From a virus, in the IMG/VR virus record IMGVR_UViG_3300047319_001872, positions 1-64,000 of that record: DNA of 64,000 nucleotides; one strand, given 5' to 3'. This document shows positions 1-64,000 of the stretch, in pieces. The position numbers and the translations under genes were made by a program. Position 1 is the first letter of the stretch. Every line of letters begins with the position of its first letter. The notes beneath the pieces are model-generated. The model was given only the letters and a program-made list of their open reading frames with translations, searched no databases and was not told where the DNA came from.

Positions 1-148
1 TGCGACGCACGAGCCGCATCACGGGTTGCTCGTCGGGCGTATACAGCGAGTTGATATGGTTTTCGATAAACCCTTCATCTGCGTTTGTCGCTTCGAAATT
101 CTTGAAGTCGTAGTTGGCGAAGAAGAAGGAAAGAGCTTTCTGGTTCAT
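1..148 (-). CDS. Hypothetical protein, N-terminal fragment cut by the window edge
   Basis: An open frame reads leftward from an ATG at 148 off the left edge, giving at least 49 residues beginning MNQKALSFFFANYDFKNF. A GAGA-type ribosome site lies just upstream of the ATG (reverse strand of 149-160). It follows the same direction as the run of small genes to its right, so it is probably the next gene of that operon. No family is recognised. Confidence 0.55.
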   Translation of the reverse strand, partial: MNQKALSFFFANYDFKNFEATNADEGFIENHINSLYTPDEQPVMRLVRR

Positions 149-206
149 GTGAATCTCAGTGGTCTGTGTGGTACTTGGGCAAGCCTGGCGTCGCCCCTGG
201 TGTTTA

Positions 207-473
207 TTAAAAGAGTACTAGCAACTGGTACGCGCGATCGAACTGTTCGATGGCGAGCGAGAAGAGATTGATCCTTCGCAGCACAACCCCCGAGCGAAAG
301 TAGGCCGTAGCCAGGCCGTAAGCGGAATTCATGTCAAGCAACATTTTGGTGTGCTCACGCTCAACACGCTTACGTTCTCGTTTTGCTGCCACGTACATGT
401 CACTGCAACGCTGTCGCTCTTCCGTCCAAAAAGCAGGCGGTTGATTCTCGCGGGTCGAGGAAATAGAGTACAT
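207..473 (-). CDS. Hypothetical protein, 88 aa
   Basis: Small basic, helical protein rich in Arg, Lys and Glu around residues 20-45 (AAKRERKRVEREHTKML). The start at 473 is supported by an AAGG box 7 bases upstream, which overlaps the stop of the preceding gene at 482, so the two are probably translationally coupled. No domain is recognised. It belongs to the leftward run of small accessory genes at the left end of the window. Confidence 0.6.
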   Translation of the reverse strand: MYSISSTRENQPPAFWTEERQRCSDMYVAAKRERKRVEREHTKMLLDMNSAYGLATAYFRSGVVLRRINLFSLAIEQFDRAYQLLVLF

Positions 474-481
474 CGTCGACC

Positions 482-754
482 TTACGCAGCAAGTGGGGTA
501 GCGCTACCGTCTTCGATAGCCTTGATGTAAGCCTTCACCTCGTTGAGCATTGTCTGGTAGGTGTTCAGTTTGTGGACCGTGTCGCCACCCAACGCTTCGG
601 GGTGTTTGAGCGTCTGCTCGATCTGAGCGAGGCGCACGAGTTGCCCGATGTTAGAGGTCAGAGCCTTGCATTCCCGCAGTTTGCCATGCAAGGAAACTTT
701 GAGCTTAATCAGGATCGCCTGAAGCTCGTCTTCGGTAAAGCGCGCGTTAGGCAT
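482..754 (-). CDS. Hypothetical helical protein, 90 aa
   Basis: Starts MPNARFTEDELQ at 754. The longer open frame extending to 898 has low-complexity, non-protein-like sequence and overlaps the neighbouring frame at 850, so the internal ATG is preferred. The product is predicted to be mostly helical, with amphipathic stretches and no membrane segment. Function unknown. It lies directly upstream of, and is probably co-transcribed with, the gene ending at 207. Confidence 0.6.
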   Translation of the reverse strand: MPNARFTEDELQAILIKLKVSLHGKLRECKALTSNIGQLVRLAQIEQTLKHPEALGGDTVHKLNTYQTMLNEVKAYIKAIEDGSATPLAA

Positions 755-849
755 GCTAGTTCTCACGCGGGTAGGTTGGGAAAATAAGAAGGGCTTCTCG
801 TCCCCTCTCATGTAATTTAGGTATCCCGACATACCAAGAAAGCATCCCA

Positions 850-1038
850 TCATTTTTGCTTCGAAGGAGGCGCTGGAGGGTCGACTTGACCGGGCCATTT
901 GACGACCACCAGCTCTTTACTCTCGTGAAGCGGCAGGCTCGTCTGGAGTGCGTGCAGATTGTACAGGCAGTTCTTGCTAAAGAACGCACCGATATGCCCG
1001 TGGGGGAGTTCCACCAGTCCTACTTCCTTTTTTGCCAT
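850..1038 (-). CDS. Hypothetical protein, 62 aa
   Basis: Begins MAKKEVGLVELPHGHIG. An AGG box sits about 7 bases before the ATG at 1038; a GTG directly in front (1041) is a less likely start. The C-terminus is Pro/Lys rich (PPAPPSKQK). It is the first gene after a strong leftward terminator at 1059-1085, so it may head a new transcript or be reached only by readthrough. No family recognised. Confidence 0.55.
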   Translation of the reverse strand: MAKKEVGLVELPHGHIGAFFSKNCLYNLHALQTSLPLHESKELVVVKWPGQVDPPAPPSKQK

Positions 1039-1058
1039 CACAAACCTAGAGAAAAGAC

Positions 1059-1085
1059 CAAAAAAAAGAGGAGCCGAAGCCCCTC
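1059..1085 (-). terminator. Rho-independent terminator, leftward
   Basis: On the reverse strand a perfect 7-bp stem (GAGGGGC/GCTCCTC, one G-T pair) with a TTCG tetraloop is followed by eight T residues. It closes the leftward transcript that carries the genes between 1134 and 4697. Confidence 0.85.
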
Positions 1086-1133
1086 TATTAACTCACCCCT
1101 CAGGCGAGGGGCAAGGGAGTAGCTAAGAGACCG

Positions 1134-1388
1134 TTATTTAGTCGAGGCGATGAAAGTGTCAAGCGCTTCGACCAGTACCTCGGCTTCAAAACGCGTGATT
1201 TCCAAGTCGCTTGCGCGGCCGCCCGAACAGAACTTGATCTTGACTATGGCCGCAGCGCGGGCGTATTTCTCGGCTTCATAGGGATCGTAAGCCGGATCAG
1301 CGGGCGTGAGTGCGCCTTCGCCTTGCGTGATCGTGAATCCACCGGACTCGCCGAATTCGTTGATGGTACCTTGACGTTGCTCATGCAT
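1134..1388 (-). CDS. Hypothetical protein, 84 aa
   Basis: Begins MHEQRQGTINEFGESGG. The start at 1388 has an excellent AAGGAG box 8 bases upstream, so the longer frame to 1421 is rejected. The C-terminal part looks like a small alpha/beta fold (residues 45-80, including EITRFEAEVLVEALDTFI). It is the last gene before the leftward terminator at 1059-1085. Function unknown. Confidence 0.7.
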   Translation of the reverse strand: MHEQRQGTINEFGESGGFTITQGEGALTPADPAYDPYEAEKYARAAAIVKIKFCSGGRASDLEITRFEAEVLVEALDTFIASTK

Positions 1389-1398
1389 CACGGGCTCC

Positions 1399-1593
1399 TT
1401 AAGTGTGATCGGCTTCCACATCCAGCATTCCAGCCAAGCGATGCAAGGCAGCAGCGGCTTGAGTTGCCGAGGCCGCGGCCGTCTTGATCTCCTGAAAGGT
1501 CAGTGTCTGAAGCTCAGCAGACTCTAGCACATGGGTTGCCTGAGCTAGATCGTTCTTGATCTCCCTGAGCAGGAGTGCCTTATTACGAGCCAT
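1399..1593 (-). CDS. Hypothetical helical protein, 64 aa
   Basis: Starts MARNKALLLREIKND at 1593, inside the last codons of the preceding gene (stop at 1583-1585), so translation is probably coupled to that gene. The sequence is almost entirely helical and Ala-rich (TAAASATQAAAALH). The alternative start at 1635 would overlap the upstream gene by more than 50 bases. Function unknown. Confidence 0.6.
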   Translation of the reverse strand: MARNKALLLREIKNDLAQATHVLESAELQTLTFQEIKTAAASATQAAAALHRLAGMLDVEADHT

Positions 1594-2116
1594 AGCGCGC
1601 GCCGTCAATGAACGACACTTCGAACTGGCCATCAAAGCGCATCGTCACGCGTTCGTAAACCGGATACTCACCGTCATGCGTGAGTTCGCGGGGCTTGACG
1701 AAGCGGATCTTGCACTTGACAGCCGACTCATCGTCAATCACTTTGCACTCGCGCTTGAGGAGTTCCTCGAAACCGCGCTCAAGCGCGAAAGCATACTGAG
1801 CATCTTCGCCCAGCTTCACCATGATGACATTCTGCATGAGCACCCGCAGATTATCGACCACGACGTTGTAGGCGCGTTTGCGGCGCAGATCCGCAGGCTT
1901 CACCCCTGCACGATCGGCCATGATGATGAGATCAGCCATGGCACGCAGGCTGTCACGCACCTTGCCTGCCCACAGCGTGGTATCCAAATCACCGCTGGCG
2001 AACTTGAACTTACCGATGATGCGCTGATCGAGGCTCAGGTTAGCAATCTTACGGATCTCTTCCGTGTGAGCCTTCAGCGAGGTGACGGGAATTGCTGTAG
2101 TGTTAGTTTCGGCCAT
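1583..2116 (-). CDS. Hypothetical protein, 177 aa
   Basis: Starts MAETNTTAIPVTSLKAH with a clear AAGGAG ribosome site. The N-terminal two thirds look helical, while residues 130-177 look like beta strands (a short barrel-like tail). No signal peptide, membrane segment or known motif was seen. It overlaps the following gene by 11 bases. This is the largest member of the small-gene operon 1134-2674, and its role is unknown. Confidence 0.7.
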   Translation of the reverse strand: MAETNTTAIPVTSLKAHTEEIRKIANLSLDQRIIGKFKFASGDLDTTLWAGKVRDSLRAMADLIIMADRAGVKPADLRRKRAYNVVVDNLRVLMQNVIMVKLGEDAQYAFALERGFEELLKRECKVIDDESAVKCKIRFVKPRELTHDGEYPVYERVTMRFDGQFEVSFIDGARYGS

Positions 2117-2154
2117 TTTGGCTCTCCTTGTTACGAGGGGGTTATGCGAACGAC

Positions 2155-2481
2155 TCAGTGCGACGGGGCGAGCAGGTTAACGCTGGTCTCACCGATGCAG
2201 ACATTGAACTGATCGAAGATCAACCAATGGTCTTGCCATTCGATATTGCCCAATACGGGGTGCTGTGCGTCACCGGCGCGCGGCAGGGTAAACCCAAAGA
2301 GCTCAGCCAGGAACGTTTGGTTCGGCAGGGCGATCACTTTACGTTGGCTACCCGGACCTTCAGGCAACACATAGCGTTGCAGTGCTTTCTTGAGCTCGTT
2401 GATCGTGGCTTGCGCTTGCGACTGTTGTGCATCCTGATAACGCAAGGTAAGCAAGTGACTGACAATACTGGTTCCGTACAT
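2155..2481 (-). CDS. Hypothetical protein, 108 aa
   Basis: Starts MYGTSIVSHLLTLRYQDAQQ at 2481 with an AAGGAG box. The N-terminal half is helical and Gln/Ala rich, and the second half is beta-like with several aromatic residues (NIEWQDHWLIFDQF). The frame can be extended to 2577, but the extension lacks a ribosome site and overlaps the next gene. No recognised family. Confidence 0.65.
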   Translation of the reverse strand: MYGTSIVSHLLTLRYQDAQQSQAQATINELKKALQRYVLPEGPGSQRKVIALPNQTFLAELFGFTLPRAGDAQHPVLGNIEWQDHWLIFDQFNVCIGETSVNLLAPSH

Positions 2482-2491
2482 TGAGAGCTCC

Positions 2492-2674
2492 TTATTGGCC
2501 TTGAGATTGGATCTCAGCGATGCGCGCCATCTGCATCGAGTGACCCATTTCGCAGGTGGTAGCCAAGACGCCACCAAAGGTCATGAAGCACAGAACGACG
2601 AAGGCAACCTTCTTCACTGTGTTCACGAGCTTGGCGCTGTCAGCGAGGTAGTCTTTGTTTGCGTGATCGATCAT
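2492..2674 (-). CDS. Small membrane protein, 60 aa
   Basis: Starts MIDHANKDYLADSAKL at 2674 with a TTGGAG box. Residues about 23-41 (VAFVVLCFMTFGGVLATTC) form one hydrophobic membrane span, followed by a Met/Gln-rich tail. It is the first gene after the hairpin at 2727-2766. A single-span phage protein of this kind could act at the host inner membrane, but nothing identifies its target. Confidence 0.65.
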   Translation of the reverse strand: MIDHANKDYLADSAKLVNTVKKVAFVVLCFMTFGGVLATTCEMGHSMQMARIAEIQSQGQ

Positions 2675-2726
2675 GGTAATACTCCAAGAGATGAAAAGAG
2701 GGATGTAAAAACTGAGATTATTTAAA

Positions 2727-2766
2727 CGGCACACTGGCCTGGGGTTGCCCCCAGGCCGCTATGTCG
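2727..2766. terminator. GC hairpin of the CGGCATA/TATGCCG family
   Basis: Stem GGCCTGGGG/CCCCAGGCC with a short loop, framed by CGGCA on the left and TATGTCG on the right. It lies between two leftward genes (stop at 2768, next start at 2674). There is no long T tract, so its strength as a terminator is uncertain. Confidence 0.55.
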
Positions 2767-2767
2767 T

Positions 2768-3370
2768 CTAGCGACGGCTACGGCTTAGGCCAACCATGGC
2801 CATGCCAAGCAGCGCGCCTGCGAGGGTGCCCACAGCTTCTTCCGTGCTGTAGGTTTCGCGACGAGCCGGACGACCCACTGTCATCGTGACCGTCGGGCGA
2901 TGCGGCGCATAGGTTTCTTCTACGTGCACAGTCGTCGTCTTGGTACCGAAGGCCGTATGCTCATGATGCACTTCGGTGTGAGCGTGCGACATCGTCGGCT
3001 GCATCGAAGCAATCTTGTAGATCTTGATGGTCGTGGCACCGTAGATACCGTTCGGGTTCTTCTCGACGACTTCCAGCGTCAGCGGCAGATGCTCGATGCC
3101 TTCCACCATGAAAGACTTGATACGGCGACCGTAGAAGCTGCCTTCGTTGTACTCGACACCGACGATCGCGCCTTCGTAAAGACGCACGAGCTCGTTGCGA
3201 CGGTGCTCCTGCGACTCACGACGACCACCGAAGCGATCTTCGTTCGTGATGTACGTCACGTTCAGGGCTTGCGGACGCGCACGCAGTTCACGCAGCCGTC
3301 GTTCAGCCCGCTCCGCTGCTGTTTCGTTAGCGCGATACTCGTAGTCAGGCAGGTTGTTGATGCTCAGCAT
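2768..3370 (-). CDS. Conserved hypothetical protein, 200 aa, paralogue of the gene at 3437
   Basis: Starts MLSINNLPDYEYRANETAAE with an AAGGAG box. The N-terminus (residues 15-60) is strongly charged and Arg-rich. A central beta-rich segment (residues about 65-125, containing IKSFMVEGIEHLPLTLEVV and a following GIYG) aligns by eye with the next gene's FGKKITTMVVEGLDGLGLNL and SIFG segment. Residues 126-160 are His/Thr rich. The C-terminus has a Gly/Ala hydrophobic stretch (AVGTLAGALLGMAMVGL) ending in Arg residues. Function unknown; the paralogy is from visual alignment only. Confidence 0.7.
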   Translation of the reverse strand: MLSINNLPDYEYRANETAAERAERRLRELRARPQALNVTYITNEDRFGGRRESQEHRRNELVRLYEGAIVGVEYNEGSFYGRRIKSFMVEGIEHLPLTLEVVEKNPNGIYGATTIKIYKIASMQPTMSHAHTEVHHEHTAFGTKTTTVHVEETYAPHRPTVTMTVGRPARRETYSTEEAVGTLAGALLGMAMVGLSRSRR

Positions 3371-3399
3371 GGTAATTCTCCTTGTCAGGAATGAGGTAC

Positions 3400-3418
3400 G
3401 CCAGGGGTCACCCCTGGC
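3400..3418. terminator. Short GC hairpin between leftward genes
   Basis: Perfect 8-bp inverted repeat GCCAGGGG/CCCCTGGC around a 3-base loop, located between the stop of one leftward gene (3437) and the start of the next (3370). There is no T tract. It may be an attenuator or processing site. Confidence 0.45.
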
Positions 3419-3436
3419 TGAATGTGTCGGGCGGGC

Positions 3437-3862
3437 TTAGAAGCCGAAGCGCGTACGCGGACGTTCTGCACGGCGCACCGAGATGCGCACTTCTTCGACA
3501 TTGCGACGCGGCATCGGGCGCGACACCCGTGCGGCGCTCAGCAGGGATTCGACGTCCGACTGGATGCGAACCACTGTCACGCTGTTTTCACCGAAGATCG
3601 AATCGCGTGCCGACGTATCGGTCGTGAGATTCAGCCCCAGACCGTCCAGGCCTTCGACGACCATCGTGGTGATCTTCTTGCCAAAGATCGTCGAGAGGAC
3701 TTCGGTCTTACCCAACACTGTACCTGCTTCCAGGACGATGTCTTCTTCCTGCGACCAGCTGCGGCTCACATGGCCAGTAACGGTATCTTCTTCCAGCGTA
3801 CGGCGCACCGTAGCGCGGATGACGTTAGAACGATGAGCGGCGTTGATGTGCAGAGCGAACAT
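3437..3862 (-). CDS. Conserved hypothetical protein, 141 aa, paralogue of the gene at 2768
   Basis: Starts MFALHINAAHRSNVIRATVR with an AAGGAAG box. It is beta-rich through residues 20-110, then has an Arg-rich tail (residues 115-141). The segment IFGKKITTMVVEGLDGLGLN, followed by a SIFG and VVRI stretch, parallels the neighbouring 200-aa protein. Both genes are preceded and followed by hairpins, so they may be separately controlled units made by duplication. No function is known. Confidence 0.7.
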   Translation of the reverse strand: MFALHINAAHRSNVIRATVRRTLEEDTVTGHVSRSWSQEEDIVLEAGTVLGKTEVLSTIFGKKITTMVVEGLDGLGLNLTTDTSARDSIFGENSVTVVRIQSDVESLLSAARVSRPMPRRNVEEVRISVRRAERPRTRFGF

Positions 3863-3902
3863 GGCTTTTGCTTCCTTGTTTAAATGTAGGGGGTATTCAA
3901 AA

Positions 3903-3928
3903 ACAGGGGAGCATCTTCTCTCCCCTGT
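3903..3928. terminator. Hairpin between leftward genes
   Basis: Nine-base inverted repeat ACAGGGGAG/CTCCCCTGT around a short loop, between the stop at 3941 and the start at 3862. It probably separates or attenuates the two leftward genes; no T tract was seen. Confidence 0.5.
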
Positions 3929-3940
3929 CGGTACTACAGC

Positions 3941-4204
3941 TTACTCGGCTGCGAAGAGTGCATCGAGGGCGTCACTCGACCAGGCTTCAGTGTAGCCGAA
4001 GGAGGTCTCCTCTGCTAAGCCGAACTGCTCAGGCAGATTCAGCTCATGGCGCAGCGAGACTTCCTGAACCTCCTCGAACACTGACATTTCTTCGATGTCG
4101 TAGATGTCCAGGAGTTGCCTGCGCTTCGGCGTATGGTCCTTCGCTTCAGACTTGCGAAAGAGGTGGTCCGGACGAACGAAGCGAAAGGGCTTGTTTTGCG
4201 ACAT
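3941..4204 (-). CDS. Hypothetical protein, 87 aa
   Basis: Starts MSQNKPFRFVRPDHLFRK at 4204 with a TTGGAG box. The N-terminal 35 residues are basic, whereas the second half is strongly acidic (EEMSVFEEVQEVSL and a Glu/Asp-rich end). The open frame continues to 4306, but that extension covers the promoter-like repeat and is not protein-like. It is the first gene after the early-type promoter at 4274-4297. Function unknown. Confidence 0.65.
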   Translation of the reverse strand: MSQNKPFRFVRPDHLFRKSEAKDHTPKRRQLLDIYDIEEMSVFEEVQEVSLRHELNLPEQFGLAEETSFGYTEAWSSDALDALFAAE

Positions 4205-4257
4205 GGTTTCTCCAATTGCTTGAGAAGAGGTTGAACAACGAAAGTGGTTAGAACTTG

Positions 4258-4330
4258 TTACTTGCTCTAACTCAGCCGGAGAATATATGGTTGAAATCTT
4301 TTTCAATCCACGACTCTACGGCATAAAGGC
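4258..4330. repeat. Copy 1 of a roughly 73-bp direct repeat carrying promoter plus hairpin start
   Basis: This stretch and 4986-5058 share TTACTTGCT, GAGAATATATGGTTGAA, CACGACTC and CGGCATAA in the same order and spacing. Both end in a GC hairpin on their right. Each sits upstream of a leftward gene, so the module appears to be terminator plus leftward promoter. Confidence 0.7.
4274..4297 (-). promoter_or_regulatory. phiKZ-early-like promoter, leftward (site A)
   Basis: Reverse-strand sequence TTTCAACCATATATTCTCC. It shares the CAACSATATATTC/AC core with four other leftward sites at 5003, 24763, 46468 and 55933, and ends about 70 bases before the start at 4204. phiKZ early promoters carry TATATTAC; here the match is TATATTCT. 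Confidence 0.5.
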
Positions 4331-4352
4331 CTGGGTTACCCCAGGCCCCTAT
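4319..4352. terminator. Hairpin of the CGGCATA family after the leftward gene at 4362
   Basis: Stem GGCCTGGG/CCCAGGCC with a 4-5-base loop. In leftward direction it is followed by TTTATGCCG. It lies just past the stop codon at 4362 and just before the leftward promoter of the next gene. Confidence 0.65.
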
Positions 4353-4361
4353 ATTACCCGA

Positions 4362-4697
4362 CTACCACCACTTCGCCAAACAGAATGCCGCGAAGCATTC
4401 CATCGAGTCGAAGAGCTCGGGCTCCTGGTGGTTGCCACTGCTGTCCTTCCAGAGCAACTCGCCCCAGATCGGAAAGCTGTGCAGTCGCCCCGGTGAGAGC
4501 TCATGCACGATCGTCGCATTGGCATTCACCTGTGCTTCGATCGTGTGCTCCGTGCGAAACTCCCACGTGAGCGTCTTCATGAACTGGGCCAGTGTCGAAC
4601 CCTTGTCCCGATCGTACGGGAGGCGCTCGAGATACTTCACGGCCGCGGGGTGATCGCGGGAGAAGTCTTCAGCACACTGGAAACGTTCTTCACTCAT
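4362..4697 (-). CDS. Hypothetical protein, 111 aa
   Basis: Starts MSEERFQCAEDFSRDHPAAV with a strong CAAGGAG box. It has a mixed alpha/beta look with a Trp-rich C-terminus (residues 77-84 FPIWGELLW and the last residues AKWW). No membrane segment or known motif was seen. It is flanked by a hairpin on its downstream side and by the small gene starting at 4946 upstream. Function unknown. Confidence 0.7.
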   Translation of the reverse strand: MSEERFQCAEDFSRDHPAAVKYLERLPYDRDKGSTLAQFMKTLTWEFRTEHTIEAQVNANATIVHELSPGRLHSFPIWGELLWKDSSGNHQEPELFDSMECFAAFCLAKWW

Positions 4698-4715
4698 GTC
4701 GTTCTCCTTGAACGG

Positions 4716-4946
4716 TTAATGGGTTTTCAAGCGACGATGGCTATCCATCAAGCCGCAATTGCACGGACCACCATGACCATGAATCGCCGACCAATCCGAC
4801 GACGCACAGTTAGTCCGTTTACGATTTCGTATCAGCCACTGCATGCCGTGAGGCGGTTGACGACAGCTACGGTCTCGCGTGAGATCCTGAGTTTCCTCAT
4901 GGATCTTCTTAAAGTTAGCCAGGATGGCTGTAAAACGTTCAGGCAT
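4716..4946 (-). CDS. Hypothetical protein, 76 aa, Cys/His-containing tail
   Basis: Starts MPERFTAILANFKKIHEETQ; only a weak GAGA box precedes the ATG. The second half holds C, H, HGHGG, PCNCG and DSHRR, which could bind a metal, but the spacing fits no family I recognise. It is the first gene leftward of the early-type promoter at 5003-5026. An overlapping frame at 4832-5038 looks less protein-like and covers the promoter, so it was not chosen. Confidence 0.5.
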   Translation of the reverse strand: MPERFTAILANFKKIHEETQDLTRDRSCRQPPHGMQWLIRNRKRTNCASSDWSAIHGHGGPCNCGLMDSHRRLKTH

Positions 4947-4985
4947 AGGTCTCGGCGTGTAGTGACAGGAACGAGCTGCAAGTCT

Positions 4986-5058
4986 TTACTTGCTTGTGCT
5001 CGCCGGGAGAATATATGGTTGAATCTTTCTAGGATCACGACTCAGCGGCATAAGAGCC
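4986..5058. repeat. Copy 2 of the roughly 73-bp direct repeat
   Basis: Pairs with 4258-4330: same order of TTACTTGCT, GAGAATATATGGTTGAA, CACGACTC and CGGCATAA with small differences. It lies about 730 bases from copy 1, with two leftward genes between them. Confidence 0.7.
5003..5026 (-). promoter_or_regulatory. phiKZ-early-like promoter, leftward (site B)
   Basis: Reverse-strand AGATTCAACCATATATTCTC, nearly identical to site A. It ends about 57 bases before the start at 4946. Confidence 0.5.
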
Positions 5059-5077
5059 AGGCTACTGTGCCCGGCTC
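5046..5077. terminator. Hairpin of the CGGCATA family
   Basis: CGGCATAA followed by the stem GAGCC-A-GGC/GCC-C-GGCTC with a 6-base loop. It is adjacent to repeat copy 2, upstream of its leftward promoter. Confidence 0.5.
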
Positions 5078-5153
5078 AGTCTGGTCTTGTAATTAAATAT
5101 TCTATTCTTACAGAGTATGACTCCAGGGAGTATTCCTTTCTAGGGAATAATAA

Positions 5154-5176
5154 AGAGAGGGGCTCCGCCCCTCTCT
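5154..5176. terminator. Strong hairpin, probable bidirectional terminator
   Basis: Perfect 10-bp stem AGAGAGGGGC/GCCCCTCTCT around TCC. Short A/T runs lie on both sides, but there is no long T tract. Confidence 0.55.
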
Positions 5177-5311
5177 ACGCTTAATTCTCTTCCTCCGCTT
5201 CGCTCCGCGTCGCCTCTGCTCCTTGACACATATCTAAGTTCCTACACAGTATTTTTTTACTTTATCCTTATAAATCAAGTACTTAGCTTCTAAACCCGAT
5301 ATTAACTTATC

Positions 5312-5343
5312 GGGGAAGGGGCTTGGTCCCCCTTCCCCTTTTT
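5312..5343 (+). terminator. Rho-independent terminator, rightward
   Basis: Stem GGGGAAGGGG/CCCCTTCCCC with a short loop, followed by TTTTT and then AAAAA, so it may also work leftward. No gene reads into it within the region, so it probably insulates the block starting at 5647. Confidence 0.7.
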
Positions 5344-5485
5344 AAAAAGTTTAGACCGGGGTTTGTCAACCTAGAGAGTGAGCGCTGGCGCGCTAGGGAG
5401 AGGAAGCAAAGCACGAGCGCAGCGACAGAGATAGTTTTGGATAGGTATTGGATTGTATTGTTGATGAATGACACCGCATGGTCGA

Positions 5486-5537
5486 AAACCCGCCCAGCGT
5501 TGCAAACCCGTCTTAGGGGCGCGGCGGGCGGGTTTTT
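5486..5537 (+). terminator. Long-loop hairpin with T tract, rightward
   Basis: Perfect 10-bp stem AAACCCGCCC/GGGCGGGTTT enclosing about 30 bases, followed by T residues and 110 bases before the start at 5647. It could be a terminator or a leader attenuator. Confidence 0.55.
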
Positions 5538-5646
5538 ATCGTGTTCCCCTATCTTGTTATGCACCGCACGCAGCAGGATCTTTTATCCTGTAGATAGCAA
5601 TACTGTGAATCTCCAATTCCGTTCCTACTCCCTAAGGAAAGAACCC

Positions 5647-6723
5647 ATGAGCAAGAGCATGTTCCGAATGGCGCTGGAAGGCGAGACGGTCGAGATGACC
5701 TCGCGTCCTAACGAGCCGACCATCGTGATGAGCGGTCCGTTGTCCGAGATCTTCACCAAGGCGCTGGATGTGGCCTACGCCAAAGAGCCGAGCCAAGGTG
5801 AGGGTGTAGTGGCCACGGAAAGCCAAGCCCAAGACGTGACGGTCATGCAAAAGATCGTCGAATCCATCAGCAACAACCAACAGCAGTCGGTCCAGCCGGT
5901 GAGCGAAGTCAACGGCGAAATCGGTGCCCCTGGTGCCGAAGGTGCTGACCTGCAAGTGTACGGTGTGGCGAAAGCTGACATCACCGACGCTGACGTGGTC
6001 GATGTGGCCGATGCGCTGATGAACGAAGACAGCGAAAGCCGCCCGAAGGAATTCGTGGTGGTGGTCGACGGCACTTTGCCCTCGGTCAACGGTCTGGGTG
6101 GCGCACCCAAGGAAGAAGTCGAATATCTGTCCGAAGCGATGGAAGCCCTGACCAAGCGGCTGGGTGGCAAGTTCTATCGTTCGTTCGAAGAATTCGTCGA
6201 AGGCGTGGTGAATCCGGAAACCGATCTCGGTAACGGTGGCAACGACGGCGCGGACGGTGTGGGTACGGCCGGTGATGTGACGGCCCAACAAGGTGGTGAA
6301 GGCGTCGCAGGTGACCCGGCAACCAATCCCTGCCCGCAAGATCCGTCGATCACCTCACGTGTGGTCGAGATCGCGAAGATCGCCGCTGAAGAAGCCGCTG
6401 CCGCTGCCGAAGCTCCGGCTGGTGAAGACAGCGGGGTGGCGCCTGCGCTGGAAGAAGGCAATACCGACACGGGTCAACCGGTCGTGCAACCGGTCTCGGC
6501 CTTGCCGAACGATCCGGGTGCTTTGAGCCCTGAAGCGCAAGCTGCCATCGGCGCGGGTGACGACAAGGTCCCCGCACCCAAGAAGGAGGGTGAAGTCCCG
6601 CAGAACCAGGCTAACGGCGAAGACCCGACGGTCCCCGTGGCCAATGGTGACGCTGCCCTCGAAAGCTTCCGTGTTCGTCTCGTTACGTTGGCGCCTCGCC
6701 AACGCGTGCGCGCACGTAAGTAA
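5647..6723 (+). CDS. Acidic Ala/Gly/Val-rich protein, 358 aa
   Basis: Starts MSKSMFRMALEGETVEMTSR with an AAGGAAAG box. Residues 1-60 and about 130-190 look folded (EVEYLSEAMEALTKRLGGKF). The rest is low complexity, rich in Ala, Gly, Pro, Glu and Asp, including an EEAAAAAEAPAGE run. The last 15 residues are basic (RVRLVTLAPRQRVRARK). A disordered acidic body with a basic end could be an internal head, scaffold or DNA-mimic protein, but nothing decides between them. It opens the rightward block that includes TerL and is followed by a hairpin. Confidence 0.7.
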   Translation: MSKSMFRMALEGETVEMTSRPNEPTIVMSGPLSEIFTKALDVAYAKEPSQGEGVVATESQAQDVTVMQKIVESISNNQQQSVQPVSEVNGEIGAPGAEGADLQVYGVAKADITDADVVDVADALMNEDSESRPKEFVVVVDGTLPSVNGLGGAPKEEVEYLSEAMEALTKRLGGKFYRSFEEFVEGVVNPETDLGNGGNDGADGVGTAGDVTAQQGGEGVAGDPATNPCPQDPSITSRVVEIAKIAAEEAAAAAEAPAGEDSGVAPALEEGNTDTGQPVVQPVSALPNDPGALSPEAQAAIGAGDDKVPAPKKEGEVPQNQANGEDPTVPVANGDAALESFRVRLVTLAPRQRVRARK

Positions 6724-6751
6724 TCTCATCCCTGGAACGGATGGTGTAAAC

Positions 6752-6780
6752 GGCGGGGCTTCGGCCTCGCCTTTATGCCG
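6752..6780 (+). terminator. TTCG hairpin with TATGCCG end
   Basis: Stem GGCGGGGC/GCCTCGCC with a TTCG tetraloop, followed by TTTATGCCG. It ends the transcript of the gene stopping at 6723, 47 bases before the next start. Confidence 0.75.
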
Positions 6781-6826
6781 TTGATCCTAATTCTGTGTAT
6801 CGTTGCCCTATCTGAGAGGATGCTAA

Positions 6827-8068
6827 ATGGTAGACGTTTCTATCAAGGGCGTGTTTGAGAGCGAGTGTGCCCACCTCGCGCTGGACGCGCAATTGGCCAA
6901 ACGCATCCATTTGTACACAGTCGGTTTCGCCCATAAAAACCAGGACCACATCGAGTTCTTTGGCGGGAACCTGACCGGTGTGCAAGTGGTGCGCTTTACT
7001 GACAGTGATAAAGACCGCTGGTTCACCGAGATTCTCCAAGCGGACGAAAGCACACTCGAAGCACGGCTGGTGGCGCTGCCCACGGTCAACAGTGACTGGG
7101 TGGTGTCCTCCGACACGCTCAATCTTTCCTGTGCCTGGCTCTTGCATGCGTTGCTCCACAGCAAGAAGCTAAGCGACGCTCAGCGTCATCAGGCGATGTT
7201 GGATGTCGTCCTGGTGATGCAGTACAAGTTCCTCACATCCCGTCTGTACCGGCACTTTAAGTACCCGGCGGATCGTGCGACGGCAGAAGCCACGTATGCA
7301 GCCCTGACGTTTAAGTATGCGATTAAACAGTACGGCTCTTGGGCCGCAGTGCTCAATGCCCGCGCCGAAGAAGTGATCAGCCCGACCGGTCTTCACCGCA
7401 AAGCCATCGAACTGATGGACCCCGATAGCACCGTCATTTATTTGCTCAATGATACGCAAGGCCGGATTCGTGACATGTTGAAAAACATTTACGATGTCTT
7501 CTTGCAAGTGCATCGGCAGGGTATCAAGATCAGCTCGACGAGTTCGCTAGTCGAACACGACGGGGTCGAGATCTTGAAGGACAAGTCGAAAAACCTCCTG
7601 GCTTACACCAGGTACATCAACTCGATCATCACCGACCGGAACTCCTTTATTCGCGAAGAGCTTCTCACTGTTATCGAGAAGCAGATGAAGACGATGCCGC
7701 CCCGTCTTTTCCGCGAATCGCTCGAATGGATGTCGGACAATTACCGCCAGTCCGGCGCGAGCATGATCGAAGAGCTGCTTAACGAAACCCTGATCCACAG
7801 TTTTGACTACCTCGCGGAGAATCGGAACTTGGTGAGGAATTCTACGGACTTGGCCAGCCTACTCACACGCTTGCGTGGTGTGTACATGAGTTCGCGGTCC
7901 ACGGACCCTGCTCTGTTCTCGCTGCGGGAGAAAGCAGAAAAGATCGTGAAGCTCGCGACTAACAATAAGAACTCCAGTGTGATTGCGGCTGTGCGCACCG
8001 GGATACTGCTGTACTTGATCGCCCGCGCGTATTCGATGCGGTATTACTCCCAGAGCGCCGCTGCATAA
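6827..8068 (+). CDS. Conserved phiKZ-like hypothetical protein, 413 aa
   Basis: Starts MVDVSIKGVFESECAHLALD with an AGAGGA box. Residues 1-110 look alpha/beta and the rest is predominantly helical. A hydrophobic C-terminal stretch (GILLYLIARAYSMRYYS) is probably a buried helix rather than a membrane span. No catalytic motif was seen. Its place just before the terminase suggests, by analogy with the phiKZ genome, a virion or packaging-linked protein conserved in the group. This is inference from position, not a sequence match. Confidence 0.7.
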   Translation: MVDVSIKGVFESECAHLALDAQLAKRIHLYTVGFAHKNQDHIEFFGGNLTGVQVVRFTDSDKDRWFTEILQADESTLEARLVALPTVNSDWVVSSDTLNLSCAWLLHALLHSKKLSDAQRHQAMLDVVLVMQYKFLTSRLYRHFKYPADRATAEATYAALTFKYAIKQYGSWAAVLNARAEEVISPTGLHRKAIELMDPDSTVIYLLNDTQGRIRDMLKNIYDVFLQVHRQGIKISSTSSLVEHDGVEILKDKSKNLLAYTRYINSIITDRNSFIREELLTVIEKQMKTMPPRLFRESLEWMSDNYRQSGASMIEELLNETLIHSFDYLAENRNLVRNSTDLASLLTRLRGVYMSSRSTDPALFSLREKAEKIVKLATNNKNSSVIAAVRTGILLYLIARAYSMRYYSQSAAA

Positions 8069-8095
8069 GGCTTGGTCGCACGACCAGGTTCTACC

Positions 8096-8506
8096 ATGTC
8101 GCTTTTGAAGAGGTTAGCTACCCGAGGGTTCCTGTGGCTGGAGCACGTAAAGGGTAACAGGTCGTTCCAGCAAGAGATCGTGATCCAGACGAATCGCCGT
8201 AATACGCTTCGGGTGATTCATCATTCGGGTTACGACATCACCATCTACTGTCAGCGCTTGCAGTTCGAGACGGGCTACTCGCTCTGGCAATGGCCGAAGA
8301 AGAAACACCTGGCTTACCAGTTGTTTTCAACGACGACCAATGATGCACCGGAACTGATTCGTCGGGCATGTGACTTAGCGGTTACATTGCCTGCCCTGTG
8401 TCCCGGTTATGTAGAAGACGAAGTGCAAAAGCTCTACGCCATTGATGCGTACGTGGATTTGATCACGGACAAATTAAGAGCGCTCAAGCAAAGTAGCTTC
8501 ATCTAG
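8096..8506 (+). CDS. Hypothetical protein, 136 aa
   Basis: Starts MSLLKRLATRGFLWLEHVKG at 8096 with an AGG box about 10 bases upstream. The frame could begin at 8072, but that start lacks a ribosome site. Strand-rich N-terminal half (residues 25-65), helical C-terminal half. It follows the 413-aa gene after 27 bases and is closed by the TTCG hairpin at 8516. Function unknown. Confidence 0.65.
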   Translation: MSLLKRLATRGFLWLEHVKGNRSFQQEIVIQTNRRNTLRVIHHSGYDITIYCQRLQFETGYSLWQWPKKKHLAYQLFSTTTNDAPELIRRACDLAVTLPALCPGYVEDEVQKLYAIDAYVDLITDKLRALKQSSFI

Positions 8507-8515
8507 CGCGTATGG

Positions 8516-8541
8516 GGGAGGCTTCGGCCTCCCTCTATGCC
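8516..8541 (+). terminator. TTCG hairpin with TATGCCG end
   Basis: Stem GGGAGGC/GCCTCCC with a TTCG loop, preceded by GCGTATG and followed by CTCTATGCCGC. It separates the 136-aa gene from the HNH endonuclease gene. Confidence 0.7.
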
Positions 8542-8583
8542 GCATCAGTATGATTACATTTACAGAAGACTCAGGGCAAGTAA

Positions 8584-9402
8584 ATGAACGAAACAATAGA
8601 CAATGTTGTAGACAGCTATGTTCCCCCGTTTACGGGCGAGCATCCCTACTACAAAGGGTATTACCAAGTCCCAGTTGGTCAAAGTCATGTGGTGATTAAC
8701 AAGCGTGGCGAGCTCATCAATCTCATTACAGGCGAGAAACACTTCACGCGGATTGCCGGGAGAGGGTACGTAATTACCACGCTCTGTGACGATGGGATTT
8801 GGAAAAACTACTTAGTCCATCGGCTGGTAGCTTTGCTGTTCGTGGATAAACCTGAACGACACAAAGAGATCAGCTTCGATGAATTGCAAGTGAACCATAT
8901 CGACGGTGACAAGCTGAACAACGTTTGGGATAACCTCGAGTGGGTCACTGGTGAAGAAAACATGAAGCATGCCCGAGAGCACGGGTTGTTTAGCAACCAG
9001 CTCAAGGTTTTGTCCAAAGACGTAGAGACTGGCGAAATGGAGAGCTACTACTCGGTAAGCGAGTGTGCTCGAAAAGCCGGTGTGACCCAGTCGGTCATGT
9101 TCATCCACCTCTGGTCTGTGGCAGCCGGTCGAATCAAACACCTAGGCCGGGTGTACAAGTTCGATGACGGAAAACCATGGCCTGAATTCCTTGCTCCGGA
9201 TGATAGCGAGGAGTACACGCTAGGCAGGGTCTGCGATATTGTCGGAGAGAATATCGAAACAGGTGAACGCACACTTTTTTGTTCAGTCAAACACGCTTGC
9301 CGATTGCTAAAGCTCGACATCGTCGGGTATCGCAATCATAAGGCACGAAAGGGAGCCGCTACCCCCTACAAGGGTTGGCTCTTTTCTCCATTAACCGAAT
9401 GA
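8584..9402 (+). CDS. HNH homing endonuclease, free-standing, 272 aa
   Basis: The HNH_3-type core is clear: [10 protein letters not shown] (residues about 78-87), then [20 protein letters not shown] and [12 protein letters not shown]. The asparagine and histidine of NHIDGD and the downstream N-x-x-W-D-N-L-E-W pattern are typical of phage homing endonucleases. Two later regions (residues 145-180 and 220-260) look like repeated NUMOD-type DNA-recognition modules. Such enzymes cut a homologous site lacking their own gene and are copied in by repair. It sits directly in front of the terminase gene, where homing genes are often found, and ends on the terminase ribosome site. An AGGGCAAG box precedes the ATG. 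Confidence 0.85.
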
Positions 9403-9408
9403 GGTGAC

Positions 9409-11679
9409 ATTATCATACTCTTCGAACAGGACTGGTATCGTTATCCGACCGCGATCATCGACACCAAGACCACCAACAAAAGTTGGATTCGTCTGGCAGC
9501 GGTGTATCGCTCGATGGGTATCAAGAACCACGCCTTCCTGCTCGCGCTGGTGAATCCGAAACTGCAAGGGGTGGACCCCTTCAGCAAGGACCTCACTCCT
9601 GAGCAGATGTACATGATCGCTGTCGAGTGCAAGATCAACCCCTGGTACTTCTTCCGGGAAATCGCACGGGCTCCGGGTAACTCCGGTTCCGATGCGGTGC
9701 CCTTGGAAGCCAACCGGGCGAACATTGCGCTCTACTGGTCCTTCTTTAACCACATCTTCTTTACGCTCATTCAGCCACGTCAGACCGGCAAGTCGTTCTC
9801 GACTGATACGCTGATGAGCTACCTGATGAACGTCGTCTGTACGGGTACCAGCATCAACCTGTTGACGAAGGACGATAACCTGCGCCGCAAGAATATCGAG
9901 CGGATCAAGGAAATCATGTCCGAGCTGCCACCGTACCTGAGCCAACGCTCGAAGGACGATGCGCAGAACGGTGAAGAAATCACCGTGAAGGCCTTGAAGA
10001 ATTCGTACAACACGCACGTGCCGCAATCGAGCCCGAAGCGTGCGTACAACATGGGTCGAGGTCTCACGACCGCGATCTTCCACATCGACGAGCCGCCGTT
10101 CCAGCCCAATATCGCGATTGCATTGCCTGCTGCTCTGGCTGCTACCGGCGCCGCTGTGGAACGGGCCAAGGCCGCGGGCGCGCCGTACGGGACGATCCTG
10201 ACGACGACCGCAGGCAAGAAGGACGACCGCGATGGTCGCTTCATCTACAAGCTGCTGGAAGACTCAGCTTCGTGGACTGAGAAGTTCTTCGACTGCCAGA
10301 ACTGGGCTGAACTCGATCGCATGGTCCGTCGTAATAGCCGCGCGGGTCTGTTCCGGATCAATGGCACCTTCAGTCACCGTCAGTTGGGTAAGAGCGATGA
10401 GTGGCTCAAGCAGAAGATTGAAGAATCGCTGCAGACCGGTGATGATGCGAACCGAGATTACTTTAACCTGTGGACCTCGGGTACGGAAAGCTCCCCGCTC
10501 TCCACCAGCACGGCTGAGATGATCGCTTCGTCGCGTCTGGACGAGCTCTACACTTCCATCAGTGATCCGGACGGCTACATCACGCGCTGGTACATTGCAC
10601 AGGAAGAGATTGAAGAGCGCATGGCGACCGGCAAATTCGTGCTTGGCATGGATACGTCTGAAGCAGGCGGGGGCGATGACATTTCCCTCGTCTTGATGGA
10701 TGTGGAAACCCTGGAGGTGGTCGCAGCGGGCTCGTATAACGAAACCAACCTGATTACCTTCTCCAAGTGGGTGTGCGATACGCTTGTCAGGTATTCGAAC
10801 ATCACAGCAGTCATCGAGCGGCGCTCCACTGGGGCGATGTTGCTGGACTACCTGCTCCTGATGTTGCCCAACTATGGCGAAGATCCGTTTAAACGCGTCT
10901 TTAACAAGGTGGTGCAGGATTACGACGAGTATCCGGATCGCTTCAAGGAAATCAAGGTGCCAATCGGTCGTCGTCCGACTGACATCTACGTGCGCTACAA
11001 GACCACGTTCGGCTTTGCCACCTCCGGTTCGGGGGCCAACAGTCGCAATGCCTTGTATGGTCAGGTGCTTCAAGCTGCGGCCCAGCGCAGCGGCATGAAG
11101 GTGCATGACAAGATGCTCGCCGGGCAGATCCTCGGTCTCGTGTACAAGAATGGTCGCATCGACCACGAAGATGGCGAACACGATGACTTGGTGATCGGCT
11201 GGTTGTTGTGTCACTGGTTCCTCATGCATGGCAAGAACCTGCAACACTATGGCATCGATCCCCGCCAGGTTATGTGTGCAGTCAAAACCAAGCAGACTGA
11301 GTCGCAAGAGGACTTCTTCCGGCGCATGGAGCAACAGACTGTGCGCAGTCGCATCGAGGAGATCTACAACGCACTCACCGGTGAGCACGATGACTTTGTG
11401 GCCGCGCGTCTGGAGCAGGAGCTGCGTATGCTGGATAAGAAGATCATCCTCGAACAGGATGAGATCTATTCGGTGGACGAACTCATCCGCAGTGCTCGGG
11501 AAACCAAGCGCAATAAGGTGAGGACCTCGAACCTGTACCAGCAAAGCCAGCAGAACCAGTACCTCGGTCACAATACGGGGATGCTGGTGACGAGCGAGTT
11601 ACCGATGACGCATGTGGACATGTTTGGTGCACCGGCTAACTACGGCGTGTATTCGACAGCCTCAGGCGCTCGTTGGTAA
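9409..11679 (+). CDS. terL: Large terminase subunit (DNA packaging ATPase and nuclease), about 756 aa
   Basis: Packages concatemeric DNA into the prohead. Walker A is QPRQTGKS (residues about 122-129). The C-terminal nuclease shows the RNase H-like strand VLGMDTSEAGGGDD with its acidic residues and a later VIERRSTG. No ATG lies near the N-terminus. The frame is open back to the TGA at 9400 and reads FEQDWYRYPTAIIDTK before the first GTG at 9502. A GAGGTG box stands immediately before an ATT at 9409, so I propose an AUU start giving (M)IILFEQDW. The GTG at 9502 has no ribosome site and would remove about 31 structured residues. The HNH gene ends 6 bases upstream, so insertion may have disturbed the original start. 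The family assignment is firm; the start is not. Confidence 0.9.
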   Translation: MIILFEQDWYRYPTAIIDTKTTNKSWIRLAAVYRSMGIKNHAFLLALVNPKLQGVDPFSKDLTPEQMYMIAVECKINPWYFFREIARAPGNSGSDAVPLEANRANIALYWSFFNHIFFTLIQPRQTGKSFSTDTLMSYLMNVVCTGTSINLLTKDDNLRRKNIERIKEIMSELPPYLSQRSKDDAQNGEEITVKALKNSYNTHVPQSSPKRAYNMGRGLTTAIFHIDEPPFQPNIAIALPAALAATGAAVERAKAAGAPYGTILTTTAGKKDDRDGRFIYKLLEDSASWTEKFFDCQNWAELDRMVRRNSRAGLFRINGTFSHRQLGKSDEWLKQKIEESLQTGDDANRDYFNLWTSGTESSPLSTSTAEMIASSRLDELYTSISDPDGYITRWYIAQEEIEERMATGKFVLGMDTSEAGGGDDISLVLMDVETLEVVAAGSYNETNLITFSKWVCDTLVRYSNITAVIERRSTGAMLLDYLLLMLPNYGEDPFKRVFNKVVQDYDEYPDRFKEIKVPIGRRPTDIYVRYKTTFGFATSGSGANSRNALYGQVLQAAAQRSGMKVHDKMLAGQILGLVYKNGRIDHEDGEHDDLVIGWLLCHWFLMHGKNLQHYGIDPRQVMCAVKTKQTESQEDFFRRMEQQTVRSRIEEIYNALTGEHDDFVAARLEQELRMLDKKIILEQDEIYSVDELIRSARETKRNKVRTSNLYQQSQQNQYLGHNTGMLVTSELPMTHVDMFGAPANYGVYSTASGARW

Positions 11680-11695
11680 GCCGTTGGTAGAACGA

Positions 11696-11736
11696 CAGCA
11701 TAGAGCCCAGGGGTTTCCCCCTGGGCCTTATGACGC
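11696..11736. terminator. Bidirectional terminator between convergent genes
   Basis: Stem GCCCAGGGG/CCCCTGGGC framed by CAGCATAGA and CTTATGACG. It lies between the rightward terminase gene (stop 11679) and the leftward gene ending at 11753. Confidence 0.75.
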
Positions 11737-11752
11737 TGAGGACGCCAAAGCG

Positions 11753-13519
11753 TTAGTTGGTTTGCCAGACTGCCATCGGACAGAGTGCCAGCTCGAGGTC
11801 GTTCTCCGGCGTGCGGAAGAAGAACTTCACCACGAGCGTGCTGCCTGCCGCAATGGCCTGACCAATCGCCAGCTGAGAAGCCCACTGACTGATCGGGAAC
11901 TCCACCGGTGCCTGGTTGGGCAGCAGCAACGCGAACATGTTCGGTTGCGGTGCCTGCGTCTCGACGTTCGGATCGGTGAGCGGCTTGGCCGGGTAGTACA
12001 CCTGGTCGAGGAACGTGTCGAAGTCCGTGAGACCCTGATTGATGTACACCTGCATCAGGTTCTGGTTCACGAAGGTCGTCGACGCATGGGTGTTCAAGCC
12101 ATACGCAGGCGTCTGACCCGGATCGTACGCAATGGTCCAGTTGGTGCCCGTCTTATCCGTACCGTCACGATTGAGCACGAGCCCGATGGTCTGCGTGAAC
12201 TGCACGTTCTTGTAGGCCGGATTCACATCCGAGAGCTTCAACTGCACCTGCAACTGTTGATTCACGCCGTAGCCGTGCGGCAAGAAGGCCGGGCTATTCG
12301 GTGCGAACGTCACATACGGCGTGACCAGTTGCGCAAGGTTGCGATCGAGGTTAAAGAGGTACCAATCCAGATACCAGCCGTTGACCGAGTCAATGAAGCG
12401 CGGCACGCAGAAGAGCTTAAGCGTGTACGCACCGTCGACATTCTCGGTGGTAGCGTTGTACGTTTCCTGGATGAAAGCGGCTCCGCCCGACCCATCGACA
12501 TTGGCTGTGGCGCCGTACACCAGCTCGTCTTGCGACAGATTGTACTTGAGCACCAGCTTGAACTTCTGACCGACGATGGTGGCCACGTACGCGTCCAGCC
12601 CGAAGAGCTGGAACTTGGTCCCGTCGACCGGCATCGAGCCCGTAGTCCCGTCCGAGTAATGGACCTGTCCCATCAGGTTCAGACCATCCTTGGGCACATT
12701 GATCGGGTAGACCAACGTGTTCGGATCGCTCGAGCTCATAAACGGCGAAGTCATCGAGATACCAGTGATGTACTTCTCGCTCGCATCGGTCGAGCGGATA
12801 AACGCCGTGTTCTCAATCAGCAGCTGGCGCTTGGAGAGCACCGTGCCATCCGCCGCGTAGATCACCACGGTGACAATCTCGCCATCGAGCAGCGCGACCT
12901 TGGTGTAGCACTGCTTGATGACCTTCAGTGCGGTGGTGACCACGCCTTGTTGCGACGTTTGCACGACTTCGAGCGGCACGTTCTCGCCCAGCAGGTTGCC
13001 CGACTGATCGTAAAACGCCGAAATCACCGTACCATCATCACCGAGGATGGCGCCCTTGAAGATCTTCGCGTACGATGCCTGGCTACCGCCCACCACCAGA
13101 CGCACGTCGACCGCCATCGAGAACGGCATCACGCTCTGATCGAGGTAGCAGCGATAGGTATCGGACTGCGTCCCAGGGCCGACGCCCATGAGCAGATCGT
13201 CCTCGCTGAATTCCCCCGTCGCTGCGGTGGTGATTGAGAGGAGGGTTGGAATGAGCGTAGTCTGGTCCAGAGCGGCGACCCGATACCACGCATTGGAGCC
13301 CGGTGAGTTATCCACCACGTAGTCGCCCACATTCGGCACGTACATGTTGGTGCCCACCTGGCCACGATAGACCTCGGACAATGCCCAGATCCGAAACCCG
13401 CTGTCCGGGTTATAGACGGGGACACCCCCGTCCGTGCCCGTGACGCTGGTATTCCCAATGGATGCGCCAAGGGTAGCCCCCAGCGGCATCATCAGGGTTG
13501 ATTTACCCAAGACGTCCAT
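11753..13519 (-). CDS. Virion structural protein, 588 aa
   Basis: Starts MDVLGKSTLMMPLGATLGAS with an AGGTGGAAG box; its ATG overlaps the stop of the upstream gene (TAATG), so the two are coupled. Long, beta-rich, low in Lys, with many short Gly/Thr/Asp turns, as in tail or baseplate assembly proteins. No enzymatic motif. In phiKZ several virion genes (26-28) separate the terminase (25) from the sheath (29). This block of three leftward genes has the same place, so it probably encodes the equivalents. That assignment is from gene order as I remember it. Confidence 0.75.
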   Translation of the reverse strand: MDVLGKSTLMMPLGATLGASIGNTSVTGTDGGVPVYNPDSGFRIWALSEVYRGQVGTNMYVPNVGDYVVDNSPGSNAWYRVAALDQTTLIPTLLSITTAATGEFSEDDLLMGVGPGTQSDTYRCYLDQSVMPFSMAVDVRLVVGGSQASYAKIFKGAILGDDGTVISAFYDQSGNLLGENVPLEVVQTSQQGVVTTALKVIKQCYTKVALLDGEIVTVVIYAADGTVLSKRQLLIENTAFIRSTDASEKYITGISMTSPFMSSSDPNTLVYPINVPKDGLNLMGQVHYSDGTTGSMPVDGTKFQLFGLDAYVATIVGQKFKLVLKYNLSQDELVYGATANVDGSGGAAFIQETYNATTENVDGAYTLKLFCVPRFIDSVNGWYLDWYLFNLDRNLAQLVTPYVTFAPNSPAFLPHGYGVNQQLQVQLKLSDVNPAYKNVQFTQTIGLVLNRDGTDKTGTNWTIAYDPGQTPAYGLNTHASTTFVNQNLMQVYINQGLTDFDTFLDQVYYPAKPLTDPNVETQAPQPNMFALLLPNQAPVEFPISQWASQLAIGQAIAAGSTLVVKFFFRTPENDLELALCPMAVWQTN

Positions 13520-16092
13520 TAACTTCCACCTGTGTAGTTTTGGATGTTGACAAAGTTGGCCAGATTCACCAACCCATTCAGATACAGGTTGACAGCGCGC
13601 AGCAAGAACTTGTAGTGGTAGATCGAGGTGCCAATCACCGTCATCAAGTCATGCGGATGGATTTCGACAAAGCGCAGGTCCGGTGTGTTGGCTGGCTGAG
13701 TCGGGTCCATCGTGAGCAGATACGCGTACGGCGCACACAGCTCGCGCACTACGTCGTCGTTGTACTGCAGGTACATGCGCGGATCATCCAGCAAGCCATT
13801 GTTCATGTCGTACAGCAGCTTGCAGGCAAAGGGACTGTAGACCGCCCATTTCTGTTCGATCTGATCCGGCCCACTCGGTTGCGGCATCGGGTAATACTGC
13901 GACATGTAGTCGCTTACCACCTGATCCGTTTCCATGGCGATGGCTCGCAACGAATACGTATCGGTCGTTGTCAACCCGCGCAGCGGCACCACGATGTCGC
14001 GCACCAAGTACGGCGTGCCATTCAGGGCGTTGGGGGCCGAGACCCCGGCATTGCCTTCCTGGAACAGCAACGCGGAACGATCAAGCGTCGCTCCATTTAC
14101 CTGGATGCGCAGCACCTTGTCGTCACGGATGTCAAAGCGGTTGTTATCCGAGAGCAGCCCGTACTGGATAAAACCCTTGTCCTCTTGGGGCGTACGGGTT
14201 TTGTCGGCATTGCAAAAGCCCGTGAAGCGAATGTCCACGTGCTGGGTGCCGCTGCCCGCCAGCCGAAACGCTTTGTTGACGATCACGATCTGCGGAAAAT
14301 TGACATAGTAGTCAATATTCTCCACCAGCGCCTTGCCATTTAACCACAGGTCCAGCTCACCCATTGGGATCTGCATGGTCCAGTTGGTCGTCTGGTTATT
14401 GCGATGCATGCGCTGCGTGAGCGTGAATTCCAGCAAGCCGTCAGTGGTGGTCAGATCCAGCGAATACGCCAAGAAGAAGCGATCACCGCGCACCAGCGTG
14501 TAGAACTTGGTTGGGTCCACCAGCCAGGTGAGTTTGCCATTCGCATCCACTGCGTACGCGCCCGAGCCCGTCACATCCGTCCAGACGTTGGTCGGCACTC
14601 CACCCACGATCGGACAGGTGTACATCCGGTAATCGGTTGCTGAATCCAGCGTTTGCGACGCGATCCCGTAGTTCTCATCCAGTTGGGTATTGCCTGTGCC
14701 CGAAATGAGCTCCACCAGGGTAGCGTTCGAGTAACCGCACGCGTAGATCGAACCTGCCTGATGCGAGGTCCAGCCTAGCAGCGCGCCATTGCTGTCGTAC
14801 TCGTACCCGGTGGACTTCACCTGCAAGCCATACGGCACGTCCACCACGTTCTGGCTGGATTCGATCCGCACTTGCTGCGGCGTATCACCCAGCAGCTTAC
14901 TGATCGCGTTGTAACCCAGCGCGTCTTCGACTTCCGCCTTCGAGAGCACCGGCATCAACGAGCCCATGATCTGCGTATAGGTCGACGACTCCAGGTTCGC
15001 TGCCTTCCAGTTCTCGACGTTCGAGTTGATCCCGAGCAGCGCCCCACGGATCAGGTTATCCGGCAGCTTGTAGAGCTCATGGATGCGGTTATGCTCGAAC
15101 ACCAGCGAGCGGTTCCAGCCCCCATTGCGAATATGCAGTCGCACGTAGCACTGCATCGGGTCCCAACCCTGGTCCGAACAGAATGCATTCACATAGGCCG
15201 GAACAATCGCATAGTCTTTGTGCGTGACCATGCGCAGACTGTCGCCTGCATTGCGATGGTAATACACGCCCTTCCAGCGATTGGAGGGTTGCGGCTGACA
15301 GACGAAGACATCGATGTCGTCTTCGTAGTCGATCTCGTTGACATTGCCCGCATAGTGAAGGAGCCACTTCTGCTTGGTGTCGAGCGTACTGGTGAAAGAC
15401 TGCAGGTCACTGACCTTGAAGTCCACCACCTTGTAGATCGAGGCGTCATAAACGAATTCGACCACATCACCGACATTGACCGTGAACAGATCGATCTGAC
15501 TGACCTTGTAGCCATTCACGTACGCATACACCACGCCTTGCTTCGCTTTGTAAGCAGCCAGATCGTTTTGCAACGTGAGGATCGCGTCGGTGTTCAGCGG
15601 GGTGCGACCCTCGACATAGATCTTCGCGCTCGCATCGGTGGCCGCTTGCGACTTGTAATACGCGTTGCTATAGACCCGCAAGAAGAGCGGCTCGGTGTCG
15701 AGGTTGATGTTGATCTTCGGCTGCACTTGCACCGCGACGATCAGGTTGTGATTCTCCGTGATCATGTACCAGCTTTGCGTACGCGGCATTTGCAGGCCAC
15801 TGTTCGCATACAGGTCCACCATCAGGTTCTCTTTGTTGCACGCGTCAGCAAACGTATTCCAGGTCCACTTGGGGTAGATCCCCAGCAGCATCGGGTTGAC
15901 TTGGCCAATCGAGTAGACATGAAAGCGTGTCTTCTTGACCGGGAACCAGACCGTATTGTTCTGAACCTTGAAATAATTGAACGCACCCCCTACCGGAGTC
16001 AGACGAGCCAGTTCAAGGATCGCCTGATTATCCTGGTAGGGAGCACACCACACGTTTGACAGCGCGTATGCTTCGAGGTAGTCGTAAGCCAT
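13519..16092 (-). CDS. Large virion structural protein, 857 aa
   Basis: Starts MAYDYLEAYALSNVWCAPYQ at 16092 with an AAGGCAGG box. The open frame to 16257 adds an implausible His/Arg-rich leader that overlaps the next gene. Beta-rich, with many Tyr, Asn and Asp residues and repeated V-x-V strand patterns across its length. No recognised enzymatic motif. It overlaps its downstream partner by one base (TAATG), so the 857- and 588-aa proteins are probably made in fixed ratio and may be in one complex. Likely a phiKZ gp26-28-type virion protein, inferred from its place before the sheath. Confidence 0.75.
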   Translation of the reverse strand: MAYDYLEAYALSNVWCAPYQDNQAILELARLTPVGGAFNYFKVQNNTVWFPVKKTRFHVYSIGQVNPMLLGIYPKWTWNTFADACNKENLMVDLYANSGLQMPRTQSWYMITENHNLIVAVQVQPKININLDTEPLFLRVYSNAYYKSQAATDASAKIYVEGRTPLNTDAILTLQNDLAAYKAKQGVVYAYVNGYKVSQIDLFTVNVGDVVEFVYDASIYKVVDFKVSDLQSFTSTLDTKQKWLLHYAGNVNEIDYEDDIDVFVCQPQPSNRWKGVYYHRNAGDSLRMVTHKDYAIVPAYVNAFCSDQGWDPMQCYVRLHIRNGGWNRSLVFEHNRIHELYKLPDNLIRGALLGINSNVENWKAANLESSTYTQIMGSLMPVLSKAEVEDALGYNAISKLLGDTPQQVRIESSQNVVDVPYGLQVKSTGYEYDSNGALLGWTSHQAGSIYACGYSNATLVELISGTGNTQLDENYGIASQTLDSATDYRMYTCPIVGGVPTNVWTDVTGSGAYAVDANGKLTWLVDPTKFYTLVRGDRFFLAYSLDLTTTDGLLEFTLTQRMHRNNQTTNWTMQIPMGELDLWLNGKALVENIDYYVNFPQIVIVNKAFRLAGSGTQHVDIRFTGFCNADKTRTPQEDKGFIQYGLLSDNNRFDIRDDKVLRIQVNGATLDRSALLFQEGNAGVSAPNALNGTPYLVRDIVVPLRGLTTTDTYSLRAIAMETDQVVSDYMSQYYPMPQPSGPDQIEQKWAVYSPFACKLLYDMNNGLLDDPRMYLQYNDDVVRELCAPYAYLLTMDPTQPANTPDLRFVEIHPHDLMTVIGTSIYHYKFLLRAVNLYLNGLVNLANFVNIQNYTGGS

Positions 16093-16109
16093 AGCCTGCC
16101 TTGGAGAAG

Positions 16110-17027
16110 TTACTTGCCCATCGCCACGTTCACGAGGTTCACGATCTGGCGCGCAAACTGCTGGTTCACCGACATGCTGGAGCGCTCCGCAATCTTGGCG
16201 ATCTGCGAGTTCTTGAACGTGCGTTCGCTGGTCGCCGCCATCATGATGGACAGCCACGTCGGCGGATGCTCGAGGGCCACGGCGATGAGTTCCGGTGCAT
16301 TCGGACCGAACCAGGTGCGCCCCAGAATCTGGTAGAGCACCCCGACGTTAAAGTCTTGCAGGCGGATCGAACCCGTCACTTCTTCAGCGCGATCACAGAA
16401 CTCTTTGATGCCGGTGAGCGGCGCAGTGAATTGATCGAGCACGTCGAGCACGTCGGTGTTCTTCGCGTGCGTGTTCTTGGCAATCGACTGCACCATGCGC
16501 AGCTTATCGCGCTCGGTGAGCTCCTTCATGTCGGTAAAGAGCGACTGATAGAAGAAGCCCGTGTAGACTGCCAGCTTCATCTGTTCGAGCGGATCGAGCG
16601 CAAAGCGGCGCGAGACGTTCTCGCTGATCCAGGCACAGAACACCTGCATGGCAAAGGGCGACACATCGCGCAGCACTTCGGCTGGGTGCGACAACCAGAT
16701 CGAGTTCAGCTTGGCGCGAAACACCAGCAAATCGTATTCGATCGGATTGCGCACGACGAACTCGCGCTGATGCGGATTCCATTTGCCGAAGGGTCGCGTG
16801 TCGATAACCAGATCGAGTTGGTTGCCTTCGCGTTCGATCAGGAGCGGATGCAAAAAGCTCGGGATGGTGGAGGTGAGCGTATCGCTGCCGTCAACCTGAC
16901 GGATGGGCGTATCGGCTACCGGGCTCAGCCAGCCCACGGTCATTGCTTTGGCGACTTCGCCTTGGAGCTTACTGACCGCGAAGCCTTCGCAAGCTTTCGT
17001 GTCGTAGGCTGTTCTGAAGATACTCAT
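16110..17027 (-). CDS. Virion-associated protein, 305 aa
   Basis: Starts MSIFRTAYDTKACEGFAVSK with a GGGATG box. The first 80 residues are beta-like (HPLLIEREGNQLDLVIDTRP); the rest is helical with repeated hydrophobic heptads. The first gene of the three-gene leftward virion block, separated by 17 bases from the 857-aa gene. Function unknown; its context suggests a neck, baseplate or tail completion role. Confidence 0.7.
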   Translation of the reverse strand: MSIFRTAYDTKACEGFAVSKLQGEVAKAMTVGWLSPVADTPIRQVDGSDTLTSTIPSFLHPLLIEREGNQLDLVIDTRPFGKWNPHQREFVVRNPIEYDLLVFRAKLNSIWLSHPAEVLRDVSPFAMQVFCAWISENVSRRFALDPLEQMKLAVYTGFFYQSLFTDMKELTERDKLRMVQSIAKNTHAKNTDVLDVLDQFTAPLTGIKEFCDRAEEVTGSIRLQDFNVGVLYQILGRTWFGPNAPELIAVALEHPPTWLSIMMAATSERTFKNSQIAKIAERSSMSVNQQFARQIVNLVNVAMGK

Positions 17028-17310
17028 GTTTCATCCCAGAGTGGTTGGGGTCGCTTGGACCAAAGTGTCTATTCATAGTGAAAACTTACTGCCCATCCTA
17101 TGGCGATTTTTACTTGGGCGCTTTGCAGCTCGAAAGTACCCCTCTGTAGCAGCCCCGGCGAATTAAATTTTAAATACTTATGACTGACATTTTCCTGCAG
17201 CTGGTGTTTTTGGCCAACTGATTTGGAGGGATACGGTCAGCCTCACCAGAGGACGCCAGGATGTTCAGCATCGTCTTCGAAACCATACCATTCAACTAAG
17301 GAATCGCGAA
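17028..17310. promoter_or_regulatory. Divergent promoter region between virion block and tail sheath
   Basis: 283 bases with no gene. An AT-rich run at 17160-17183 (TTAAATTTTAAATACTTATG) ends in TATGACTGAC. phiKZ late promoters carry TATG after AT-rich DNA, so this is a candidate rightward late promoter for the sheath. The reverse complement at 17066-17080 has CACTATGAATAG and could serve the leftward genes. Confidence 0.4.
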
Positions 17311-19449
17311 ATGGCGAATGCAATTATCAACGCCGCTCCGATGACGAACTTCCTCGGCGTGCAGGATAACAGCACCCGAGCACTGGTTCCGATTCCGGAG
17401 AACCTGCCGACCCACCTGGCGAAGGTCTATCTGTTTGCGCAGACTGGCCCTGGCCCGAGCCAACCGATGCTGGTCGGCGGTGACGGCATGACCCAGATGT
17501 ACGGTGCCGACACGTTCGACTATCTGAAGTCGTACGCTAACCACCAAACTGTGCTGGCCAACACGCTCAATGCAGCGGGCAACCAGATGATGATCGAGCG
17601 GGTCATTCCGACGGATGCAGCGCCGCGCGCGAACCTGCGCGTCTACCTCGATGTGTTGCCGACTAACGTGCCGGATTATGTCCGTAACGTCGACGGCTCG
17701 ATCAAGCTCGACACGGGCGGCAACCCGGTTCCAGTGACCGGCGAAGGTGCCACGATCGCAGGCTATCAAGTGAAGTGGGTTACGGCCTACATCACCCCGG
17801 AAGAAGACGGCACGACCAACTTCGGTGCGGGCGAGATCATTCCGGGCGACATGACTGACGGCGCGTCCGCTCAATCGCAGCGCTACCCGATCTTTGATCT
17901 GGAAGTGCCGCACATCGGTGCCGAAGGCAACTGGCACGGCTTCCGTATGTGGGCGCCCACCTCGGTGTCGAGCACGCCGATCAACGACGCGTACATCACC
18001 GACGATCTGATGTACCCGTTCCGCTTTGCGTTCGCTAACAAGCCGAGCGCTAACGGTACGGCTGCCATTGTGGCAGGCCGCGATGGCTCGCAGTACTACG
18101 ACCTGGGTTTCAAGCCCGGCGTGATCGACAAGTCGACGACGCAGAAAATGTACGTCGGCGACCGCCTGATCCAGGCTTACCAGAATCTGCAACCGACCGA
18201 CGGTACGCCGCCGGTGTGGGGTCCGTTCGGCAAGCTGAAGGTGTACGACGCGAACGTCGCCACGGTGTTGGGTCTGTTCTACGCAGCGGAGTACCCGGTA
18301 GCGGGTGCCTTCAGCGACTTCACGGGCGCAGCAGGTGAAGAGTACCTGTTCAACTTCGTGTCGGGCGTGTCGAGCCAGAACGTGCCGTATCATTCGTTCC
18401 AGGTGGTCACGCAAGCGGCTAACGCCGTGCGCTTCACGCAGAATTCGACGATCTACGCGTCGGGTGGTTCGGACGGCACGATGAATGATGCGTCGTTCGC
18501 GACGCTGGTGTCCGCGGCAGTGGCGGGTTACGCTGATCCGAATGCGTACCTGCAAGATACGGCTACGTATCCGGAATCGATCCTGTACGACACGGGCTTC
18601 CCGCTCGAAACGAAGTACGACCTGTGCCAATTCATCTCGGTCCGTAAGGATACCGCGGTGGTGCTCTCCGTCTACGACGGCAGCGGCCAGGTGATGACGG
18701 CGGCTCAGGAATCGGCTCTCGCCATCGCGCTGCGTACGCGTTTGCAGATGTACCCGGAGTCGGACTACTTCGGCACCGCCACGATGCGCGGCATGATCAT
18801 CGGTCGCTCCGGCACGCTGATCAACAGCCTGTACGGCAAGCGCTTGCCGCTCACCATCGAGTTCGCAGCGAAAGCGGCGAAGTACATGGGCGCGGGCGAC
18901 GGCGTGTGGAAGTCGGTGTACTCGTTCGACAGCGACCCGCTGAATCAAGTGACGCTGATGACGGACATCAACGTGACCTTCACGCCTGCCTCGGTGCGCA
19001 ACAGCGACTGGGACAACGGTCTCGTGTGGGTGGAGTCGTACGGCCGTCGCTCGTACTACTTCCCGGCGTTCAAGACGGTGTACGACGACGACACCTCGGT
19101 GCTCACCAGCTTCTTCACCATGATGGGCTGCGTGGAACTCGAGAAGGTCGGCGACCGTATCCGTCGCAAGTTCAGCGGCAACAGCAAGCTGAAGCCTGGC
19201 CAGTTGGTCGACCAGGTGAACAAGGAAGCGGTGAAGCAGACGAACCAGCGCTTCGATGGTCGCTTCACGATCATCCCGAACTGCTACTTCACGGCAGACG
19301 ACACGCAACGCGGCTACAGCTGGACGCTGATGCTGAAGATCTACGCGGACAACATGGATACGGTGGAAACGCTGATCATCCAGGCGAATCGTTCGTCGGA
19401 TCTGTCGACCACCTCGGGTGGTACGGCCCAGCAGCTGATCGCGACCTAA
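17311..19449 (+). CDS. Contractile tail sheath protein, 712 aa
   Basis: Forms the contracting outer tube of the myovirus tail. Length matches phiKZ gp29 (about 695 aa). The N-terminal 30 residues and the C-terminal third (from about residue 480) have the conserved sheath layout, including KSVYSFDSDPLNQVTLMTDI and GLVWVESYGRRSYYFPAFKT. The last 130 residues (TMMGCVELEKVGDRIRRKF onward) correspond to the C-terminal linker domain that joins neighbouring subunits. Strong AAGGA box and very uniform, biased codons, as expected for a highly expressed capsid-class gene. The tail tube gene follows after a hairpin. Confidence 0.85.
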   Translation: MANAIINAAPMTNFLGVQDNSTRALVPIPENLPTHLAKVYLFAQTGPGPSQPMLVGGDGMTQMYGADTFDYLKSYANHQTVLANTLNAAGNQMMIERVIPTDAAPRANLRVYLDVLPTNVPDYVRNVDGSIKLDTGGNPVPVTGEGATIAGYQVKWVTAYITPEEDGTTNFGAGEIIPGDMTDGASAQSQRYPIFDLEVPHIGAEGNWHGFRMWAPTSVSSTPINDAYITDDLMYPFRFAFANKPSANGTAAIVAGRDGSQYYDLGFKPGVIDKSTTQKMYVGDRLIQAYQNLQPTDGTPPVWGPFGKLKVYDANVATVLGLFYAAEYPVAGAFSDFTGAAGEEYLFNFVSGVSSQNVPYHSFQVVTQAANAVRFTQNSTIYASGGSDGTMNDASFATLVSAAVAGYADPNAYLQDTATYPESILYDTGFPLETKYDLCQFISVRKDTAVVLSVYDGSGQVMTAAQESALAIALRTRLQMYPESDYFGTATMRGMIIGRSGTLINSLYGKRLPLTIEFAAKAAKYMGAGDGVWKSVYSFDSDPLNQVTLMTDINVTFTPASVRNSDWDNGLVWVESYGRRSYYFPAFKTVYDDDTSVLTSFFTMMGCVELEKVGDRIRRKFSGNSKLKPGQLVDQVNKEAVKQTNQRFDGRFTIIPNCYFTADDTQRGYSWTLMLKIYADNMDTVETLIIQANRSSDLSTTSGGTAQQLIAT

Positions 19450-19464
19450 GCAATCCACGGGTGG

Positions 19465-19480
19465 GGGAGCTACGGCTCCC
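19465..19480 (+). terminator. Hairpin between sheath and tube genes
   Basis: Stem GGGAGC/GCTCCC with a TACG loop, followed by TCTCT, 35 bases before the tube start codon. Probably a partial terminator setting the sheath to tube ratio. Confidence 0.5.
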
Positions 19481-19515
19481 TCTCTAGCTGACATTCTTAA
19501 GAACAGGAGTTTTAC

Positions 19516-20436
19516 ATGAGCCGTATCGCACAAACGCTGTTGCCGCAAGGTTACGCGTTCGGCGCTGGCGTGAATATCCCGATGGCGGATCTGCAGTATT
19601 CCGCACAAATGGGTTACGCACCGGATCTGACGGAGTGGGTCGGTAATCAGGCGTACGTGCGCCGGAACCTGATCGCTCTGCTGATCGAAGCCCCGACCGC
19701 TTTCTCGGACCTGCCGAACCCGGACTACTGGATCGGCACGCTGCGCGCCCTGGTCGAGCTGCACCCGCTCACCATCACGGGCCTGAGCTCCACGCTCACG
19801 GTCGACACCACGGACGGTAACCCCGTCGGCGGTGGCGGTCAGGTGCAAGAAGAATTCACCGACGTGAAGGAAAGCCGCTCGCAGCCGAACTTCCGCTGGA
19901 ACGAAAAGTACGGCATGCCGATCAACCGCTTCCTGCGCGGCTGGATTCAGTACTGCATGATGGACCCGAACAGCAAGGTCGCCTCGATCAACACGATCGC
20001 GGGCAACCAAGTCACCGACATGCTGCCGGACCGTTACACGATGACCTGCGCGTTCATCGAACCGGACCCGACCCACACCAAGGTCAACAAGTCCTGGCTC
20101 GTGACGAACATGTTCCCGAAGACCTCGGGCGAAGTCACTGGTCAGCGCGATCTGAACAGCGGCGGCGAAATCGTGGCGTACGACGTCGAGTTCGCCGGTA
20201 TTGCGCAGTTTGGCCTGGGTGTCGACGCGTTCAACCAGACGCTGCTCAACGGTATCAACATCACGGGCGCGAACCCGTACGAGCGTGCACCGTTCGTCGA
20301 TTCGATCGCCGCTGATGTGGCGAACTGGGGTACCTCGAACTACGCTCAAGGCATCAGCGATCTCGCTGCTGGCGCGGCGCAAGTTCAAGCCGGTCTGACC
20401 GGTAGCGATTCCCTCTCGGTGAACGTCACGTTCTAA
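19516..20436 (+). CDS. Tail tube protein, 306 aa
   Basis: Inner tube of the contractile tail. It follows the sheath gene directly, as phiKZ gp30 follows gp29, and has a matching length near 300 residues. The centre contains FRWNEKYGMPINRFLRGWIQ, then beta strands ending in YDVEFAGIAQFGLGVDAFNQ, the pattern of the gp19/Hcp-like tube fold. The C-terminus is Ala/Gly rich. AGGAG box before the ATG; strong codon bias like the sheath. Confidence 0.8.
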   Translation: MSRIAQTLLPQGYAFGAGVNIPMADLQYSAQMGYAPDLTEWVGNQAYVRRNLIALLIEAPTAFSDLPNPDYWIGTLRALVELHPLTITGLSSTLTVDTTDGNPVGGGGQVQEEFTDVKESRSQPNFRWNEKYGMPINRFLRGWIQYCMMDPNSKVASINTIAGNQVTDMLPDRYTMTCAFIEPDPTHTKVNKSWLVTNMFPKTSGEVTGQRDLNSGGEIVAYDVEFAGIAQFGLGVDAFNQTLLNGINITGANPYERAPFVDSIAADVANWGTSNYAQGISDLAAGAAQVQAGLTGSDSLSVNVTF

Positions 20437-20465
20437 GACGAAACCAAAAAAAGAGTGATAGCGGC

Positions 20466-20506
20466 ATAGAGCCAGAAAAGACCTTTGCGGGTCTTTTCTG
20501 GCTTTT
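20466..20506. terminator. Strong bidirectional terminator between convergent genes
   Basis: Perfect 12-bp stem GCCAGAAAAGAC/GTCTTTTCTGGC followed by TTTTATG, framed by CGGCATAGA and TATGCCG. It separates the tail tube gene from the leftward RNA ligase gene. Confidence 0.85.
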
Positions 20507-20520
20507 ATGTCGTTATGCCG

Positions 20521-21948
20521 TTAGGCAGTTGCGGCCGCTTCTTGCGCTTCTTCTTCCTCGCCCTCCAACTCGCCCATCAATTCGAGCCACTTGTTGGAGA
20601 TCACCTTGAACGACTGGCCTGTCTCGTGATTCTTCATCACTAGTCCTTCGCGCAACGTCGGCTTCGGATCAGACGGCGACGTCGCCAGCAGTGCCGACTT
20701 ACCGTCGGCGAGCTTGAGCAACTCGTTCATGTCCGCAGGCAACTTGATACGGGCCAGCTTCGGATCAACCGGGATGTAATCCAAACCCAAGTAAGCGGCG
20801 ATTGCCTTGGTTTCATCCGGCGTGAATCGGTAGGTCCCATTGCCGTAGGCGCGATACACGTAGAAGCGGTTTTCGGCCAGCTTTTCAGCATTGCCGTTGA
20901 ACTTCGGTCCGACCATCTCGCCTTGAATCGCCACGATCTTGCCGTGAGCGAATGCCAGCCCAATCCCCTTAGCAATCGACACGTCCATCATCAGCGCTCG
21001 ATTGAGCGCTTTCAGATTCTGCACGATACCTTGGTTGAGCATCCAGCGCACCAACGGCACCCCCGTCGGATCGAAGCCCTTCTTCCAGCGCGGCACCTCG
21101 CACTCACCACCGCGCAAGCGCCGTGGCACGAAACGCATCCAGTCCGACACATAGACCTTGAACGATTCCTTGCGGGTGTAGGGGACAAACTCGGTGCGCA
21201 GCGACCAGTTGCGTTGAGCCAGGCCGATGTCGCCGGTATCCAGATCCTGGTAGGCCATGGCGGATTCACCATCGAGCTTGACTGAACCTTCCCAGTCATC
21301 GCCTTCCTTGACGAGCCTGTCGTATTCCTTTTTCAGGTTCTGGACACGCTCTTCATCGGACTTCACATGCCCACGCGGGAAGTCTTGCAGGCCGTCGACC
21401 AAAATGCCGTCGATCAACTTCATGCGCAGCTTCCACCACCAGCTCTTGGTCTGTCGCCCGCGCTCGCCTGCTTCTTCTGCCAGACGGCGCAGGTACAGTT
21501 TGTACTCGACCGGATTCACGTACTTGAGAATCTCGAGCTCCTGCGTGACGTTGGCTTCCTCTTCACCCTGCGCAGTGGCAGTGGCGATCTTGAGCAAAGC
21601 CGGAATGCTTTCGAGATTCTTCAGCTGCATGAGCAGACCCTGCGAGCGCACGCCGCGCAGCTTGAGGGTCTTGATCACGGCGTATTCCTTCCCGCCGTTT
21701 TCCGTGTCTTGCCGGATCAGCAGGTAGCGCTTGTCGAAGTCACCCCACACTGGGCTATCCAACGGAACCGCCGCGTCGATCTCGAAGTAGACAGCAAAGT
21801 CCCCGACCTTGTACAGTTCCTTCTGGACCACACATTCCCACCCCCCAACGACCGCAATTTCCAGACGGTCGGCTTTCTTGATCGGCTTGATCTCATCGAT
21901 CTTGACGATACGGGCGAGCGCCCGCGTTTCTTCTTTTACGAACGGCAT
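20521..21948 (-). CDS. RNA ligase of the Rnl5 (DRB0094-like) type, 475 aa
   Basis: ATP-dependent nucleotidyltransferase expected to seal RNA nicks. Residues 1-90 form an OB-fold-like N-terminal domain (ALARIVKIDEIKPIKKADRL; GDFAVYFEIDAAVPLDSPVW), the arrangement of the Deinococcus DRB0094 ligase family rather than T4 Rnl1 or Rnl2. The catalytic motif I lysine is K224 in EGSVKLDGES; motif III is FYVYRAY, motif IV is REGLVMKN and motif V is SFKVISNKWL. An insert at residues 130-200 is charged and helical. It starts the leftward group of small genes after the tail genes, and its own start at 21948 has only a weak box. Likely role: repair of tRNA or RNA cut by host defences, an inference. Confidence 0.85.
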   Translation of the reverse strand: MPFVKEETRALARIVKIDEIKPIKKADRLEIAVVGGWECVVQKELYKVGDFAVYFEIDAAVPLDSPVWGDFDKRYLLIRQDTENGGKEYAVIKTLKLRGVRSQGLLMQLKNLESIPALLKIATATAQGEEEANVTQELEILKYVNPVEYKLYLRRLAEEAGERGRQTKSWWWKLRMKLIDGILVDGLQDFPRGHVKSDEERVQNLKKEYDRLVKEGDDWEGSVKLDGESAMAYQDLDTGDIGLAQRNWSLRTEFVPYTRKESFKVYVSDWMRFVPRRLRGGECEVPRWKKGFDPTGVPLVRWMLNQGIVQNLKALNRALMMDVSIAKGIGLAFAHGKIVAIQGEMVGPKFNGNAEKLAENRFYVYRAYGNGTYRFTPDETKAIAAYLGLDYIPVDPKLARIKLPADMNELLKLADGKSALLATSPSDPKPTLREGLVMKNHETGQSFKVISNKWLELMGELEGEEEEAQEAAATA

Positions 21949-21959
21949 TGTAATTCTCT

Positions 21960-22361
21960 TTAGATAAGTACGTCGCGAATAAACGGAACGCGAAAGCGCG
22001 CCTGCTCTTTAAGCCAAGCGCGGGTCTGCCAGTAGTCCTTGTGCCAGATCGAATCAATCTTACAATCGTGATCGAGGCTCAAGGTAAAGCCAAACTCGTC
22101 CCCCGTCGCTAACACAAAGACGAGGTGGTAGCCGGGCCGCCCGCTTGGGTTCCACCATTCGTCCTGCTGATCAATGATGGCAGGCGTGAAGCACCAGGCG
22201 GCGGCTTGCACGCCACAATCAAAGGACAGGCGCAGTCGCTGCAGGGTGCGCAGATACCCCATCTGAATCTCGAGCATCATGCAGTTATACGTTGCTTCGT
22301 CACGCGCGTGGTGATGCAAGAACAACTGCAAACGAGTATCGAGATTAAGATGACGTGGCAT
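21960..22361 (-). CDS. Hypothetical protein, 133 aa
   Basis: Starts MPRHLNLDTRLQLFLHHHAR with a CCGGAG box. It contains HHHARDEATYNC near the start and a Trp-rich middle (QDEWWNPSGRPGYHL), followed by strands (VFVLATGDEFGFTLSL). No family recognised. It overlaps the end of the gene at 22345 by 17 bases and is followed after 11 bases by the RNA ligase, so it is part of one leftward operon. Confidence 0.65.
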   Translation of the reverse strand: MPRHLNLDTRLQLFLHHHARDEATYNCMMLEIQMGYLRTLQRLRLSFDCGVQAAAWCFTPAIIDQQDEWWNPSGRPGYHLVFVLATGDEFGFTLSLDHDCKIDSIWHKDYWQTRAWLKEQARFRVPFIRDVLI

Positions 22362-22698
22362 CAGGGAGCTCCGGTTTCGGAAAATGATCTTTGGTTATTT
22401 CACCCATTAACTTCACTCTCCATCCCATCGACTCTAGGTGAGCTTTTGCATGGTGAATGAATAGTAATCGGTGACAGAACACCCCAGCCGGGCAGTAGCA
22501 CCCATACGCTGCGTACGGATACACGGAGAGGCGATCCCACGCCGCTCGATGCATGTCACGCGACTCCACCATCTTGTCTTCGTAGAGTTCCGTGTAGCTC
22601 TGCTCGTTTAAGCGCCCGTCCTTGTACGCCTTTACATTCTCCCAATCCGGTGCAAACGCCAGGACCCCTGACTTGGCGGTGGTGTCAATCAGTTTAAT
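22345..22698 (-). CDS. DUF488-like protein with a non-ATG start, about 117 aa
   Basis: The protein-like part begins KLIDTTAKSGVLAFAPDW and contains CYCPAGVFCHRLLFIHHAKA near residues 75-95. That Cys-x-Cys-...-FCHR-LL cluster is typical of DUF488 and related phage proteins of unknown function. The frame has no ATG, GTG or TTG near this N-terminus. An ATT at 22698 gives (M)KLIDTTAKSG, with GGGA about 10 bases upstream. The alternative is a +1 shift from the preceding gene, whose stop is at 22733. The open frame extends to 23082, but the added part is Ser/Thr-rich antisense-like translation. Confidence 0.6.
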   Translation of the reverse strand: MKLIDTTAKSGVLAFAPDWENVKAYKDGRLNEQSYTELYEDKMVESRDMHRAAWDRLSVYPYAAYGCYCPAGVFCHRLLFIHHAKAHLESMGWRVKLMGEITKDHFPKPELPDATSS

Positions 22699-22732
22699 GT
22701 GATCGACATCCCGACCTATCAGGTAAGGGGTT

Positions 22733-23506
22733 TCAGCCCCAGACGGGTCGGCGGTAGCCGGTGATGGGGTCGATGACGTCGTGCTTGACGTTGCCGAATC
22801 CGAGGGTAGGGTCGACGACGCCGTCGGGGTTGACGTCGACTCGGCGCTCGATGTCGCGCTTCGTGCGCGCAGCAGCCTGTGCTGCCCAAGCTGAATTGTC
22901 CAGAGAAAGAACTGCGGGGTAGGACTTGGGGATGCTGGTGTGTCGGTAGACGAGATGGCGGATGCGTCCACAGGTCGGACCTCCCGTACGGTAGTTAAGG
23001 GATTCCCAGTCCGTGCGCTCGAGCACGTAACCGTTCGCGTCCAGCGACTCCTCATCGAAGAGGACATTGCCGACGACTGCACCGTCGGGCGCCTTCTGGT
23101 TAAAGAGCTGCGCGACGTGGATGCGACTCACGAAGCCCGTGAGGCTCGGAGTGTTACTGCGCTGCACCAGCCGGTGGATCGCACCGTGCTGATAGTCGAC
23201 CAGCCAGTGTTGGGTTTCGAGATTGGACACTTCGCCCAGATAGAGCTGGTTGTCTTCGCGATAGGCGTTGATCAAATCCGTGCTCAGCTGACCGTTGTGG
23301 TCAATCAGGTGGGAAATAGCCTGCGTCGCATTACAGGCGCTATACGCCTCTTCTGCGCAATGCAGCACCTGACCCTGCAAGATGTTCTTCAGACGGCTCA
23401 GAGAGTGGTTTAAGAGCGCCGGAGCACCATCCTTGTACACGGGGCGACCCGCTTGGTCCAAAGTGATGATCAACTGCACGTTTTCTTTGCGGTTTTGTTC
23501 TTTCAT
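22733..23506 (-). CDS. Hypothetical protein, 257 aa
   Basis: Starts MKEQNRKENVQLIITLDQAG at 23506 with an AGGGA box; the frame to 23581 lacks a start signal and covers a hairpin. Contains EEAYSACNATQAISHLIDHN and a C-terminal DNSAWAAQAAARTKRDIERR region, largely helical and charged. No family recognised. It precedes the DUF488-like gene whose start is obscure, so both may be expressed from the same message. Confidence 0.65.
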   Translation of the reverse strand: MKEQNRKENVQLIITLDQAGRPVYKDGAPALLNHSLSRLKNILQGQVLHCAEEAYSACNATQAISHLIDHNGQLSTDLINAYREDNQLYLGEVSNLETQHWLVDYQHGAIHRLVQRSNTPSLTGFVSRIHVAQLFNQKAPDGAVVGNVLFDEESLDANGYVLERTDWESLNYRTGGPTCGRIRHLVYRHTSIPKSYPAVLSLDNSAWAAQAAARTKRDIERRVDVNPDGVVDPTLGFGNVKHDVIDPITGYRRPVWG

Positions 23507-23541
23507 GGTCCCTGCAACAACAAAAAAATAAGATGTCACAA

Positions 23542-23569
23542 ACTCCCAGAGGCCGAAACCCCTGGGAGT
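23542..23569. terminator. Hairpin between leftward genes
   Basis: Inverted repeat ACTCCCAG/CTGGGAGT around a GC-rich loop, located between the stop at 23611 and the start at 23506. On the leftward strand it is followed by TTTGTG only. Confidence 0.55.
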
Positions 23570-23610
23570 ATTCCTCAGCAACTGCCCCCGTAAACGGATG
23601 CGGAGCTGGC

Positions 23611-24096
23611 TTAGTCGCTCAGCGCCGACGCGGCGATGTCCGTCAGGTGATCACGCACCTTCTTGAATTCGCCACGCGATTGCGAACCGCCGTAGAAGTC
23701 GAGCTTCAGCGAGCCGGTGCCGAACTTGGTGGTCGGCTCTTGGCCCGGTGCGCGCACTTGCGACGAACGCTCGAAAACGCCTTCGAACTTCGACTTGCCG
23801 ACCGTCGGGAACGTGGCCGTCACTTCGTTCACGCTCTTGTGCTTCTTGAAGAAGTCGACGCCGGTTTCGCCGAGTGCCAGGAACGATGCGGCAGCGAAAC
23901 GCGTGTTGTGGTTGTCGATCGCGAGCACGGTGTCGGCGCTCACGCCTTCGGGCAGCAGTTCGACGTACACGCCCTTCAGCTTTTCCGGATCGGCGAGGCC
24001 GGTCTTCGGATCGATGTGGATGTGCTTCTTGATCTTGTCGGCCAGTTCACGCGTTTCCGGCTTGAAGACGATGGATTCTTTAACAGTCGTGGTCAT
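23611..24096 (-). CDS. Hypothetical protein, 161 aa, strong codon bias
   Basis: Starts MTTTVKESIVFKPETRELAD with an AAGGAAACG box. Compact alpha/beta protein; residues 40-70 (GVYVELLPEGVSADTVLAID) and 90-130 are strand-rich, with a Gly/Gln-rich segment near residue 130. Codon use resembles the tail genes, suggesting high expression, perhaps a virion component. No family recognised. It is isolated by a hairpin downstream. Confidence 0.7.
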   Translation of the reverse strand: MTTTVKESIVFKPETRELADKIKKHIHIDPKTGLADPEKLKGVYVELLPEGVSADTVLAIDNHNTRFAAASFLALGETGVDFFKKHKSVNEVTATFPTVGKSKFEGVFERSSQVRAPGQEPTTKFGTGSLKLDFYGGSQSRGEFKKVRDHLTDIAASALSD

Positions 24097-24169
24097 GATA
24101 CGTTTCCTTGTTTATCAGAATGGTGATGAAAAGAGAGTTACTACCTGGAGTCCTTGAGCTCAAGAACCA

Positions 24170-24655
24170 CTATTTGCTTCGAGCGTACTGGTTGCCGCCG
24201 GAAGGCTGCCGAGAAATCGTCGGGCGGCTCCCGTACGGCTTCCGCGGCGTTCTCACCTCAGTGCGGTTGGAGGGCACCGAGTTGAACTTGTCGGCCAATG
24301 CTTCCACTGCCGCCGGAGCTGCTGCCACCGGCGTGTCGATGCGCGCAGCTTTGAGCGCGGGACTGGAAAGGATGTGGCCGGAGATGTGAGTCTTACCCTG
24401 TTGCAGGTCGCGACTGACGTGATCGCGCCCGCCGAAGACGATAAACTTGCCTTCGAGCTTGAAGAAACTGATCGTGCCGCCATGGAACTGCGGACAGTCT
24501 TGCGAGAGGTCGATCATGGCAAGCGCTGCGTCGGAGAAGTTGATGTCCTTTACCTCGACAGAAGCGATGCTACCGGAGCCAGCTTTGGCCATGACTTTGG
24601 TCAGCGAGTACTGCTGGTCTTTGAAGGTCAGGATGACTTTCGAAATATCTTCCAT
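24170..24655 (-). CDS. Possible ParB-like fold protein, 161 aa
   Basis: Starts MEDISKVILTFKDQQYSLTK; only a poor ribosome site is seen. Residues about 55-100 (FFKLEGKFIVFGGRDHVSRD then LQQGKTHISGHIL) resemble the end of a ParB/Srx-like domain, where a Gly-Gly/Arg-Asp-His turn precedes an amphipathic helix and an edge strand. The C-terminal 55 residues are Pro/Ala/Arg rich and probably disordered. Leftward transcription likely starts at the early-type promoter at 24763. The ParB resemblance is weak and by eye. Confidence 0.6.
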   Translation of the reverse strand: MEDISKVILTFKDQQYSLTKVMAKAGSGSIASVEVKDINFSDAALAMIDLSQDCPQFHGGTISFFKLEGKFIVFGGRDHVSRDLQQGKTHISGHILSSPALKAARIDTPVAAAPAAVEALADKFNSVPSNRTEVRTPRKPYGSRPTISRQPSGGNQYARSK

Positions 24656-24762
24656 GATAGATGCAGAGAATTCCTCGTGTTTAGGGACGATACTGTTATC
24701 GCATAGCAGGAGTCACGCGCGTAAAATAATCCGCGTATTTGAGTGCTTCTGTTTTTGCTCTG

Positions 24763-24787
24763 GTTAGTGATATATCGTTGAGTTTTC
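24763..24787 (-). promoter_or_regulatory. phiKZ-early-like promoter, leftward (site D)
   Basis: Reverse-strand AACTCAACGATATATCACTA; the TATATCAC core differs by one base from the phiKZ early consensus TATATTAC. It lies 108 bases before the start at 24655. Confidence 0.55.
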
Positions 24788-24807
24788 TTTGAATCATGCG
24801 GTTTAGC

Positions 24808-24839
24808 GGCATAAACCCCAGGGTTTCCCCTGGGGCAGC
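24808..24839. terminator. Hairpin of the CGGCATA family after the protease gene
   Basis: CGGCATAAA followed by the stem CCCCAGGG/CCCTGGGG. It lies just past the stop of the leftward gene at 24852 and before the leftward promoter at 24763. Confidence 0.65.
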
Positions 24840-24851
24840 CTTACGGTGGGA

Positions 24852-25652
24852 TCACCACTGCAAGAAGGCGGGCTTCTTCGCCCCTTCGGTTTCGGTCGTG
24901 TCCCAACCCATGGCAGAAAATAATTCCTGCCCCGTCAAGATAGCTGATTCCTGAGCTACCCCGTACATCGAGTTGCGTTTGATGCCGCGCTCGATCTGAC
25001 CCCGGCTAAACAGATGGTCGAAGTCATGCGTGTTGCGATCGCTCGCCCCCACATGCGCTCCTTCCAGGGCCGGTGCCTTGAACTTCTCAGCGGCCGCCAG
25101 TCCGGGTTCCAACACTTGGTCCCAGGTGACGATCGTGCGCAAGATGCGCTTGCAGGTGCCGCGTTCCATGAAGTCATCGGTGAACGCCCGGATCGAGAAG
25201 CAGACGTTCTCGTTCGGATTGTCCAGACTCCGCCGCAGCTGCTCGCCATGGGGACCCGACGGATAGACGCGCGAGATGATGGCGATCACGGGGTTACCGT
25301 GGTCATCCTTCACCCGATCGAAATCCAGGTAGATCTCCTTGTGGTGGCAGCACACGTTGTCTTCATAGATCGACATCACGCGTTGTGCAAACTGCTCTTC
25401 ACTCATGCCAGGCAGTGGCTTGGGATGACCCAGCTCACCACGCAGCACGCCGCGCTTCACGCGTCGCATGAAGGTGCTCGAGCCTTCGAACAGATCACGG
25501 GCTTGATCGTACACGTAGTACTGACCAATTGAATTGAAGACGTTCAGCGCGCCGACCACCAGTTCGTAGTAGCCGTTCTCGTCTTTCTTCAACACCCCGC
25601 TCTTGTTCGATGCCGCGAGTGCCGTACACGCGAATCGAATTTGATTGCCCAT
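24852..25652 (-). CDS. Prohead maturation protease, 266 aa
   Basis: Cuts head proteins during capsid maturation. Starts MGNQIRFACTALAASNKSG at 25652 with a GAGAA box; the longer frame is antisense noise. The T4 gp21-like (S80) signature is visible: RGVLRGELGHP with the catalytic histidine at about H76, and NVCFSIRAFTDD with the catalytic serine at about S153, with strands between them. The spacing fits the gp21 family, where His and Ser are about 55-80 residues apart. The remaining 90 residues hold an Arg/Asn-rich C-terminus (GQIERGIKRNSMYG). In phiKZ the protease is gp175 and stands beside the RNA polymerase genes 178 and 180, the same order as here. Confidence 0.75.
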   Translation of the reverse strand: MGNQIRFACTALAASNKSGVLKKDENGYYELVVGALNVFNSIGQYYVYDQARDLFEGSSTFMRRVKRGVLRGELGHPKPLPGMSEEQFAQRVMSIYEDNVCCHHKEIYLDFDRVKDDHGNPVIAIISRVYPSGPHGEQLRRSLDNPNENVCFSIRAFTDDFMERGTCKRILRTIVTWDQVLEPGLAAAEKFKAPALEGAHVGASDRNTHDFDHLFSRGQIERGIKRNSMYGVAQESAILTGQELFSAMGWDTTETEGAKKPAFLQW

Positions 25653-25672
25653 TGTGTTCTCGACTTGTTGAC

Positions 25673-26398
25673 TTATGCTCGCAAGAGAGACTCGATGCGC
25701 TCCACGCGATCCGCCGGATTCACGAGAGCAGACACCAGAGCATCTCCAAAGTACGACCCGGCGAGCTTGTTGGTCGTATTGGTCGCTGCGTACTGCACGG
25801 AGCGCAGCGGAATGAACGCAGGCTTCACGACCATGAGCTGGGAGAGGTCTTCGATCGTGGTCCGGTAGTACTGGTTGCGATCCTTCTCCGAGCGCGAGAT
25901 CATCGAAATGATCAGCTCCGTGACTTCCTGGTTGGCCCCGATATTGGCTCCGGCGTGATACAGCGCCGTGTCGAAGATTTTCCCGAGCTCCAGATAGCCC
26001 AAGTACCAAGGTACCCGGCCCTTCGAAATGATCTCGTCGTAGATTTTGTACACCAACACGTCGGTCTTCACCAGATCCGTGCTTGTGACCACGACGCTAC
26101 CCGCATCGAAGCTGAACTCGTAATACTCATCCCCGTCGATTTGCATCTTCAGGGTCGCCGTCGGTTCGATGGGCAACATGGCGTTCACCATGGAGACGCC
26201 ATAGTACACATCTTCTACGACAATCGCATAGACGCCCACAATGTAGGTTTCAATGCCGATCTGAGCGAGGCCCCGTTCTGCGAAGCGCACCGGAATATAG
26301 ATCTTCACCGGCTTCTTGCACACGAGGCTCCCGTTTGGAAGTTCTTCGAGGTAAGCCTGGACCCGTTTGGGATCGCGAATGAGTTTACTCACGTCCAT
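25673..26398 (-). CDS. Conserved phiKZ-like protein, 241 aa
   Basis: Starts MDVSKLIRDPKRVQAYLEEL with a GGGGTAAG box. Residues 30-120 form a beta-rich domain (KKPVKIYIPVRFAERGLAQI; TYIVGVYAIVVEDVYYGVS) and the rest is helical. No catalytic motif. It lies 20 bases upstream of the protease gene and 15 downstream of the 484-aa gene, so it is probably a phiKZ gp176-equivalent virion protein, judged from order only. Confidence 0.7.
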   Translation of the reverse strand: MDVSKLIRDPKRVQAYLEELPNGSLVCKKPVKIYIPVRFAERGLAQIGIETYIVGVYAIVVEDVYYGVSMVNAMLPIEPTATLKMQIDGDEYYEFSFDAGSVVVTSTDLVKTDVLVYKIYDEIISKGRVPWYLGYLELGKIFDTALYHAGANIGANQEVTELIISMISRSEKDRNQYYRTTIEDLSQLMVVKPAFIPLRSVQYAATNTTNKLAGSYFGDALVSALVNPADRVERIESLLRA

Positions 26399-26413
26399 GA
26401 CTTACCCCCGCGC

Positions 26414-27868
26414 TTAGATGGATTGCTTGAAACCCGCGTCGACCACTTGCAGCTGCGAGCCGACCCACCAGGCGACGTATTCGATCACCGAGATAGCGGC
26501 CGCTTCACGTACTTCGAGCGACGGGTTCTTCTTCTTGATGCGATCGATCCCAGCGAGGATACGCTCGGCTTCGGTCTTCGAGAAACGCGCGCGGCACACG
26601 AGCTTCAGGCCCAGCGTGTACAGGCATTCCAGATCCGACTCGACCACTTCGTCAAGCAGCTCATCGAACTTGGCCGTGGTGGCCGCGACGTCGAGGTTCG
26701 CGAGATCCTCATCGGCGAGCTCACGCAGCTGACGACGAAACACCGTCGAGAGCGCTTCCTTGGTGCGGGCGAACTTGCGGTTCGCTTCGACCGTGGCGGT
26801 CAAGGCTGCGTGGTTGTCCCACGCGCGCTTCAGCGTCCCGGCGTTCGCTTCGATGTCCTCGAGCATCACGTACGGGTTCGATTGCAGCAGATTGCCGAAG
26901 AGCACTTCGTTCTCGCCACCGTTCTCGATGTACTGCTTGTAGAGCTGCGGGTTGACGACGATCTCGTTGCTGCTCAGGCTGATCACCAGCGCGCCTGCCG
27001 ATTCGGCTTGCTCGTAAGCATTCAGTTCCCGGCACAGGAAGGCCGCGGCTTGATCGCGGAAGTCCGCCATCAGCGTTTCGTACTGCTGCAGGCTCATCGT
27101 GATCCCGTCGAGCGGGTTGTCGATCAGCTTGCGCGCCAGCAAGAAGATGATGAGTGCGTTGTCCACGCCACAGTCGGGCGAATTGAGCAGATCGACGAAG
27201 CGATGCACGCGTGCGTCGTTGATGTCGGCTTGACGTTGCTGGAAGGCTTTCGCCCACACGTCGATCAGGCAACCGTCACCCAGGGTGGCGGCAAACTGTT
27301 CGATGTCGGCATCAAGCGAAGCCGAACCGGTCTTCATCAGTTCGACGATTTCCGCGCCGGTTTGATCCGGCAGGTTGAAGTTCAGCGCCGGGGAATCCAG
27401 CGGCGTTTCTTCGAACTTGCGCACCATCGCATCGAATGCAGCATTCGTGAGCGGTGCGGGCAATTCGTCGATCCGCACTTCCATGCCGAGCAACTGGCTC
27501 GGGGTGTGCTGCGACAGAATGTCGGTCACGCGCGTGACCAGATCGTCGACGGCCGGAGCCACCACTTCCTTGGCGAACTTCACGTGCGACTGCACCGCCG
27601 GAATACAGACTTCGGCGATCTGGTCGAAGATGTTATCGTGATCCGAATCCCCAAAGACCGGATCTTTGATCGCCGCCGACGCCGCGAGTTGTTGCAGGTC
27701 GACCTTGATCGTTACGCCATCGTGCGAGGACGTGACGGTTTCGGGACTGCGGGTGCGGTTCACCAGCATTTCCAGCGGGGTGTCCGCACGCGGCAGCACC
27801 AGCAGCTTGCGCTGGTCGAAGCGCTCGGCCAACGGCAGCGCGCTCTCGAGGGCTTGAAGGCTCAGCAT
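26414..27868 (-). CDS. Conserved phiKZ-like protein, 484 aa
   Basis: Starts MLSLQALESALPLAERFDQR with a GGGAG box. Mostly helical, acidic and Leu-rich, with a middle segment (QYIENGGENEVLFGNLLQSN) preceding a coiled-coil-like stretch (AWDNHAALTATVEANRKFAR). No catalytic motif. Between the 241-aa gene and the 65-aa gene of the RNA polymerase block; the equivalent place in phiKZ is gp177. A virion role is likely but not shown by sequence. Confidence 0.7.
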   Translation of the reverse strand: MLSLQALESALPLAERFDQRKLLVLPRADTPLEMLVNRTRSPETVTSSHDGVTIKVDLQQLAASAAIKDPVFGDSDHDNIFDQIAEVCIPAVQSHVKFAKEVVAPAVDDLVTRVTDILSQHTPSQLLGMEVRIDELPAPLTNAAFDAMVRKFEETPLDSPALNFNLPDQTGAEIVELMKTGSASLDADIEQFAATLGDGCLIDVWAKAFQQRQADINDARVHRFVDLLNSPDCGVDNALIIFLLARKLIDNPLDGITMSLQQYETLMADFRDQAAAFLCRELNAYEQAESAGALVISLSSNEIVVNPQLYKQYIENGGENEVLFGNLLQSNPYVMLEDIEANAGTLKRAWDNHAALTATVEANRKFARTKEALSTVFRRQLRELADEDLANLDVAATTAKFDELLDEVVESDLECLYTLGLKLVCRARFSKTEAERILAGIDRIKKKNPSLEVREAAAISVIEYVAWWVGSQLQVVDAGFKQSI

Positions 27869-27869
27869 G

Positions 27870-28067
27870 TTAGTCGGCTCCCAGAACTTTGCCCGCGCTC
27901 TCTTGGAACTTGAGCTGAGCCAGATTGAAAATCGTGCCGCGCGTGAGGGGCGACCCGTCGATGGTGTCCGCTACGTCGTTACCGACGACTCCCTGGACGA
28001 TAGCCGCAACCAACTCAGCGGCATTGCCGAGTGTCGCGACGGTCCGATGCGAATCTTGCAATTGCAT
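27870..28067 (-). CDS. Hypothetical protein, 65 aa
   Basis: Starts MQLQDSHRTVATLGNAAELV with an AGGAAAAG box and ends one base before the start of the 484-aa gene, so the two are coupled. A small Ala/Val/Gly-rich protein with hydrophobic core residues but no membrane span. Function unknown; its tight spacing suggests it works with its neighbour. Confidence 0.65.
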   Translation of the reverse strand: MQLQDSHRTVATLGNAAELVAAIVQGVVGNDVADTIDGSPLTRGTIFNLAQLKFQESAGKVLGAD

Positions 28068-28128
28068 AGCTTTTCCTGTCTAGTAGACGTAAACGTTGAA
28101 AGGACGTGAAAAAAGGCCGAGTAGGTCA

Positions 28129-28146
28129 CCCTCACCGCAATGAGGG
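28129..28146. terminator. Weak hairpin after the RNA polymerase genes
   Basis: Stem CCCTCA/TGAGGG with a 6-base loop. Leftward it is followed after about 15 bases by TTTTTT. It lies between the beta gene stop (28160) and the 65-aa gene. Confidence 0.35.
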
Positions 28147-28159
28147 CAACCACACTCAG

Positions 28160-31100
28160 TTAGCTCTTGTAGGCAGCGACTGCTCGTTTAGCAATCACGT
28201 CCAGCAGGGTGGTAGTAGTGCCGATAATCGCAGGGCTATTCACAATACGATCGTAGACACTCTTGTAACCGAATACGCAGTCGATGACTGTGCCCGACTC
28301 CGTCTTCAGTTCGTTCTCCATCACCTTACCGAACACCGTCTTCATCTGGTTGGCAAACACACCCTTGTCGCCGACCCCTGCGCTCACATCAGCCGTGATG
28401 TAGATCTGAATCGCCACCGTATCCAACGCCAGTGGTTCTCCGTCGACCCGGAAGCCCTCATCGGTACTTCCCGTGAAGCCCTTTCGTCCAGCGGACTTAT
28501 GGCGCTTCGCCATCTCACGATCCGACATGTTCGTCAGTTGCCGCAGCGACTCCGACATGTCCTCTTTGTCCCCATGATAGAAGACTTCAATGCGCTCGAC
28601 CACGCCCTTGGTCTTGGAGAGCGGCACCTGAGCAGACAGATTGCGCAAGGTGTCCAGCGACTCCTCATCAAAGAGGTGATTGTTCGCGGTGACCGCGTCC
28701 TCGATTATGCATAAGATGTCCTCGCTGCCCACGCGCTGGCCGGTTTTCACCAACCGATGCACGGCTTGATCGAAGTTCACCACGATCTTACGCACCTTGG
28801 TGGTCTTCGTGGTCAAGAGACCCGACACCCGTTTGCTAATCGCCGAGGAGTCTTCCAGGGTATCGGTCGACTCCAACAGAACCGTTTTGACAATCGTCCC
28901 GGCCTTCCACACCACCTGATTCGGATTCAACGTATCACGCTCGAAGAAGCCGGTGTTGTGACACAAGAGGTCGCCTGCCTTAAACGTCTGTCCTTCCTGC
29001 ACGTCTGCCACCACTTCATGCGCGACAGTCAGACCGGCTGCGTTGCCATAACGCCGCCCCAGCTCGATGCCCTTGCGCGTGCCATCCGCATACTCGATCA
29101 CCATGCCGGTGTCCGAGACACTGATTACCTTGCCGTCCTTCTTGGCCGTGTAAGCGTAGAGGTCCGAGGTCCGGTGAGCCAGCACCTGTTCATACCCGGT
29201 GCGCACCGATGCTTGTGTGTAACCCGCGCAGGCAATCCCGTGAGAGTGTTGAATCCCCACGAAGTTCACCCGCTTCGCATCGTCGCGATCCGAGCCGGGC
29301 GACAAGAGAGCTGCCGTTGAGAGCAGTGCCGTCGCCCCTGTCACCCCGATCTCGTACGGATTAGACGTCCCGCGCAGCGAATTAAACTGCGGGTCCGCGG
29401 ACAGGTAGGTGTTGATGGCCACGTCCGAGCTGTCCTTCGTCGACTCGGAGATGGTCCCCATGTCGTTGCGATGGTACTGACGCGTGCGTTTAGTCATCGA
29501 GCGACTGCCTCGACCGCCGGTGCCCGAGAAGGTCACCGCTTCGACGTCCTTCAGGTTTTCCACCGGGTTGATGTCCGACACCTGGTTCTTCGCCGGGTCG
29601 GTCTGAATGGCCGTCCAGACTGCGTACGGGTTCAGATCGATCGGATGCTTGTTCTTGCCCGGACGCCCGTTATGAATCCGGATCGCCCGAATCAGTTCCG
29701 CATACACGGCACCCGCCATACGCTCGTAGCCCTTGATCCGCATGTACTTCGGATCGAGCTCATCCGGGTGAGTATCCGAGAGCAGCATCTCCACCGCGCG
29801 CACCAGCAGACCCTGGAAGGTCAGCGGCTCTTTCATGCCCTGCAAGATTTCCCGTGTGATCGGATCGATAAACATCTGGTACATCAAATCGATCTCACGC
29901 AGGTACCGCTCCGAACGCCCGTTGCCTTCGAGGATGTTCAGATAGACGCCGCGCCGATCAAACTCGAACACGCTGTAGTTACGGATCTGACGGTGGAACT
30001 CGTTAAAGCCCCCGAGGATCATCGCCGCAAAGGTGTTATCGCGCGGGAAGATCAACGTCTCGTCCGAGAATGCAATCGCGTACTCGTTATCTTGCAGGTT
30101 CAGGCGCTGACCGGCATTCACTCGACGCGCTGTGACTTTCAGCGCCCGCATGAGCTTTTCCAAGCCCAGTTGGTAGCCCAGCACCACGGCCAACGGAATC
30201 GTGCGACCCAGCACCTTCAGTTCAGCAAACTCGACCGGCGCCTTCTTCGACTCCAGATCAAGCAACTCTTCCAAAGGCGGGACTGCATCCCCCGTGACAA
30301 GACTGACACCGTCTTTAAGCGTCGCAAGGAAGAAGTCCCCCTCACGATCCATGACGATGTAGTCACCCCCTTCGGCCTGACCACACACCAAACGACCGTC
30401 CACTTCGAGCGCCTTGACCACGTCCGGCCCGTAGAGCTTGTCGCGCTTCGAGTGATCAAAGAGGAAGTTGAGCTTCTTCGGGAAGTGCGCCGAATCGACC
30501 GTGAATCCGCGGAAACCCATCGCCATCGAAGAATACAGACGCGGCGCTTCAAAGAGGTTGTCGAACACGTCACCCGGATGCAGATTCACCACCGTGGTGT
30601 TTTCGTTATCCAACCCCATGGCCATGATCGCATTACGCAGCCATTGCGCGCGATCATTCACGCGCTTCTCGCTGCGCGAGACAAACACCTTACCGTAGTA
30701 GGAGGTCAGTGCCACGCGGTCCGGGGCGATCTTACGGATCGGCATGTCACCCTTTTGCTTGCGGATGCGATAGCGCGTGCCGTTGGCCATGTAGGTGCCG
30801 TCGTCTTGCAACAGCGGCAGCTTAAAGTGCAGCGTCGAAGCCGTACCCTGGACCGGCACAATCCGTACGTGGTACATCACGTACGAACCCATCACGTCAT
30901 CCACCTCTTCACGCTCGTAGGACGTCACGCAGATGCCAGCATTTTGCAAGGCCAGCACCATACCTGCCACGTCCTTTTCCAACAGCGTCTCGATGTAGCG
31001 CTGATCGAATTCGAGCAACGACGATTTCAACATCGTCTTATCCAGCACCGTCGGAATGTCCTTGATGGCAGGGGACTTATCCATCTTGGTTTCGTGCGGC

Positions 31101-32698
31101 TGGACTTGCGAGAAGTCGTGCAGATTCCCTTCACCCTTGGGAGCGGGCAGGTTCTTGGGGGATTGGGCCAGTTGCGTGAAGCGGCGATACTCGGCTGCAC
31201 TCACCATGCCATCGTCCGCCAGGCGATTGAGCAAGGCAATCACACCGTCTTCCGGTTGCGGCACGTCGTTCAGCTCGACCACTTCCGCCGGGTGCGGAAT
31301 CTCACCCGAGCCCACTGCGACCGCTTGACGACTGAACTTATCGAGCTCTTGCAGATCCTTTTCAATCTGCGCGTCCTCAGTCGGGTCAAAGACAAAGTCC
31401 TCGGCCTTCTCCGTGGGGGTGAATTCATCGGTCGGCGTGGTCTTGACCGTGGTGGTCTTGACCGCGGTCGGCTTCAGAATCGCTTCGCCCGTAATCGGAT
31501 CGACCTTGGGCAGACTCCCCGTTTGCTTAAAGGTCGGCAAGAGACTCTCGTCTTCCTCGTCGCCCTTACCCGCATCGAACTGCTCATCGGGATCGTAGTG
31601 TTGCGCTTCCGGTACTCCATCAGCACTCGCATCTTGCGCGTCCGCTGCCTGGATCGACTCTTCGTCTTGGGCGGCGTCTTCGGCTTCCGGACCCACGTCG
31701 GTGCGTACTTGAAAGAGCGACATCGACATACGCAGCAAGCGACGCTGCATCTGCACTGGTGAGAGCCCCTTCTGATTCGCTTGCGGATTCGCCGCGAGCT
31801 CTTCCTCAGTGGCCACGCGCCAACGATTGATCACACCCAGGTTCACCACGAACCAGCGACCCGATTCCGTGAAGATCAGATTCACGCGATCCAGATGCTC
31901 ATCATTGACGTTGGCAATCAGCGAGCTATGACGCGCATCACCTGCCCACTTCCACAGCTCGAGCAGCATCAATGCTTCGGGCGTATGGAACACCTTGAGC
32001 GTGCGCTGGTTCATTGCTTCCAGCGCCATGCTATCGACGTAATGGGGCGAGGCTTGGACCAGGTCCAGATACTCCTGATCGACCGACTCGAGCGCCAGCT
32101 TGATGCCTTCGGTGGCGACGCTCAGCACGTCCCCCTCAATCAACGACTCCGAAGCAATGCGCAGATCCGTCAAACCGGGCAGAATCTTGGGCAGCCGGAT
32201 TTCGATGAACTGATGGCGGGTCGAGTCTTTGGCCAGATCACCAATACGCTTCCAGACGGTCGCCGCAATATTGTACCAGCGGTTGTACTCCGCGAACATT
32301 GAGCGCTGATAACGGTAGAGCCCTGCCAGGAAGCCGTAGTTCATCACGAACGGGACATTCACATCCCGCAGCGCGGCGCTCAGGTTGATCTGACGACGAA
32401 AGCGCCGATGATGCTGATGGTACTTGCGAATCTCCGTTTCCACCGGCACCGCGACGCGTCGCGGCATGCCCTTATCCGAGAGCAACTCGATCTGGTGCAT
32501 GATCGGGATGGGACGCGCCACATGCCGGAAGAGGAATTCATCCGAGCGCGGCCCGATGTCCACCGCGCTTTCACTCACGTAGTGAAAGATCGACTCGCGC
32601 GGCAACTCCAGCAAATCGAGCTTGGGCATGGGCGGGTTCGTCAACTGCGAAGCCGTGCGCACCCCAAAGCGTCGAAAAAAGTTGTTGTAGAAAATCAT
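28160..32698 (-). CDS. Phage RNA polymerase beta subunit, N-terminal and central part (to region H), 1512 aa
   Basis: DNA-directed RNA polymerase subunit of the phiKZ multisubunit kind. Residues 1-330 are phage-specific and helical; 330-530 is an acidic linker. Beta motifs follow: DDGTYMANGTRYRIRKQKGD, like the bacterial N-terminal lobe, then RGSRSMTKRTRQYHRNDMG, like region D, and finally VGDKGVFANQM (about residues 1442-1452), like the region H lysine element GDKMAGRHGNKG. The protein stops about 60 residues after that, so bacterial region I (the clamp-contact C-terminus) is missing. The gene at 49279 seems to supply it. Its ATG overlaps the stop of the beta-prime gene (ATGA). From its synteny with the protease and giant tail gene this is probably the virion polymerase, phiKZ gp178-like. 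Confidence 0.85.
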   Translation of the reverse strand: MIFYNNFFRRFGVRTASQLTNPPMPKLDLLELPRESIFHYVSESAVDIGPRSDEFLFRHVARPIPIMHQIELLSDKGMPRRVAVPVETEIRKYHQHHRRFRRQINLSAALRDVNVPFVMNYGFLAGLYRYQRSMFAEYNRWYNIAATVWKRIGDLAKDSTRHQFIEIRLPKILPGLTDLRIASESLIEGDVLSVATEGIKLALESVDQEYLDLVQASPHYVDSMALEAMNQRTLKVFHTPEALMLLELWKWAGDARHSSLIANVNDEHLDRVNLIFTESGRWFVVNLGVINRWRVATEEELAANPQANQKGLSPVQMQRRLLRMSMSLFQVRTDVGPEAEDAAQDEESIQAADAQDASADGVPEAQHYDPDEQFDAGKGDEEDESLLPTFKQTGSLPKVDPITGEAILKPTAVKTTTVKTTPTDEFTPTEKAEDFVFDPTEDAQIEKDLQELDKFSRQAVAVGSGEIPHPAEVVELNDVPQPEDGVIALLNRLADDGMVSAAEYRRFTQLAQSPKNLPAPKGEGNLHDFSQVQPHETKMDKSPAIKDIPTVLDKTMLKSSLLEFDQRYIETLLEKDVAGMVLALQNAGICVTSYEREEVDDVMGSYVMYHVRIVPVQGTASTLHFKLPLLQDDGTYMANGTRYRIRKQKGDMPIRKIAPDRVALTSYYGKVFVSRSEKRVNDRAQWLRNAIMAMGLDNENTTVVNLHPGDVFDNLFEAPRLYSSMAMGFRGFTVDSAHFPKKLNFLFDHSKRDKLYGPDVVKALEVDGRLVCGQAEGGDYIVMDREGDFFLATLKDGVSLVTGDAVPPLEELLDLESKKAPVEFAELKVLGRTIPLAVVLGYQLGLEKLMRALKVTARRVNAGQRLNLQDNEYAIAFSDETLIFPRDNTFAAMILGGFNEFHRQIRNYSVFEFDRRGVYLNILEGNGRSERYLREIDLMYQMFIDPITREILQGMKEPLTFQGLLVRAVEMLLSDTHPDELDPKYMRIKGYERMAGAVYAELIRAIRIHNGRPGKNKHPIDLNPYAVWTAIQTDPAKNQVSDINPVENLKDVEAVTFSGTGGRGSRSMTKRTRQYHRNDMGTISESTKDSSDVAINTYLSADPQFNSLRGTSNPYEIGVTGATALLSTAALLSPGSDRDDAKRVNFVGIQHSHGIACAGYTQASVRTGYEQVLAHRTSDLYAYTAKKDGKVISVSDTGMVIEYADGTRKGIELGRRYGNAAGLTVAHEVVADVQEGQTFKAGDLLCHNTGFFERDTLNPNQVVWKAGTIVKTVLLESTDTLEDSSAISKRVSGLLTTKTTKVRKIVVNFDQAVHRLVKTGQRVGSEDILCIIEDAVTANNHLFDEESLDTLRNLSAQVPLSKTKGVVERIEVFYHGDKEDMSESLRQLTNMSDREMAKRHKSAGRKGFTGSTDEGFRVDGEPLALDTVAIQIYITADVSAGVGDKGVFANQMKTVFGKVMENELKTESGTVIDCVFGYKSVYDRIVNSPAIIGTTTTLLDVIAKRAVAAYKS

Positions 32699-34323
32699 GA
32701 ATCGTAACCTGTCAGATTGTGGAACACCAAGGACACGGTCGAGACCTCGATACTGGACATGAAGGAGCCGTCGGTACCCACGTAGGCGCGCTTCTTACTC
32801 AGGTGTGCCTTGACTTCCGCGATGGATTCGTCCGAATACGTGACGTTACCCGAAGCAGTATCGCCGTCAAAGTCAGCGCCCAGTTTGCCGAGCTTGGCCG
32901 AGTGCGGCACCAGCGAGTTGATAAAGGCCCCGCCTGCAATCGGGAACTGATACGCCACGGGCGCATCCAGACGCAGATGCCATTGCTCGTCGAGCTCCTT
33001 GCGGACCTCAGCCTTAATCGTCGTCTTCACATAGGCGAGCGACGGATAGATCGAGCCTACCCCTGTCACCGGGTAGCGCGTCACAAAGAGCGGCAAGCCA
33101 TTAATCGCCTGGAAGGTCGACAGATACAGCAACTCACAGAAGGTGAGTGGCGTCACATCCTTGCGACTGCGATCAATCGGCACATCGCCGATGTCCTGGA
33201 AGATCTTGTAGGTCCCGTCCGGGCCCTTGTAAATCAGACCCAGGTAATACCCTTCAATCTCCAACGGTTTATGGCGCAGGTCTTCGTCACCAAAGGACGT
33301 GATCACCTTCTCGATGCCTTCGTTGGTCATCCAGCGATCGTAGCTTTGCGTCTTAAGCGTGACTTCAACCGGGCGCAGCGTCTTCTTGTCAATCAGCTTA
33401 ACGGGCCGACCTACTTCAAAGAACACCTTGGAGAGAAAGCCATTGCGAATGTTGTACATCGCAATCGGGCGTGCCGCTTTCAGCATCTGGTACAGGCCGA
33501 TCACGGTGTTATTAAAGCCCACCGCATCGGGTGCTCCCAGATAGGGACTGGAGGTATCCATCGCGGTAATCACGTTTCGCGTGCCGTCCTGAATCCGCCG
33601 TGACGCCCACTTACCCATCAGCAGCTTCTTCTTGCCCTGCACCATGTTTTCCAGCATGTCGTACAGCTGGTTAAAGGTGAGCTGCAAGTTGTAGCGTGCG
33701 GTGTTGATGACTTCCGGCGCGGTCTTGACCGACGCTTCGGAGATGGTGTTGGAGATCGCCAGCAGTTTGCGGTAAAAGGTGTTGATCTCATCCATCTGCA
33801 CCCGACCACCGTCAAGCTCCACGTCCCGCATCCCCGCAGGCATCACGATCACTTTGCTCGTCAGCGCCACGCTCTGGAACTTCTTCAAGAGCGACACATT
33901 CATTTCCCGTGTCACACTCTTGGTGTCACCGAATTCGATCAGCTTCCAGTATTCCAGAAAGAACGCGTAGCCGGTACGGCCGGTAATCGAATTGCTGCGC
34001 TCAAAGTCTTTGGTTTCGGGATTCCACACGGCGTACTCGGTGCCCGCCATGATCGCGGCATAGAGACGCTTGAGCTGGGCGAGTGCCCGATAGATCACCG
34101 GATGGAACACCGGGGCCTTGATGTCGACAAATGAAAAGCGCTGACTCCGGCGCTCATCCCCGACTTTGCCGAAGATGCTCACCGAGAAGAGTCCGCCTTC
34201 ATCGAAGTTGTGGGTCGCGCCATCGAAGATGTCCTGTTTCGTAACAGGCTTCACCCCCACGAGCTTTTTCTCCGTGAGTTCAAGGATACTCACGTTAAAT
34301 GGCACGTCGGATTTTTGCGGCAT
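32695..34323 (-). CDS. Phage RNA polymerase beta-prime subunit, N-terminal part with catalytic DFDGD, 542 aa
   Basis: Carries the catalytic magnesium site. Motifs in order: GLFSVSIFGK (N-terminal clamp), KKKLLMGKWASRRIQDGTRN, like the bacterial GKRVDYSGRSV element, TRYPVTGVGSIYPS, and LGADFDGDTASG with the three aspartates at about D484, D486 and D488. Bacterial beta-prime continues for several hundred more residues (trigger loop, bridge helix). This protein ends about 55 residues after the motif, so the C-terminal half must be another gene, as in phiKZ where gp180 is the N-terminal part and gp80 the C-terminal part. No candidate for it is in this window. Four-base ATGA overlap with the beta gene. 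Confidence 0.85.
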   Translation of the reverse strand: MPQKSDVPFNVSILELTEKKLVGVKPVTKQDIFDGATHNFDEGGLFSVSIFGKVGDERRSQRFSFVDIKAPVFHPVIYRALAQLKRLYAAIMAGTEYAVWNPETKDFERSNSITGRTGYAFFLEYWKLIEFGDTKSVTREMNVSLLKKFQSVALTSKVIVMPAGMRDVELDGGRVQMDEINTFYRKLLAISNTISEASVKTAPEVINTARYNLQLTFNQLYDMLENMVQGKKKLLMGKWASRRIQDGTRNVITAMDTSSPYLGAPDAVGFNNTVIGLYQMLKAARPIAMYNIRNGFLSKVFFEVGRPVKLIDKKTLRPVEVTLKTQSYDRWMTNEGIEKVITSFGDEDLRHKPLEIEGYYLGLIYKGPDGTYKIFQDIGDVPIDRSRKDVTPLTFCELLYLSTFQAINGLPLFVTRYPVTGVGSIYPSLAYVKTTIKAEVRKELDEQWHLRLDAPVAYQFPIAGGAFINSLVPHSAKLGKLGADFDGDTASGNVTYSDESIAEVKAHLSKKRAYVGTDGSFMSSIEVSTVSLVFHNLTGYDS

Positions 34324-34398
34324 ATCTTATCCTGCGGGTTTTAAGCCCAAACCTATGAGGGGCTCACGTGCAGCCCGACATCATTGGAGCCTGTGTTT

Positions 34399-37300
34399 AT
34401 GGCCAAGCAACAAAAATTCACGTTGAACGATTTCCAGTTCGACAAGAACCTTGACGTGCCTGATTTCGATTTCGATCTCAAGCCGCCGAAGGATAACCGC
34501 AAGCCGGTTACCAAAGTCGGTGCTGGCCTGAAAGAAGGCATCAGCATGTCGGCCAAGAACTCCGAGTTTATCAAGGGAGTCATTGAGAAAGCACTTCCTC
34601 GGGGATACGGCTCCGCGTATGATCTCGCCGAGAAATCGTTCGGATCGATAAAAAGTCTATACGATGATACGACCAAGGAAATCCGGCCGTTCATGAACGA
34701 CTTGAAGCGCACGACGGCACGCTTGCTCCCGAAGGTGGAGCAGGCGATGCCCGACAAGCTCAAGAAGCAAGTGAAGGACTGGACTGAGACGGCCGATGCC
34801 AAGCCGGGTACCTCGAACTATGATCCTCGCGAGGCCGAGATCAGTGCGATGCTCGCAGGCTTCGCCCAGGTGCAGTCCCAACTCCAATACAAACAAACCA
34901 CAGAATCAGACACTAAGGATCGACTCCGTGAAGGCCTCGAACAAGTCCGCCATCGGGACAAACTCAACCAGATGGATGCGCTTCGCGTTGGTATCACTCA
35001 GCTTGTGGATTACCAAGCCAACGTTACCGCTAACTACCATCGCAAGTCGCTCGAGCTCCAATACCGCCATTACTTCGTTGCTGTAGACGCGCTGGAAGAA
35101 GCCAAGCGCAGCAACGCCGAGATGCGACTGCTCTTGCAAAGCGTAGTGCACAATACCGCGCTGCCCGAGCAAGCCAAGCTTAAAGCGTCAGACACCTTCA
35201 AGGACATGGCCAAGCAACAGGCGATGAAGCTGATTGGTGGGACGATCCTCGGGCGCGGTCAAGAGTTCCTCGGCAACTTCACCAACAACTTGAAGAAGTC
35301 AGCCCTGCGTACGGTGAAGGGCGGCCTGGGTCATGGCCGCTCAGGGCTTGATATGTTAAACGGCGTCTTGGATGCCGATGACATGGCGCGTGCGATGGGC
35401 ATGCAGACCGACCCGTATCATGCTGGTGGGATGGTGGCTGGTGCGTTTGGCACGGGTATCATCGGCCAGTGGCTCGCTAAGAAGATGGCACCCCATCTGT
35501 CGAAGATGCCAGGGGTGAAGAAGTTCGGTAACAAGCTGCAGTATGGCGTGGAGAATATCCCGCAGATGCTCGGTGAGTGGGCCCGCTCCTCGAAGGGGGA
35601 GAATGGTGGCATTACTGACGGTCTGGTGCGTCTCTTGAAGATGAACGTCAAGAGTTCGCAGAAGATGCAGACGGGCTTGCAGAAGGATACTGTCGAAGGG
35701 ATGGGTGAGCCCTCGTACTTTAGCCGTCAGTCGGCCAAGTCGCTCAACGAGATCATCCCTGGTTACCTTGCGCGGATTCTGCGTGAGTTGCAGATCACAC
35801 GCACGGGTGATCCAAACGTCGAGATGACGCATTACGACTACACCAAGAACAAGTTCGACACGCAAAGCAATGTGCGCAAGAACGCGTTTAAGTCCCTGGT
35901 CAAGGATAACGAGCGTAAGTGGACGACTGACTCGGTCGATAGCCTGATCGATGAAGTTACCAGTAAGACCGGTAAGACGCTCACGCCGGAACAGAAGAAG
36001 ATTCTCGGCAGCCAACTCCTGCGTAACAATGTCAAGGGACGACTGGGCGGCGAAGAAGTGCTCGGTAACCGACGCCGTTACGATGGCGAGGCAGCGGATC
36101 ATGCCGATACCTTCTCTGATCTGTTCCGTTCGTACTTCCGTAACGATCACGAGAACGAGCGCAAGCATTCCTTTGCTAATCAGTACAACGCGCTCGGTCA
36201 GTACGCTTCGGCTTCCCGTGAAAAGGTGCAACACTTCTCTAACTTGGGCATGAACGACTTCTTGAATGAAGCGGGTCTGCTCAATGATGACGAAGATGGC
36301 GTGAAGCTTGAGCAGTTCTTCGACTACTATTACGGCAGTGACTTCCATCCGGCCGCGGGTAGCGCAGCGCAGGGTTTCCGTCAACAACCTGGTGGACAGC
36401 CCGGCTCAGCCGCAGCGGCAGTGGGTCCGCGCCGTCGGCGCCGTCGGGGTAATGCGGCGACCAAGGGTCGAGTCAATCGGGGTGGCGTGCATCAGGCACT
36501 GTCTCAGCTGGCCGCGGGTCCGGTGCCGTCCTTTGCCACACCTGGCCTGATTACACCGAGCCTGGTGCCGACGACGGCCGCGCCGGGCTTGTACAGTCAG
36601 CAACCGAGCGCTCAAGCAGGAACGCCGAAGTATAAGCAACAACTGGCGAACTATCTGCAAAAGCTCGGGGTGCCGACCCCGCAGATTGGTCAGCTGGTCG
36701 AACAAACCGTTGCCGCGATGAGTTCGAGCGCTCACTCGGCTGTCCAGGGTGTGGCAGGGTTGCACGCCGCAGGTAGTCAGCAGGCCGGTGGTTTCTTTAG
36801 CAATGCTCGCGATCATGCCCGTGAGTTCGCCAATCGGACAGCTTCCGGTGCCCGTGCCCTGCACGAGAATGCCAAGAACCACATCGAGACGTTGCTGGAG
36901 AAACTCTCCGAAGGCGTCAGCTCGATGAGTGACGGCATCAAAGCCATTCAGGAACGCTTCGCTGACGCGCTGCCAGTGATGGTGGTGGGTAATGCTGCGG
37001 ATGGTTCGATCCCGACGGGCGCAGCAGGTACGGGTCGCAAGGTGCGCTGGTGGAACAAGTCAATCAAGGACGGCGTCAAGAGCCTCGCGTCGGGTGCTTG
37101 GGGTGGTATGAAGGGCGCAGGCAAGCTGGGTAACTGGTTAGTCGGCAGCAGCTTCGGGGGCCTCTTCGGTACGGCTAAGGCTGTGGGTGGCATCGCCAGT
37201 GGCATCGCAGGCAAGGTGCTCGACAAGGCCCGTGGCTTTAAGGATGTGTATTCGGAAGAGACGGGCCCGCGTAAGGTCTTGCTCTATGGTGCACGCCTGA

Positions 37301-40300
37301 AGGCCGGAGAATATTTCGATGTCAAGACGGGCAAACCGGTCAAGACATGGCGGGACATTCAGGGTGCAGTGGCCGATGCCTCGGGCATTGTGATGACTGA
37401 AGAGCAGGCCTCGACCGCCTATGTGCGAGAAGGGCTCGGTAAGAAGGCCCTGAGGGGGCTGGGTGCCGGTATCAAGGTCGCCAGCAAGCTCGGTAGCTTC
37501 CTCGGTGGCAACCTCTTGGGCGGCCCTCTGGCGGGCTACAAAGCGATCGCTAAACTCGGTGAGCTGGCGATCAAAGGCGTGATGGGTTACGCCAATGGTC
37601 CGCAAGATGTCTACGTGTTCGATAAGGATCATCCGAAGCGACTGCGTAAGGCACTCGACGCGAAGACGATGCGCGCCGGTGGCTATCACTCGGCAGTCAA
37701 TGACAAACCGATCAAGAGTCCCAAAGACATTGATGGCGAAGTCTACAACTACAAGGGTGTGACGGTACTCGACGAAGAGGAATTCAAGCGCGGCCTGTAC
37801 GATAAGAACGGCAACCAGTTGAAGCACGGTATTGGTCGAATTCTGTCCGGGGCGACGAAGATTCTCGGCGGCGGCTTCGGCGCACTTAAGTGGTTGGCGG
37901 GGGGTGTGAACCAAGGCATCGGTCATGCGTTCGGTCTGGGCAAGGGCATGTTCAGCGGACTGGGTTCGCTCTTTGGCAAGACGGGGATTTTCTTTGGTGG
38001 CGGCAAGAAGCTGATGTCCGCCGTGGAAGAGATTCGTGACTTGCTCAAAGACCGGCTGCCTGCACAGCACAAAATCCGTAAGGGCTCGATCGAGGATCAG
38101 CACAAGTCGCGTAAGGAACAGCTCGAAGAGGAATGGAAGAAGCACCTGGGTCAGAGCGGTCAAGGTGAGGACGGCCAGAAGAAGGGCGGTATTCTCAGCC
38201 TGCTCAGCGGTCTGTTCAAACGCAAGAAAAAGAAGGACGATGACGAAGACGACTCCAAGGGCGGTCTGGTTGATGGGGTCGAGTCCGCAGTCGAACAAAC
38301 GATTGCTGATAAGCTCCTCGGCAAAATCCCTGGAGGCAAACTCCTGCGCAGGATTCCGGGTGTGGGGCGACTCTTCGGTAAGGGCGGCGCCAGTGCAGCA
38401 GCAGGCGCGGCTGAAAACATCGTCGGCAGTGCGGCTAAGCAAGGTCTCGGCGGCCGGATCATGGGTGGTCTGAAATGGGGCAAAGGCTTCGGTGCAGGCA
38501 TGGCGCTCACCGGCGCCTCGGCACTGGCTAATGCCACCGGGCACGATACCATTGGAAAGGGGTTGGGCTATGCAGGTGATGCTGCGACTGGGTGGTCTCT
38601 TGCTTCTGGGGCTGCTGGTCTACTCGGTGTTGAAGGTGGAGCATTGGGCCTTGCAGGCGCTGCAGGCGGGGCACTCCTTACTGGACTTGGGGCGGTGCTT
38701 GCTTCGCCTGTGCTCTTGCCTGCTCTGGGTATTGCAGCAGCTGGGGCTGCAGTGTACGGGGGCTACAAGCTCCTGACCCGGAACAAGCTCGACGATCTCT
38801 CGAAGATCCGGTACGCGCAGTACGGCTGGAAACCGGACGATGACGGCAACGTACACAAAGTGTTCGCACTGGAAAACGCCCTGATGCCGGGTGTCACGTA
38901 CGTGGGTGGTCAGGCGCAGATTGATCCGAAGAAGGTGGACATCAAGAGTGCAGTGGAAGGCCTCGGGGTGGATCTGAAGGATAAGGATCAGGTGCAGAAC
39001 TTCGCGACCTGGTACGTCCGTCGATTCAAGCCGGTGTTTATCACCCACTTGACCATCCTGAATAACGTCAAGAAGGGCACGGCTTTGTCGGATGCCAATG
39101 ACAAACTGTCAGCGGCTGAGAAGAAGACGTTCCTGCAAGGCATTCGCATGCCTGCGGACCCGTACAACTCGATGGTCTCGCCGATTCCGGGTGAGAAGCA
39201 ATTGAGTGCGGGGGCGGATGACGTGAAAGCGGTGATGGATGAAGTCCAGGCTGCCAACGATAAGGACGTCGAAAAGGATAAAGACAAGAAGACGAACGAG
39301 AAAGCAGACAAGGCCAAGGACAGCGCGAAGCACGACGCAGCCACCAAGGGCGATAACAAGCCTGAGCCGAGCTGGATGGATAATCTTAAGTCAGGTATCA
39401 GTAACGCTTGGGATAAGACCAAACAGTTTGCAGGCAATGCGTGGGATGCGACGAAGAATGTTGCCAGCTCCGTCGGCTCGGCGGCGTCTAGTCTCATCTC
39501 AGGCGCAGGCGATGCGCTGAAGTCTGGCTACCAGGCCGCGAAGGGGGCTGCGGGTAAGATTGGTGCCACGCTCACTGCTTCGGCCTCGGCGATTAAGGGT
39601 GCGTTGATTGCGGCGATGAAAACCGCAGGCATGAGTGACCCGACTGAGCAAGCGATGTTCATGGCGCAGATGGACCATGAGAGTGGTGGCTTTAAGTCAC
39701 TCTCGGAAAATCTGAACTATCGGCCCTCGGTGCTCGCGAGTCTCTTTAAGTCGCACTTTAATGGCGAAGGGGATGCTGCCAATGTGGCTGCTGGCGGTCC
39801 GCAAGCGATTGCGAATCGGATCTACGGTGGTCGCATGGGGAACACAGCGCCTGATGATGGCTGGACCTATCGGGGGCGCGGGGTCGTCCAGTTGACCGGT
39901 AAGGCCAACTACGCCAAGTACGGCAAGATGACGGGTTTGGATCTGGTGAACAATCCGGATCTCGCCTCTGACCCGGCTAATGCCGCTAAGATCGCACTGG
40001 CGTACTGGAAGGATCGGGTGTCTTCAGCGGCTGCGAAAGCAGGCGATGTGCTCTCGGTCACGAAAGCGATCAACGGTGGCACGAACGGGCTGAGCGATCG
40101 TCAGGCGAAGTTCCAGGCTTACCTCGGTCAGGCCCAGCAAGGCCAGCTCGGTGGCAAGCCGGACCCGAATGCGAAGCCGGGCGAGGCGGGTACCCAAGTT
40201 GCCTCGACGGGCAGTGCCCCGGCGACGGGTGGGGGAGATGCGACAGGTGGAGCAGCAGGCGGTATTATCAAGGTCGCGGATCAGACCCCTGGTCCGGCCC

Positions 40301-40704
40301 CGGCGCTGAAGTCCACCCCTGTGGTGAGCTCGGATGCAGCGCCCGCCGATACTGGCGCAAGCGCGGCAGTCAGTGCGCTGCCTGATTCCATCAATAGCCA
40401 AACCGCGGCTGCGATGGGGGGCTTCCAGAACCGCAGTAAGGATCTGGCGGCACAAAGCCAAGCCCAGTCGCAAGATCTGGCCAAAACACTCGGTCCGGTC
40501 TCCGATGTGCTTAAGCAATCGCTCGATGTCCAAAAGCAGATGCTAACGGCGTTGCAACAACTCGTGGGTTTCGCAGGTAAGCAAGGGAGTAATTCTCAAG
40601 CGAACGCGAAGACACCGACGGGCACGCTCTCGCCTGATGCTATGCAAAGGAAGACACCGCAGCCGATGACGTCTGCTCCGGTTTCCATGTCCAAAGTGGC
40701 TTAA
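34399..40704 (+). CDS. Giant tail protein with GH19-like peptidoglycan hydrolase domain, 2101 aa
   Basis: Size and place match phiKZ gp181 (2237 aa), the tail-associated cell-wall degrading protein next to RNA polymerase gp180. N-terminal 300 residues are charged and helical with coiled-coil character; residues 650-1400 include Gly/Ala-rich stretches that resemble membrane-active or tape-measure segments; residues 1390-1460 are hydrophobic Gly/Ala/Leu repeats. A chitinase/GH19-like lysozyme domain spans about 1735-1910: MAQMDHESGGFKSLSENLNY with the catalytic glutamate near 1761, then DDGWTYRGRGVVQLTGKANY and later AKIALAYWKDRV. The C-terminus is Ala/Pro/Gln rich. The start at 34399 has a GGAG box; the in-frame TTG at 34384 is rejected. 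Likely injected with, or forms, the tail tape measure and opens the wall. Confidence 0.85.
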   Translation: MAKQQKFTLNDFQFDKNLDVPDFDFDLKPPKDNRKPVTKVGAGLKEGISMSAKNSEFIKGVIEKALPRGYGSAYDLAEKSFGSIKSLYDDTTKEIRPFMNDLKRTTARLLPKVEQAMPDKLKKQVKDWTETADAKPGTSNYDPREAEISAMLAGFAQVQSQLQYKQTTESDTKDRLREGLEQVRHRDKLNQMDALRVGITQLVDYQANVTANYHRKSLELQYRHYFVAVDALEEAKRSNAEMRLLLQSVVHNTALPEQAKLKASDTFKDMAKQQAMKLIGGTILGRGQEFLGNFTNNLKKSALRTVKGGLGHGRSGLDMLNGVLDADDMARAMGMQTDPYHAGGMVAGAFGTGIIGQWLAKKMAPHLSKMPGVKKFGNKLQYGVENIPQMLGEWARSSKGENGGITDGLVRLLKMNVKSSQKMQTGLQKDTVEGMGEPSYFSRQSAKSLNEIIPGYLARILRELQITRTGDPNVEMTHYDYTKNKFDTQSNVRKNAFKSLVKDNERKWTTDSVDSLIDEVTSKTGKTLTPEQKKILGSQLLRNNVKGRLGGEEVLGNRRRYDGEAADHADTFSDLFRSYFRNDHENERKHSFANQYNALGQYASASREKVQHFSNLGMNDFLNEAGLLNDDEDGVKLEQFFDYYYGSDFHPAAGSAAQGFRQQPGGQPGSAAAAVGPRRRRRRGNAATKGRVNRGGVHQALSQLAAGPVPSFATPGLITPSLVPTTAAPGLYSQQPSAQAGTPKYKQQLANYLQKLGVPTPQIGQLVEQTVAAMSSSAHSAVQGVAGLHAAGSQQAGGFFSNARDHAREFANRTASGARALHENAKNHIETLLEKLSEGVSSMSDGIKAIQERFADALPVMVVGNAADGSIPTGAAGTGRKVRWWNKSIKDGVKSLASGAWGGMKGAGKLGNWLVGSSFGGLFGTAKAVGGIASGIAGKVLDKARGFKDVYSEETGPRKVLLYGARLKAGEYFDVKTGKPVKTWRDIQGAVADASGIVMTEEQASTAYVREGLGKKALRGLGAGIKVASKLGSFLGGNLLGGPLAGYKAIAKLGELAIKGVMGYANGPQDVYVFDKDHPKRLRKALDAKTMRAGGYHSAVNDKPIKSPKDIDGEVYNYKGVTVLDEEEFKRGLYDKNGNQLKHGIGRILSGATKILGGGFGALKWLAGGVNQGIGHAFGLGKGMFSGLGSLFGKTGIFFGGGKKLMSAVEEIRDLLKDRLPAQHKIRKGSIEDQHKSRKEQLEEEWKKHLGQSGQGEDGQKKGGILSLLSGLFKRKKKKDDDEDDSKGGLVDGVESAVEQTIADKLLGKIPGGKLLRRIPGVGRLFGKGGASAAAGAAENIVGSAAKQGLGGRIMGGLKWGKGFGAGMALTGASALANATGHDTIGKGLGYAGDAATGWSLASGAAGLLGVEGGALGLAGAAGGALLTGLGAVLASPVLLPALGIAAAGAAVYGGYKLLTRNKLDDLSKIRYAQYGWKPDDDGNVHKVFALENALMPGVTYVGGQAQIDPKKVDIKSAVEGLGVDLKDKDQVQNFATWYVRRFKPVFITHLTILNNVKKGTALSDANDKLSAAEKKTFLQGIRMPADPYNSMVSPIPGEKQLSAGADDVKAVMDEVQAANDKDVEKDKDKKTNEKADKAKDSAKHDAATKGDNKPEPSWMDNLKSGISNAWDKTKQFAGNAWDATKNVASSVGSAASSLISGAGDALKSGYQAAKGAAGKIGATLTASASAIKGALIAAMKTAGMSDPTEQAMFMAQMDHESGGFKSLSENLNYRPSVLASLFKSHFNGEGDAANVAAGGPQAIANRIYGGRMGNTAPDDGWTYRGRGVVQLTGKANYAKYGKMTGLDLVNNPDLASDPANAAKIALAYWKDRVSSAAAKAGDVLSVTKAINGGTNGLSDRQAKFQAYLGQAQQGQLGGKPDPNAKPGEAGTQVASTGSAPATGGGDATGGAAGGIIKVADQTPGPAPALKSTPVVSSDAAPADTGASAAVSALPDSINSQTAAAMGGFQNRSKDLAAQSQAQSQDLAKTLGPVSDVLKQSLDVQKQMLTALQQLVGFAGKQGSNSQANAKTPTGTLSPDAMQRKTPQPMTSAPVSMSKVA

Positions 40705-40707
40705 CAC

Positions 40708-40736
40708 GAGGGGAGCTTCGGCTCCCCTCTTTATTT
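40708..40736 (+). terminator. TTCG hairpin after the giant tail gene
   Basis: Perfect 9-bp stem GAGGGGAGC/GCTCCCCTC with a TTCG loop, followed by TTTATTTCG. The next gene starts 14 bases on, so it may be a partial terminator. Confidence 0.75.
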
Positions 40737-40749
40737 CGTAGGAGCAGCC

Positions 40750-42861
40750 GTGGCTTCAACAGTCTCGCTGAACAATCTTGAAAAAGACGCGTCCTGGGTG
40801 CGGCAGTCTTTTCTGGTGAACCTGTCTCACCTGCAGCCGGTGGATCAGCAAAACCGGATCTTCACACCGGTGAGTCTGGACTTTCAGGACACCCGTCCGG
40901 GTGGGAGTTTGTGTATCAATCCGCCCCCGCAGTTTACCCGCAACGCGGATCTGAAACCACGCGCGCCGAATGGGAGTTGGAACCCCAACCAGGTCAATCG
41001 GGCTGGGAATACCGGCTATGGTCGCTACTACGGGGAAGCGATCGCGGCGAACTCACAGATCATCAATATCCGCTGTGGCTTGCCTTCGTTCAATTCACTG
41101 ACGACCTTCTTCACCGGCTTCTATAACACCAGTGCCGGTACGCTGGCGCGTACCGGTCGCGCACCGTCGGCGTTTTATGAGCTGGGGCGTGCCGCTGGTT
41201 TTGTGGTCTCGATCCTGTCATGGAAGTTGCTGGCAGTCACGCTCCTCGGTAACGCGGCGCGCTTCTTTCTGCAAAAGCCCTCGAGTAAGTTCTACTACTC
41301 GAAGCCCGCCATGCCGCTTTACTGGAATGCGGTGACCACCATCGTCAACCAGATTGCAGTGAACATGGGGATTGTGCCGCGCATTGGCGGCACTTCGATG
41401 GCCCAGCAGTTGGGCGAAGGCTATCAGTTCGACGCCAAGGCCCAGACGCAACTGCATCAGCTCTTGCCCGACATCATCAACGAAGGCGGTTCGATTAACG
41501 TCTACGCGATGGCTAACCGGGCGCAACGTCTGGCCACCCTGCATCAGAACAACCTGAAGCAGGCGTTTAATACCGATAACCTCGATCTGACGAGCGCAGT
41601 GCAGAAGGCGTATAGCCAGTCGCTGAAAGATAACGGCGGCACAGGCTGGAGTGATTACCTGAAGAAATGGCTGGGCTCCTCTCAGGCCATCCCCCAAGCG
41701 GCGGGTAACGGCGGCGAGAGTTCGACCACGGAGTCGCTCAATAACGACGACACGGGGACGACTGCGCCCAATCAGGCCTACGATGCGGGCTTCTTTGATT
41801 TTCTCGGTGCAGAGATCAATGACGGGTCGGCTTTTGTCGGCTTCCGGGTCAACGCAACCGGGCCGGTGGGTGAGTCGTTTTCCAGCCAAGCCCAGGAATC
41901 AGAAATTGCGCAGAAGATCAATAGCATCTCCTCCCAGGCGCGATCGGCGGAGTTTGATCTGGCCAATGGTAATCTGGGCGGCGGTGCCATCGGTAGCATG
42001 GTCACCAGTGCCTTCGGGGCCGTGGGGAATTTCATCAAGGGCGGGCTGGACTCCCTACACTTGTCCGGCTTGGCAGCCCTGGGCGGGGCCGCGTTCGTGG
42101 ACATCCCGCGTTCCTGGCAGTCCTCGGCTGCGTCCTTGCCGCGGATGAGCTACACCATCAACCTGGTGAGCCCGTACGGTAATCGCGTCTCGCAGCTACT
42201 GAATCTGTACGTGCCGCTCGCGATGCTGTTGGCGATGACCTTGCCGATTGCGACGGGTAAGCAGTCGTACACCAGTCCGTTCCTGTGCGAGATCTTTGAC
42301 CGGGGTCGCTGCCAGTCGCGTTTGTCCATGGTGGAGAGCTTGTCCATTACCCGCGGTACGGGTAACACGGGCTTTAACAACAAGGGCCACGCGATGGGCA
42401 TTGAAGTGAGCATTACGTTCATGGACATGTCCACCGTGCTGGCGATGCCGATCAGTCAGGGTTTCTCCTCCAATGCCACAGCAGCAGGCAGTGAACTGGG
42501 CGCGGTCGCAGGAGGCGTGGTGGGTGCAGGCGGTGGTCCGCTGACTGCGATCGGAGGTGCAGCACTCGGCGGAGCAATTGGTGGCGCGCTCGGCGCAGGT
42601 GCCGATGCCTTGAACAATGCCGCGCAAACCATCGGCTCGATCTTCGACGATGACAATACCTTCACGGATTACATGGCAGTGTTGTCAGGCATGGGTCTCA
42701 CGGACCAGATTTACTCGATGAACAAGTTCAAGCTTAACTTGACGCGCGCCATGACAAGCTGGAAGACCTGGTATAGCACGGCGCACTTTGCCAGCTTTGC
42801 CGGGGATACCCTGCCGGGCAGTTTAGTCTCCGCGATCTTTGGTCGCACCGTCCGTAACTAA
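40750..42861 (+). CDS. Virion protein with hydrophobic Gly/Ala segments, 703 aa
   Basis: GTG start at 40750 with an AGGAG box 8 bases upstream; no ATG is better placed. Residues 1-130 are beta-like. Residues about 150-190 (AAGFVVSILSWKLLAVTLLG) and 500-515 (LAMLLAMTLPIA) are hydrophobic. Residues 560-620 form a Gly/Ala run (GAVAGGVVGAGGGPLTAIGG), a pattern common in tail tape or ejection proteins. Follows the giant hydrolase directly, like phiKZ gp182 follows gp181. Probably part of the tail or the ejected apparatus; function inferred only from place. Confidence 0.75.
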   Translation: MASTVSLNNLEKDASWVRQSFLVNLSHLQPVDQQNRIFTPVSLDFQDTRPGGSLCINPPPQFTRNADLKPRAPNGSWNPNQVNRAGNTGYGRYYGEAIAANSQIINIRCGLPSFNSLTTFFTGFYNTSAGTLARTGRAPSAFYELGRAAGFVVSILSWKLLAVTLLGNAARFFLQKPSSKFYYSKPAMPLYWNAVTTIVNQIAVNMGIVPRIGGTSMAQQLGEGYQFDAKAQTQLHQLLPDIINEGGSINVYAMANRAQRLATLHQNNLKQAFNTDNLDLTSAVQKAYSQSLKDNGGTGWSDYLKKWLGSSQAIPQAAGNGGESSTTESLNNDDTGTTAPNQAYDAGFFDFLGAEINDGSAFVGFRVNATGPVGESFSSQAQESEIAQKINSISSQARSAEFDLANGNLGGGAIGSMVTSAFGAVGNFIKGGLDSLHLSGLAALGGAAFVDIPRSWQSSAASLPRMSYTINLVSPYGNRVSQLLNLYVPLAMLLAMTLPIATGKQSYTSPFLCEIFDRGRCQSRLSMVESLSITRGTGNTGFNNKGHAMGIEVSITFMDMSTVLAMPISQGFSSNATAAGSELGAVAGGVVGAGGGPLTAIGGAALGGAIGGALGAGADALNNAAQTIGSIFDDDNTFTDYMAVLSGMGLTDQIYSMNKFKLNLTRAMTSWKTWYSTAHFASFAGDTLPGSLVSAIFGRTVRN

Positions 42862-42864
42862 TCG

Positions 42865-42905
42865 ACGGCATAGAGGCCAGGGGAAACCCTGGCCCTTATG
42901 ACGTT
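42865..42905. terminator. Bidirectional terminator between convergent genes
   Basis: Stem GGCCAGGG/CCCTGGCC, loop GAAA, framed by ACGGCATAGA and CTTATGACG. It lies between the rightward 703-aa gene and the leftward gene stopping at 42935. Confidence 0.75.
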
Positions 42906-42934
42906 AAAACGGACGTTGAAATGCGCCGCGCCGC

Positions 42935-44461
42935 TTAGTCGAACGTAATGCCCTTGGATACATAGCCTTGACCCGTATCCTTGTTCGTGTAGACGCCACC
43001 AATCTGCCAGTGACCGTCCGGCCAGATGTAGTAGCCGTTCTGGTTCTTCACGCCCGGATCGCTCAGGTCGTAAGCGCCGCCCGTCTGCGGGTTGATCGTC
43101 TTCGGGTCCGGTGCCGGGTTGACCGTTTGTCCGGTATTGGGCGAGACATTCGAATAGCCCGTCGGTACCGTGATCGCTTGGGCACCCGAAGCCAATGCCA
43201 GCGGATCTTGCGTGGAAGCCGATTGACTGTTGCCCTCAAACACGGTCATCGGAAACTGTGAGGCCAGTTTGTCCGCCACGGTGGATTGCTGTACCACCCC
43301 TGCCAACGCCATCACGTTATTGGTGCGATCCGTGGTACTGGTCACGCCCTGCTGGATCACCTTCTTAAAGTCATCCGAGCCATTGGTAATCGCATTCAGA
43401 TTAAACGCCGGATCGTTTTGTGTCAGGTCATTACCGTCGGCATCGGTAATGGTGGTTTCCCGATTGAGCGTTGCCCAGTCCGGATCAACGGTGCTATACG
43501 CGCTGGTCAGATTACTAAAGCAGTCCGCGTAATCCACCTGATTCGTATTGGACGAGGGCGGGGGCAGATAGTACGACGAACTGAAGTCCGCCAGGATGTT
43601 CGGGTTGTAGGCGTACGCGCCGCGCGCCCCCAGGCTTGCTCCAATCGACATCAGGCTGTGCACGTCCCCGCTGGCAATCACCGAAGGCAGCACCCTCGCC
43701 GTAATCTGCGCGAGCATGCCGCGATCCGAGATCGCTGCGGTCAGTGAACCGAATGAATTCGGAATCCCATAGCCGCACGAGGTTTGAATCAGCCCCGCAT
43801 ACAGACCGACCTTTACCCCAACGTCGTTGATATTGAAGTTCGCACTGATGCCCAGCGAGTTAATGCATTCCCCGAGCGCCTGCATGCCGCCCGCATACGC
43901 TTGGTCCACTTGTTGCATCACGCCACCGAGCTCGGCGTAGATCTGCGTACCTACTTGACCCACGGCCTGACCCACGGCACCTTGGGCTGCCCCAATTCCT
44001 GCATTGATGGAACCGGCGATATTATCCAGTCCTGCTAGGCCAAGCGCGTTCAGTGCGCCTTTGGTGACCAGCGACGCACCGAGGATGCGCGCCATGATGT
44101 CACCCTTTTGCAGCATGGTGACCCCGCGCTGAATCTGACCCGCGACGCGCAGACCCGTGCGCAAGCCTGCTATCACCGCCCCGGCTTCCTGGGCGATAAA
44201 CTTACCCCCGCGCAAGACGTCGGAGATAGAGAAGTCAAACTTCTGAAACAGATTCTGGACGTCCGTGATGATGGCATTGCCACCCGGTGGATTGTAGACG
44301 TCGGCGGTAGCGAGCTTATTATCAGCGGAGCCGACCCAGGCATTTTGCGCCAGCGCTGCTTGCTGCGCAGACATTGCACCATTGACACCCGTCAGTGCCG
44401 TGCTGGTGCTCGCGGCCACAGCGTTAGTAGCGCTCTGAACCGCATCGGTAATAGACGGCAT
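42935..44461 (-). CDS. Virion protein, 508 aa
   Basis: Starts MPSITDAVQSATNAVAASTS at 44461 with a GAGGACC box; the longer frame covers a terminator. The N-terminal 250 residues are Ala/Gly/Val rich and look like amphipathic helices (GLRTGLRVAGQIQRGVTMLQ; NAGIGAAQGAVGQAVGQVGT). The C-terminal 80 residues are a Tyr/Gly/Asn-rich beta region ending NKDTGQGYVSKGITFD. Resembles the 703-aa neighbour in style and probably belongs to the same tail assembly. No catalytic motif. Confidence 0.7.
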   Translation of the reverse strand: MPSITDAVQSATNAVAASTSTALTGVNGAMSAQQAALAQNAWVGSADNKLATADVYNPPGGNAIITDVQNLFQKFDFSISDVLRGGKFIAQEAGAVIAGLRTGLRVAGQIQRGVTMLQKGDIMARILGASLVTKGALNALGLAGLDNIAGSINAGIGAAQGAVGQAVGQVGTQIYAELGGVMQQVDQAYAGGMQALGECINSLGISANFNINDVGVKVGLYAGLIQTSCGYGIPNSFGSLTAAISDRGMLAQITARVLPSVIASGDVHSLMSIGASLGARGAYAYNPNILADFSSSYYLPPPSSNTNQVDYADCFSNLTSAYSTVDPDWATLNRETTITDADGNDLTQNDPAFNLNAITNGSDDFKKVIQQGVTSTTDRTNNVMALAGVVQQSTVADKLASQFPMTVFEGNSQSASTQDPLALASGAQAITVPTGYSNVSPNTGQTVNPAPDPKTINPQTGGAYDLSDPGVKNQNGYYIWPDGHWQIGGVYTNKDTGQGYVSKGITFD

Positions 44462-44475
44462 GTTGGTCCTCGAAA

Positions 44476-44519
44476 CAAAAAAAAAGAAGAAGGGGCATAG
44501 GGGAGGCCGAAGCCTCCCC
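44476..44519 (-). terminator. Rho-independent terminator, leftward
   Basis: On the reverse strand the stem GGGGAGGC/GCCTCCCC with a TTCG loop is followed by TATGCCCC and then a nine-T run. Ends the leftward transcript coming from 44542, 14 bases before the next start. Confidence 0.8.
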
Positions 44520-44541
44520 GAGCGATACAACGCGAACTGCG

Positions 44542-45255
44542 TTAGTGCCCGTTCCGTTCCGGATTGGGATTGAACACGTCGCTGTAGTCGGGTTTATCCG
44601 GACGACGCCCTTCCTTCATCATCGTACGAATGCTCTCCATGCCGCGGGTAAACCAGGGAGCAATCTGAGGACGAATCGGAAAACCGGGGTCGTTGGCGTT
44701 GGCTTCCTTACCACGAAAGATGTAGTAGTGATCGAACGGCAACTCGGACGCCACAAACAGCGCTTTGAGGTGGTCATTCTGTTCGATCTTGAAGTAGTTC
44801 GCCTCCATAATGATCTGGTGAAAATTGGCGATCCAGCGCACCCCCAAGTTACGCGTCTCGCGCTTGGCGGTCATGCCGGAGACGTAACGCCAGCGATCAT
44901 CGCGCGTCGTATCACGCACATAGCCCCAGAATCCCTCGACTGAGCGAAAGCGCCCGAACTGCGGGTGCTCGAACTTTGACGCGAACTGATGCACCAGCAT
45001 CCGTCCTAGTTCAGTCTGGGCAAACGCATCGATGTTAATGTGCGTCTTACCGTCTTCCAGAACGAGCGGATGCACCGGCACCTGCACTTCCTCGGTTACT
45101 GCTTGCATGACATTCTCCGCGGGTTTGGCTCCCGTCCTTGTATTGTCTTGTGCGTTTGCCCCAGTGTCTGACTGCTCCTGGGACGCCTCTCTGCGGCGTT
45201 CATCACTAATGTTCGGGAAACGCACTCTTCCCTTGCGTTCACGATCACTGAACAT
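44542..45255 (-). CDS. Possible NADAR-like protein, 237 aa
   Basis: Starts MFSDRERKGRVRFPNISDER at 45255 behind GAGGATAGAAGGA; the TTG at 45276 is an alternative. The first 60 residues are charged and probably disordered. From residue 85 there is FASKFEHPQFGRFRSVEGFW, then IMEANYFKIEQNDHLKALFV. The S-V-E-G-F-W motif and the K-x-x-Q-N-x-x-L helix resemble the NADAR domain, whose Glu acts on ADP-ribosyl compounds and has been linked to phage counter-defence. The usual C-terminal WG element is not seen, so this is tentative. Confidence 0.6.
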   Translation of the reverse strand: MFSDRERKGRVRFPNISDERRREASQEQSDTGANAQDNTRTGAKPAENVMQAVTEEVQVPVHPLVLEDGKTHINIDAFAQTELGRMLVHQFASKFEHPQFGRFRSVEGFWGYVRDTTRDDRWRYVSGMTAKRETRNLGVRWIANFHQIIMEANYFKIEQNDHLKALFVASELPFDHYYIFRGKEANANDPGFPIRPQIAPWFTRGMESIRTMMKEGRRPDKPDYSDVFNPNPERNGH

Positions 45256-45318
45256 TCCTTCTATCCTCGCGCTCAATTAGTTCAACCCGAGCTGACCGCA
45301 CTCGGGAACGAAGATGGC

Positions 45319-45744
45319 TCATTCGTCTCCCTTAGGTGTGTTGTCAGTCAAAGTCTGAGTAGGCACCGTGCGGTCGCCCAGATTCACATCTGTGCTAAAC
45401 GCAATTTCACGCCCGTGTTTATCGCGCGCGATGATGCACACCTCGAAGTGAACAAACTGCATGAACATCATGGCCTTGCAGAACACCTTCCACGTCATCT
45501 GCGGCCGGGCGAATTCCTTCGTCAAATTCCCCCGCATGCTGGTCTGATCTTTACGCGTATTGGGCACGCCATTACGCGGATCGTTCAGGAACGCATGCAT
45601 TAGGATGTTCCACCGGTTCTCATTGACGTTCATGGTCAGCAAGAGCTTCCGGAAGAGGCGAGAGAGCACCCCGTTCGGACCGTATGTGCCGCCTACGTCC
45701 TTGTCGGTTTTGGCGAGGATGTTCGCCATCTGATTCTTTGCCAT
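45319..45744 (-). CDS. Conserved phage protein, 141 aa
   Basis: Starts MAKNQMANILAKTDKDVGGT at 45744 with a GAGGTAC box. The middle has an ordered, charged helical segment (MNVNENRWNILMHAFLNDPR), then a strand-rich half (FVHFEVCIIARDKHGREIAF). It looks like a compact alpha/beta domain, but I do not recognise the family. It shares the leftward operon with the genes at 44542 and 45795. Confidence 0.65.
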   Translation of the reverse strand: MAKNQMANILAKTDKDVGGTYGPNGVLSRLFRKLLLTMNVNENRWNILMHAFLNDPRNGVPNTRKDQTSMRGNLTKEFARPQMTWKVFCKAMMFMQFVHFEVCIIARDKHGREIAFSTDVNLGDRTVPTQTLTDNTPKGDE

Positions 45745-45794
45745 TTGTACCTCGCGTTTCAATTGTAAATCGCTATTAAGTCCTGCGCCTTGTT

Positions 45795-46355
45795 TTACTT
45801 CTTGCCCTGCTCGAGCCCCACCTCCACCAACGCGGTGCTCAGTTCCCGCAACTGCACAAAGAGTCGTGACAGCATACGAAAGTTGTGCTCGTGGATGCCA
45901 TGCGTGGCGGTGTCTGATTCGTGCATCAGCTCACACAGCCGCAGGCCCGCTACCTTAAACTTGTGCACGCTTTGTGCCACATCCAAGTAGTAGCCTCCAC
46001 TCGCGATAAAGAGCCGGTCAAACTGCACCAGCACTTCATCGGGTTTCATCCAGCCAGGCGGTATTGGCGTTTCCTTCAATACCATCGCCGAGGTATCTAG
46101 GAGGCGTTTAGTGAACGCCTCCAGATTGGCGATGTCTTCACCTAGCTTCACCTGCTTGGCATAGTACGGCTGATAGCCAATGTACTTGTCCGGCTCCAGC
46201 AGGGTCAAAATTTCTTCGCAGCTCTTGCGATGCGGCTTCTTCTCCGGAATCTCCTTGAGCCGTATTTTCAGTGCTTCGTATTGCGCGCGCGTATTATGGT
46301 CACGCAGCCCCTGGCTGACCCGCATCACCCAGTTCTTCCAGCGATCAACGAACAT
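45795..46355 (-). CDS. Hypothetical helical protein, 186 aa
   Basis: Starts MFVDRWKNWVMRVSQGLRDH with an AAAGAGGG box. It is entirely helical by eye, with basic and Lys/Glu-rich segments (RLKEIPEKKPHRKSCEEILT). It is the first gene leftward of the early-type promoter at 46468 and is probably an early gene. Function unknown. Confidence 0.65.
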   Translation of the reverse strand: MFVDRWKNWVMRVSQGLRDHNTRAQYEALKIRLKEIPEKKPHRKSCEEILTLLEPDKYIGYQPYYAKQVKLGEDIANLEAFTKRLLDTSAMVLKETPIPPGWMKPDEVLVQFDRLFIASGGYYLDVAQSVHKFKVAGLRLCELMHESDTATHGIHEHNFRMLSRLFVQLRELSTALVEVGLEQGKK

Positions 46356-46467
46356 AACGCCCTCTTTGTAAATTCGCCTATTTACGGTGCCTTTTGACCG
46401 ATACTATGACTCCAGCCCCCGATCGAGCATAGGGGCATTGGATAAGGACACCTTGTTACTTATCTCT

Positions 46468-46492
46468 AGTTAGTAATATATCGCTGAAACCG
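46468..46492 (-). promoter_or_regulatory. phiKZ-early-like promoter, leftward (site C)
   Basis: Reverse-strand GTTTCAGCGATATATTACTA contains the exact phiKZ early core TATATTAC. It lies 113 bases before the leftward start at 46355, in the divergent gap before the rightward gene at 46508. Confidence 0.6.
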
Positions 46493-46507
46493 TTTAGGAA
46501 TACGACC

Positions 46508-46954
46508 ATGTCTGCAGATCAAGTCACAGAAGTAGTCGGTCCCGTCGACGCAGACGAGGCCGTACTCGACTATACCCAAGGAATGCGTAAGCAGATCGTC
46601 GGCGTACTCGCTAAGGATCTGCAGAACCTTGCCGACCCCAAGATCGTGGGCACCATCGCCCAAGTGCTCGACGGCATGGACCGCCAGGCGCTCGGTAAGA
46701 TGAAGCTGCGCGTGGAAGAAGCGCAGGTCATGAACCAGGAAGGCATGGCCGCCAACATTGCTGAGATCCTGCGCCAGATGGGCAGCGGCGGGCATAACTT
46801 CCAAGCCGCTGAACCTGTTCCAAGGGAGGTTCCGAAGCTCGGAAGCGATGTACCCGACCCCGTCCTGGTGGAAGGGGAAGTTGCCACTACGCCGGTTCAG
46901 CAAGACTTCGATTCGTTCCACGCTCAGTTTGCGCCCGTTGAAGGCGCAGACTAA
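46508..46954 (+). CDS. Candidate small terminase-like protein, 148 aa
   Basis: Starts MSADQVTEVVGPVDADEAVL with an AGGAA box. Residues about 20-90 are helical with KIVGTIAQVLDGMDRQALGK and then MKLRVEEAQVMNQEGMAANI, a pattern I associate with small phage packaging or maturation proteins that carry DGMDR-x-AL. The C-terminal 55 residues are Pro/Val/Glu rich and probably disordered. No helix-turn-helix motif was proven. It is a solitary rightward gene with its own strong terminator. The terminase idea is tentative. Confidence 0.6.
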   Translation: MSADQVTEVVGPVDADEAVLDYTQGMRKQIVGVLAKDLQNLADPKIVGTIAQVLDGMDRQALGKMKLRVEEAQVMNQEGMAANIAEILRQMGSGGHNFQAAEPVPREVPKLGSDVPDPVLVEGEVATTPVQQDFDSFHAQFAPVEGAD

Positions 46955-46984
46955 CGGAAACCCGCTCCAAACCGTGACTGTGCT

Positions 46985-47030
46985 CCGCACCCACCTCGAC
47001 CGCTCCAGAAGTGGGGTCGAGGGGTGCGGG
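46985..47030 (+). terminator. Long GC-rich terminator between convergent genes
   Basis: Two-part stem CCGCACCC-A-CCTCGACC/GGTCGAGG-GGTGCGG with about a 12-base loop, followed by GGCGTTTATGCCGG. It separates the rightward 148-aa gene from the leftward operon ending at 47035. Confidence 0.8.
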
Positions 47031-47034
47031 GCGT

Positions 47035-47763
47035 TTATGCCGGTTCGGAAGGTCGAATTATGCTGAAGTATTCGACATCGATCAAGTTCAGGCCGACGAG
47101 CGACCTTCCCAGGATCTCTACAGCTTGCAGTGGATGGGCTGCGCGCTTAATGACTTGCTGCAACTCTTTGTCGCTTGGCTTATCCGCGAAGAATATCGCT
47201 GGCGCGAATATTGAGACATCTTGGATAGGCGTTGCTTGCTTCGATGTGGGTCCAAAATGCAGACTCATCCAAGGATCGTACTCGTACATCAACAGGCTCG
47301 AATACGACTGCTGTTTAACGTACAGAGGAGAAAGCTCTTGTGGGCGCATATGTACGAGCTCAACCGGTGCGAGCCCTGAAATCCAGGTCGCAATGACCTT
47401 GCCCAACTCAGCTTCTTCTTCGACGCTCAGCACGTAAGGGAACGTATTAATGACGACTTTTGCACTCTCGTGATACGGGCGTACAGTCGCCTGTTCCTTC
47501 AGATAACGCACTAGCGAATTCAGGAGGAACACCGCTTTAGTCGCACGTGAGAACTTTAACGTCTCTACGTCGCGCTTAGAGTACAGGTCACGGTAGACCT
47601 GCATATCCACGCCTGCGAACACGTCGCAGTCGCGTTTATGATAACTCTCGGACAACAATACAGCTTCGGCTACATGGTTGCCCATGCGTGCCAGGGTCCC
47701 GAGCCGTGTATCGAGCAGAGCATCGAGCTCCGCGTATACGACGGCAACCGCTGATTGATCCAT
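47035..47763 (-). CDS. Hypothetical protein, 242 aa
   Basis: Starts MDQSAVAVVYAELDALLDTR with an AGGA box. Helical N-terminal 110 residues; residues 140-215 look alpha/beta. It ends the leftward run 47035-52705, in which most genes overlap or nearly touch. Preceded by a GC inverted repeat at 47769-47795 (GCCAGG/CCTGGC). No recognised family. Confidence 0.65.
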   Translation of the reverse strand: MDQSAVAVVYAELDALLDTRLGTLARMGNHVAEAVLLSESYHKRDCDVFAGVDMQVYRDLYSKRDVETLKFSRATKAVFLLNSLVRYLKEQATVRPYHESAKVVINTFPYVLSVEEEAELGKVIATWISGLAPVELVHMRPQELSPLYVKQQSYSSLLMYEYDPWMSLHFGPTSKQATPIQDVSIFAPAIFFADKPSDKELQQVIKRAAHPLQAVEILGRSLVGLNLIDVEYFSIIRPSEPA

Positions 47764-47830
47764 TCATTCCTGCCAGGCTTATTGTTGTTGACCTGGCGCC
47801 CCGTTAAATATCTGACATCGCCATCGGCCC

Positions 47831-48373
47831 TCAGGCCTCCGGCATTTGGCCGTTGGTCGGTTTGACGAATAGCTTGATCAGCATCGCCACGACGACCCAC
47901 TTATTGGCTCTGAGGTATTTTTTTACAGTCTCAGTCGGTGATAGACGAGCGCTAAGGTCTTTCGACATTAGCACGTAACCTTTATCGTCACCTTCTTCAT
48001 CGGCTGCGCATCCCCAGCTCAATGTATCTATCAGGCCAGTAAATTTTACTTTTCCCTCACCCCAGCGGGCAAAAAAGGTGAACGTCAGCAGCATGATAAA
48101 ATCACGCGTGAACTCGTCGACCATGAAGAGATCATCCACGTGGCTCGGCCCTTCAGGCGAGACCCAGACCCAGGGTTTTTCTTGCACCACGATGTTGTTG
48201 ATAAACATCAGGAGCTTTTCCCTGAGCGCCTCGTCCCGGTATTGCTCCAGCACGGTTTTAATCGCTGCCTCGAAAGCCCCGGCGACGACTTCCATGTCAT
48301 CATTGGTGAATACGTTCGGGTCCGCGACGTCTTTCGGATTGCGCCACGCGCTCTCTGCTTTAAAACCACTCAC
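47831..48373 (-). CDS. Hypothetical protein, 180 aa
   Basis: GTG start at 48373, overlapping the stop of the GIY-YIG gene (GTGA), so translation is probably coupled. Contains MVDEFTRDFIMLLTFTFFAR (residues about 84-103), a hydrophobic helix, and a C-terminal hydrophobic stretch (KKYLRANKWVVVAMLIKLFV), but neither is a clear membrane span. No family recognised. Confidence 0.6.
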   Translation of the reverse strand: MSGFKAESAWRNPKDVADPNVFTNDDMEVVAGAFEAAIKTVLEQYRDEALREKLLMFINNIVVQEKPWVWVSPEGPSHVDDLFMVDEFTRDFIMLLTFTFFARWGEGKVKFTGLIDTLSWGCAADEEGDDKGYVLMSKDLSARLSPTETVKKYLRANKWVVVAMLIKLFVKPTNGQMPEA

Positions 48374-48759
48374 TCCAGCACCCCGTTATTCAGTAAAGTA
48401 GTGCAGTCTTTATAGGCTGCTAGAAATTGCTCGAGAAGGGATCGCGCTTGCTCACGACTTGACGTAAAAATCGCGAAGAATAGGACCTTGCCTTCCGGAT
48501 CGTCGTTGAAAGCTTGTTGTACAGCCGGGTTTTCATGACGGTTACAGCGAAGTTTATACAGGTGATCGGCTTTCGCGTGCTCTAGGTCACCTGCTTCGCC
48601 AAAGTACACGGATTCATGCTCCGGAAAGTACAAGGCATAGAGGCCCACAGCTTTACGAAGCTCGGGAAATAAGGGCCCGACTGGCTGCGGCTCCCGAGAG
48701 AGTGCCGAGGCCAGTTCGAGCGTGATCCACTTGTCGACGAAATATGCGTCGATATTCAT
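48370..48759 (-). CDS. Stand-alone GIY-YIG nuclease-like protein, 129 aa
   Basis: The GIY-YIG fold is visible: VGLYALYFPEHESVYFGEAG (the GLY and VYFG elements) followed by HLYKLRCNRHENPAVQQAFN, with the expected arginine and the N-x-H-x-N-x-x-L/V-Q helix. It lacks any added DNA-binding domain, so it may be a degraded or trimmed homing nuclease. A second copy of this domain is at 56315-55900. Starts at 48759, four bases inside the stop of the 32-aa peptide gene (ATGA), so it is translationally coupled to it. Confidence 0.65.
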   Translation of the reverse strand: MNIDAYFVDKWITLELASALSREPQPVGPLFPELRKAVGLYALYFPEHESVYFGEAGDLEHAKADHLYKLRCNRHENPAVQQAFNDDPEGKVLFFAIFTSSREQARSLLEQFLAAYKDCTTLLNNGVLE

Positions 48760-48854
48760 TGTTGTTTCGGTGTGACGATGACGCCCCAGCCCGAGTCCTG
48801 CGCTCGTTTCCAAGCGCGGATTTGAGCCATCAGGCGTTTATGCACTTCAGACAT
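48756..48854 (-). CDS. Short basic peptide, 32 aa
   Basis: A 33-codon frame begins MSEVHKRLMAQIRAWKRAQD, with a CTGGAG box 9 bases before the ATG. Its stop overlaps the ATG of the GIY-YIG gene (ATGA), and its start overlaps the stop of the 82-aa gene. The double coupling and the ribosome site argue it is real. Amphipathic basic helix, then a short beta tail (SGWGVIVTPKQQ). Function unknown. Confidence 0.6.
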   Translation of the reverse strand: MSEVHKRLMAQIRAWKRAQDSGWGVIVTPKQQ

Positions 48855-49095
48855 GATTGCTCCAGACGTGGTGGTCACTCAAGATAATAGCCGCCATCCC
48901 GATCAGACCAATCAGCGCAAGAATCACGCAAATCCAGCCATCTATCGTCGTGAAGCGGGACTCCTCGTCCCAGGGATAGTTCAGATCCGGACGGTTGATA
49001 AAGCCTAGACTCTCATTGGCTCGGCCTTCACGAATCAAGCGCTCACGGCGTTGCTTGGCGAGTAGGTCGTAGCCGATGTCAGTAAAGAGTCCCAC
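48847..49095 (-). CDS. Small membrane protein, 82 aa
   Basis: GTG start at 49095 with a TAGGAG box. The first 50 residues are charged (LLAKQRRERLIREGRANESL). Residues about 53-73 (IDGWICVILALIGLIGMAAI) form a membrane span close to the C-terminus, so the bulk probably faces the cytoplasm as a tail-anchored protein. It overlaps the following 32-aa gene by 8 bases. No family recognised. Confidence 0.65.
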   Translation of the reverse strand: MGLFTDIGYDLLAKQRRERLIREGRANESLGFINRPDLNYPWDEESRFTTIDGWICVILALIGLIGMAAIILSDHHVWSNHV

Positions 49096-49104
49096 GATGT
49101 GCTC

Positions 49105-49221
49105 CTAAGACCAGGCCTTTAAGAGCCCGATCAGAATGACTTCAAGGATCAGACAGGCGAGAAACAGATCGTCCCGGTCGCAGGAATCCTCATACCACGG
49201 AGAGTTCGGATCTTCTTCCAT
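49105..49221 (-). CDS. Very small membrane protein, 38 aa
   Basis: A 39-codon frame: MEEDPNSPWYEDSCDRDDLF then a hydrophobic helix LACLILEVILIGLLKAWS. It has an acidic N-terminus and one span. Its stop TAG is part of the TAGGAG ribosome site of the next gene (start 49095), a tight arrangement typical of coupled genes. The ribosome site before the ATG at 49221 is weak (TGGA). Function unknown, possibly a partner of the 82-aa membrane protein. Confidence 0.5.
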   Translation of the reverse strand: MEEDPNSPWYEDSCDRDDLFLACLILEVILIGLLKAWS

Positions 49222-49278
49222 TAGGCTGTGGTCCAGTTGGGAAACTTGTCGCTCGTGAGCCGATGGGCAACACCTTGC

Positions 49279-49980
49279 TTAATTAAGCCCAGTGTTACTG
49301 AGATGCATGCAGGTCAGAATGATGGACAGCGTCTGCGTCGACTTCACCTGGGTGCCCAGCTTCTCGATCGACTTGAGCGACACGCCGCCAGTTTTGCTGA
49401 TAGCGGAATTGAGCGCATCAAAGCCTTTCTCATCCCCGCCTCGATACTTAAGCATCTCGGTGAGGTTAGCGTCCAGGTTAAGGGCGGCCATGATCTGGGT
49501 CTCCGGATAGGAGATCTTCGATCCCTTGGACTTCCCGGTCGGCTGGCCTGTGAAATCGTCCACGGACTTAGAGTCTTCAGGAATCGAGATCTTCTTGACC
49601 AGCAACTGCGCTTGACGGCGCAGGGGGAGATCAACCACCAGGTACGGAATCGGTGACAGATACGGTGGAATATCGTTGCCATTGTCGATCCAGATCCTTT
49701 CAAAGAAGTTGTGACCGAGTTCATCAGCCAGCTTCAGGTTCCGTTCGATGTCAAGACGCACGAGCTTCTTGTCACCACCCGTGGGGTGCTCGGCCAAATT
49801 CGGCGCGATCACCGCGAGTCGAATCTCCTGCCGCTCGAGCTTTTCCATCCATACGGCAAACGCCGCGTCGTCCATGCTGGCAAAGAGGTTGCGGTAAATG
49901 TCGGTGTTACCCGACTCGGGGATCAACTTCTCGATCCATTCGTAGATAACCGCTTCAGCAGCTGCTCGGTTTCCTGCCAT
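49279..49980 (-). CDS. Phage RNA polymerase beta subunit, C-terminal piece (region I), 233 aa
   Basis: Not annotated by obvious size, but its second half matches the end of bacterial beta. TGQPTGKSKGSKISYPETQI followed by MAALNLDANLTEMLK parallels E. coli [20 protein letters not shown] and [20 protein letters not shown], with the same spacing. The preceding PYLSPIPYLVVDLPLRRQAQ parallels the VTVGYMYMLKLNHL strands. The 1512-aa beta protein at 28160 stops just before this region, so the two together reconstitute one beta subunit. phiKZ polymerases are known to split beta at a C-terminal point (gp149 in the virion enzyme). Good AGGAAAAC box; overlaps the next upstream gene by 58 bases. Confidence 0.7.
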   Translation of the reverse strand: MAGNRAAAEAVIYEWIEKLIPESGNTDIYRNLFASMDDAAFAVWMEKLERQEIRLAVIAPNLAEHPTGGDKKLVRLDIERNLKLADELGHNFFERIWIDNGNDIPPYLSPIPYLVVDLPLRRQAQLLVKKISIPEDSKSVDDFTGQPTGKSKGSKISYPETQIMAALNLDANLTEMLKYRGGDEKGFDALNSAISKTGGVSLKSIEKLGTQVKSTQTLSIILTCMHLSNTGLN

Positions 49981-50513
49981 GATGTTTTCCTAATCCGTTC
50001 AAGCCAGTCCTCGTCCGGTTCCACAAGGTTGATCGTCATCGCGAGCTCGTACTTCTTGCCCTGCTCGATCATGTGTTTCGTGCCTCGTGATTCACCGTCC
50101 CAGAACGTGATGAGATGGGTTGCCACTCGTGCCATTTGAGCGTTACGCACATACCCTGCGCTCCGTCCGAGCCCGTCCCAGTCGGCAGGAAACTCTGCCC
50201 ACGGGAAGCCGTTCTCTTTGCACCAGCGGATAATCATATCATCAGCGCCCTTACTGGCCTTGCCGGAGACAAACACAATCCTGGGTAAGTCAACCAAGTC
50301 CTCTTTCATGAGGCGCAACTCCAACCAGTGGACAAAGTCCTCGTAGCGGTTATAGTTGCGACCCCCGGCGACCACAATGATCGCGTCCCAGATCTCGCGA
50401 GTCAAAAGTTCATGGGGGACTACGAACTCTTGACCCTTAACAATCGGCCATTCGGCGAACAGATTTAGGCGCTCGCGTAGTGCGATTGCGGAATGCTGAA
50501 TTTCATCATGCAT
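49923..50513 (-). CDS. SLOG-like nucleotide-binding protein (DUF2493 type), 196 aa
   Basis: Shows the SLOG/DUF2493 pattern: IIVVAGGRNYNRYEDFVHWL (residues about 45-64, the GGR turn), VSGKASKGADDMIIRWCKEN (the G-x-x-x-G-A-D element) and ATHLITFWDGESRGTKHMIE (final strand and S-x-G-T). Proteins of this fold bind or cleave nucleotide derivatives and many act in defence or stress signalling. The start at 50513 lies 49 bases inside the previous gene; the ribosome site is weak. The last 40 residues are a charged tail. Confidence 0.75.
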   Translation of the reverse strand: MHDEIQHSAIALRERLNLFAEWPIVKGQEFVVPHELLTREIWDAIIVVAGGRNYNRYEDFVHWLELRLMKEDLVDLPRIVFVSGKASKGADDMIIRWCKENGFPWAEFPADWDGLGRSAGYVRNAQMARVATHLITFWDGESRGTKHMIEQGKKYELAMTINLVEPDEDWLERIRKTSWQETEQLLKRLSTNGSRS

Positions 50514-50824
50514 GGCAGGACCATCTGTTCGAAGAGGCGCATCCAATCGTCCGCTGTGCCCTGATCGACCAGACAGAAACGAATCTGCGTGGTGTTGGCG
50601 GGGACAGCGCCGACCAGCTGGCGCAGTTGACGGTTGACCAGAAAGCGATGACGCGGGAACTCGATCGTGCTGTAGGCGTCGCTGTGGATGCCTTCGCCGT
50701 AAGTCTGCCAGGCGCTCGGATTCGGGTGGCCGGATTCGGCCAGGCGATTCGTCACGTAGTCGATCAGGTTCGCGTCCAGCTTCGGCGCGGGTGCTTCTTG
50801 GGTTACTTCTGCTACGGTGTTCAT
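50465..50824 (-). CDS. Hypothetical protein, 119 aa
   Basis: Starts MNTVAEVTQEAPAPKLDANL with a TAGGAG box. After a disordered 15 residues comes a helix, then RHRFLVNRQLRQLVGAVPAN and strands ending FEQMVLPCMMKFSIPQSHYA. Alpha/beta, no recognised family. Its end overlaps the SLOG-like gene, so they are probably coupled. Confidence 0.65.
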   Translation of the reverse strand: MNTVAEVTQEAPAPKLDANLIDYVTNRLAESGHPNPSAWQTYGEGIHSDAYSTIEFPRHRFLVNRQLRQLVGAVPANTTQIRFCLVDQGTADDWMRLFEQMVLPCMMKFSIPQSHYASA

Positions 50825-50833
50825 TTGGTGCTC

Positions 50834-51124
50834 CTACGCGCGCGGGTGAATCCCGCGGCTGGTTTCTCTGGGATAGGTCGAGCCATCGGCCCGGCCACGA
50901 TATTCAAAACGACCGTCCTCGAACTCCGACTGGCAGCGCACGCAAATGCGTCCGTCCGCCATGCGGTACGCGTAAGCAGGCTCGCGCGTGTTTTCGAGCA
51001 CGTACTCCGTGGGCAGTCCGGCGACCACGTACATCCCGCCAGACTTGACATGTTCGACGACGTCGTTGATCATGAATTTGCAGGGTGACACGACGGCGAC
51101 TTCTTCTTGTTTATTTGCGCTCAT
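50834..51124 (-). CDS. DUF1653-like small protein, 96 aa
   Basis: Starts MSANKQEEVAVVSPCKFMIN. Residues about 20-72 (NDVVEHVKSGGMYVVAGLPT, then YAYRMADGRICVRCQSEFED) follow the compact beta-barrel pattern of DUF1653-type proteins: an initial G/D-x-V-x-H-x-K-x-G-x-x-Y strand pair and a final strand. The C-terminus is Arg/Gly rich. Biochemical role of the family is unknown to me. A moderate AAGGAA box lies 11 bases upstream; overlaps the next gene by 14 bases. Confidence 0.65.
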   Translation of the reverse strand: MSANKQEEVAVVSPCKFMINDVVEHVKSGGMYVVAGLPTEYVLENTREPAYAYRMADGRICVRCQSEFEDGRFEYRGRADGSTYPRETSRGIHPRA

Positions 51125-51275
51125 GCTTGTTCAATTCCTTAAAGCCGTTGTAGGTTTCGACGAATTCCTTCTGGCAGCAATCGCACCGGCGTTTGATGAG
51201 GACCAGATCGGTCCAGACATCCCACTTGACCCGGTGCTTACAGAGCAGCTGCTTAAACTTCAGCCGCCAGTTCAT
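51111..51275 (-). CDS. Small Cys-rich zinc-ribbon-like protein, 54 aa
   Basis: Starts MNWRLKFKQLLCKHRVKWDV at 51275; a GAAGG box lies upstream. Holds C-x-H (CKH) and CDCCQK, and a later HERK, so a C-x-H...C-x-C-C zinc-binding knuckle is possible. Its ATG overlaps the stop of the ATPase gene (TAATG), so it is coupled to it. The larger frame to 51401 is antisense noise. Confidence 0.6.
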   Translation of the reverse strand: MNWRLKFKQLLCKHRVKWDVWTDLVLIKRRCDCCQKEFVETYNGFKELNKHERK

Positions 51276-52705
51276 TACGCTGCTGCCTTCAGGGCATCCA
51301 CGCCGACCGGATACCAGTACGGATGGTACAGACCCTTGCGCATGCGCAAGAGATCCATGGTCGAGAGGAAAGGCAGCGGATGATCTTCGTCCGTGGTCCA
51401 CCAGCCGCGCGTATTGAGCAGCAGGTCCCAGTCGTAACCCTTGGCCTTGAGATCCGTGTAGAGCTCTTCAGGCGTGCACATCAGATCATCCAGGTGATGC
51501 CACATGTACGACATCTGGCACATCTCGGAAGTGATGTTTAAGGCGCGGCGCAGCTTCGCGTCTTCATCGATCTTGCTACGCACGGTAGTGCGACCCAGTT
51601 TGCACTCTGGATAGAGGGCAAGCGCGTAGTTGATCTTGCTACCCACGAGCCCGTAGTAGTCCTGTTCGCGGATGTGATGGAACTCGGTGAGCGAGGGCAA
51701 CACGCCTTCGGTTTGTGAGACGATCAAAGTGATCGCCATGCCCGACGGACCCGACTTGGAGCGCAGGTTGCGCAACTGGACTGTGTTCAGGTCCGTATCG
51801 AGCTTGACCTTGTCATCGGAATCGCGCGGATACTCCGGCCCGTTCTTGTCCGCCGCCATCAAAGGCGAGGCGTTATAAGCGTGCCAGCAGTTGTGCGTGA
51901 TGAAGGTGAACTTGTCGGTCGTGCCCTTGATCTTGTCGCCGTTTTTCAGGTGCTTGAGTTTGACGATCGGGACCGAACCGGCGGGACCCGCATTTTGCAT
52001 CGTCGACTCTTTGCCGATGTGCGCGGTCATCAGCGAGTAGTTATTCGCCTGACCGTTCAGACGCGGCGCTTCCATCAGCAAGCGCAGCTTAGCGAGACCC
52101 TGACGCATGTGAATCGTGTTACCGCCCGACTCACCCAGATCGTTCTTATCCTGCATGTCCATCACGTCCGAGGTTTCGAATTCCGTGAAGGAGTCGATCT
52201 CATTGAACGTGGGGATGATCATGCGCAGCGGACCCGAGCGATCGCGATTCCAAAATGGCGTATCCACCGACCACTTGCCGATGTTCTTGGCTTTCTCTTC
52301 CAGGAACTCCCGTTGCTTGGCGTACCAGTCGTCGCCCGTGTGCATGGTCTTGTCGGTGATGATCCAGCGTCCCGTTTGCAGGACGTCTTCTTCGTGCAGG
52401 CCTTCGACTCGACGGATCATTTCCATCAAGTGCCATTCCTGAATGTTGACTTCTGTGTCGTAGGTGGAGGCCGAAGCCTGACGAAAACGCGACATCGCGG
52501 TGAGCATCTGGTAGTGCATCACCGTGGACTTGAAGTTGTTACCAATCCCCACGACGCCGGTGAGCGTAGCCAGGCCGCCGTTAAGGATGTGCTCACCCTT
52601 GCGCCCTTCGATATAAGTGCCGGTGGGAATGTCCATCAGTGCACCGATGTTAATCATCAGTTTCACGTTGGGCGCAGCGTTGATTTTAGGTTGAAGAAAT
52701 TCCAT
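51275..52705 (-). CDS. RecA-fold ATPase, possibly the phage recombinase or helicase, 476 aa
   Basis: Starts MEFLQPKINAAPNVKLMINI at 52705 with no good ribosome site; the longer frame overlaps a divergent promoter region. Residues 44-70 read GGLATLTGVVGIGNNFKSTV, a Walker A-like turn in the place of RecA/DnaB/RadA, but with F58 where the P-loop glycine before K59 normally stands. A hydrophobic strand ending in N-E-I-D-S (GPLRMIIPTFNEIDSF) is a candidate Walker B. phiKZ encodes a UvsX/RecA-like protein, and this could be its equivalent, but helicase and primase-associated roles are not excluded. Confidence 0.6.
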   Translation of the reverse strand: MEFLQPKINAAPNVKLMINIGALMDIPTGTYIEGRKGEHILNGGLATLTGVVGIGNNFKSTVMHYQMLTAMSRFRQASASTYDTEVNIQEWHLMEMIRRVEGLHEEDVLQTGRWIITDKTMHTGDDWYAKQREFLEEKAKNIGKWSVDTPFWNRDRSGPLRMIIPTFNEIDSFTEFETSDVMDMQDKNDLGESGGNTIHMRQGLAKLRLLMEAPRLNGQANNYSLMTAHIGKESTMQNAGPAGSVPIVKLKHLKNGDKIKGTTDKFTFITHNCWHAYNASPLMAADKNGPEYPRDSDDKVKLDTDLNTVQLRNLRSKSGPSGMAITLIVSQTEGVLPSLTEFHHIREQDYYGLVGSKINYALALYPECKLGRTTVRSKIDEDAKLRRALNITSEMCQMSYMWHHLDDLMCTPEELYTDLKAKGYDWDLLLNTRGWWTTDEDHPLPFLSTMDLLRMRKGLYHPYWYPVGVDALKAAA

Positions 52706-52846
52706 GTGCTTTGCTTTGGTCTTAAATGGAGAATGACGAAACACAGCCGTACAAATAATGGCGGTAGCCGGTGAAAAATACCACACAGCTATAACCGCCA
52801 CGCGCATGTTATGGCTTACAAACTTACCCCAGTCAGAAGGACACCT
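52706..52846. promoter_or_regulatory. Divergent intergenic region
   Basis: 141 bases between a leftward ATPase gene and a rightward gene. Contains GCATGTTATGGCTTAC at 52804-52819, a TATG-type late promoter candidate reading right, and TATAACC near 52792. No hairpin of note. Confidence 0.35.
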
Positions 52847-53674
52847 ATGGACTCGCTTCAAACTCTGCGTCACCATCGTGACGTTGTGGCGCTGGAGACT
52901 TTCAGCGTCCAGGCACTCGATGTCACCGGGATGCTCAAAAGCATGTTTCCCGACATCAAGAAACACTTCCTCGATTTCACGCAACGCTTTTCGGGCGCCG
53001 ACAAGCCGGTGCCGCTTTCGCGCCATCAGGCGAGCTTCATGAAGTTGCTGGAGCGTCACAACTTCGTCGACATCAGCCCGCTGACCGTCTACTGCCCCGA
53101 GGGCATGAAGAGCAACTACCTGGAACTCGCCGCAGCACTGAAGCGCGGCGCCGAGCATTCGGCCAAGGTGATGAACCTGCTCAATACGTACACCACGTAT
53201 TTGGCGCTCTTGATCACCAACGAGTATCAGCGCTTCTCGACGGAAAATTCGGCGAAGGTCTACCAGGGCCTGCAAGAAGAACGCGACGCTCTCTTGAAAG
53301 ACATCGGTGCCTGCTTCACTCCGGGTCGCCACGACACGACCATGAAGTACGGTGACGCCGTCGCCCGTAACAAGGACTGGGAACTCGTCTTCGGTGAAGT
53401 CGACACGCTCTCCAAGCTGAGCAACAGCGTCTCGCGCGAGAAGCTCAATGCGAAGGTGAAGGAAGCTACCCAGTACATGGAAAAGATCGTCCAGATGCTC
53501 AAGGACGGCAAGATGGAAAGCACGGCGTACGAAGTGGCGCAAGAGCTCTCTGACGGTGCCTACCAGATCGCCTGTGAGCTCGAGTTCTTCTCGACGATGT
53601 ACTTCCGCGTGATGGCGTTTAACACGAGCATCAACGAATCGGTCGACAAGATTACCGATAACCTGAAGTCGTAA
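52847..53674 (+). CDS. Helical protein, 275 aa
   Basis: Starts MDSLQTLRHHRDVVALETFS at 52847 with a GAAGGAC box; the frame to 52811 is less likely. Almost all helical, with repeated charged heptads (REKLNAKVKEATQYMEKIVQ), and strong codon bias like the tail genes. That suggests an abundant virion component such as an internal head protein. No motif identifies it. Confidence 0.7.
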   Translation: MDSLQTLRHHRDVVALETFSVQALDVTGMLKSMFPDIKKHFLDFTQRFSGADKPVPLSRHQASFMKLLERHNFVDISPLTVYCPEGMKSNYLELAAALKRGAEHSAKVMNLLNTYTTYLALLITNEYQRFSTENSAKVYQGLQEERDALLKDIGACFTPGRHDTTMKYGDAVARNKDWELVFGEVDTLSKLSNSVSREKLNAKVKEATQYMEKIVQMLKDGKMESTAYEVAQELSDGAYQIACELEFFSTMYFRVMAFNTSINESVDKITDNLKS

Positions 53675-53698
53675 GCCCTGTTGCCAGACCGGCATAAA

Positions 53699-53736
53699 CC
53701 CACTAACCCGCCCGTATTACTGGGGAGGTTAGTGGG
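53699..53736. terminator. Long hairpin between convergent genes
   Basis: Perfect 10-bp stem CCCACTAACC/GGTTAGTGGG with an 18-base loop, preceded by CGGCATAAA and followed by AATATGACCG, a member of the CGGCATA family. It lies between stops at 53674 and 53755. Confidence 0.75.
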
Positions 53737-53754
53737 AATATGACCGCGGTTGCA

Positions 53755-54168
53755 CTAGCCCAACACTTCGGACTTATGACGGAACAACTTCTGCAGATCC
53801 GCATCGACCTCACCTTCACGACCGTAACGCAACCACGCTGGGATGCAGGCCTTGATCTGTTGTACGAGGTCACCGATGGTGGATTCAGGAAGAGGACCTC
53901 CCTTGGATAGCAACGCTATGGCATCGACCGAAGTCTTGCCGTCCCAGATGGCTTTGGAAAGCGACGCGGGCAAACCCATCGCCTTTTCCTCACCAGCCAG
54001 GTCCATGAGATTGTTGAGCTTACGAATCGTCTGAACATCCAAGCTGCGCGTTTCCTTCGCCTGGGCGACGATCGACGTCACCAAGATTAGTCGCTTCATC
54101 CGTCCAGGCAATGACGATTCGAGGACCCCCGCCGCCGCAGATTTCAGACTTGCCGTTAACCGTAACAT
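53755..54168 (-). CDS. Hypothetical helical protein, 137 aa
   Basis: Starts MLRLTASLKSAAAGVLESSL at 54168 with a TTGGAG box. Helical, with basic residues at the N-terminus (RMKRLILVTSIVAQAKETRS) and a charged C-terminus. The N-terminal 40 residues could be a weak membrane-interacting amphipathic helix, but no clear signal peptide is present. No family recognised. Confidence 0.65.
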   Translation of the reverse strand: MLRLTASLKSAAAGVLESSLPGRMKRLILVTSIVAQAKETRSLDVQTIRKLNNLMDLAGEEKAMGLPASLSKAIWDGKTSVDAIALLSKGGPLPESTIGDLVQQIKACIPAWLRYGREGEVDADLQKLFRHKSEVLG

Positions 54169-54224
54169 GGATAAAACTCCAATATGGGCCACCACTGACG
54201 GTAATAAGCAGCAGCCCATCGAGG

Positions 54225-55865
54225 TTAGTGAGATTGCGGTGTCACAATCCGCACGTTGCTGTATACACCCGCCCAGATCCCCAAATCCTCCTCGGTTTCA
54301 ACTACCGTGGCGTAACGGAAAATGTGCGGGGCCTCCAGCCAGGTAATTAAACTGACTTTCGGGTGAGAATTCTCCAGGCGCTTCAGAGCGTTCCGATCGA
54401 GGAGGTCAATGCCAAGCGTCAGGGTCACCGACGCAGAGCCGATACCTTCATCGGTCTTATACTTAGCATCAACATCCATGGCCGCAAACCCGACATTGTA
54501 TTTCGGATTTAGCGTGCAGATGTCGACCGTCTCTTTCTTGACGACCTTTTGACTCTTCTCATACAGAATATCGGTCAGATCCGTGACAACAATCTCGGGG
54601 TCCTTCGCCAGATACTGGTTGAGCTTGTGCATCAGGAGCTCAATGGACTCCACCGCGCGCATTGCAAGGTGCGGCGGTTGGTGCTCGCGCGTGATCGGTT
54701 CCTTCTGCTTGTCCTTGTCAAGACTGTGCAAATCGAAGGTGTCCAGCCGCCGCGGATTGTCCTGCACCATCACCAGCGGGCCGTGCTGCGAGAGCTTCTT
54801 GTGAATGTCCGGGCGGTAGATGAAGTCCAGCCGCGCCGAGGCGAGTGCCATGACGTTATCGGCCAGCGTGCTCTGATGACCGCGTACCAGTTCCAACACC
54901 GGGTCGGGGGTCTTCAGTTTGACAATCGCATACGCGCCATCGCTGATACGTTTGCCCGGATGCTCTTCCTCACGACCGTTACTGAGATAGTACTCGCCCG
55001 CGCGGAAGTAATCCGTGCAGGTGTTAAAGTACATGCGGGGCATCGAGATAAACGGATGCTTTTCCGTGTCGTACTTCCAGTAACCGTCGGCCGGGGACGT
55101 GTCAATCGACGCATAGGTGGTCGCGACCGGTCCGTCCGGATCGAAGCTCCAGGACTTGCCGAACATGGCCCGTTGGGAGAGCATCACGCCGATGGTGGCG
55201 GCCTGATCAGCCGTCTCGTTGCCCAGATGGTCGTTATGACCCTTGACCCAGTCAAAGCGCACCATCACGCCCCGATTCGTCAAGATGTCGCGAGCGCTTA
55301 CGAGCTTCTTCCAGTACTCAGCATTCTTCACAACCATGCCGTCGGACTTGATCCAGTTGTTGCGAATCCAGGTCGGCACGTAATCCATCAGACCGTTGCA
55401 GACGTACTTCGAATCGCAATGGACCTGCACAATCTTCACGTCGTACTGCGCGGCGTGTTCCAGTGCTTGGGTCGCGGCCACCAGCTCAGCGATGTTGTTG
55501 GTGATCGCGGCACTGAAAGAACCATACCCGTCGATGTAGGCGATCGGGGTGACTTCCATGTGCTTACGACGGGCAAGCGGATTGCTCAACCATTCCTGGA
55601 AATCAGCGAGCGTCCAGTCATGATTGGTCTGCTTGTTGTACTCCACCTTGGTCACATAACCCGCAGCAGTCACGATGTGGTCCGGATTGCCCGAACCTTT
55701 CTTCGGCTTAGCAGCCGCGTACAGATAGCCATGAATGCCCCAGCCACCAGGGCCAGGGTTCGGGCGGCAGCCTCCGTCGGTGTGATACACTACACCTTGC
55801 GGGGCATCGAGTAGCGCCGGTTGGCCTTTAGCAGGCTCAGCACCGACTTCTTCTACGCTTGACAT
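54225..55865 (-). CDS. RNase HI, possible independent product from internal start, 546 aa
   Basis: Alternative reading of the same frame. ATG at 55865 begins MSSVEEVGAEPAKGQPALLD, preceded by AAAGGA at about 10 bases and by an early-type promoter match at 55933-55953, 68 bases upstream. It would remove RNA from DNA-RNA hybrids, for example primers. All four acidic/His catalytic groups of RNase HI are kept. The 380-residue C-terminal extension, including EEDLGIWAGVYSNVRIVTPQ at the end, is long for the family and may hold a second domain. Confidence 0.7.
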   Translation of the reverse strand: MSSVEEVGAEPAKGQPALLDAPQGVVYHTDGGCRPNPGPGGWGIHGYLYAAAKPKKGSGNPDHIVTAAGYVTKVEYNKQTNHDWTLADFQEWLSNPLARRKHMEVTPIAYIDGYGSFSAAITNNIAELVAATQALEHAAQYDVKIVQVHCDSKYVCNGLMDYVPTWIRNNWIKSDGMVVKNAEYWKKLVSARDILTNRGVMVRFDWVKGHNDHLGNETADQAATIGVMLSQRAMFGKSWSFDPDGPVATTYASIDTSPADGYWKYDTEKHPFISMPRMYFNTCTDYFRAGEYYLSNGREEEHPGKRISDGAYAIVKLKTPDPVLELVRGHQSTLADNVMALASARLDFIYRPDIHKKLSQHGPLVMVQDNPRRLDTFDLHSLDKDKQKEPITREHQPPHLAMRAVESIELLMHKLNQYLAKDPEIVVTDLTDILYEKSQKVVKKETVDICTLNPKYNVGFAAMDVDAKYKTDEGIGSASVTLTLGIDLLDRNALKRLENSHPKVSLITWLEAPHIFRYATVVETEEDLGIWAGVYSNVRIVTPQSH

Positions 55866-56315
55866 ACGCTGTAATCCTTTCTTTTCTATTCGTACCGAAT
55901 CAGAGTGTTTCGGGCTCGTCAGAGTATCCCTCGGGGGAATATATTGTTTCTTGCGTGTCCGAGACGCCCTCGCCTGATTCAGTAGGTAAGGTTGTCCATG
56001 GTGCAGGTCTAAGTAGTCCTGCTCGACCTCTTTCGTCACCTCGACTGGGAGGTTGATGTAGTAGAAATCAAAGGTTCGCTTACCTTCTTTAAACGCACGT
56101 TGCAAACCCTTGTTTTCGGCTACACCCCGTTTAAGCGCACGTAAGTGTTTAATCCGACCTCGGTACAAGTGCTTGGTTTGTCCGAAGAAGACTTCATCGG
56201 TCTGGGGAAAATGAATCGCATAAACGCCAGGTAAAGGAATGCGTTTGCGCAAATCCCCGTGGACATAAAGCGACAGATTGGTCTGAAGCCAATCTCGGAT
56301 CGTAGATGGTGTCAT
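54225..56315 (-). CDS. GIY-YIG domain joined in frame to RNase H domain, 696 aa open frame
   Basis: One uninterrupted frame. Residues 25-110 are GIY-YIG: PLPGVYAIHFPQTDEVFFGQ, then RGRIKHLRALKRGVAENKGL and QRAFKEG, with the expected arginines. A 40-residue basic linker follows, then at about residue 151 RNase HI: YHTDGGCRPNPGPGGWGIHG (first Asp), NNIAELVAATQALEHA (Glu), VQVHCDSKYVCNGLMDYVPT (Asp) and WVKGHNDHLGNETADQAA (His, Asp). About 380 extra residues follow with no known domain. The ATG at 56315 has no good ribosome site, and a hairpin precedes it. RNase H probably also starts separately at 55865 (see that entry). A true fusion would be unusual. Confidence 0.65.
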   Translation of the reverse strand: MTPSTIRDWLQTNLSLYVHGDLRKRIPLPGVYAIHFPQTDEVFFGQTKHLYRGRIKHLRALKRGVAENKGLQRAFKEGKRTFDFYYINLPVEVTKEVEQDYLDLHHGQPYLLNQARASRTRKKQYIPPRDTLTSPKHSDSVRIEKKGLQRMSSVEEVGAEPAKGQPALLDAPQGVVYHTDGGCRPNPGPGGWGIHGYLYAAAKPKKGSGNPDHIVTAAGYVTKVEYNKQTNHDWTLADFQEWLSNPLARRKHMEVTPIAYIDGYGSFSAAITNNIAELVAATQALEHAAQYDVKIVQVHCDSKYVCNGLMDYVPTWIRNNWIKSDGMVVKNAEYWKKLVSARDILTNRGVMVRFDWVKGHNDHLGNETADQAATIGVMLSQRAMFGKSWSFDPDGPVATTYASIDTSPADGYWKYDTEKHPFISMPRMYFNTCTDYFRAGEYYLSNGREEEHPGKRISDGAYAIVKLKTPDPVLELVRGHQSTLADNVMALASARLDFIYRPDIHKKLSQHGPLVMVQDNPRRLDTFDLHSLDKDKQKEPITREHQPPHLAMRAVESIELLMHKLNQYLAKDPEIVVTDLTDILYEKSQKVVKKETVDICTLNPKYNVGFAAMDVDAKYKTDEGIGSASVTLTLGIDLLDRNALKRLENSHPKVSLITWLEAPHIFRYATVVETEEDLGIWAGVYSNVRIVTPQSH
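55933..55953 (-). promoter_or_regulatory. phiKZ-early-like promoter inside a coding frame (site E)
   Basis: Reverse-strand AGAAACAATATATTCCCCCG, sharing the AACAATATATTC core with sites A and B. It lies within the linker between GIY-YIG and RNase H coding sequence and 68 bases upstream of the RNase H start. Confidence 0.4.
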
Positions 56316-56373
56316 GGAACTGCAGGGCAGGCATGTCGCAAAACATGAACCTACCCTGTCAAAATAACTTTTT

Positions 56374-56847
56374 TTACTGCTGATGGAGCATGAACCAGCG
56401 TTTGCACTCAGCCGCGTATTGTCGCCGCTGACGCTCGCTCTGGTCCCGCACCCGCGTGGCATACTGGTGCATCTGATCGATGTGATCATTGAGCAGCTGG
56501 ATGAGCGCATCCTTATCCTTGGGGCTCAATTGCTTGAGCTGGTCCACTGGCACGGATGGAGGCTGCGGCACCGGCACCAGTTTGATATAAGGACACAGCA
56601 CATTACCCGCTTCGTCGCGTGTCGCAATGACGATCTCAGTGGTCGAAGCCGGTTGTTCGACAGGCACCTCACTTGCAGCTTGATCGTCACTGCCAAACAG
56701 GAAAGAGAAGAAGCCCTTATCCTGCTTCTTCGGTTGCTCGCGCTGCTCTTGCCGACCTCGTGGCCCGTGGGGAGGCTCGTAGGTGTTAAAACTATTGCAC
56801 CCCGTGAGGCCAATGGCCAGCACTATTGCGTATTTTAGCGATTTCAT
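56374..56847 (-). CDS. Outer-membrane lipoprotein, spanin-like (o-spanin candidate), 157 aa
   Basis: Starts MKSLKYAIVLAIGLTGCNSF: positive N-terminus, hydrophobic core and the lipobox LTGC at residue 17, so the mature protein starts at Cys and is lipid-anchored. The body is Pro/Gln-rich (VPVPQPPSVPVDQLKQL), then a C-terminal helix. Together with the transmembrane neighbour at 56852 it looks like a Rz/Rz1-type pair that fuses inner and outer membranes at lysis; coding order and 5-base spacing support this. CAGGTAGA box before the ATG. Confidence 0.7.
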   Translation of the reverse strand: MKSLKYAIVLAIGLTGCNSFNTYEPPHGPRGRQEQREQPKKQDKGFFSFLFGSDDQAASEVPVEQPASTTEIVIATRDEAGNVLCPYIKLVPVPQPPSVPVDQLKQLSPKDKDALIQLLNDHIDQMHQYATRVRDQSERQRRQYAAECKRWFMLHQQ

Positions 56848-56851
56848 GAGT

Positions 56852-57313
56852 CTACCTGCTCTTATAACCGCCAGCCCGCTCGCGCGCCTGGATTTGATTA
56901 AAACGCGCCACGGTGGCGTCGTAACTGGACCACTGCTGTACCGTAGCCTCCGGCACTACAGGTGCACTGGCAGGCGACCGGGCGGACGCAGGCAGCGCAT
57001 CTGTAATCTTCTCCGGCTGCACCATCGACGTGTACTTCTTCACAGGCGGCGGTGCAGGCGGGGTGTCGACCTTCGGATGTTCGTCGGCACTCGTCTTTAA
57101 ATCATCATACTTGTGCTTGAGCTCCACGTAGTCGGTGGAAATCCGCACAATGTTAGGGACCAACCATAAGTTCATCACGACTGAACCGATGATGGCTATC
57201 ATCAGAAAGACGCGTCCTTTGTTGGTCTTCAGTGCCTCGCTCAGTGTTTTCTTTCCGAGGAAGAGCTCCTTCAGAAACGGCCACAAGAGAGTGAAAGTTT
57301 TCCATGCCAGCAT
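56852..57313 (-). CDS. Inner-membrane protein, spanin-like (i-spanin candidate), 153 aa
   Basis: Starts MLAWKTFTLLWPFLKELFLG with an AGGGG box. A single membrane span at about residues 34-54 (VFLMIAIIGSVVMNLWLVPN) follows a basic cytoplasmic stretch, then a short coiled coil (DYVELKHKYDDLKTS) and a Pro/Ala-rich periplasmic part. This is the layout of a Rz-like i-spanin with a lipoprotein partner immediately downstream. It is transcribed leftward and diverges from the rightward gene at 57425. Confidence 0.65.
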   Translation of the reverse strand: MLAWKTFTLLWPFLKELFLGKKTLSEALKTNKGRVFLMIAIIGSVVMNLWLVPNIVRISTDYVELKHKYDDLKTSADEHPKVDTPPAPPPVKKYTSMVQPEKITDALPASARSPASAPVVPEATVQQWSSYDATVARFNQIQARERAGGYKSR

Positions 57314-57424
57314 GATAGCCCCTATTGCTTCATTTTATGCTTAGTCTTATTCTAATGGATTTCAAGACACTTGGTCCATCCCCTGGTGTCCACGACCTGT
57401 TGAAGAACAGCTGGAGATTACTCG

Positions 57425-58732
57425 ATGTACACACTTAAAGGTTTTGCGAGCCACGCCCTGTTCGCAAACAACACGCCGGGTCAAGTCAACGCCGTCGGGG
57501 AACTCTCCACGGTGTCGCGGACTTACTCGCGCGAAATCGGCCTCTACACCGACGCAGCGGGTTCGCCGAACGTCACGCTCTGGTCGTTCTTGAGCGCAAC
57601 CGACGGGACAGCCCAAGTTGTCGATGCAGACCTCGCCAAGCGCGTGCTCACGATCTGCGCCTGGTTCTACAACCAGACCATTAACAATGCTGGCCAACAA
57701 TACGCGGACGTCTTGCTCGAAGGCGCCCTCATGCAGTTTGCTGCTACCGCTAACACCTTCGCCTCCGGGGCAATGGTCACCGACGGGACGCGCTGGTTGC
57801 CTGAATGGGTCAGCTGGACCGACGTGGCCAATCCCGGTTCGTTTATCCGCATCTGGTTTGCCGATGCGAGCTTCCAGAACGAATACGACGAATCGGCTTT
57901 CGTCATCGTCCCGCCGATCACGCCGCTCGACGACTTTTTCAAAGCCGCCACGCAAGTGCAAGCGGAAGTCAGCGCGGTCACCAAACCGCAGCTGTTCCTG
58001 AACATCCAGGCAGCCAAGGCGAACAATCCGGAAACCGACATCATCGTCATGTCTTACGACTGGCATGATCCGGCTGGTACCGGTACGCTCATCTCGACGG
58101 ACTGGACGCTGATTCTGTACGGCATGGCGGGTGACAATGTCGACTCGATCAGCGATGCACTGGAAGCCTACATTCTGGCGAACAGCGCGCATACGCGGGC
58201 CGAATGGGTCGCGGTGTTCCCGGACATCTTCAAGCGCACCGAGTTTGTACTGGTGCCGCGGTGGAACAAAATGGCGATCCCTGATCGCGCCACGGGTCAA
58301 GCGGGCATATACTCTCCGATTACGAATCTGACGGATGCGCTCGCGCTGCTCCCCCAGTTCGCTAGTTATCCAAGTGCTCATATCAATGCGCACGGCACGG
58401 TGATGGGGCATCCGTACAAGTCGCTGGCCATCGCCATGATTGGCTCGGACCAGAATCGCGATAACCTGTACGAGCTCTCGGACGTGTTCCCGGATCTCAT
58501 CTCGGTGAGCTCGACCTCGACGGACTTCGCGCGCATGAGCCAGGGCACGCAAGCCTTCTTGTCGGCCTTGGCCACGATGCTGCTGGTGGCGGAATCGATG
58601 ACGCAATATTCCAGCATTCCGCTGGGCTACACGAAGTTGATCCGTAACAACATTCTGTACCTCGTGTACAACTACCAGACGATCGACTACCTCGTCGCTG
58701 CCAAGTCGAACCCGCAGTTCGCCTCGTCGTAA
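57425..58732 (+). CDS. Virion structural protein, 435 aa
   Basis: Starts MYTLKGFASHALFANNTPGQ with a CTGGAG box. Alternating strands and helices, rich in Asn, Thr, Ala and Asp, with codon bias like the sheath gene, and segments such as NVTLWSFLSATDGTAQVVDA. No motif identifies it. It precedes, by 12 bases, the SPRY-domain gene and is probably part of the tail fibre or baseplate block. Confidence 0.7.
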   Translation: MYTLKGFASHALFANNTPGQVNAVGELSTVSRTYSREIGLYTDAAGSPNVTLWSFLSATDGTAQVVDADLAKRVLTICAWFYNQTINNAGQQYADVLLEGALMQFAATANTFASGAMVTDGTRWLPEWVSWTDVANPGSFIRIWFADASFQNEYDESAFVIVPPITPLDDFFKAATQVQAEVSAVTKPQLFLNIQAAKANNPETDIIVMSYDWHDPAGTGTLISTDWTLILYGMAGDNVDSISDALEAYILANSAHTRAEWVAVFPDIFKRTEFVLVPRWNKMAIPDRATGQAGIYSPITNLTDALALLPQFASYPSAHINAHGTVMGHPYKSLAIAMIGSDQNRDNLYELSDVFPDLISVSSTSTDFARMSQGTQAFLSALATMLLVAESMTQYSSIPLGYTKLIRNNILYLVYNYQTIDYLVAAKSNPQFASS

Positions 58733-58744
58733 TAGGAGCGCCGC

Positions 58745-60022
58745 ATGGCTGTTATCACTACCAACCTGATTCCGGAGCTGGGGGCGGCCGGAGTCTTTAC
58801 GCTCACCTCGCCATTTAACAACGCATTGATGGCGAATGCGTCGTACACCTGTATTTCGATCCGACTGCTTGAGGACATCATCGCGGCGGGTGGCGACCCT
58901 TACACCAAGTATTACCAGCCGCGCGAACAAACCTCGGGTGACCTGCAGGCCCAGTACCAGGCGGACCTCGGCAACGGGGTGTGCATCATCACGCTGCAGC
59001 AGTCGTCTGGCGCGGTCGCTTACGTGCCGTCGAGCTTTGTGGCCAGCTATCCCTCCAAGGGCGGTGTCCCCTACACCAACCTGATGATGGCGGTGGACCT
59101 GGGTGCGATGCCGAATTACGTGGACCTCACGTTCTTAAAGCAACAGATCGCCAATTTGGTGAAGACGACCGTGGGACTGACGAGCGTGTTGATTCAGACG
59201 GTGGTGGTGTCGCCGACGACCAATCTCTCGGCGTCCGACCATGCCCGTGCCGAAGCAGCCCGGCAGGCTAACATCACCAATACCAACACGCCCGAGTCGC
59301 AGGTGATTGCGCTCACTAAACAACTCCAGACGCTGCAAGGGCAGTACGCCAATCTGGAAGCATTTGTGAATGCTAACATCGGTAAGCTCACGGGTGGCAC
59401 GCAACCGACCGACCCGGTAGATCAGTTGGATGCGGCGTTGATTCCGCCAGGCATCACGCTGAGCAACACTAACCTGACGGCGACCAGCACAGTTACCGGC
59501 TGGCAATCAGCGCGTGGTACCGCTGGCCATCAAGCAGGCAAGTTCTACGCGGAAGCCACGATCAACACGCTGGCTGGGGCAGTCGGCTTTGGCATCTGTA
59601 ACGCCAGTCAGCTTAATAACAAGCAGCTTGGCACCGACACCAACGGCATGATGATCTTCACCGAGGCCGATGGTCAAACCGCGGGGATCTTCTACAACGG
59701 TGGCAACGCCCAGACGATCGGCACCACTCCGAAACAGGGTGACGTGGTAGGGATTGCGATTGACCTGAACGCGAAGCTCGGCTGGTTCTACAACCCGCAG
59801 ACGCAGCAGTGGAATGGTGACGTGATTGCCAACCAGAATCCGGCCACGGGTCTCGGGGGTCTGCCGCTGGCGGCGATTGCCGTACCGGGCGGTGCTGCGG
59901 GACTGGTCTACCTCGGCGTGTCACTGGATGCCAACACGGATGCAGTGACGATCAACGCAGGCGCGACCAACTTCGTGCACACAGCACCCACTGGCTTTAA
60001 CAAGTGGAATACCGCAGGCTGA
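58745..60022 (+). CDS. SPRY-domain virion protein, candidate host-binding protein, 425 aa
   Basis: AGGAG box before the ATG. Residues 1-200 form a head domain with an Ala/Thr-rich coiled-coil (ANLEAFVNANIGKL). From about residue 235 a SPRY-like beta-sandwich is clear: TGWQSARGTAGHQAGKFYAE, VGFGICNASQLNNKQLG, then GDVVGIAIDLNAKLGWFYNP and the terminal GVSLDANTDAVTINAGATNF. The G-F-G-I and G-D-V-V-G-I-A-x-D-L turns match SPRY domains found in many phage tail and adhesin proteins, so it may be an exposed receptor-binding or decoration protein. Ends at a bidirectional terminator. Confidence 0.75.
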   Translation: MAVITTNLIPELGAAGVFTLTSPFNNALMANASYTCISIRLLEDIIAAGGDPYTKYYQPREQTSGDLQAQYQADLGNGVCIITLQQSSGAVAYVPSSFVASYPSKGGVPYTNLMMAVDLGAMPNYVDLTFLKQQIANLVKTTVGLTSVLIQTVVVSPTTNLSASDHARAEAARQANITNTNTPESQVIALTKQLQTLQGQYANLEAFVNANIGKLTGGTQPTDPVDQLDAALIPPGITLSNTNLTATSTVTGWQSARGTAGHQAGKFYAEATINTLAGAVGFGICNASQLNNKQLGTDTNGMMIFTEADGQTAGIFYNGGNAQTIGTTPKQGDVVGIAIDLNAKLGWFYNPQTQQWNGDVIANQNPATGLGGLPLAAIAVPGGAAGLVYLGVSLDANTDAVTINAGATNFVHTAPTGFNKWNTAG

Positions 60023-60030
60023 AGCAACAA

Positions 60031-60066
60031 CGGCATAGAGGGAGGCTTCGGCCTCCCCTTATGTCC
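60031..60066. terminator. Bidirectional TTCG hairpin between convergent genes
   Basis: CGGCATAGA followed by the stem GGGAGGC/GCCTCCC with a TTCG loop, then CTTATGTC. Rightward gene stops at 60022 and leftward gene at 60075. Confidence 0.8.
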
Positions 60067-60074
60067 CTACTTTT

Positions 60075-61091
60075 TTAGTTGTACTTCAGGTTCGGGGCCA
60101 AGATCGATTCGGTCGCCTCGATCGTGACTGCCGTCATGTTGCCCTTGACGTCCAGATCGCCCAACAGCTCAGCCTCGCCCTTGATGCTGATCTTACCCGT
60201 GCCCGACGAGCCCGGCGCAGTCGTCAAGTCACCGTTCAGGCCGATGTTACCGTTATGGATCGTATCACCGTTGTGGGTGGTTTCTGCCGTGACAGTTTCG
60301 GTAGTGGCTTTAACCGTGCGCGTCTCGGTGATTTCACTGGTGCTGTTCGAGGCATTGACCGACCAGTCCTTGGTGGTCCAGCTAATCGAATCGTCGGCAT
60401 GTCCGGTGATGGCTTTCTTGGTCATGTCAAAAAACGACCCATCCGCATTCTCGATGTGCCACTGATGTTGCTGTGAATCCAGGAACATTCCGTTCCCGAT
60501 GTCATCCTCGAGCTGCACCTTGCCGTTACCCGTATCGAACTGGAATGAATAGGCGTAAGGTTCGCCATTGGCCTTGGTGGTGATCAGCGTGATGGACTTC
60601 TTGTGCGAACTGAATTCCACATAGTACGTGTTGGTCTGGTCCGGGCTCGCACCTTCGGCCGCCGTCGCGCTAATGCCAAACACCACCGTCTCGAGCTTAC
60701 GGTAGTTCAGGTCATTGCGCATCGTGTTCCAGTAATACTTGTCGGTGTCACCGTACCGGTAGATGATCACCTGTTCGCCGCGCCGTACATCGGGTGCCGT
60801 CAGCCGGTTCGCTTGACCCACGGGCAGCCAGGTGGCCCTGATGGTCCCCGAGGACGTCATGTTGGTCTGGTACTGTTGACCCGTCAAGTCGGTGCCCTGG
60901 GTGAGGACCTGGTTGGCATTGGTGGAGAGCTCCCCGTCCACCATCGGCGTATCCTCAATCGGCGTAATTTCCAGATCGAAGGAATTCAGGGCTTTGTTCT
61001 CGGCAGCATGGCCCAGTGAGTACACGTGGAACTTACTGACGGTCCCCTGCGGGCTCTCGTGACCCGCTAGTTGGGCGGCAAGGTGGTCCAT
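60075..61091 (-). CDS. Baseplate spike / gp5-like beta-helix protein, 338 aa
   Basis: Starts MDHLAAQLAGHESPQGTVSK at 61091 with an AGGA box 10 bases upstream. The first 80 residues look like a small N-terminal domain; residues 80-200 form strands with PDVRRGEQVIIYRYGDTDKY, a gpV/gp5-type OB-like barrel, and residues 200-338 repeat short Gly/Asn/Thr strands (THNGDTIHNGNIGLNGDLTT) as in a triple-stranded beta-helix ending in a tip (DLDVKGNMTAVTIEATESIL). No lysozyme insert is present. Likely the needle that pierces the outer membrane. Confidence 0.7.
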   Translation of the reverse strand: MDHLAAQLAGHESPQGTVSKFHVYSLGHAAENKALNSFDLEITPIEDTPMVDGELSTNANQVLTQGTDLTGQQYQTNMTSSGTIRATWLPVGQANRLTAPDVRRGEQVIIYRYGDTDKYYWNTMRNDLNYRKLETVVFGISATAAEGASPDQTNTYYVEFSSHKKSITLITTKANGEPYAYSFQFDTGNGKVQLEDDIGNGMFLDSQQHQWHIENADGSFFDMTKKAITGHADDSISWTTKDWSVNASNSTSEITETRTVKATTETVTAETTHNGDTIHNGNIGLNGDLTTAPGSSGTGKISIKGEAELLGDLDVKGNMTAVTIEATESILAPNLKYN

Positions 61092-61169
61092 TTTCTTGAG
61101 TCCTGTTAAAAAACACACAGCTCAACCATCGTCTGACGACAGAATCAGGCTGTGCAATAGAAGGCTTAC

Positions 61170-63656
61170 ATGCTCATTAACTCATTAGAGCTGGTCGGAT
61201 ATAAGCGGATCGCGCTCAATGGGCACACCCGCTTTATGATCCGTCCGGCTGAACGCATTCAACTCATTCTCGGCACCAACGGCTCTGGCAAATCCTCCTT
61301 GGTAAAGGAATTGACCCCGTTGCCTGCTGAGCCCAAGGAATACAGTAAAGATGGCTCTAAAACCATAACGATTACTCACCGTGGTAACACGTTTGTGCTC
61401 AAGAGCTGGTTCTCGGAAGGCAATAAGCACAGCTTCCTGAAGAACGGCCAGGAACTCAATGACGGCCACACCATCACTGTGCAGCGCAAGCTGGTGATGA
61501 CGGAGTTCGGTGTCAATGACGACATCCATGAGCTGCTGCGCAATGCGGTCCGTTTCCACACGATGGGACCGACGGATCGCCGCAAGTGGTTTACGATGCT
61601 CTCGGACGTGGACTACACCTACGCCATTGGTTTATTCATGCGACTGAAGGAAGCCGCTACGGTGACTTCCGGTGCGTTGAAGATGGCCAAGAACAAGCTG
61701 GTGGCGGAAACCAGCAAGATCGTTACCGAGGAAGAGGAGCGCAAGCTCAGTCAGGAAGTCGAAACCCTGATCGCGGAGATTGAGCGACTGCAGCGCCAGC
61801 GCGCCCCGCTTCCGCGACCCGTGTCGTCGTTTATGACGGAGCAGGAAGAGATTTTGTCCGAGCTCTACACCATCTCGGATAACCTGCTGCGCCACCGTGC
61901 CTCCTTCTTTGGTTGGAAAGGGTACGACTCGGTTGAACAGATTACCGAGGACATCGATGCGACCAAGCAAGAGATCGCCGCGACCGAAGCGCTCCTGAAT
62001 AAAGCGGTGGAAGAACACGGCAAGCTGAAGGAAAAGCAGGACTTGCTCAAGAAGACGGGGGCGCAAGGTGTCGATGCGCTGCTGCGTCGTCTGCACCTCG
62101 CTCAGGAAACCCGCAACAAGGTCCTCTCAGGCCGCGTGCTGGGCTTGGAAGGCTTCAGTGCTACCCAGGCAGCGGGAGCACTCGAATCGGTCTACGGGGT
62201 GCTCTTTGCGTGCTTCTCGGAGATCCCTTCGAATGAGGATCGGCGCTTCAGTCAGACCAAGAATAACGAGAACCGTCAAAAGGTGCTCGAGCGACGTGAC
62301 CTGATCCTGCAAAAGGAAAAGGAGATTGCGCACTTCGCTGGTAAGAAGCAGCACATGGAGTCGCATAAGCAAGCCGGGAACATCGAGTGTCCGAAGTGTC
62401 ATCACCTGTGGGTGATGGGCTATGATGCCGAAGTGATCCAGAAGTACGAGGCGGCGATTGAATCACGTGGCGAAGAGATCACCAAGCTGAAGGCCGAGAT
62501 CAAGGCACTCGAAGAGGAGATGGAGGCGTTTCAGACCTACCTCAATCTCTACATGGACTTTAACCGCTGCGTGAAGAACTGGCCTGCACTGCAACCGTTC
62601 TGGGATCACCTCTTACATCACGAGATGGTCATCAAGACGCCCCGCGTGGCCCTCATGCAACTCGATCTGCTTAAACAGGATCTGGTGCAAGAGCTCGCCG
62701 CTGAGCGACAGGAACGGGAAATCGCTGACATCAAGGAACTCATCAAACAGGCTGAACAGCTCGGTGATGCGAACCTGAATGAGGTGACGGAGTCGTTGGT
62801 CAAGGTAACGGGTACGGTCGAAGAGCTGACGGGTAAGCTGAACCGACTCAATAAGCACTTGCAGCAAACGATGGCCTACCGTCGCCAGATGTCGGACGTG
62901 CAGGCCACTGGTCAGCGTTTGGAGCAGATGATCGGCCAAGCCGAAGAGGCCACCAAAGAACTGGTGGAGATGCTGCGGCGCGAAGCGATCCAAAATGCGA
63001 TCAATGCTTTGCAACTGTCGCTCGCCCACAAGAACTCGGCCTTGCAGGAGATGAAGCTCCAGAAGGGCATTATCGCTGAGCTGGAAAAGACGATTGCGCA
63101 GTATGCCTTGCGTGACGAAACCTTGAAGCTGATGGTCAAGGAGATGTCGCCCACGGATGGCTTGATTGCAGAAGGGCTGCTCGGCTTCATTCGGCGCTTT
63201 GTGCGCGAGATGAACCATCTCATCAAGAAGATTTGGGCCTATCCGCTGGAGATCCAGCCTTGTGGGGTGGCCACGGATCGTGGCGCAGAGCTCGACTATA
63301 AGTTCCCGCTGATGGTGCAGGACCGGGCGAACATTCGCGACGACGTCAAGAATGGCAGTAGCGGCATGCAGGAAGTCGTCGACCTCGCCTTTAAGGTGGT
63401 CGCCATGAAGTACCTGGGCTTGGGCGAAGCACCGCTCCTACTCGATGAGTTTGGCGCGAGCTTTGACCTGGAGCATCGCACCGCCGCATCGAGCTGTATT
63501 AAGAACCTGATGGATACACAGCACTTCTCGCAACTGTACATGATCTCGCACTACGAAAGTGGTTACGGATCGTTTACCAATGCGCAGACCTGTGTCTTGG
63601 ATGCCCGCAACATCACGGTACCGAGCGTGTACAATCAGCACGTCACTATGCAGTAA
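61170..63656 (+). CDS. SbcC/Rad50-type recombination ATPase (T4 gp46-like), 828 aa
   Basis: ABC-class SMC-like ATPase that with a nuclease partner resects or processes DNA ends during recombination-dependent replication. Walker A is LGTNGSGKSSLVKEL (about residues 34-48). Long coiled coils flank a zinc-hook CPKC at C407 and C410. The ABC signature is NGSSGMQEVVDLAF (about residues 726-739), and Walker B is PLLLDEFGAS (D759, E760). The partner nuclease (gp47/SbcD-like) is not within this window and may lie beyond the right edge. AAGG box before the ATG; rightward gene following the divergent gap at 61092-61169. Confidence 0.85.
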   Translation: MLINSLELVGYKRIALNGHTRFMIRPAERIQLILGTNGSGKSSLVKELTPLPAEPKEYSKDGSKTITITHRGNTFVLKSWFSEGNKHSFLKNGQELNDGHTITVQRKLVMTEFGVNDDIHELLRNAVRFHTMGPTDRRKWFTMLSDVDYTYAIGLFMRLKEAATVTSGALKMAKNKLVAETSKIVTEEEERKLSQEVETLIAEIERLQRQRAPLPRPVSSFMTEQEEILSELYTISDNLLRHRASFFGWKGYDSVEQITEDIDATKQEIAATEALLNKAVEEHGKLKEKQDLLKKTGAQGVDALLRRLHLAQETRNKVLSGRVLGLEGFSATQAAGALESVYGVLFACFSEIPSNEDRRFSQTKNNENRQKVLERRDLILQKEKEIAHFAGKKQHMESHKQAGNIECPKCHHLWVMGYDAEVIQKYEAAIESRGEEITKLKAEIKALEEEMEAFQTYLNLYMDFNRCVKNWPALQPFWDHLLHHEMVIKTPRVALMQLDLLKQDLVQELAAERQEREIADIKELIKQAEQLGDANLNEVTESLVKVTGTVEELTGKLNRLNKHLQQTMAYRRQMSDVQATGQRLEQMIGQAEEATKELVEMLRREAIQNAINALQLSLAHKNSALQEMKLQKGIIAELEKTIAQYALRDETLKLMVKEMSPTDGLIAEGLLGFIRRFVREMNHLIKKIWAYPLEIQPCGVATDRGAELDYKFPLMVQDRANIRDDVKNGSSGMQEVVDLAFKVVAMKYLGLGEAPLLLDEFGASFDLEHRTAASSCIKNLMDTQHFSQLYMISHYESGYGSFTNAQTCVLDARNITVPSVYNQHVTMQ

Positions 63657-63679
63657 CTTAATGAGGAAAGAGAAGAAAC

Positions 63680-64000
63680 ATGAGCCAACAAGAGATCATC
63701 ATCCATCCCGAACAAGACGAGCTGTCGATGTCGCCGACCGAGCTACTGGAAAAGCGCCTGAACCGCGTGAACCTGGCGCTCTCGCAATTGCAGCAACTGC
63801 ACATGAACACCATCACCGACATGCAGAAGGACGTGGTGTTCTCGCTGCACGTGATCGAGGCCCTCAAGGGCTTCCTGCCCGGTGCTGTGGTGGACGACGC
63901 TGTCGCTGCGGCCACGGCCGCCACTGCTTCGGTGGGCGCATACCGGCAGCAGCCTGCAGCGGCCCACGCGAGTGCTCCGACACACGGTCCGACGCCCGTC
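63680..64000 (+). CDS. Partial helical protein cut by the window edge
   Basis: Starts MSQQEIIIHPEQDELSMSPT with a GAGGAAAGAGAAG box, and runs to the right edge (at least 107 residues). Helical with LLEKRLNRVNLALSQLQQLH, then an Ala/Pro/His-rich stretch at the edge. It starts 23 bases after the SbcC-like gene, so is co-transcribed with it. No family recognised. Confidence 0.65.
   Translation, partial: MSQQEIIIHPEQDELSMSPTELLEKRLNRVNLALSQLQQLHMNTITDMQKDVVFSLHVIEALKGFLPGAVVDDAVAAATAATASVGAYRQQPAAAHASAPTHGPTPV

Follow-up and report, generated by a model that had tools for sequence, protein, structure and literature searches.

The virion RNA polymerase (vRNAP) of phages related to phiKZ has a core of five polypeptides, the N-terminal and C-terminal pieces of beta among them (PMC7598289). 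In SPN3US these pieces are gp241 and the smaller gp218, respectively (PMC5105663). Particles of a SPN3US 218 amber mutant look intact but are non-viable and contain none of the five vRNAP subunits, indicating that vRNAP assembles before packaging (PMC5694885). In phiKZ, tagged gp180 co-precipitates gp149, gp178 and gp80 (PMC10612078), and gp149/gp218 orthologues are present in the virions of both phiKZ and SPN3US (PMC10612078, PMC5694885). In phage RAY, vRNAP beta subunit 2 is gp154, which localises with capsids (PMC10299810). The split beta subunit is thus established knowledge, and the gene described here, found in a 64,000-nucleotide stretch of an uncultured phage genome (the window), is a fresh orthologue of a known part.

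A 233-residue orthologue of gp149 and gp218

The open reading frame begins with ATG, a start backed by relatives opening with M-x-G-N-R-K-A-A-E, and its 233-aa product carries TGQPTGKSKGSKISYPETQI and MAALNLDANLTEMLK, both of the motifs named in a preliminary description made from the sequence alone. Residues 1-230 match phrog_3233, 'RNA polymerase beta subunit' (E 1.6e-76). A translated search with the protein gave matches in 276 phage records, with at least 80% of the protein covered in 273 of them, and K130, Q146, E160, E175 and the GGD at 181-183 are each kept in at least 99% of 73 aligned family members. The homology to the phiKZ-type vRNAP beta-C (phrog_3233, gp149/gp218) is full-length, and we are almost certain that the protein is the beta-C of the vRNAP of a phiKZ-related jumbo phage.

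Comparison with individual relatives points the same way. The protein that the preliminary description had named for comparison, phiKZ gp149 (224 aa), is homologous over its whole length (40% identity, E 3e-53), has the same role as a separate beta-C and lies on the same strand as gp178; apart from sequence divergence, the window protein differs from it only by a 9-residue insertion near residue 65. SPN3US gp218 (222 aa), from another phage genus, is more diverged (30% identity, E 6e-30); it is named beta-C, is a head protein ejected from the virion and is essential by its amber mutant. The closest relative, gp52 of Burkholderia phage FLC9 (LC667451), is 88% identical, with the same order of surrounding genes, and is labelled only as a hypothetical protein. 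The preliminary description called this piece of beta hidden, which it is not: for years the family has carried the name vRNAP beta-C, PHROG 3233 bears a beta-subunit name, and an amber mutant exists for the SPN3US orthologue.

Two features of the gene itself may be added. The insertion (window 49762-49788, about residues 65-73) is absent from most relatives. The first 58 bases of beta-C (window 49923-49980) are shared with the end of the gene upstream, an overlap of 34 bases in FLC9 and 4 in RAY, and translational coupling is possible; that gene belongs to phrog_289, 'GTP-binding domain', and is DprA-like in RAY.

All five vRNAP pieces are present in the 313,315 bp genome (Table 1). The role of beta'-C is taken from PMC5105663, and beta'-M, missed by a search with Pfam PF04998, was recovered with the phiKZ protein as query. 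The window beta'-N is a single open reading frame through DFDGD, whereas the annotated phiKZ gp180 ends at LGAD beside gene 179. Introns and a homing nuclease appear in the vRNAP scheme of PMC5105663, and the window phage seems to be without the interruption found in phiKZ gp180.

Table 1. Polymerase genes of the window phage (window coordinates unless marked as genome; nvRNAP, non-virion RNA polymerase).
Feature	Coordinates	Strand	Basis
vRNAP beta-C, 233 aa (phiKZ gp149 / SPN3US gp218 orthologue)	49279-49980	-	phrog_3233 E 1.6e-76; gp149 40% E 3e-53; gp218 30% E 6e-30; hhalign P 1.2e-5
vRNAP beta-N, 1512 aa (phiKZ gp178 orthologue)	28160-32698	-	phrog_3148 E 0; BLASTP gp178 33% E 0
vRNAP beta'-N, 542 aa, DFDGD motif (phiKZ gp180 orthologue)	32695-34323	-	phrog_2986 E 3e-201; gp180 37% E 3e-111; motif read directly
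vRNAP beta'-C, 241 aa (phiKZ gp176 / SPN3US gp244 orthologue)	25673-26398	-	phrog_2926 E 7e-88; gp176 44% E 1e-73
vRNAP beta'-M	genome 267977-269341		found with phiKZ gp80
nvRNAP beta-C, 766 aa	genome 280925-283072
nvRNAP beta'-N	genome 293113-294519

Region I and the position of the split

Direct HMMER searches gave no match of the 233-aa protein to Pfam region-I models or to PDB sequences. A search of the genome with RNA_pol_Rpb2_7 (PF04560), at E up to 10, also returned zero matches; this model is too remote for phage sequences this diverged, since it misses the known nvRNAP beta-C as well. Comparing a profile of 73 family members with one of 27 proteobacterial beta C-ends using hhalign, a check of the kind that the preliminary description had proposed, gave a collinear match of 167 columns (probability 80.9%, P 1.2e-5, score 43.7), aligning beta-C residues 10-197 with approximately E. 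coli beta 1139-1311. The score reached at most 26.0 in 200 trials with column-shuffled bacterial profiles and at most 18.0 against 20 windows of rpoB-N and rpoC. With only 36 close relatives P was 0.025, and it fell to 1.2e-5 on adding diverged members. Judged by these profiles, the region-I-like resemblance exceeds chance, and homology to bacterial beta spans most of the protein, beyond region I alone.

In the alignment, read by eye with numbering anchored on K1065, the conserved phage residues K130, Q146, E160 and E175 pair with bacterial K1242, Q1257, E1274 and E1289, which are conserved as well. The preliminary description had reported the same spacing of motifs as in bacteria; this holds for E160 to E175, 15 residues apart like bacterial MEVW and QEML, while Q146 to E160 spans 14 residues in the phage protein against 17 in bacteria, its loop being 3 shorter, so that the agreement is approximate.

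A structure model of beta-C from 54 sequences has modest confidence, with a pLDDT of 71.5 and a pTM of 0.39, an earlier one from 36 sequences having been poor (pLDDT 62.5). Among the 50 best PDB matches listed by Foldseek for this modest-confidence model, 49 are cellular RNA polymerase, nearly all of them beta chains, the best E-value being 0.068 and none significant singly. Beta of T. thermophilus superposes on the model over 100 columns at 3.0 Å.

The other side of the split is seen in beta-N, where VGDKGVFANQM sits about 60 residues short of the C-terminus and nothing resembling region I was found in the residues past it, as the preliminary description had stated. Across 50 aligned beta-N ends, K1445, K1453 and R1484 do not vary. 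The two lysines, the pair of region H, match K1065 and K1073 of E. coli beta, both pairs being 8 apart, and R1484 matches R1106; the roles of these E. coli residues are those we take from general knowledge of the enzyme. The hhalign signal of the beta-N end alone is weak (P 0.003); its match to bacterial beta is drawn from the invariant residues together with gp178 orthology. Loss of one catalytic lysine in beta-N was considered and dropped, both lysines being 100% conserved in the 50 relatives and matching their E. coli counterparts.

Beta-N stops at about E. coli beta 1134 and beta-C, corresponding to about 1130-1342, starts at about 1130, so that beta is covered by the two chains without a gap. 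The aligned sequences place the split directly after region H, about 100 residues ahead of region I, at approximately E. coli beta 1130-1139. One beta divided between regions H and I, as originally proposed, agrees with published work (PMC7598289, PMC5105663, PMC5694885), and the comparisons of profiles and of the modest-confidence model fit it too.

Alternative assignments

Besides vRNAP the genome has genes for another multisubunit polymerase, nvRNAP, and region I is needed by both enzymes, so the 233-aa protein might be considered the beta C-terminus of nvRNAP instead of vRNAP. We give this next to no chance. The nvRNAP beta-C (phiKZ gp71-73) already has its own regions H and I, with an hhalign probability of 93.6% (P 2e-7) against bacterial beta, and the 233-aa protein has orthologues that belong to the virion and co-purify with vRNAP (PMC5694885, PMC10612078). 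Like the vRNAP beta-C, that of nvRNAP is a separate C-terminal piece with region I; it differs in being split upstream of region H and in belonging to a second, unpackaged polymerase, consistent with the differing beta split sites of the two enzymes (PMC7598289). Comparison by hhalign of the beta-C family with the single nvRNAP beta-C sequence detected no homology, and there is therefore no direct signal of kinship between vRNAP and nvRNAP in region I. The expectation that no other gene would carry region I thus needs amending, as one does; it leaves the gap of beta-N unfilled, because it is the gene of the second polymerase and carries region H as well.

The labels 'structural head protein' and 'virion structural protein', given to the family in phiKZ and several other records, would fit a head protein whose region-I-like motifs arose by chance. 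Against it, the collinear match of 167 columns scores above both nulls, the fold of the modest-confidence model matches almost only cellular RNA polymerase, and a packaged polymerase is expected in the head anyway; we therefore hold this reading to be very improbable.

Arrangement of the genes and implications

In the window, beta-N and beta-C are separated by 16.6 kb, in line with the 16 kb first estimated. Two large plus-strand genes (34384-40704 and 40750-42861) lie inside this gap, and it is therefore fair to place beta-N and beta-C in separate transcription units, as had been suggested. The first of these genes encodes a 2106-aa protein (phrog_3201, phrog_181), tail-fibre-like in its N part and endolysin-like in its C part, and occupies the position of phiKZ gp181. 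Between beta-N and beta'-C, a 484-aa protein of phrog_3841, with no assigned function (26414-27868), takes the place that the head protein gp177 has in phiKZ. Beta-C and the beta-N end are on the same strand and about 20-26 kb apart in all 16 examined uncultured contigs that hold both genes (positions approximate, to about 2 kb), and gp149 and gp178 are about 27 kb apart in phiKZ. Together with the gene order shared with FLC9, this makes the separation inherited, not peculiar to the window phage.

For the window phage, homology, tiling and a full set of five pieces are established. In cellular enzymes, region I lies against beta' close to the active centre. Beta-C supplies the last part of beta, made up of region I and the linker that follows region H, and would join beta-N, beta'-N, beta'-M and beta'-C in one five-subunit core without covalent linkage. 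This core would be packed into the head, ejected with the DNA and transcribe early genes. The virion location of beta-C, its co-purification and the dependence of the other subunits on it for their packaging, seen in relatives, can by analogy be expected in the window phage. We also consider, as a rather unlikely idea, that the H/I split, with beta-C some 20 kb away, may aid disassembly of vRNAP for passage through the tail tube and reassembly in the host, and would then have been selected instead of being an intron relic.

With the window gene, a known packaged polymerase gains an orthologue from an uncultured phage, and the placement of the vRNAP beta split near E. coli beta 1130-1139 has statistical backing. 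A subunit essential in SPN3US is still labelled hypothetical in many genome records, including that of the nearest relative, FLC9.
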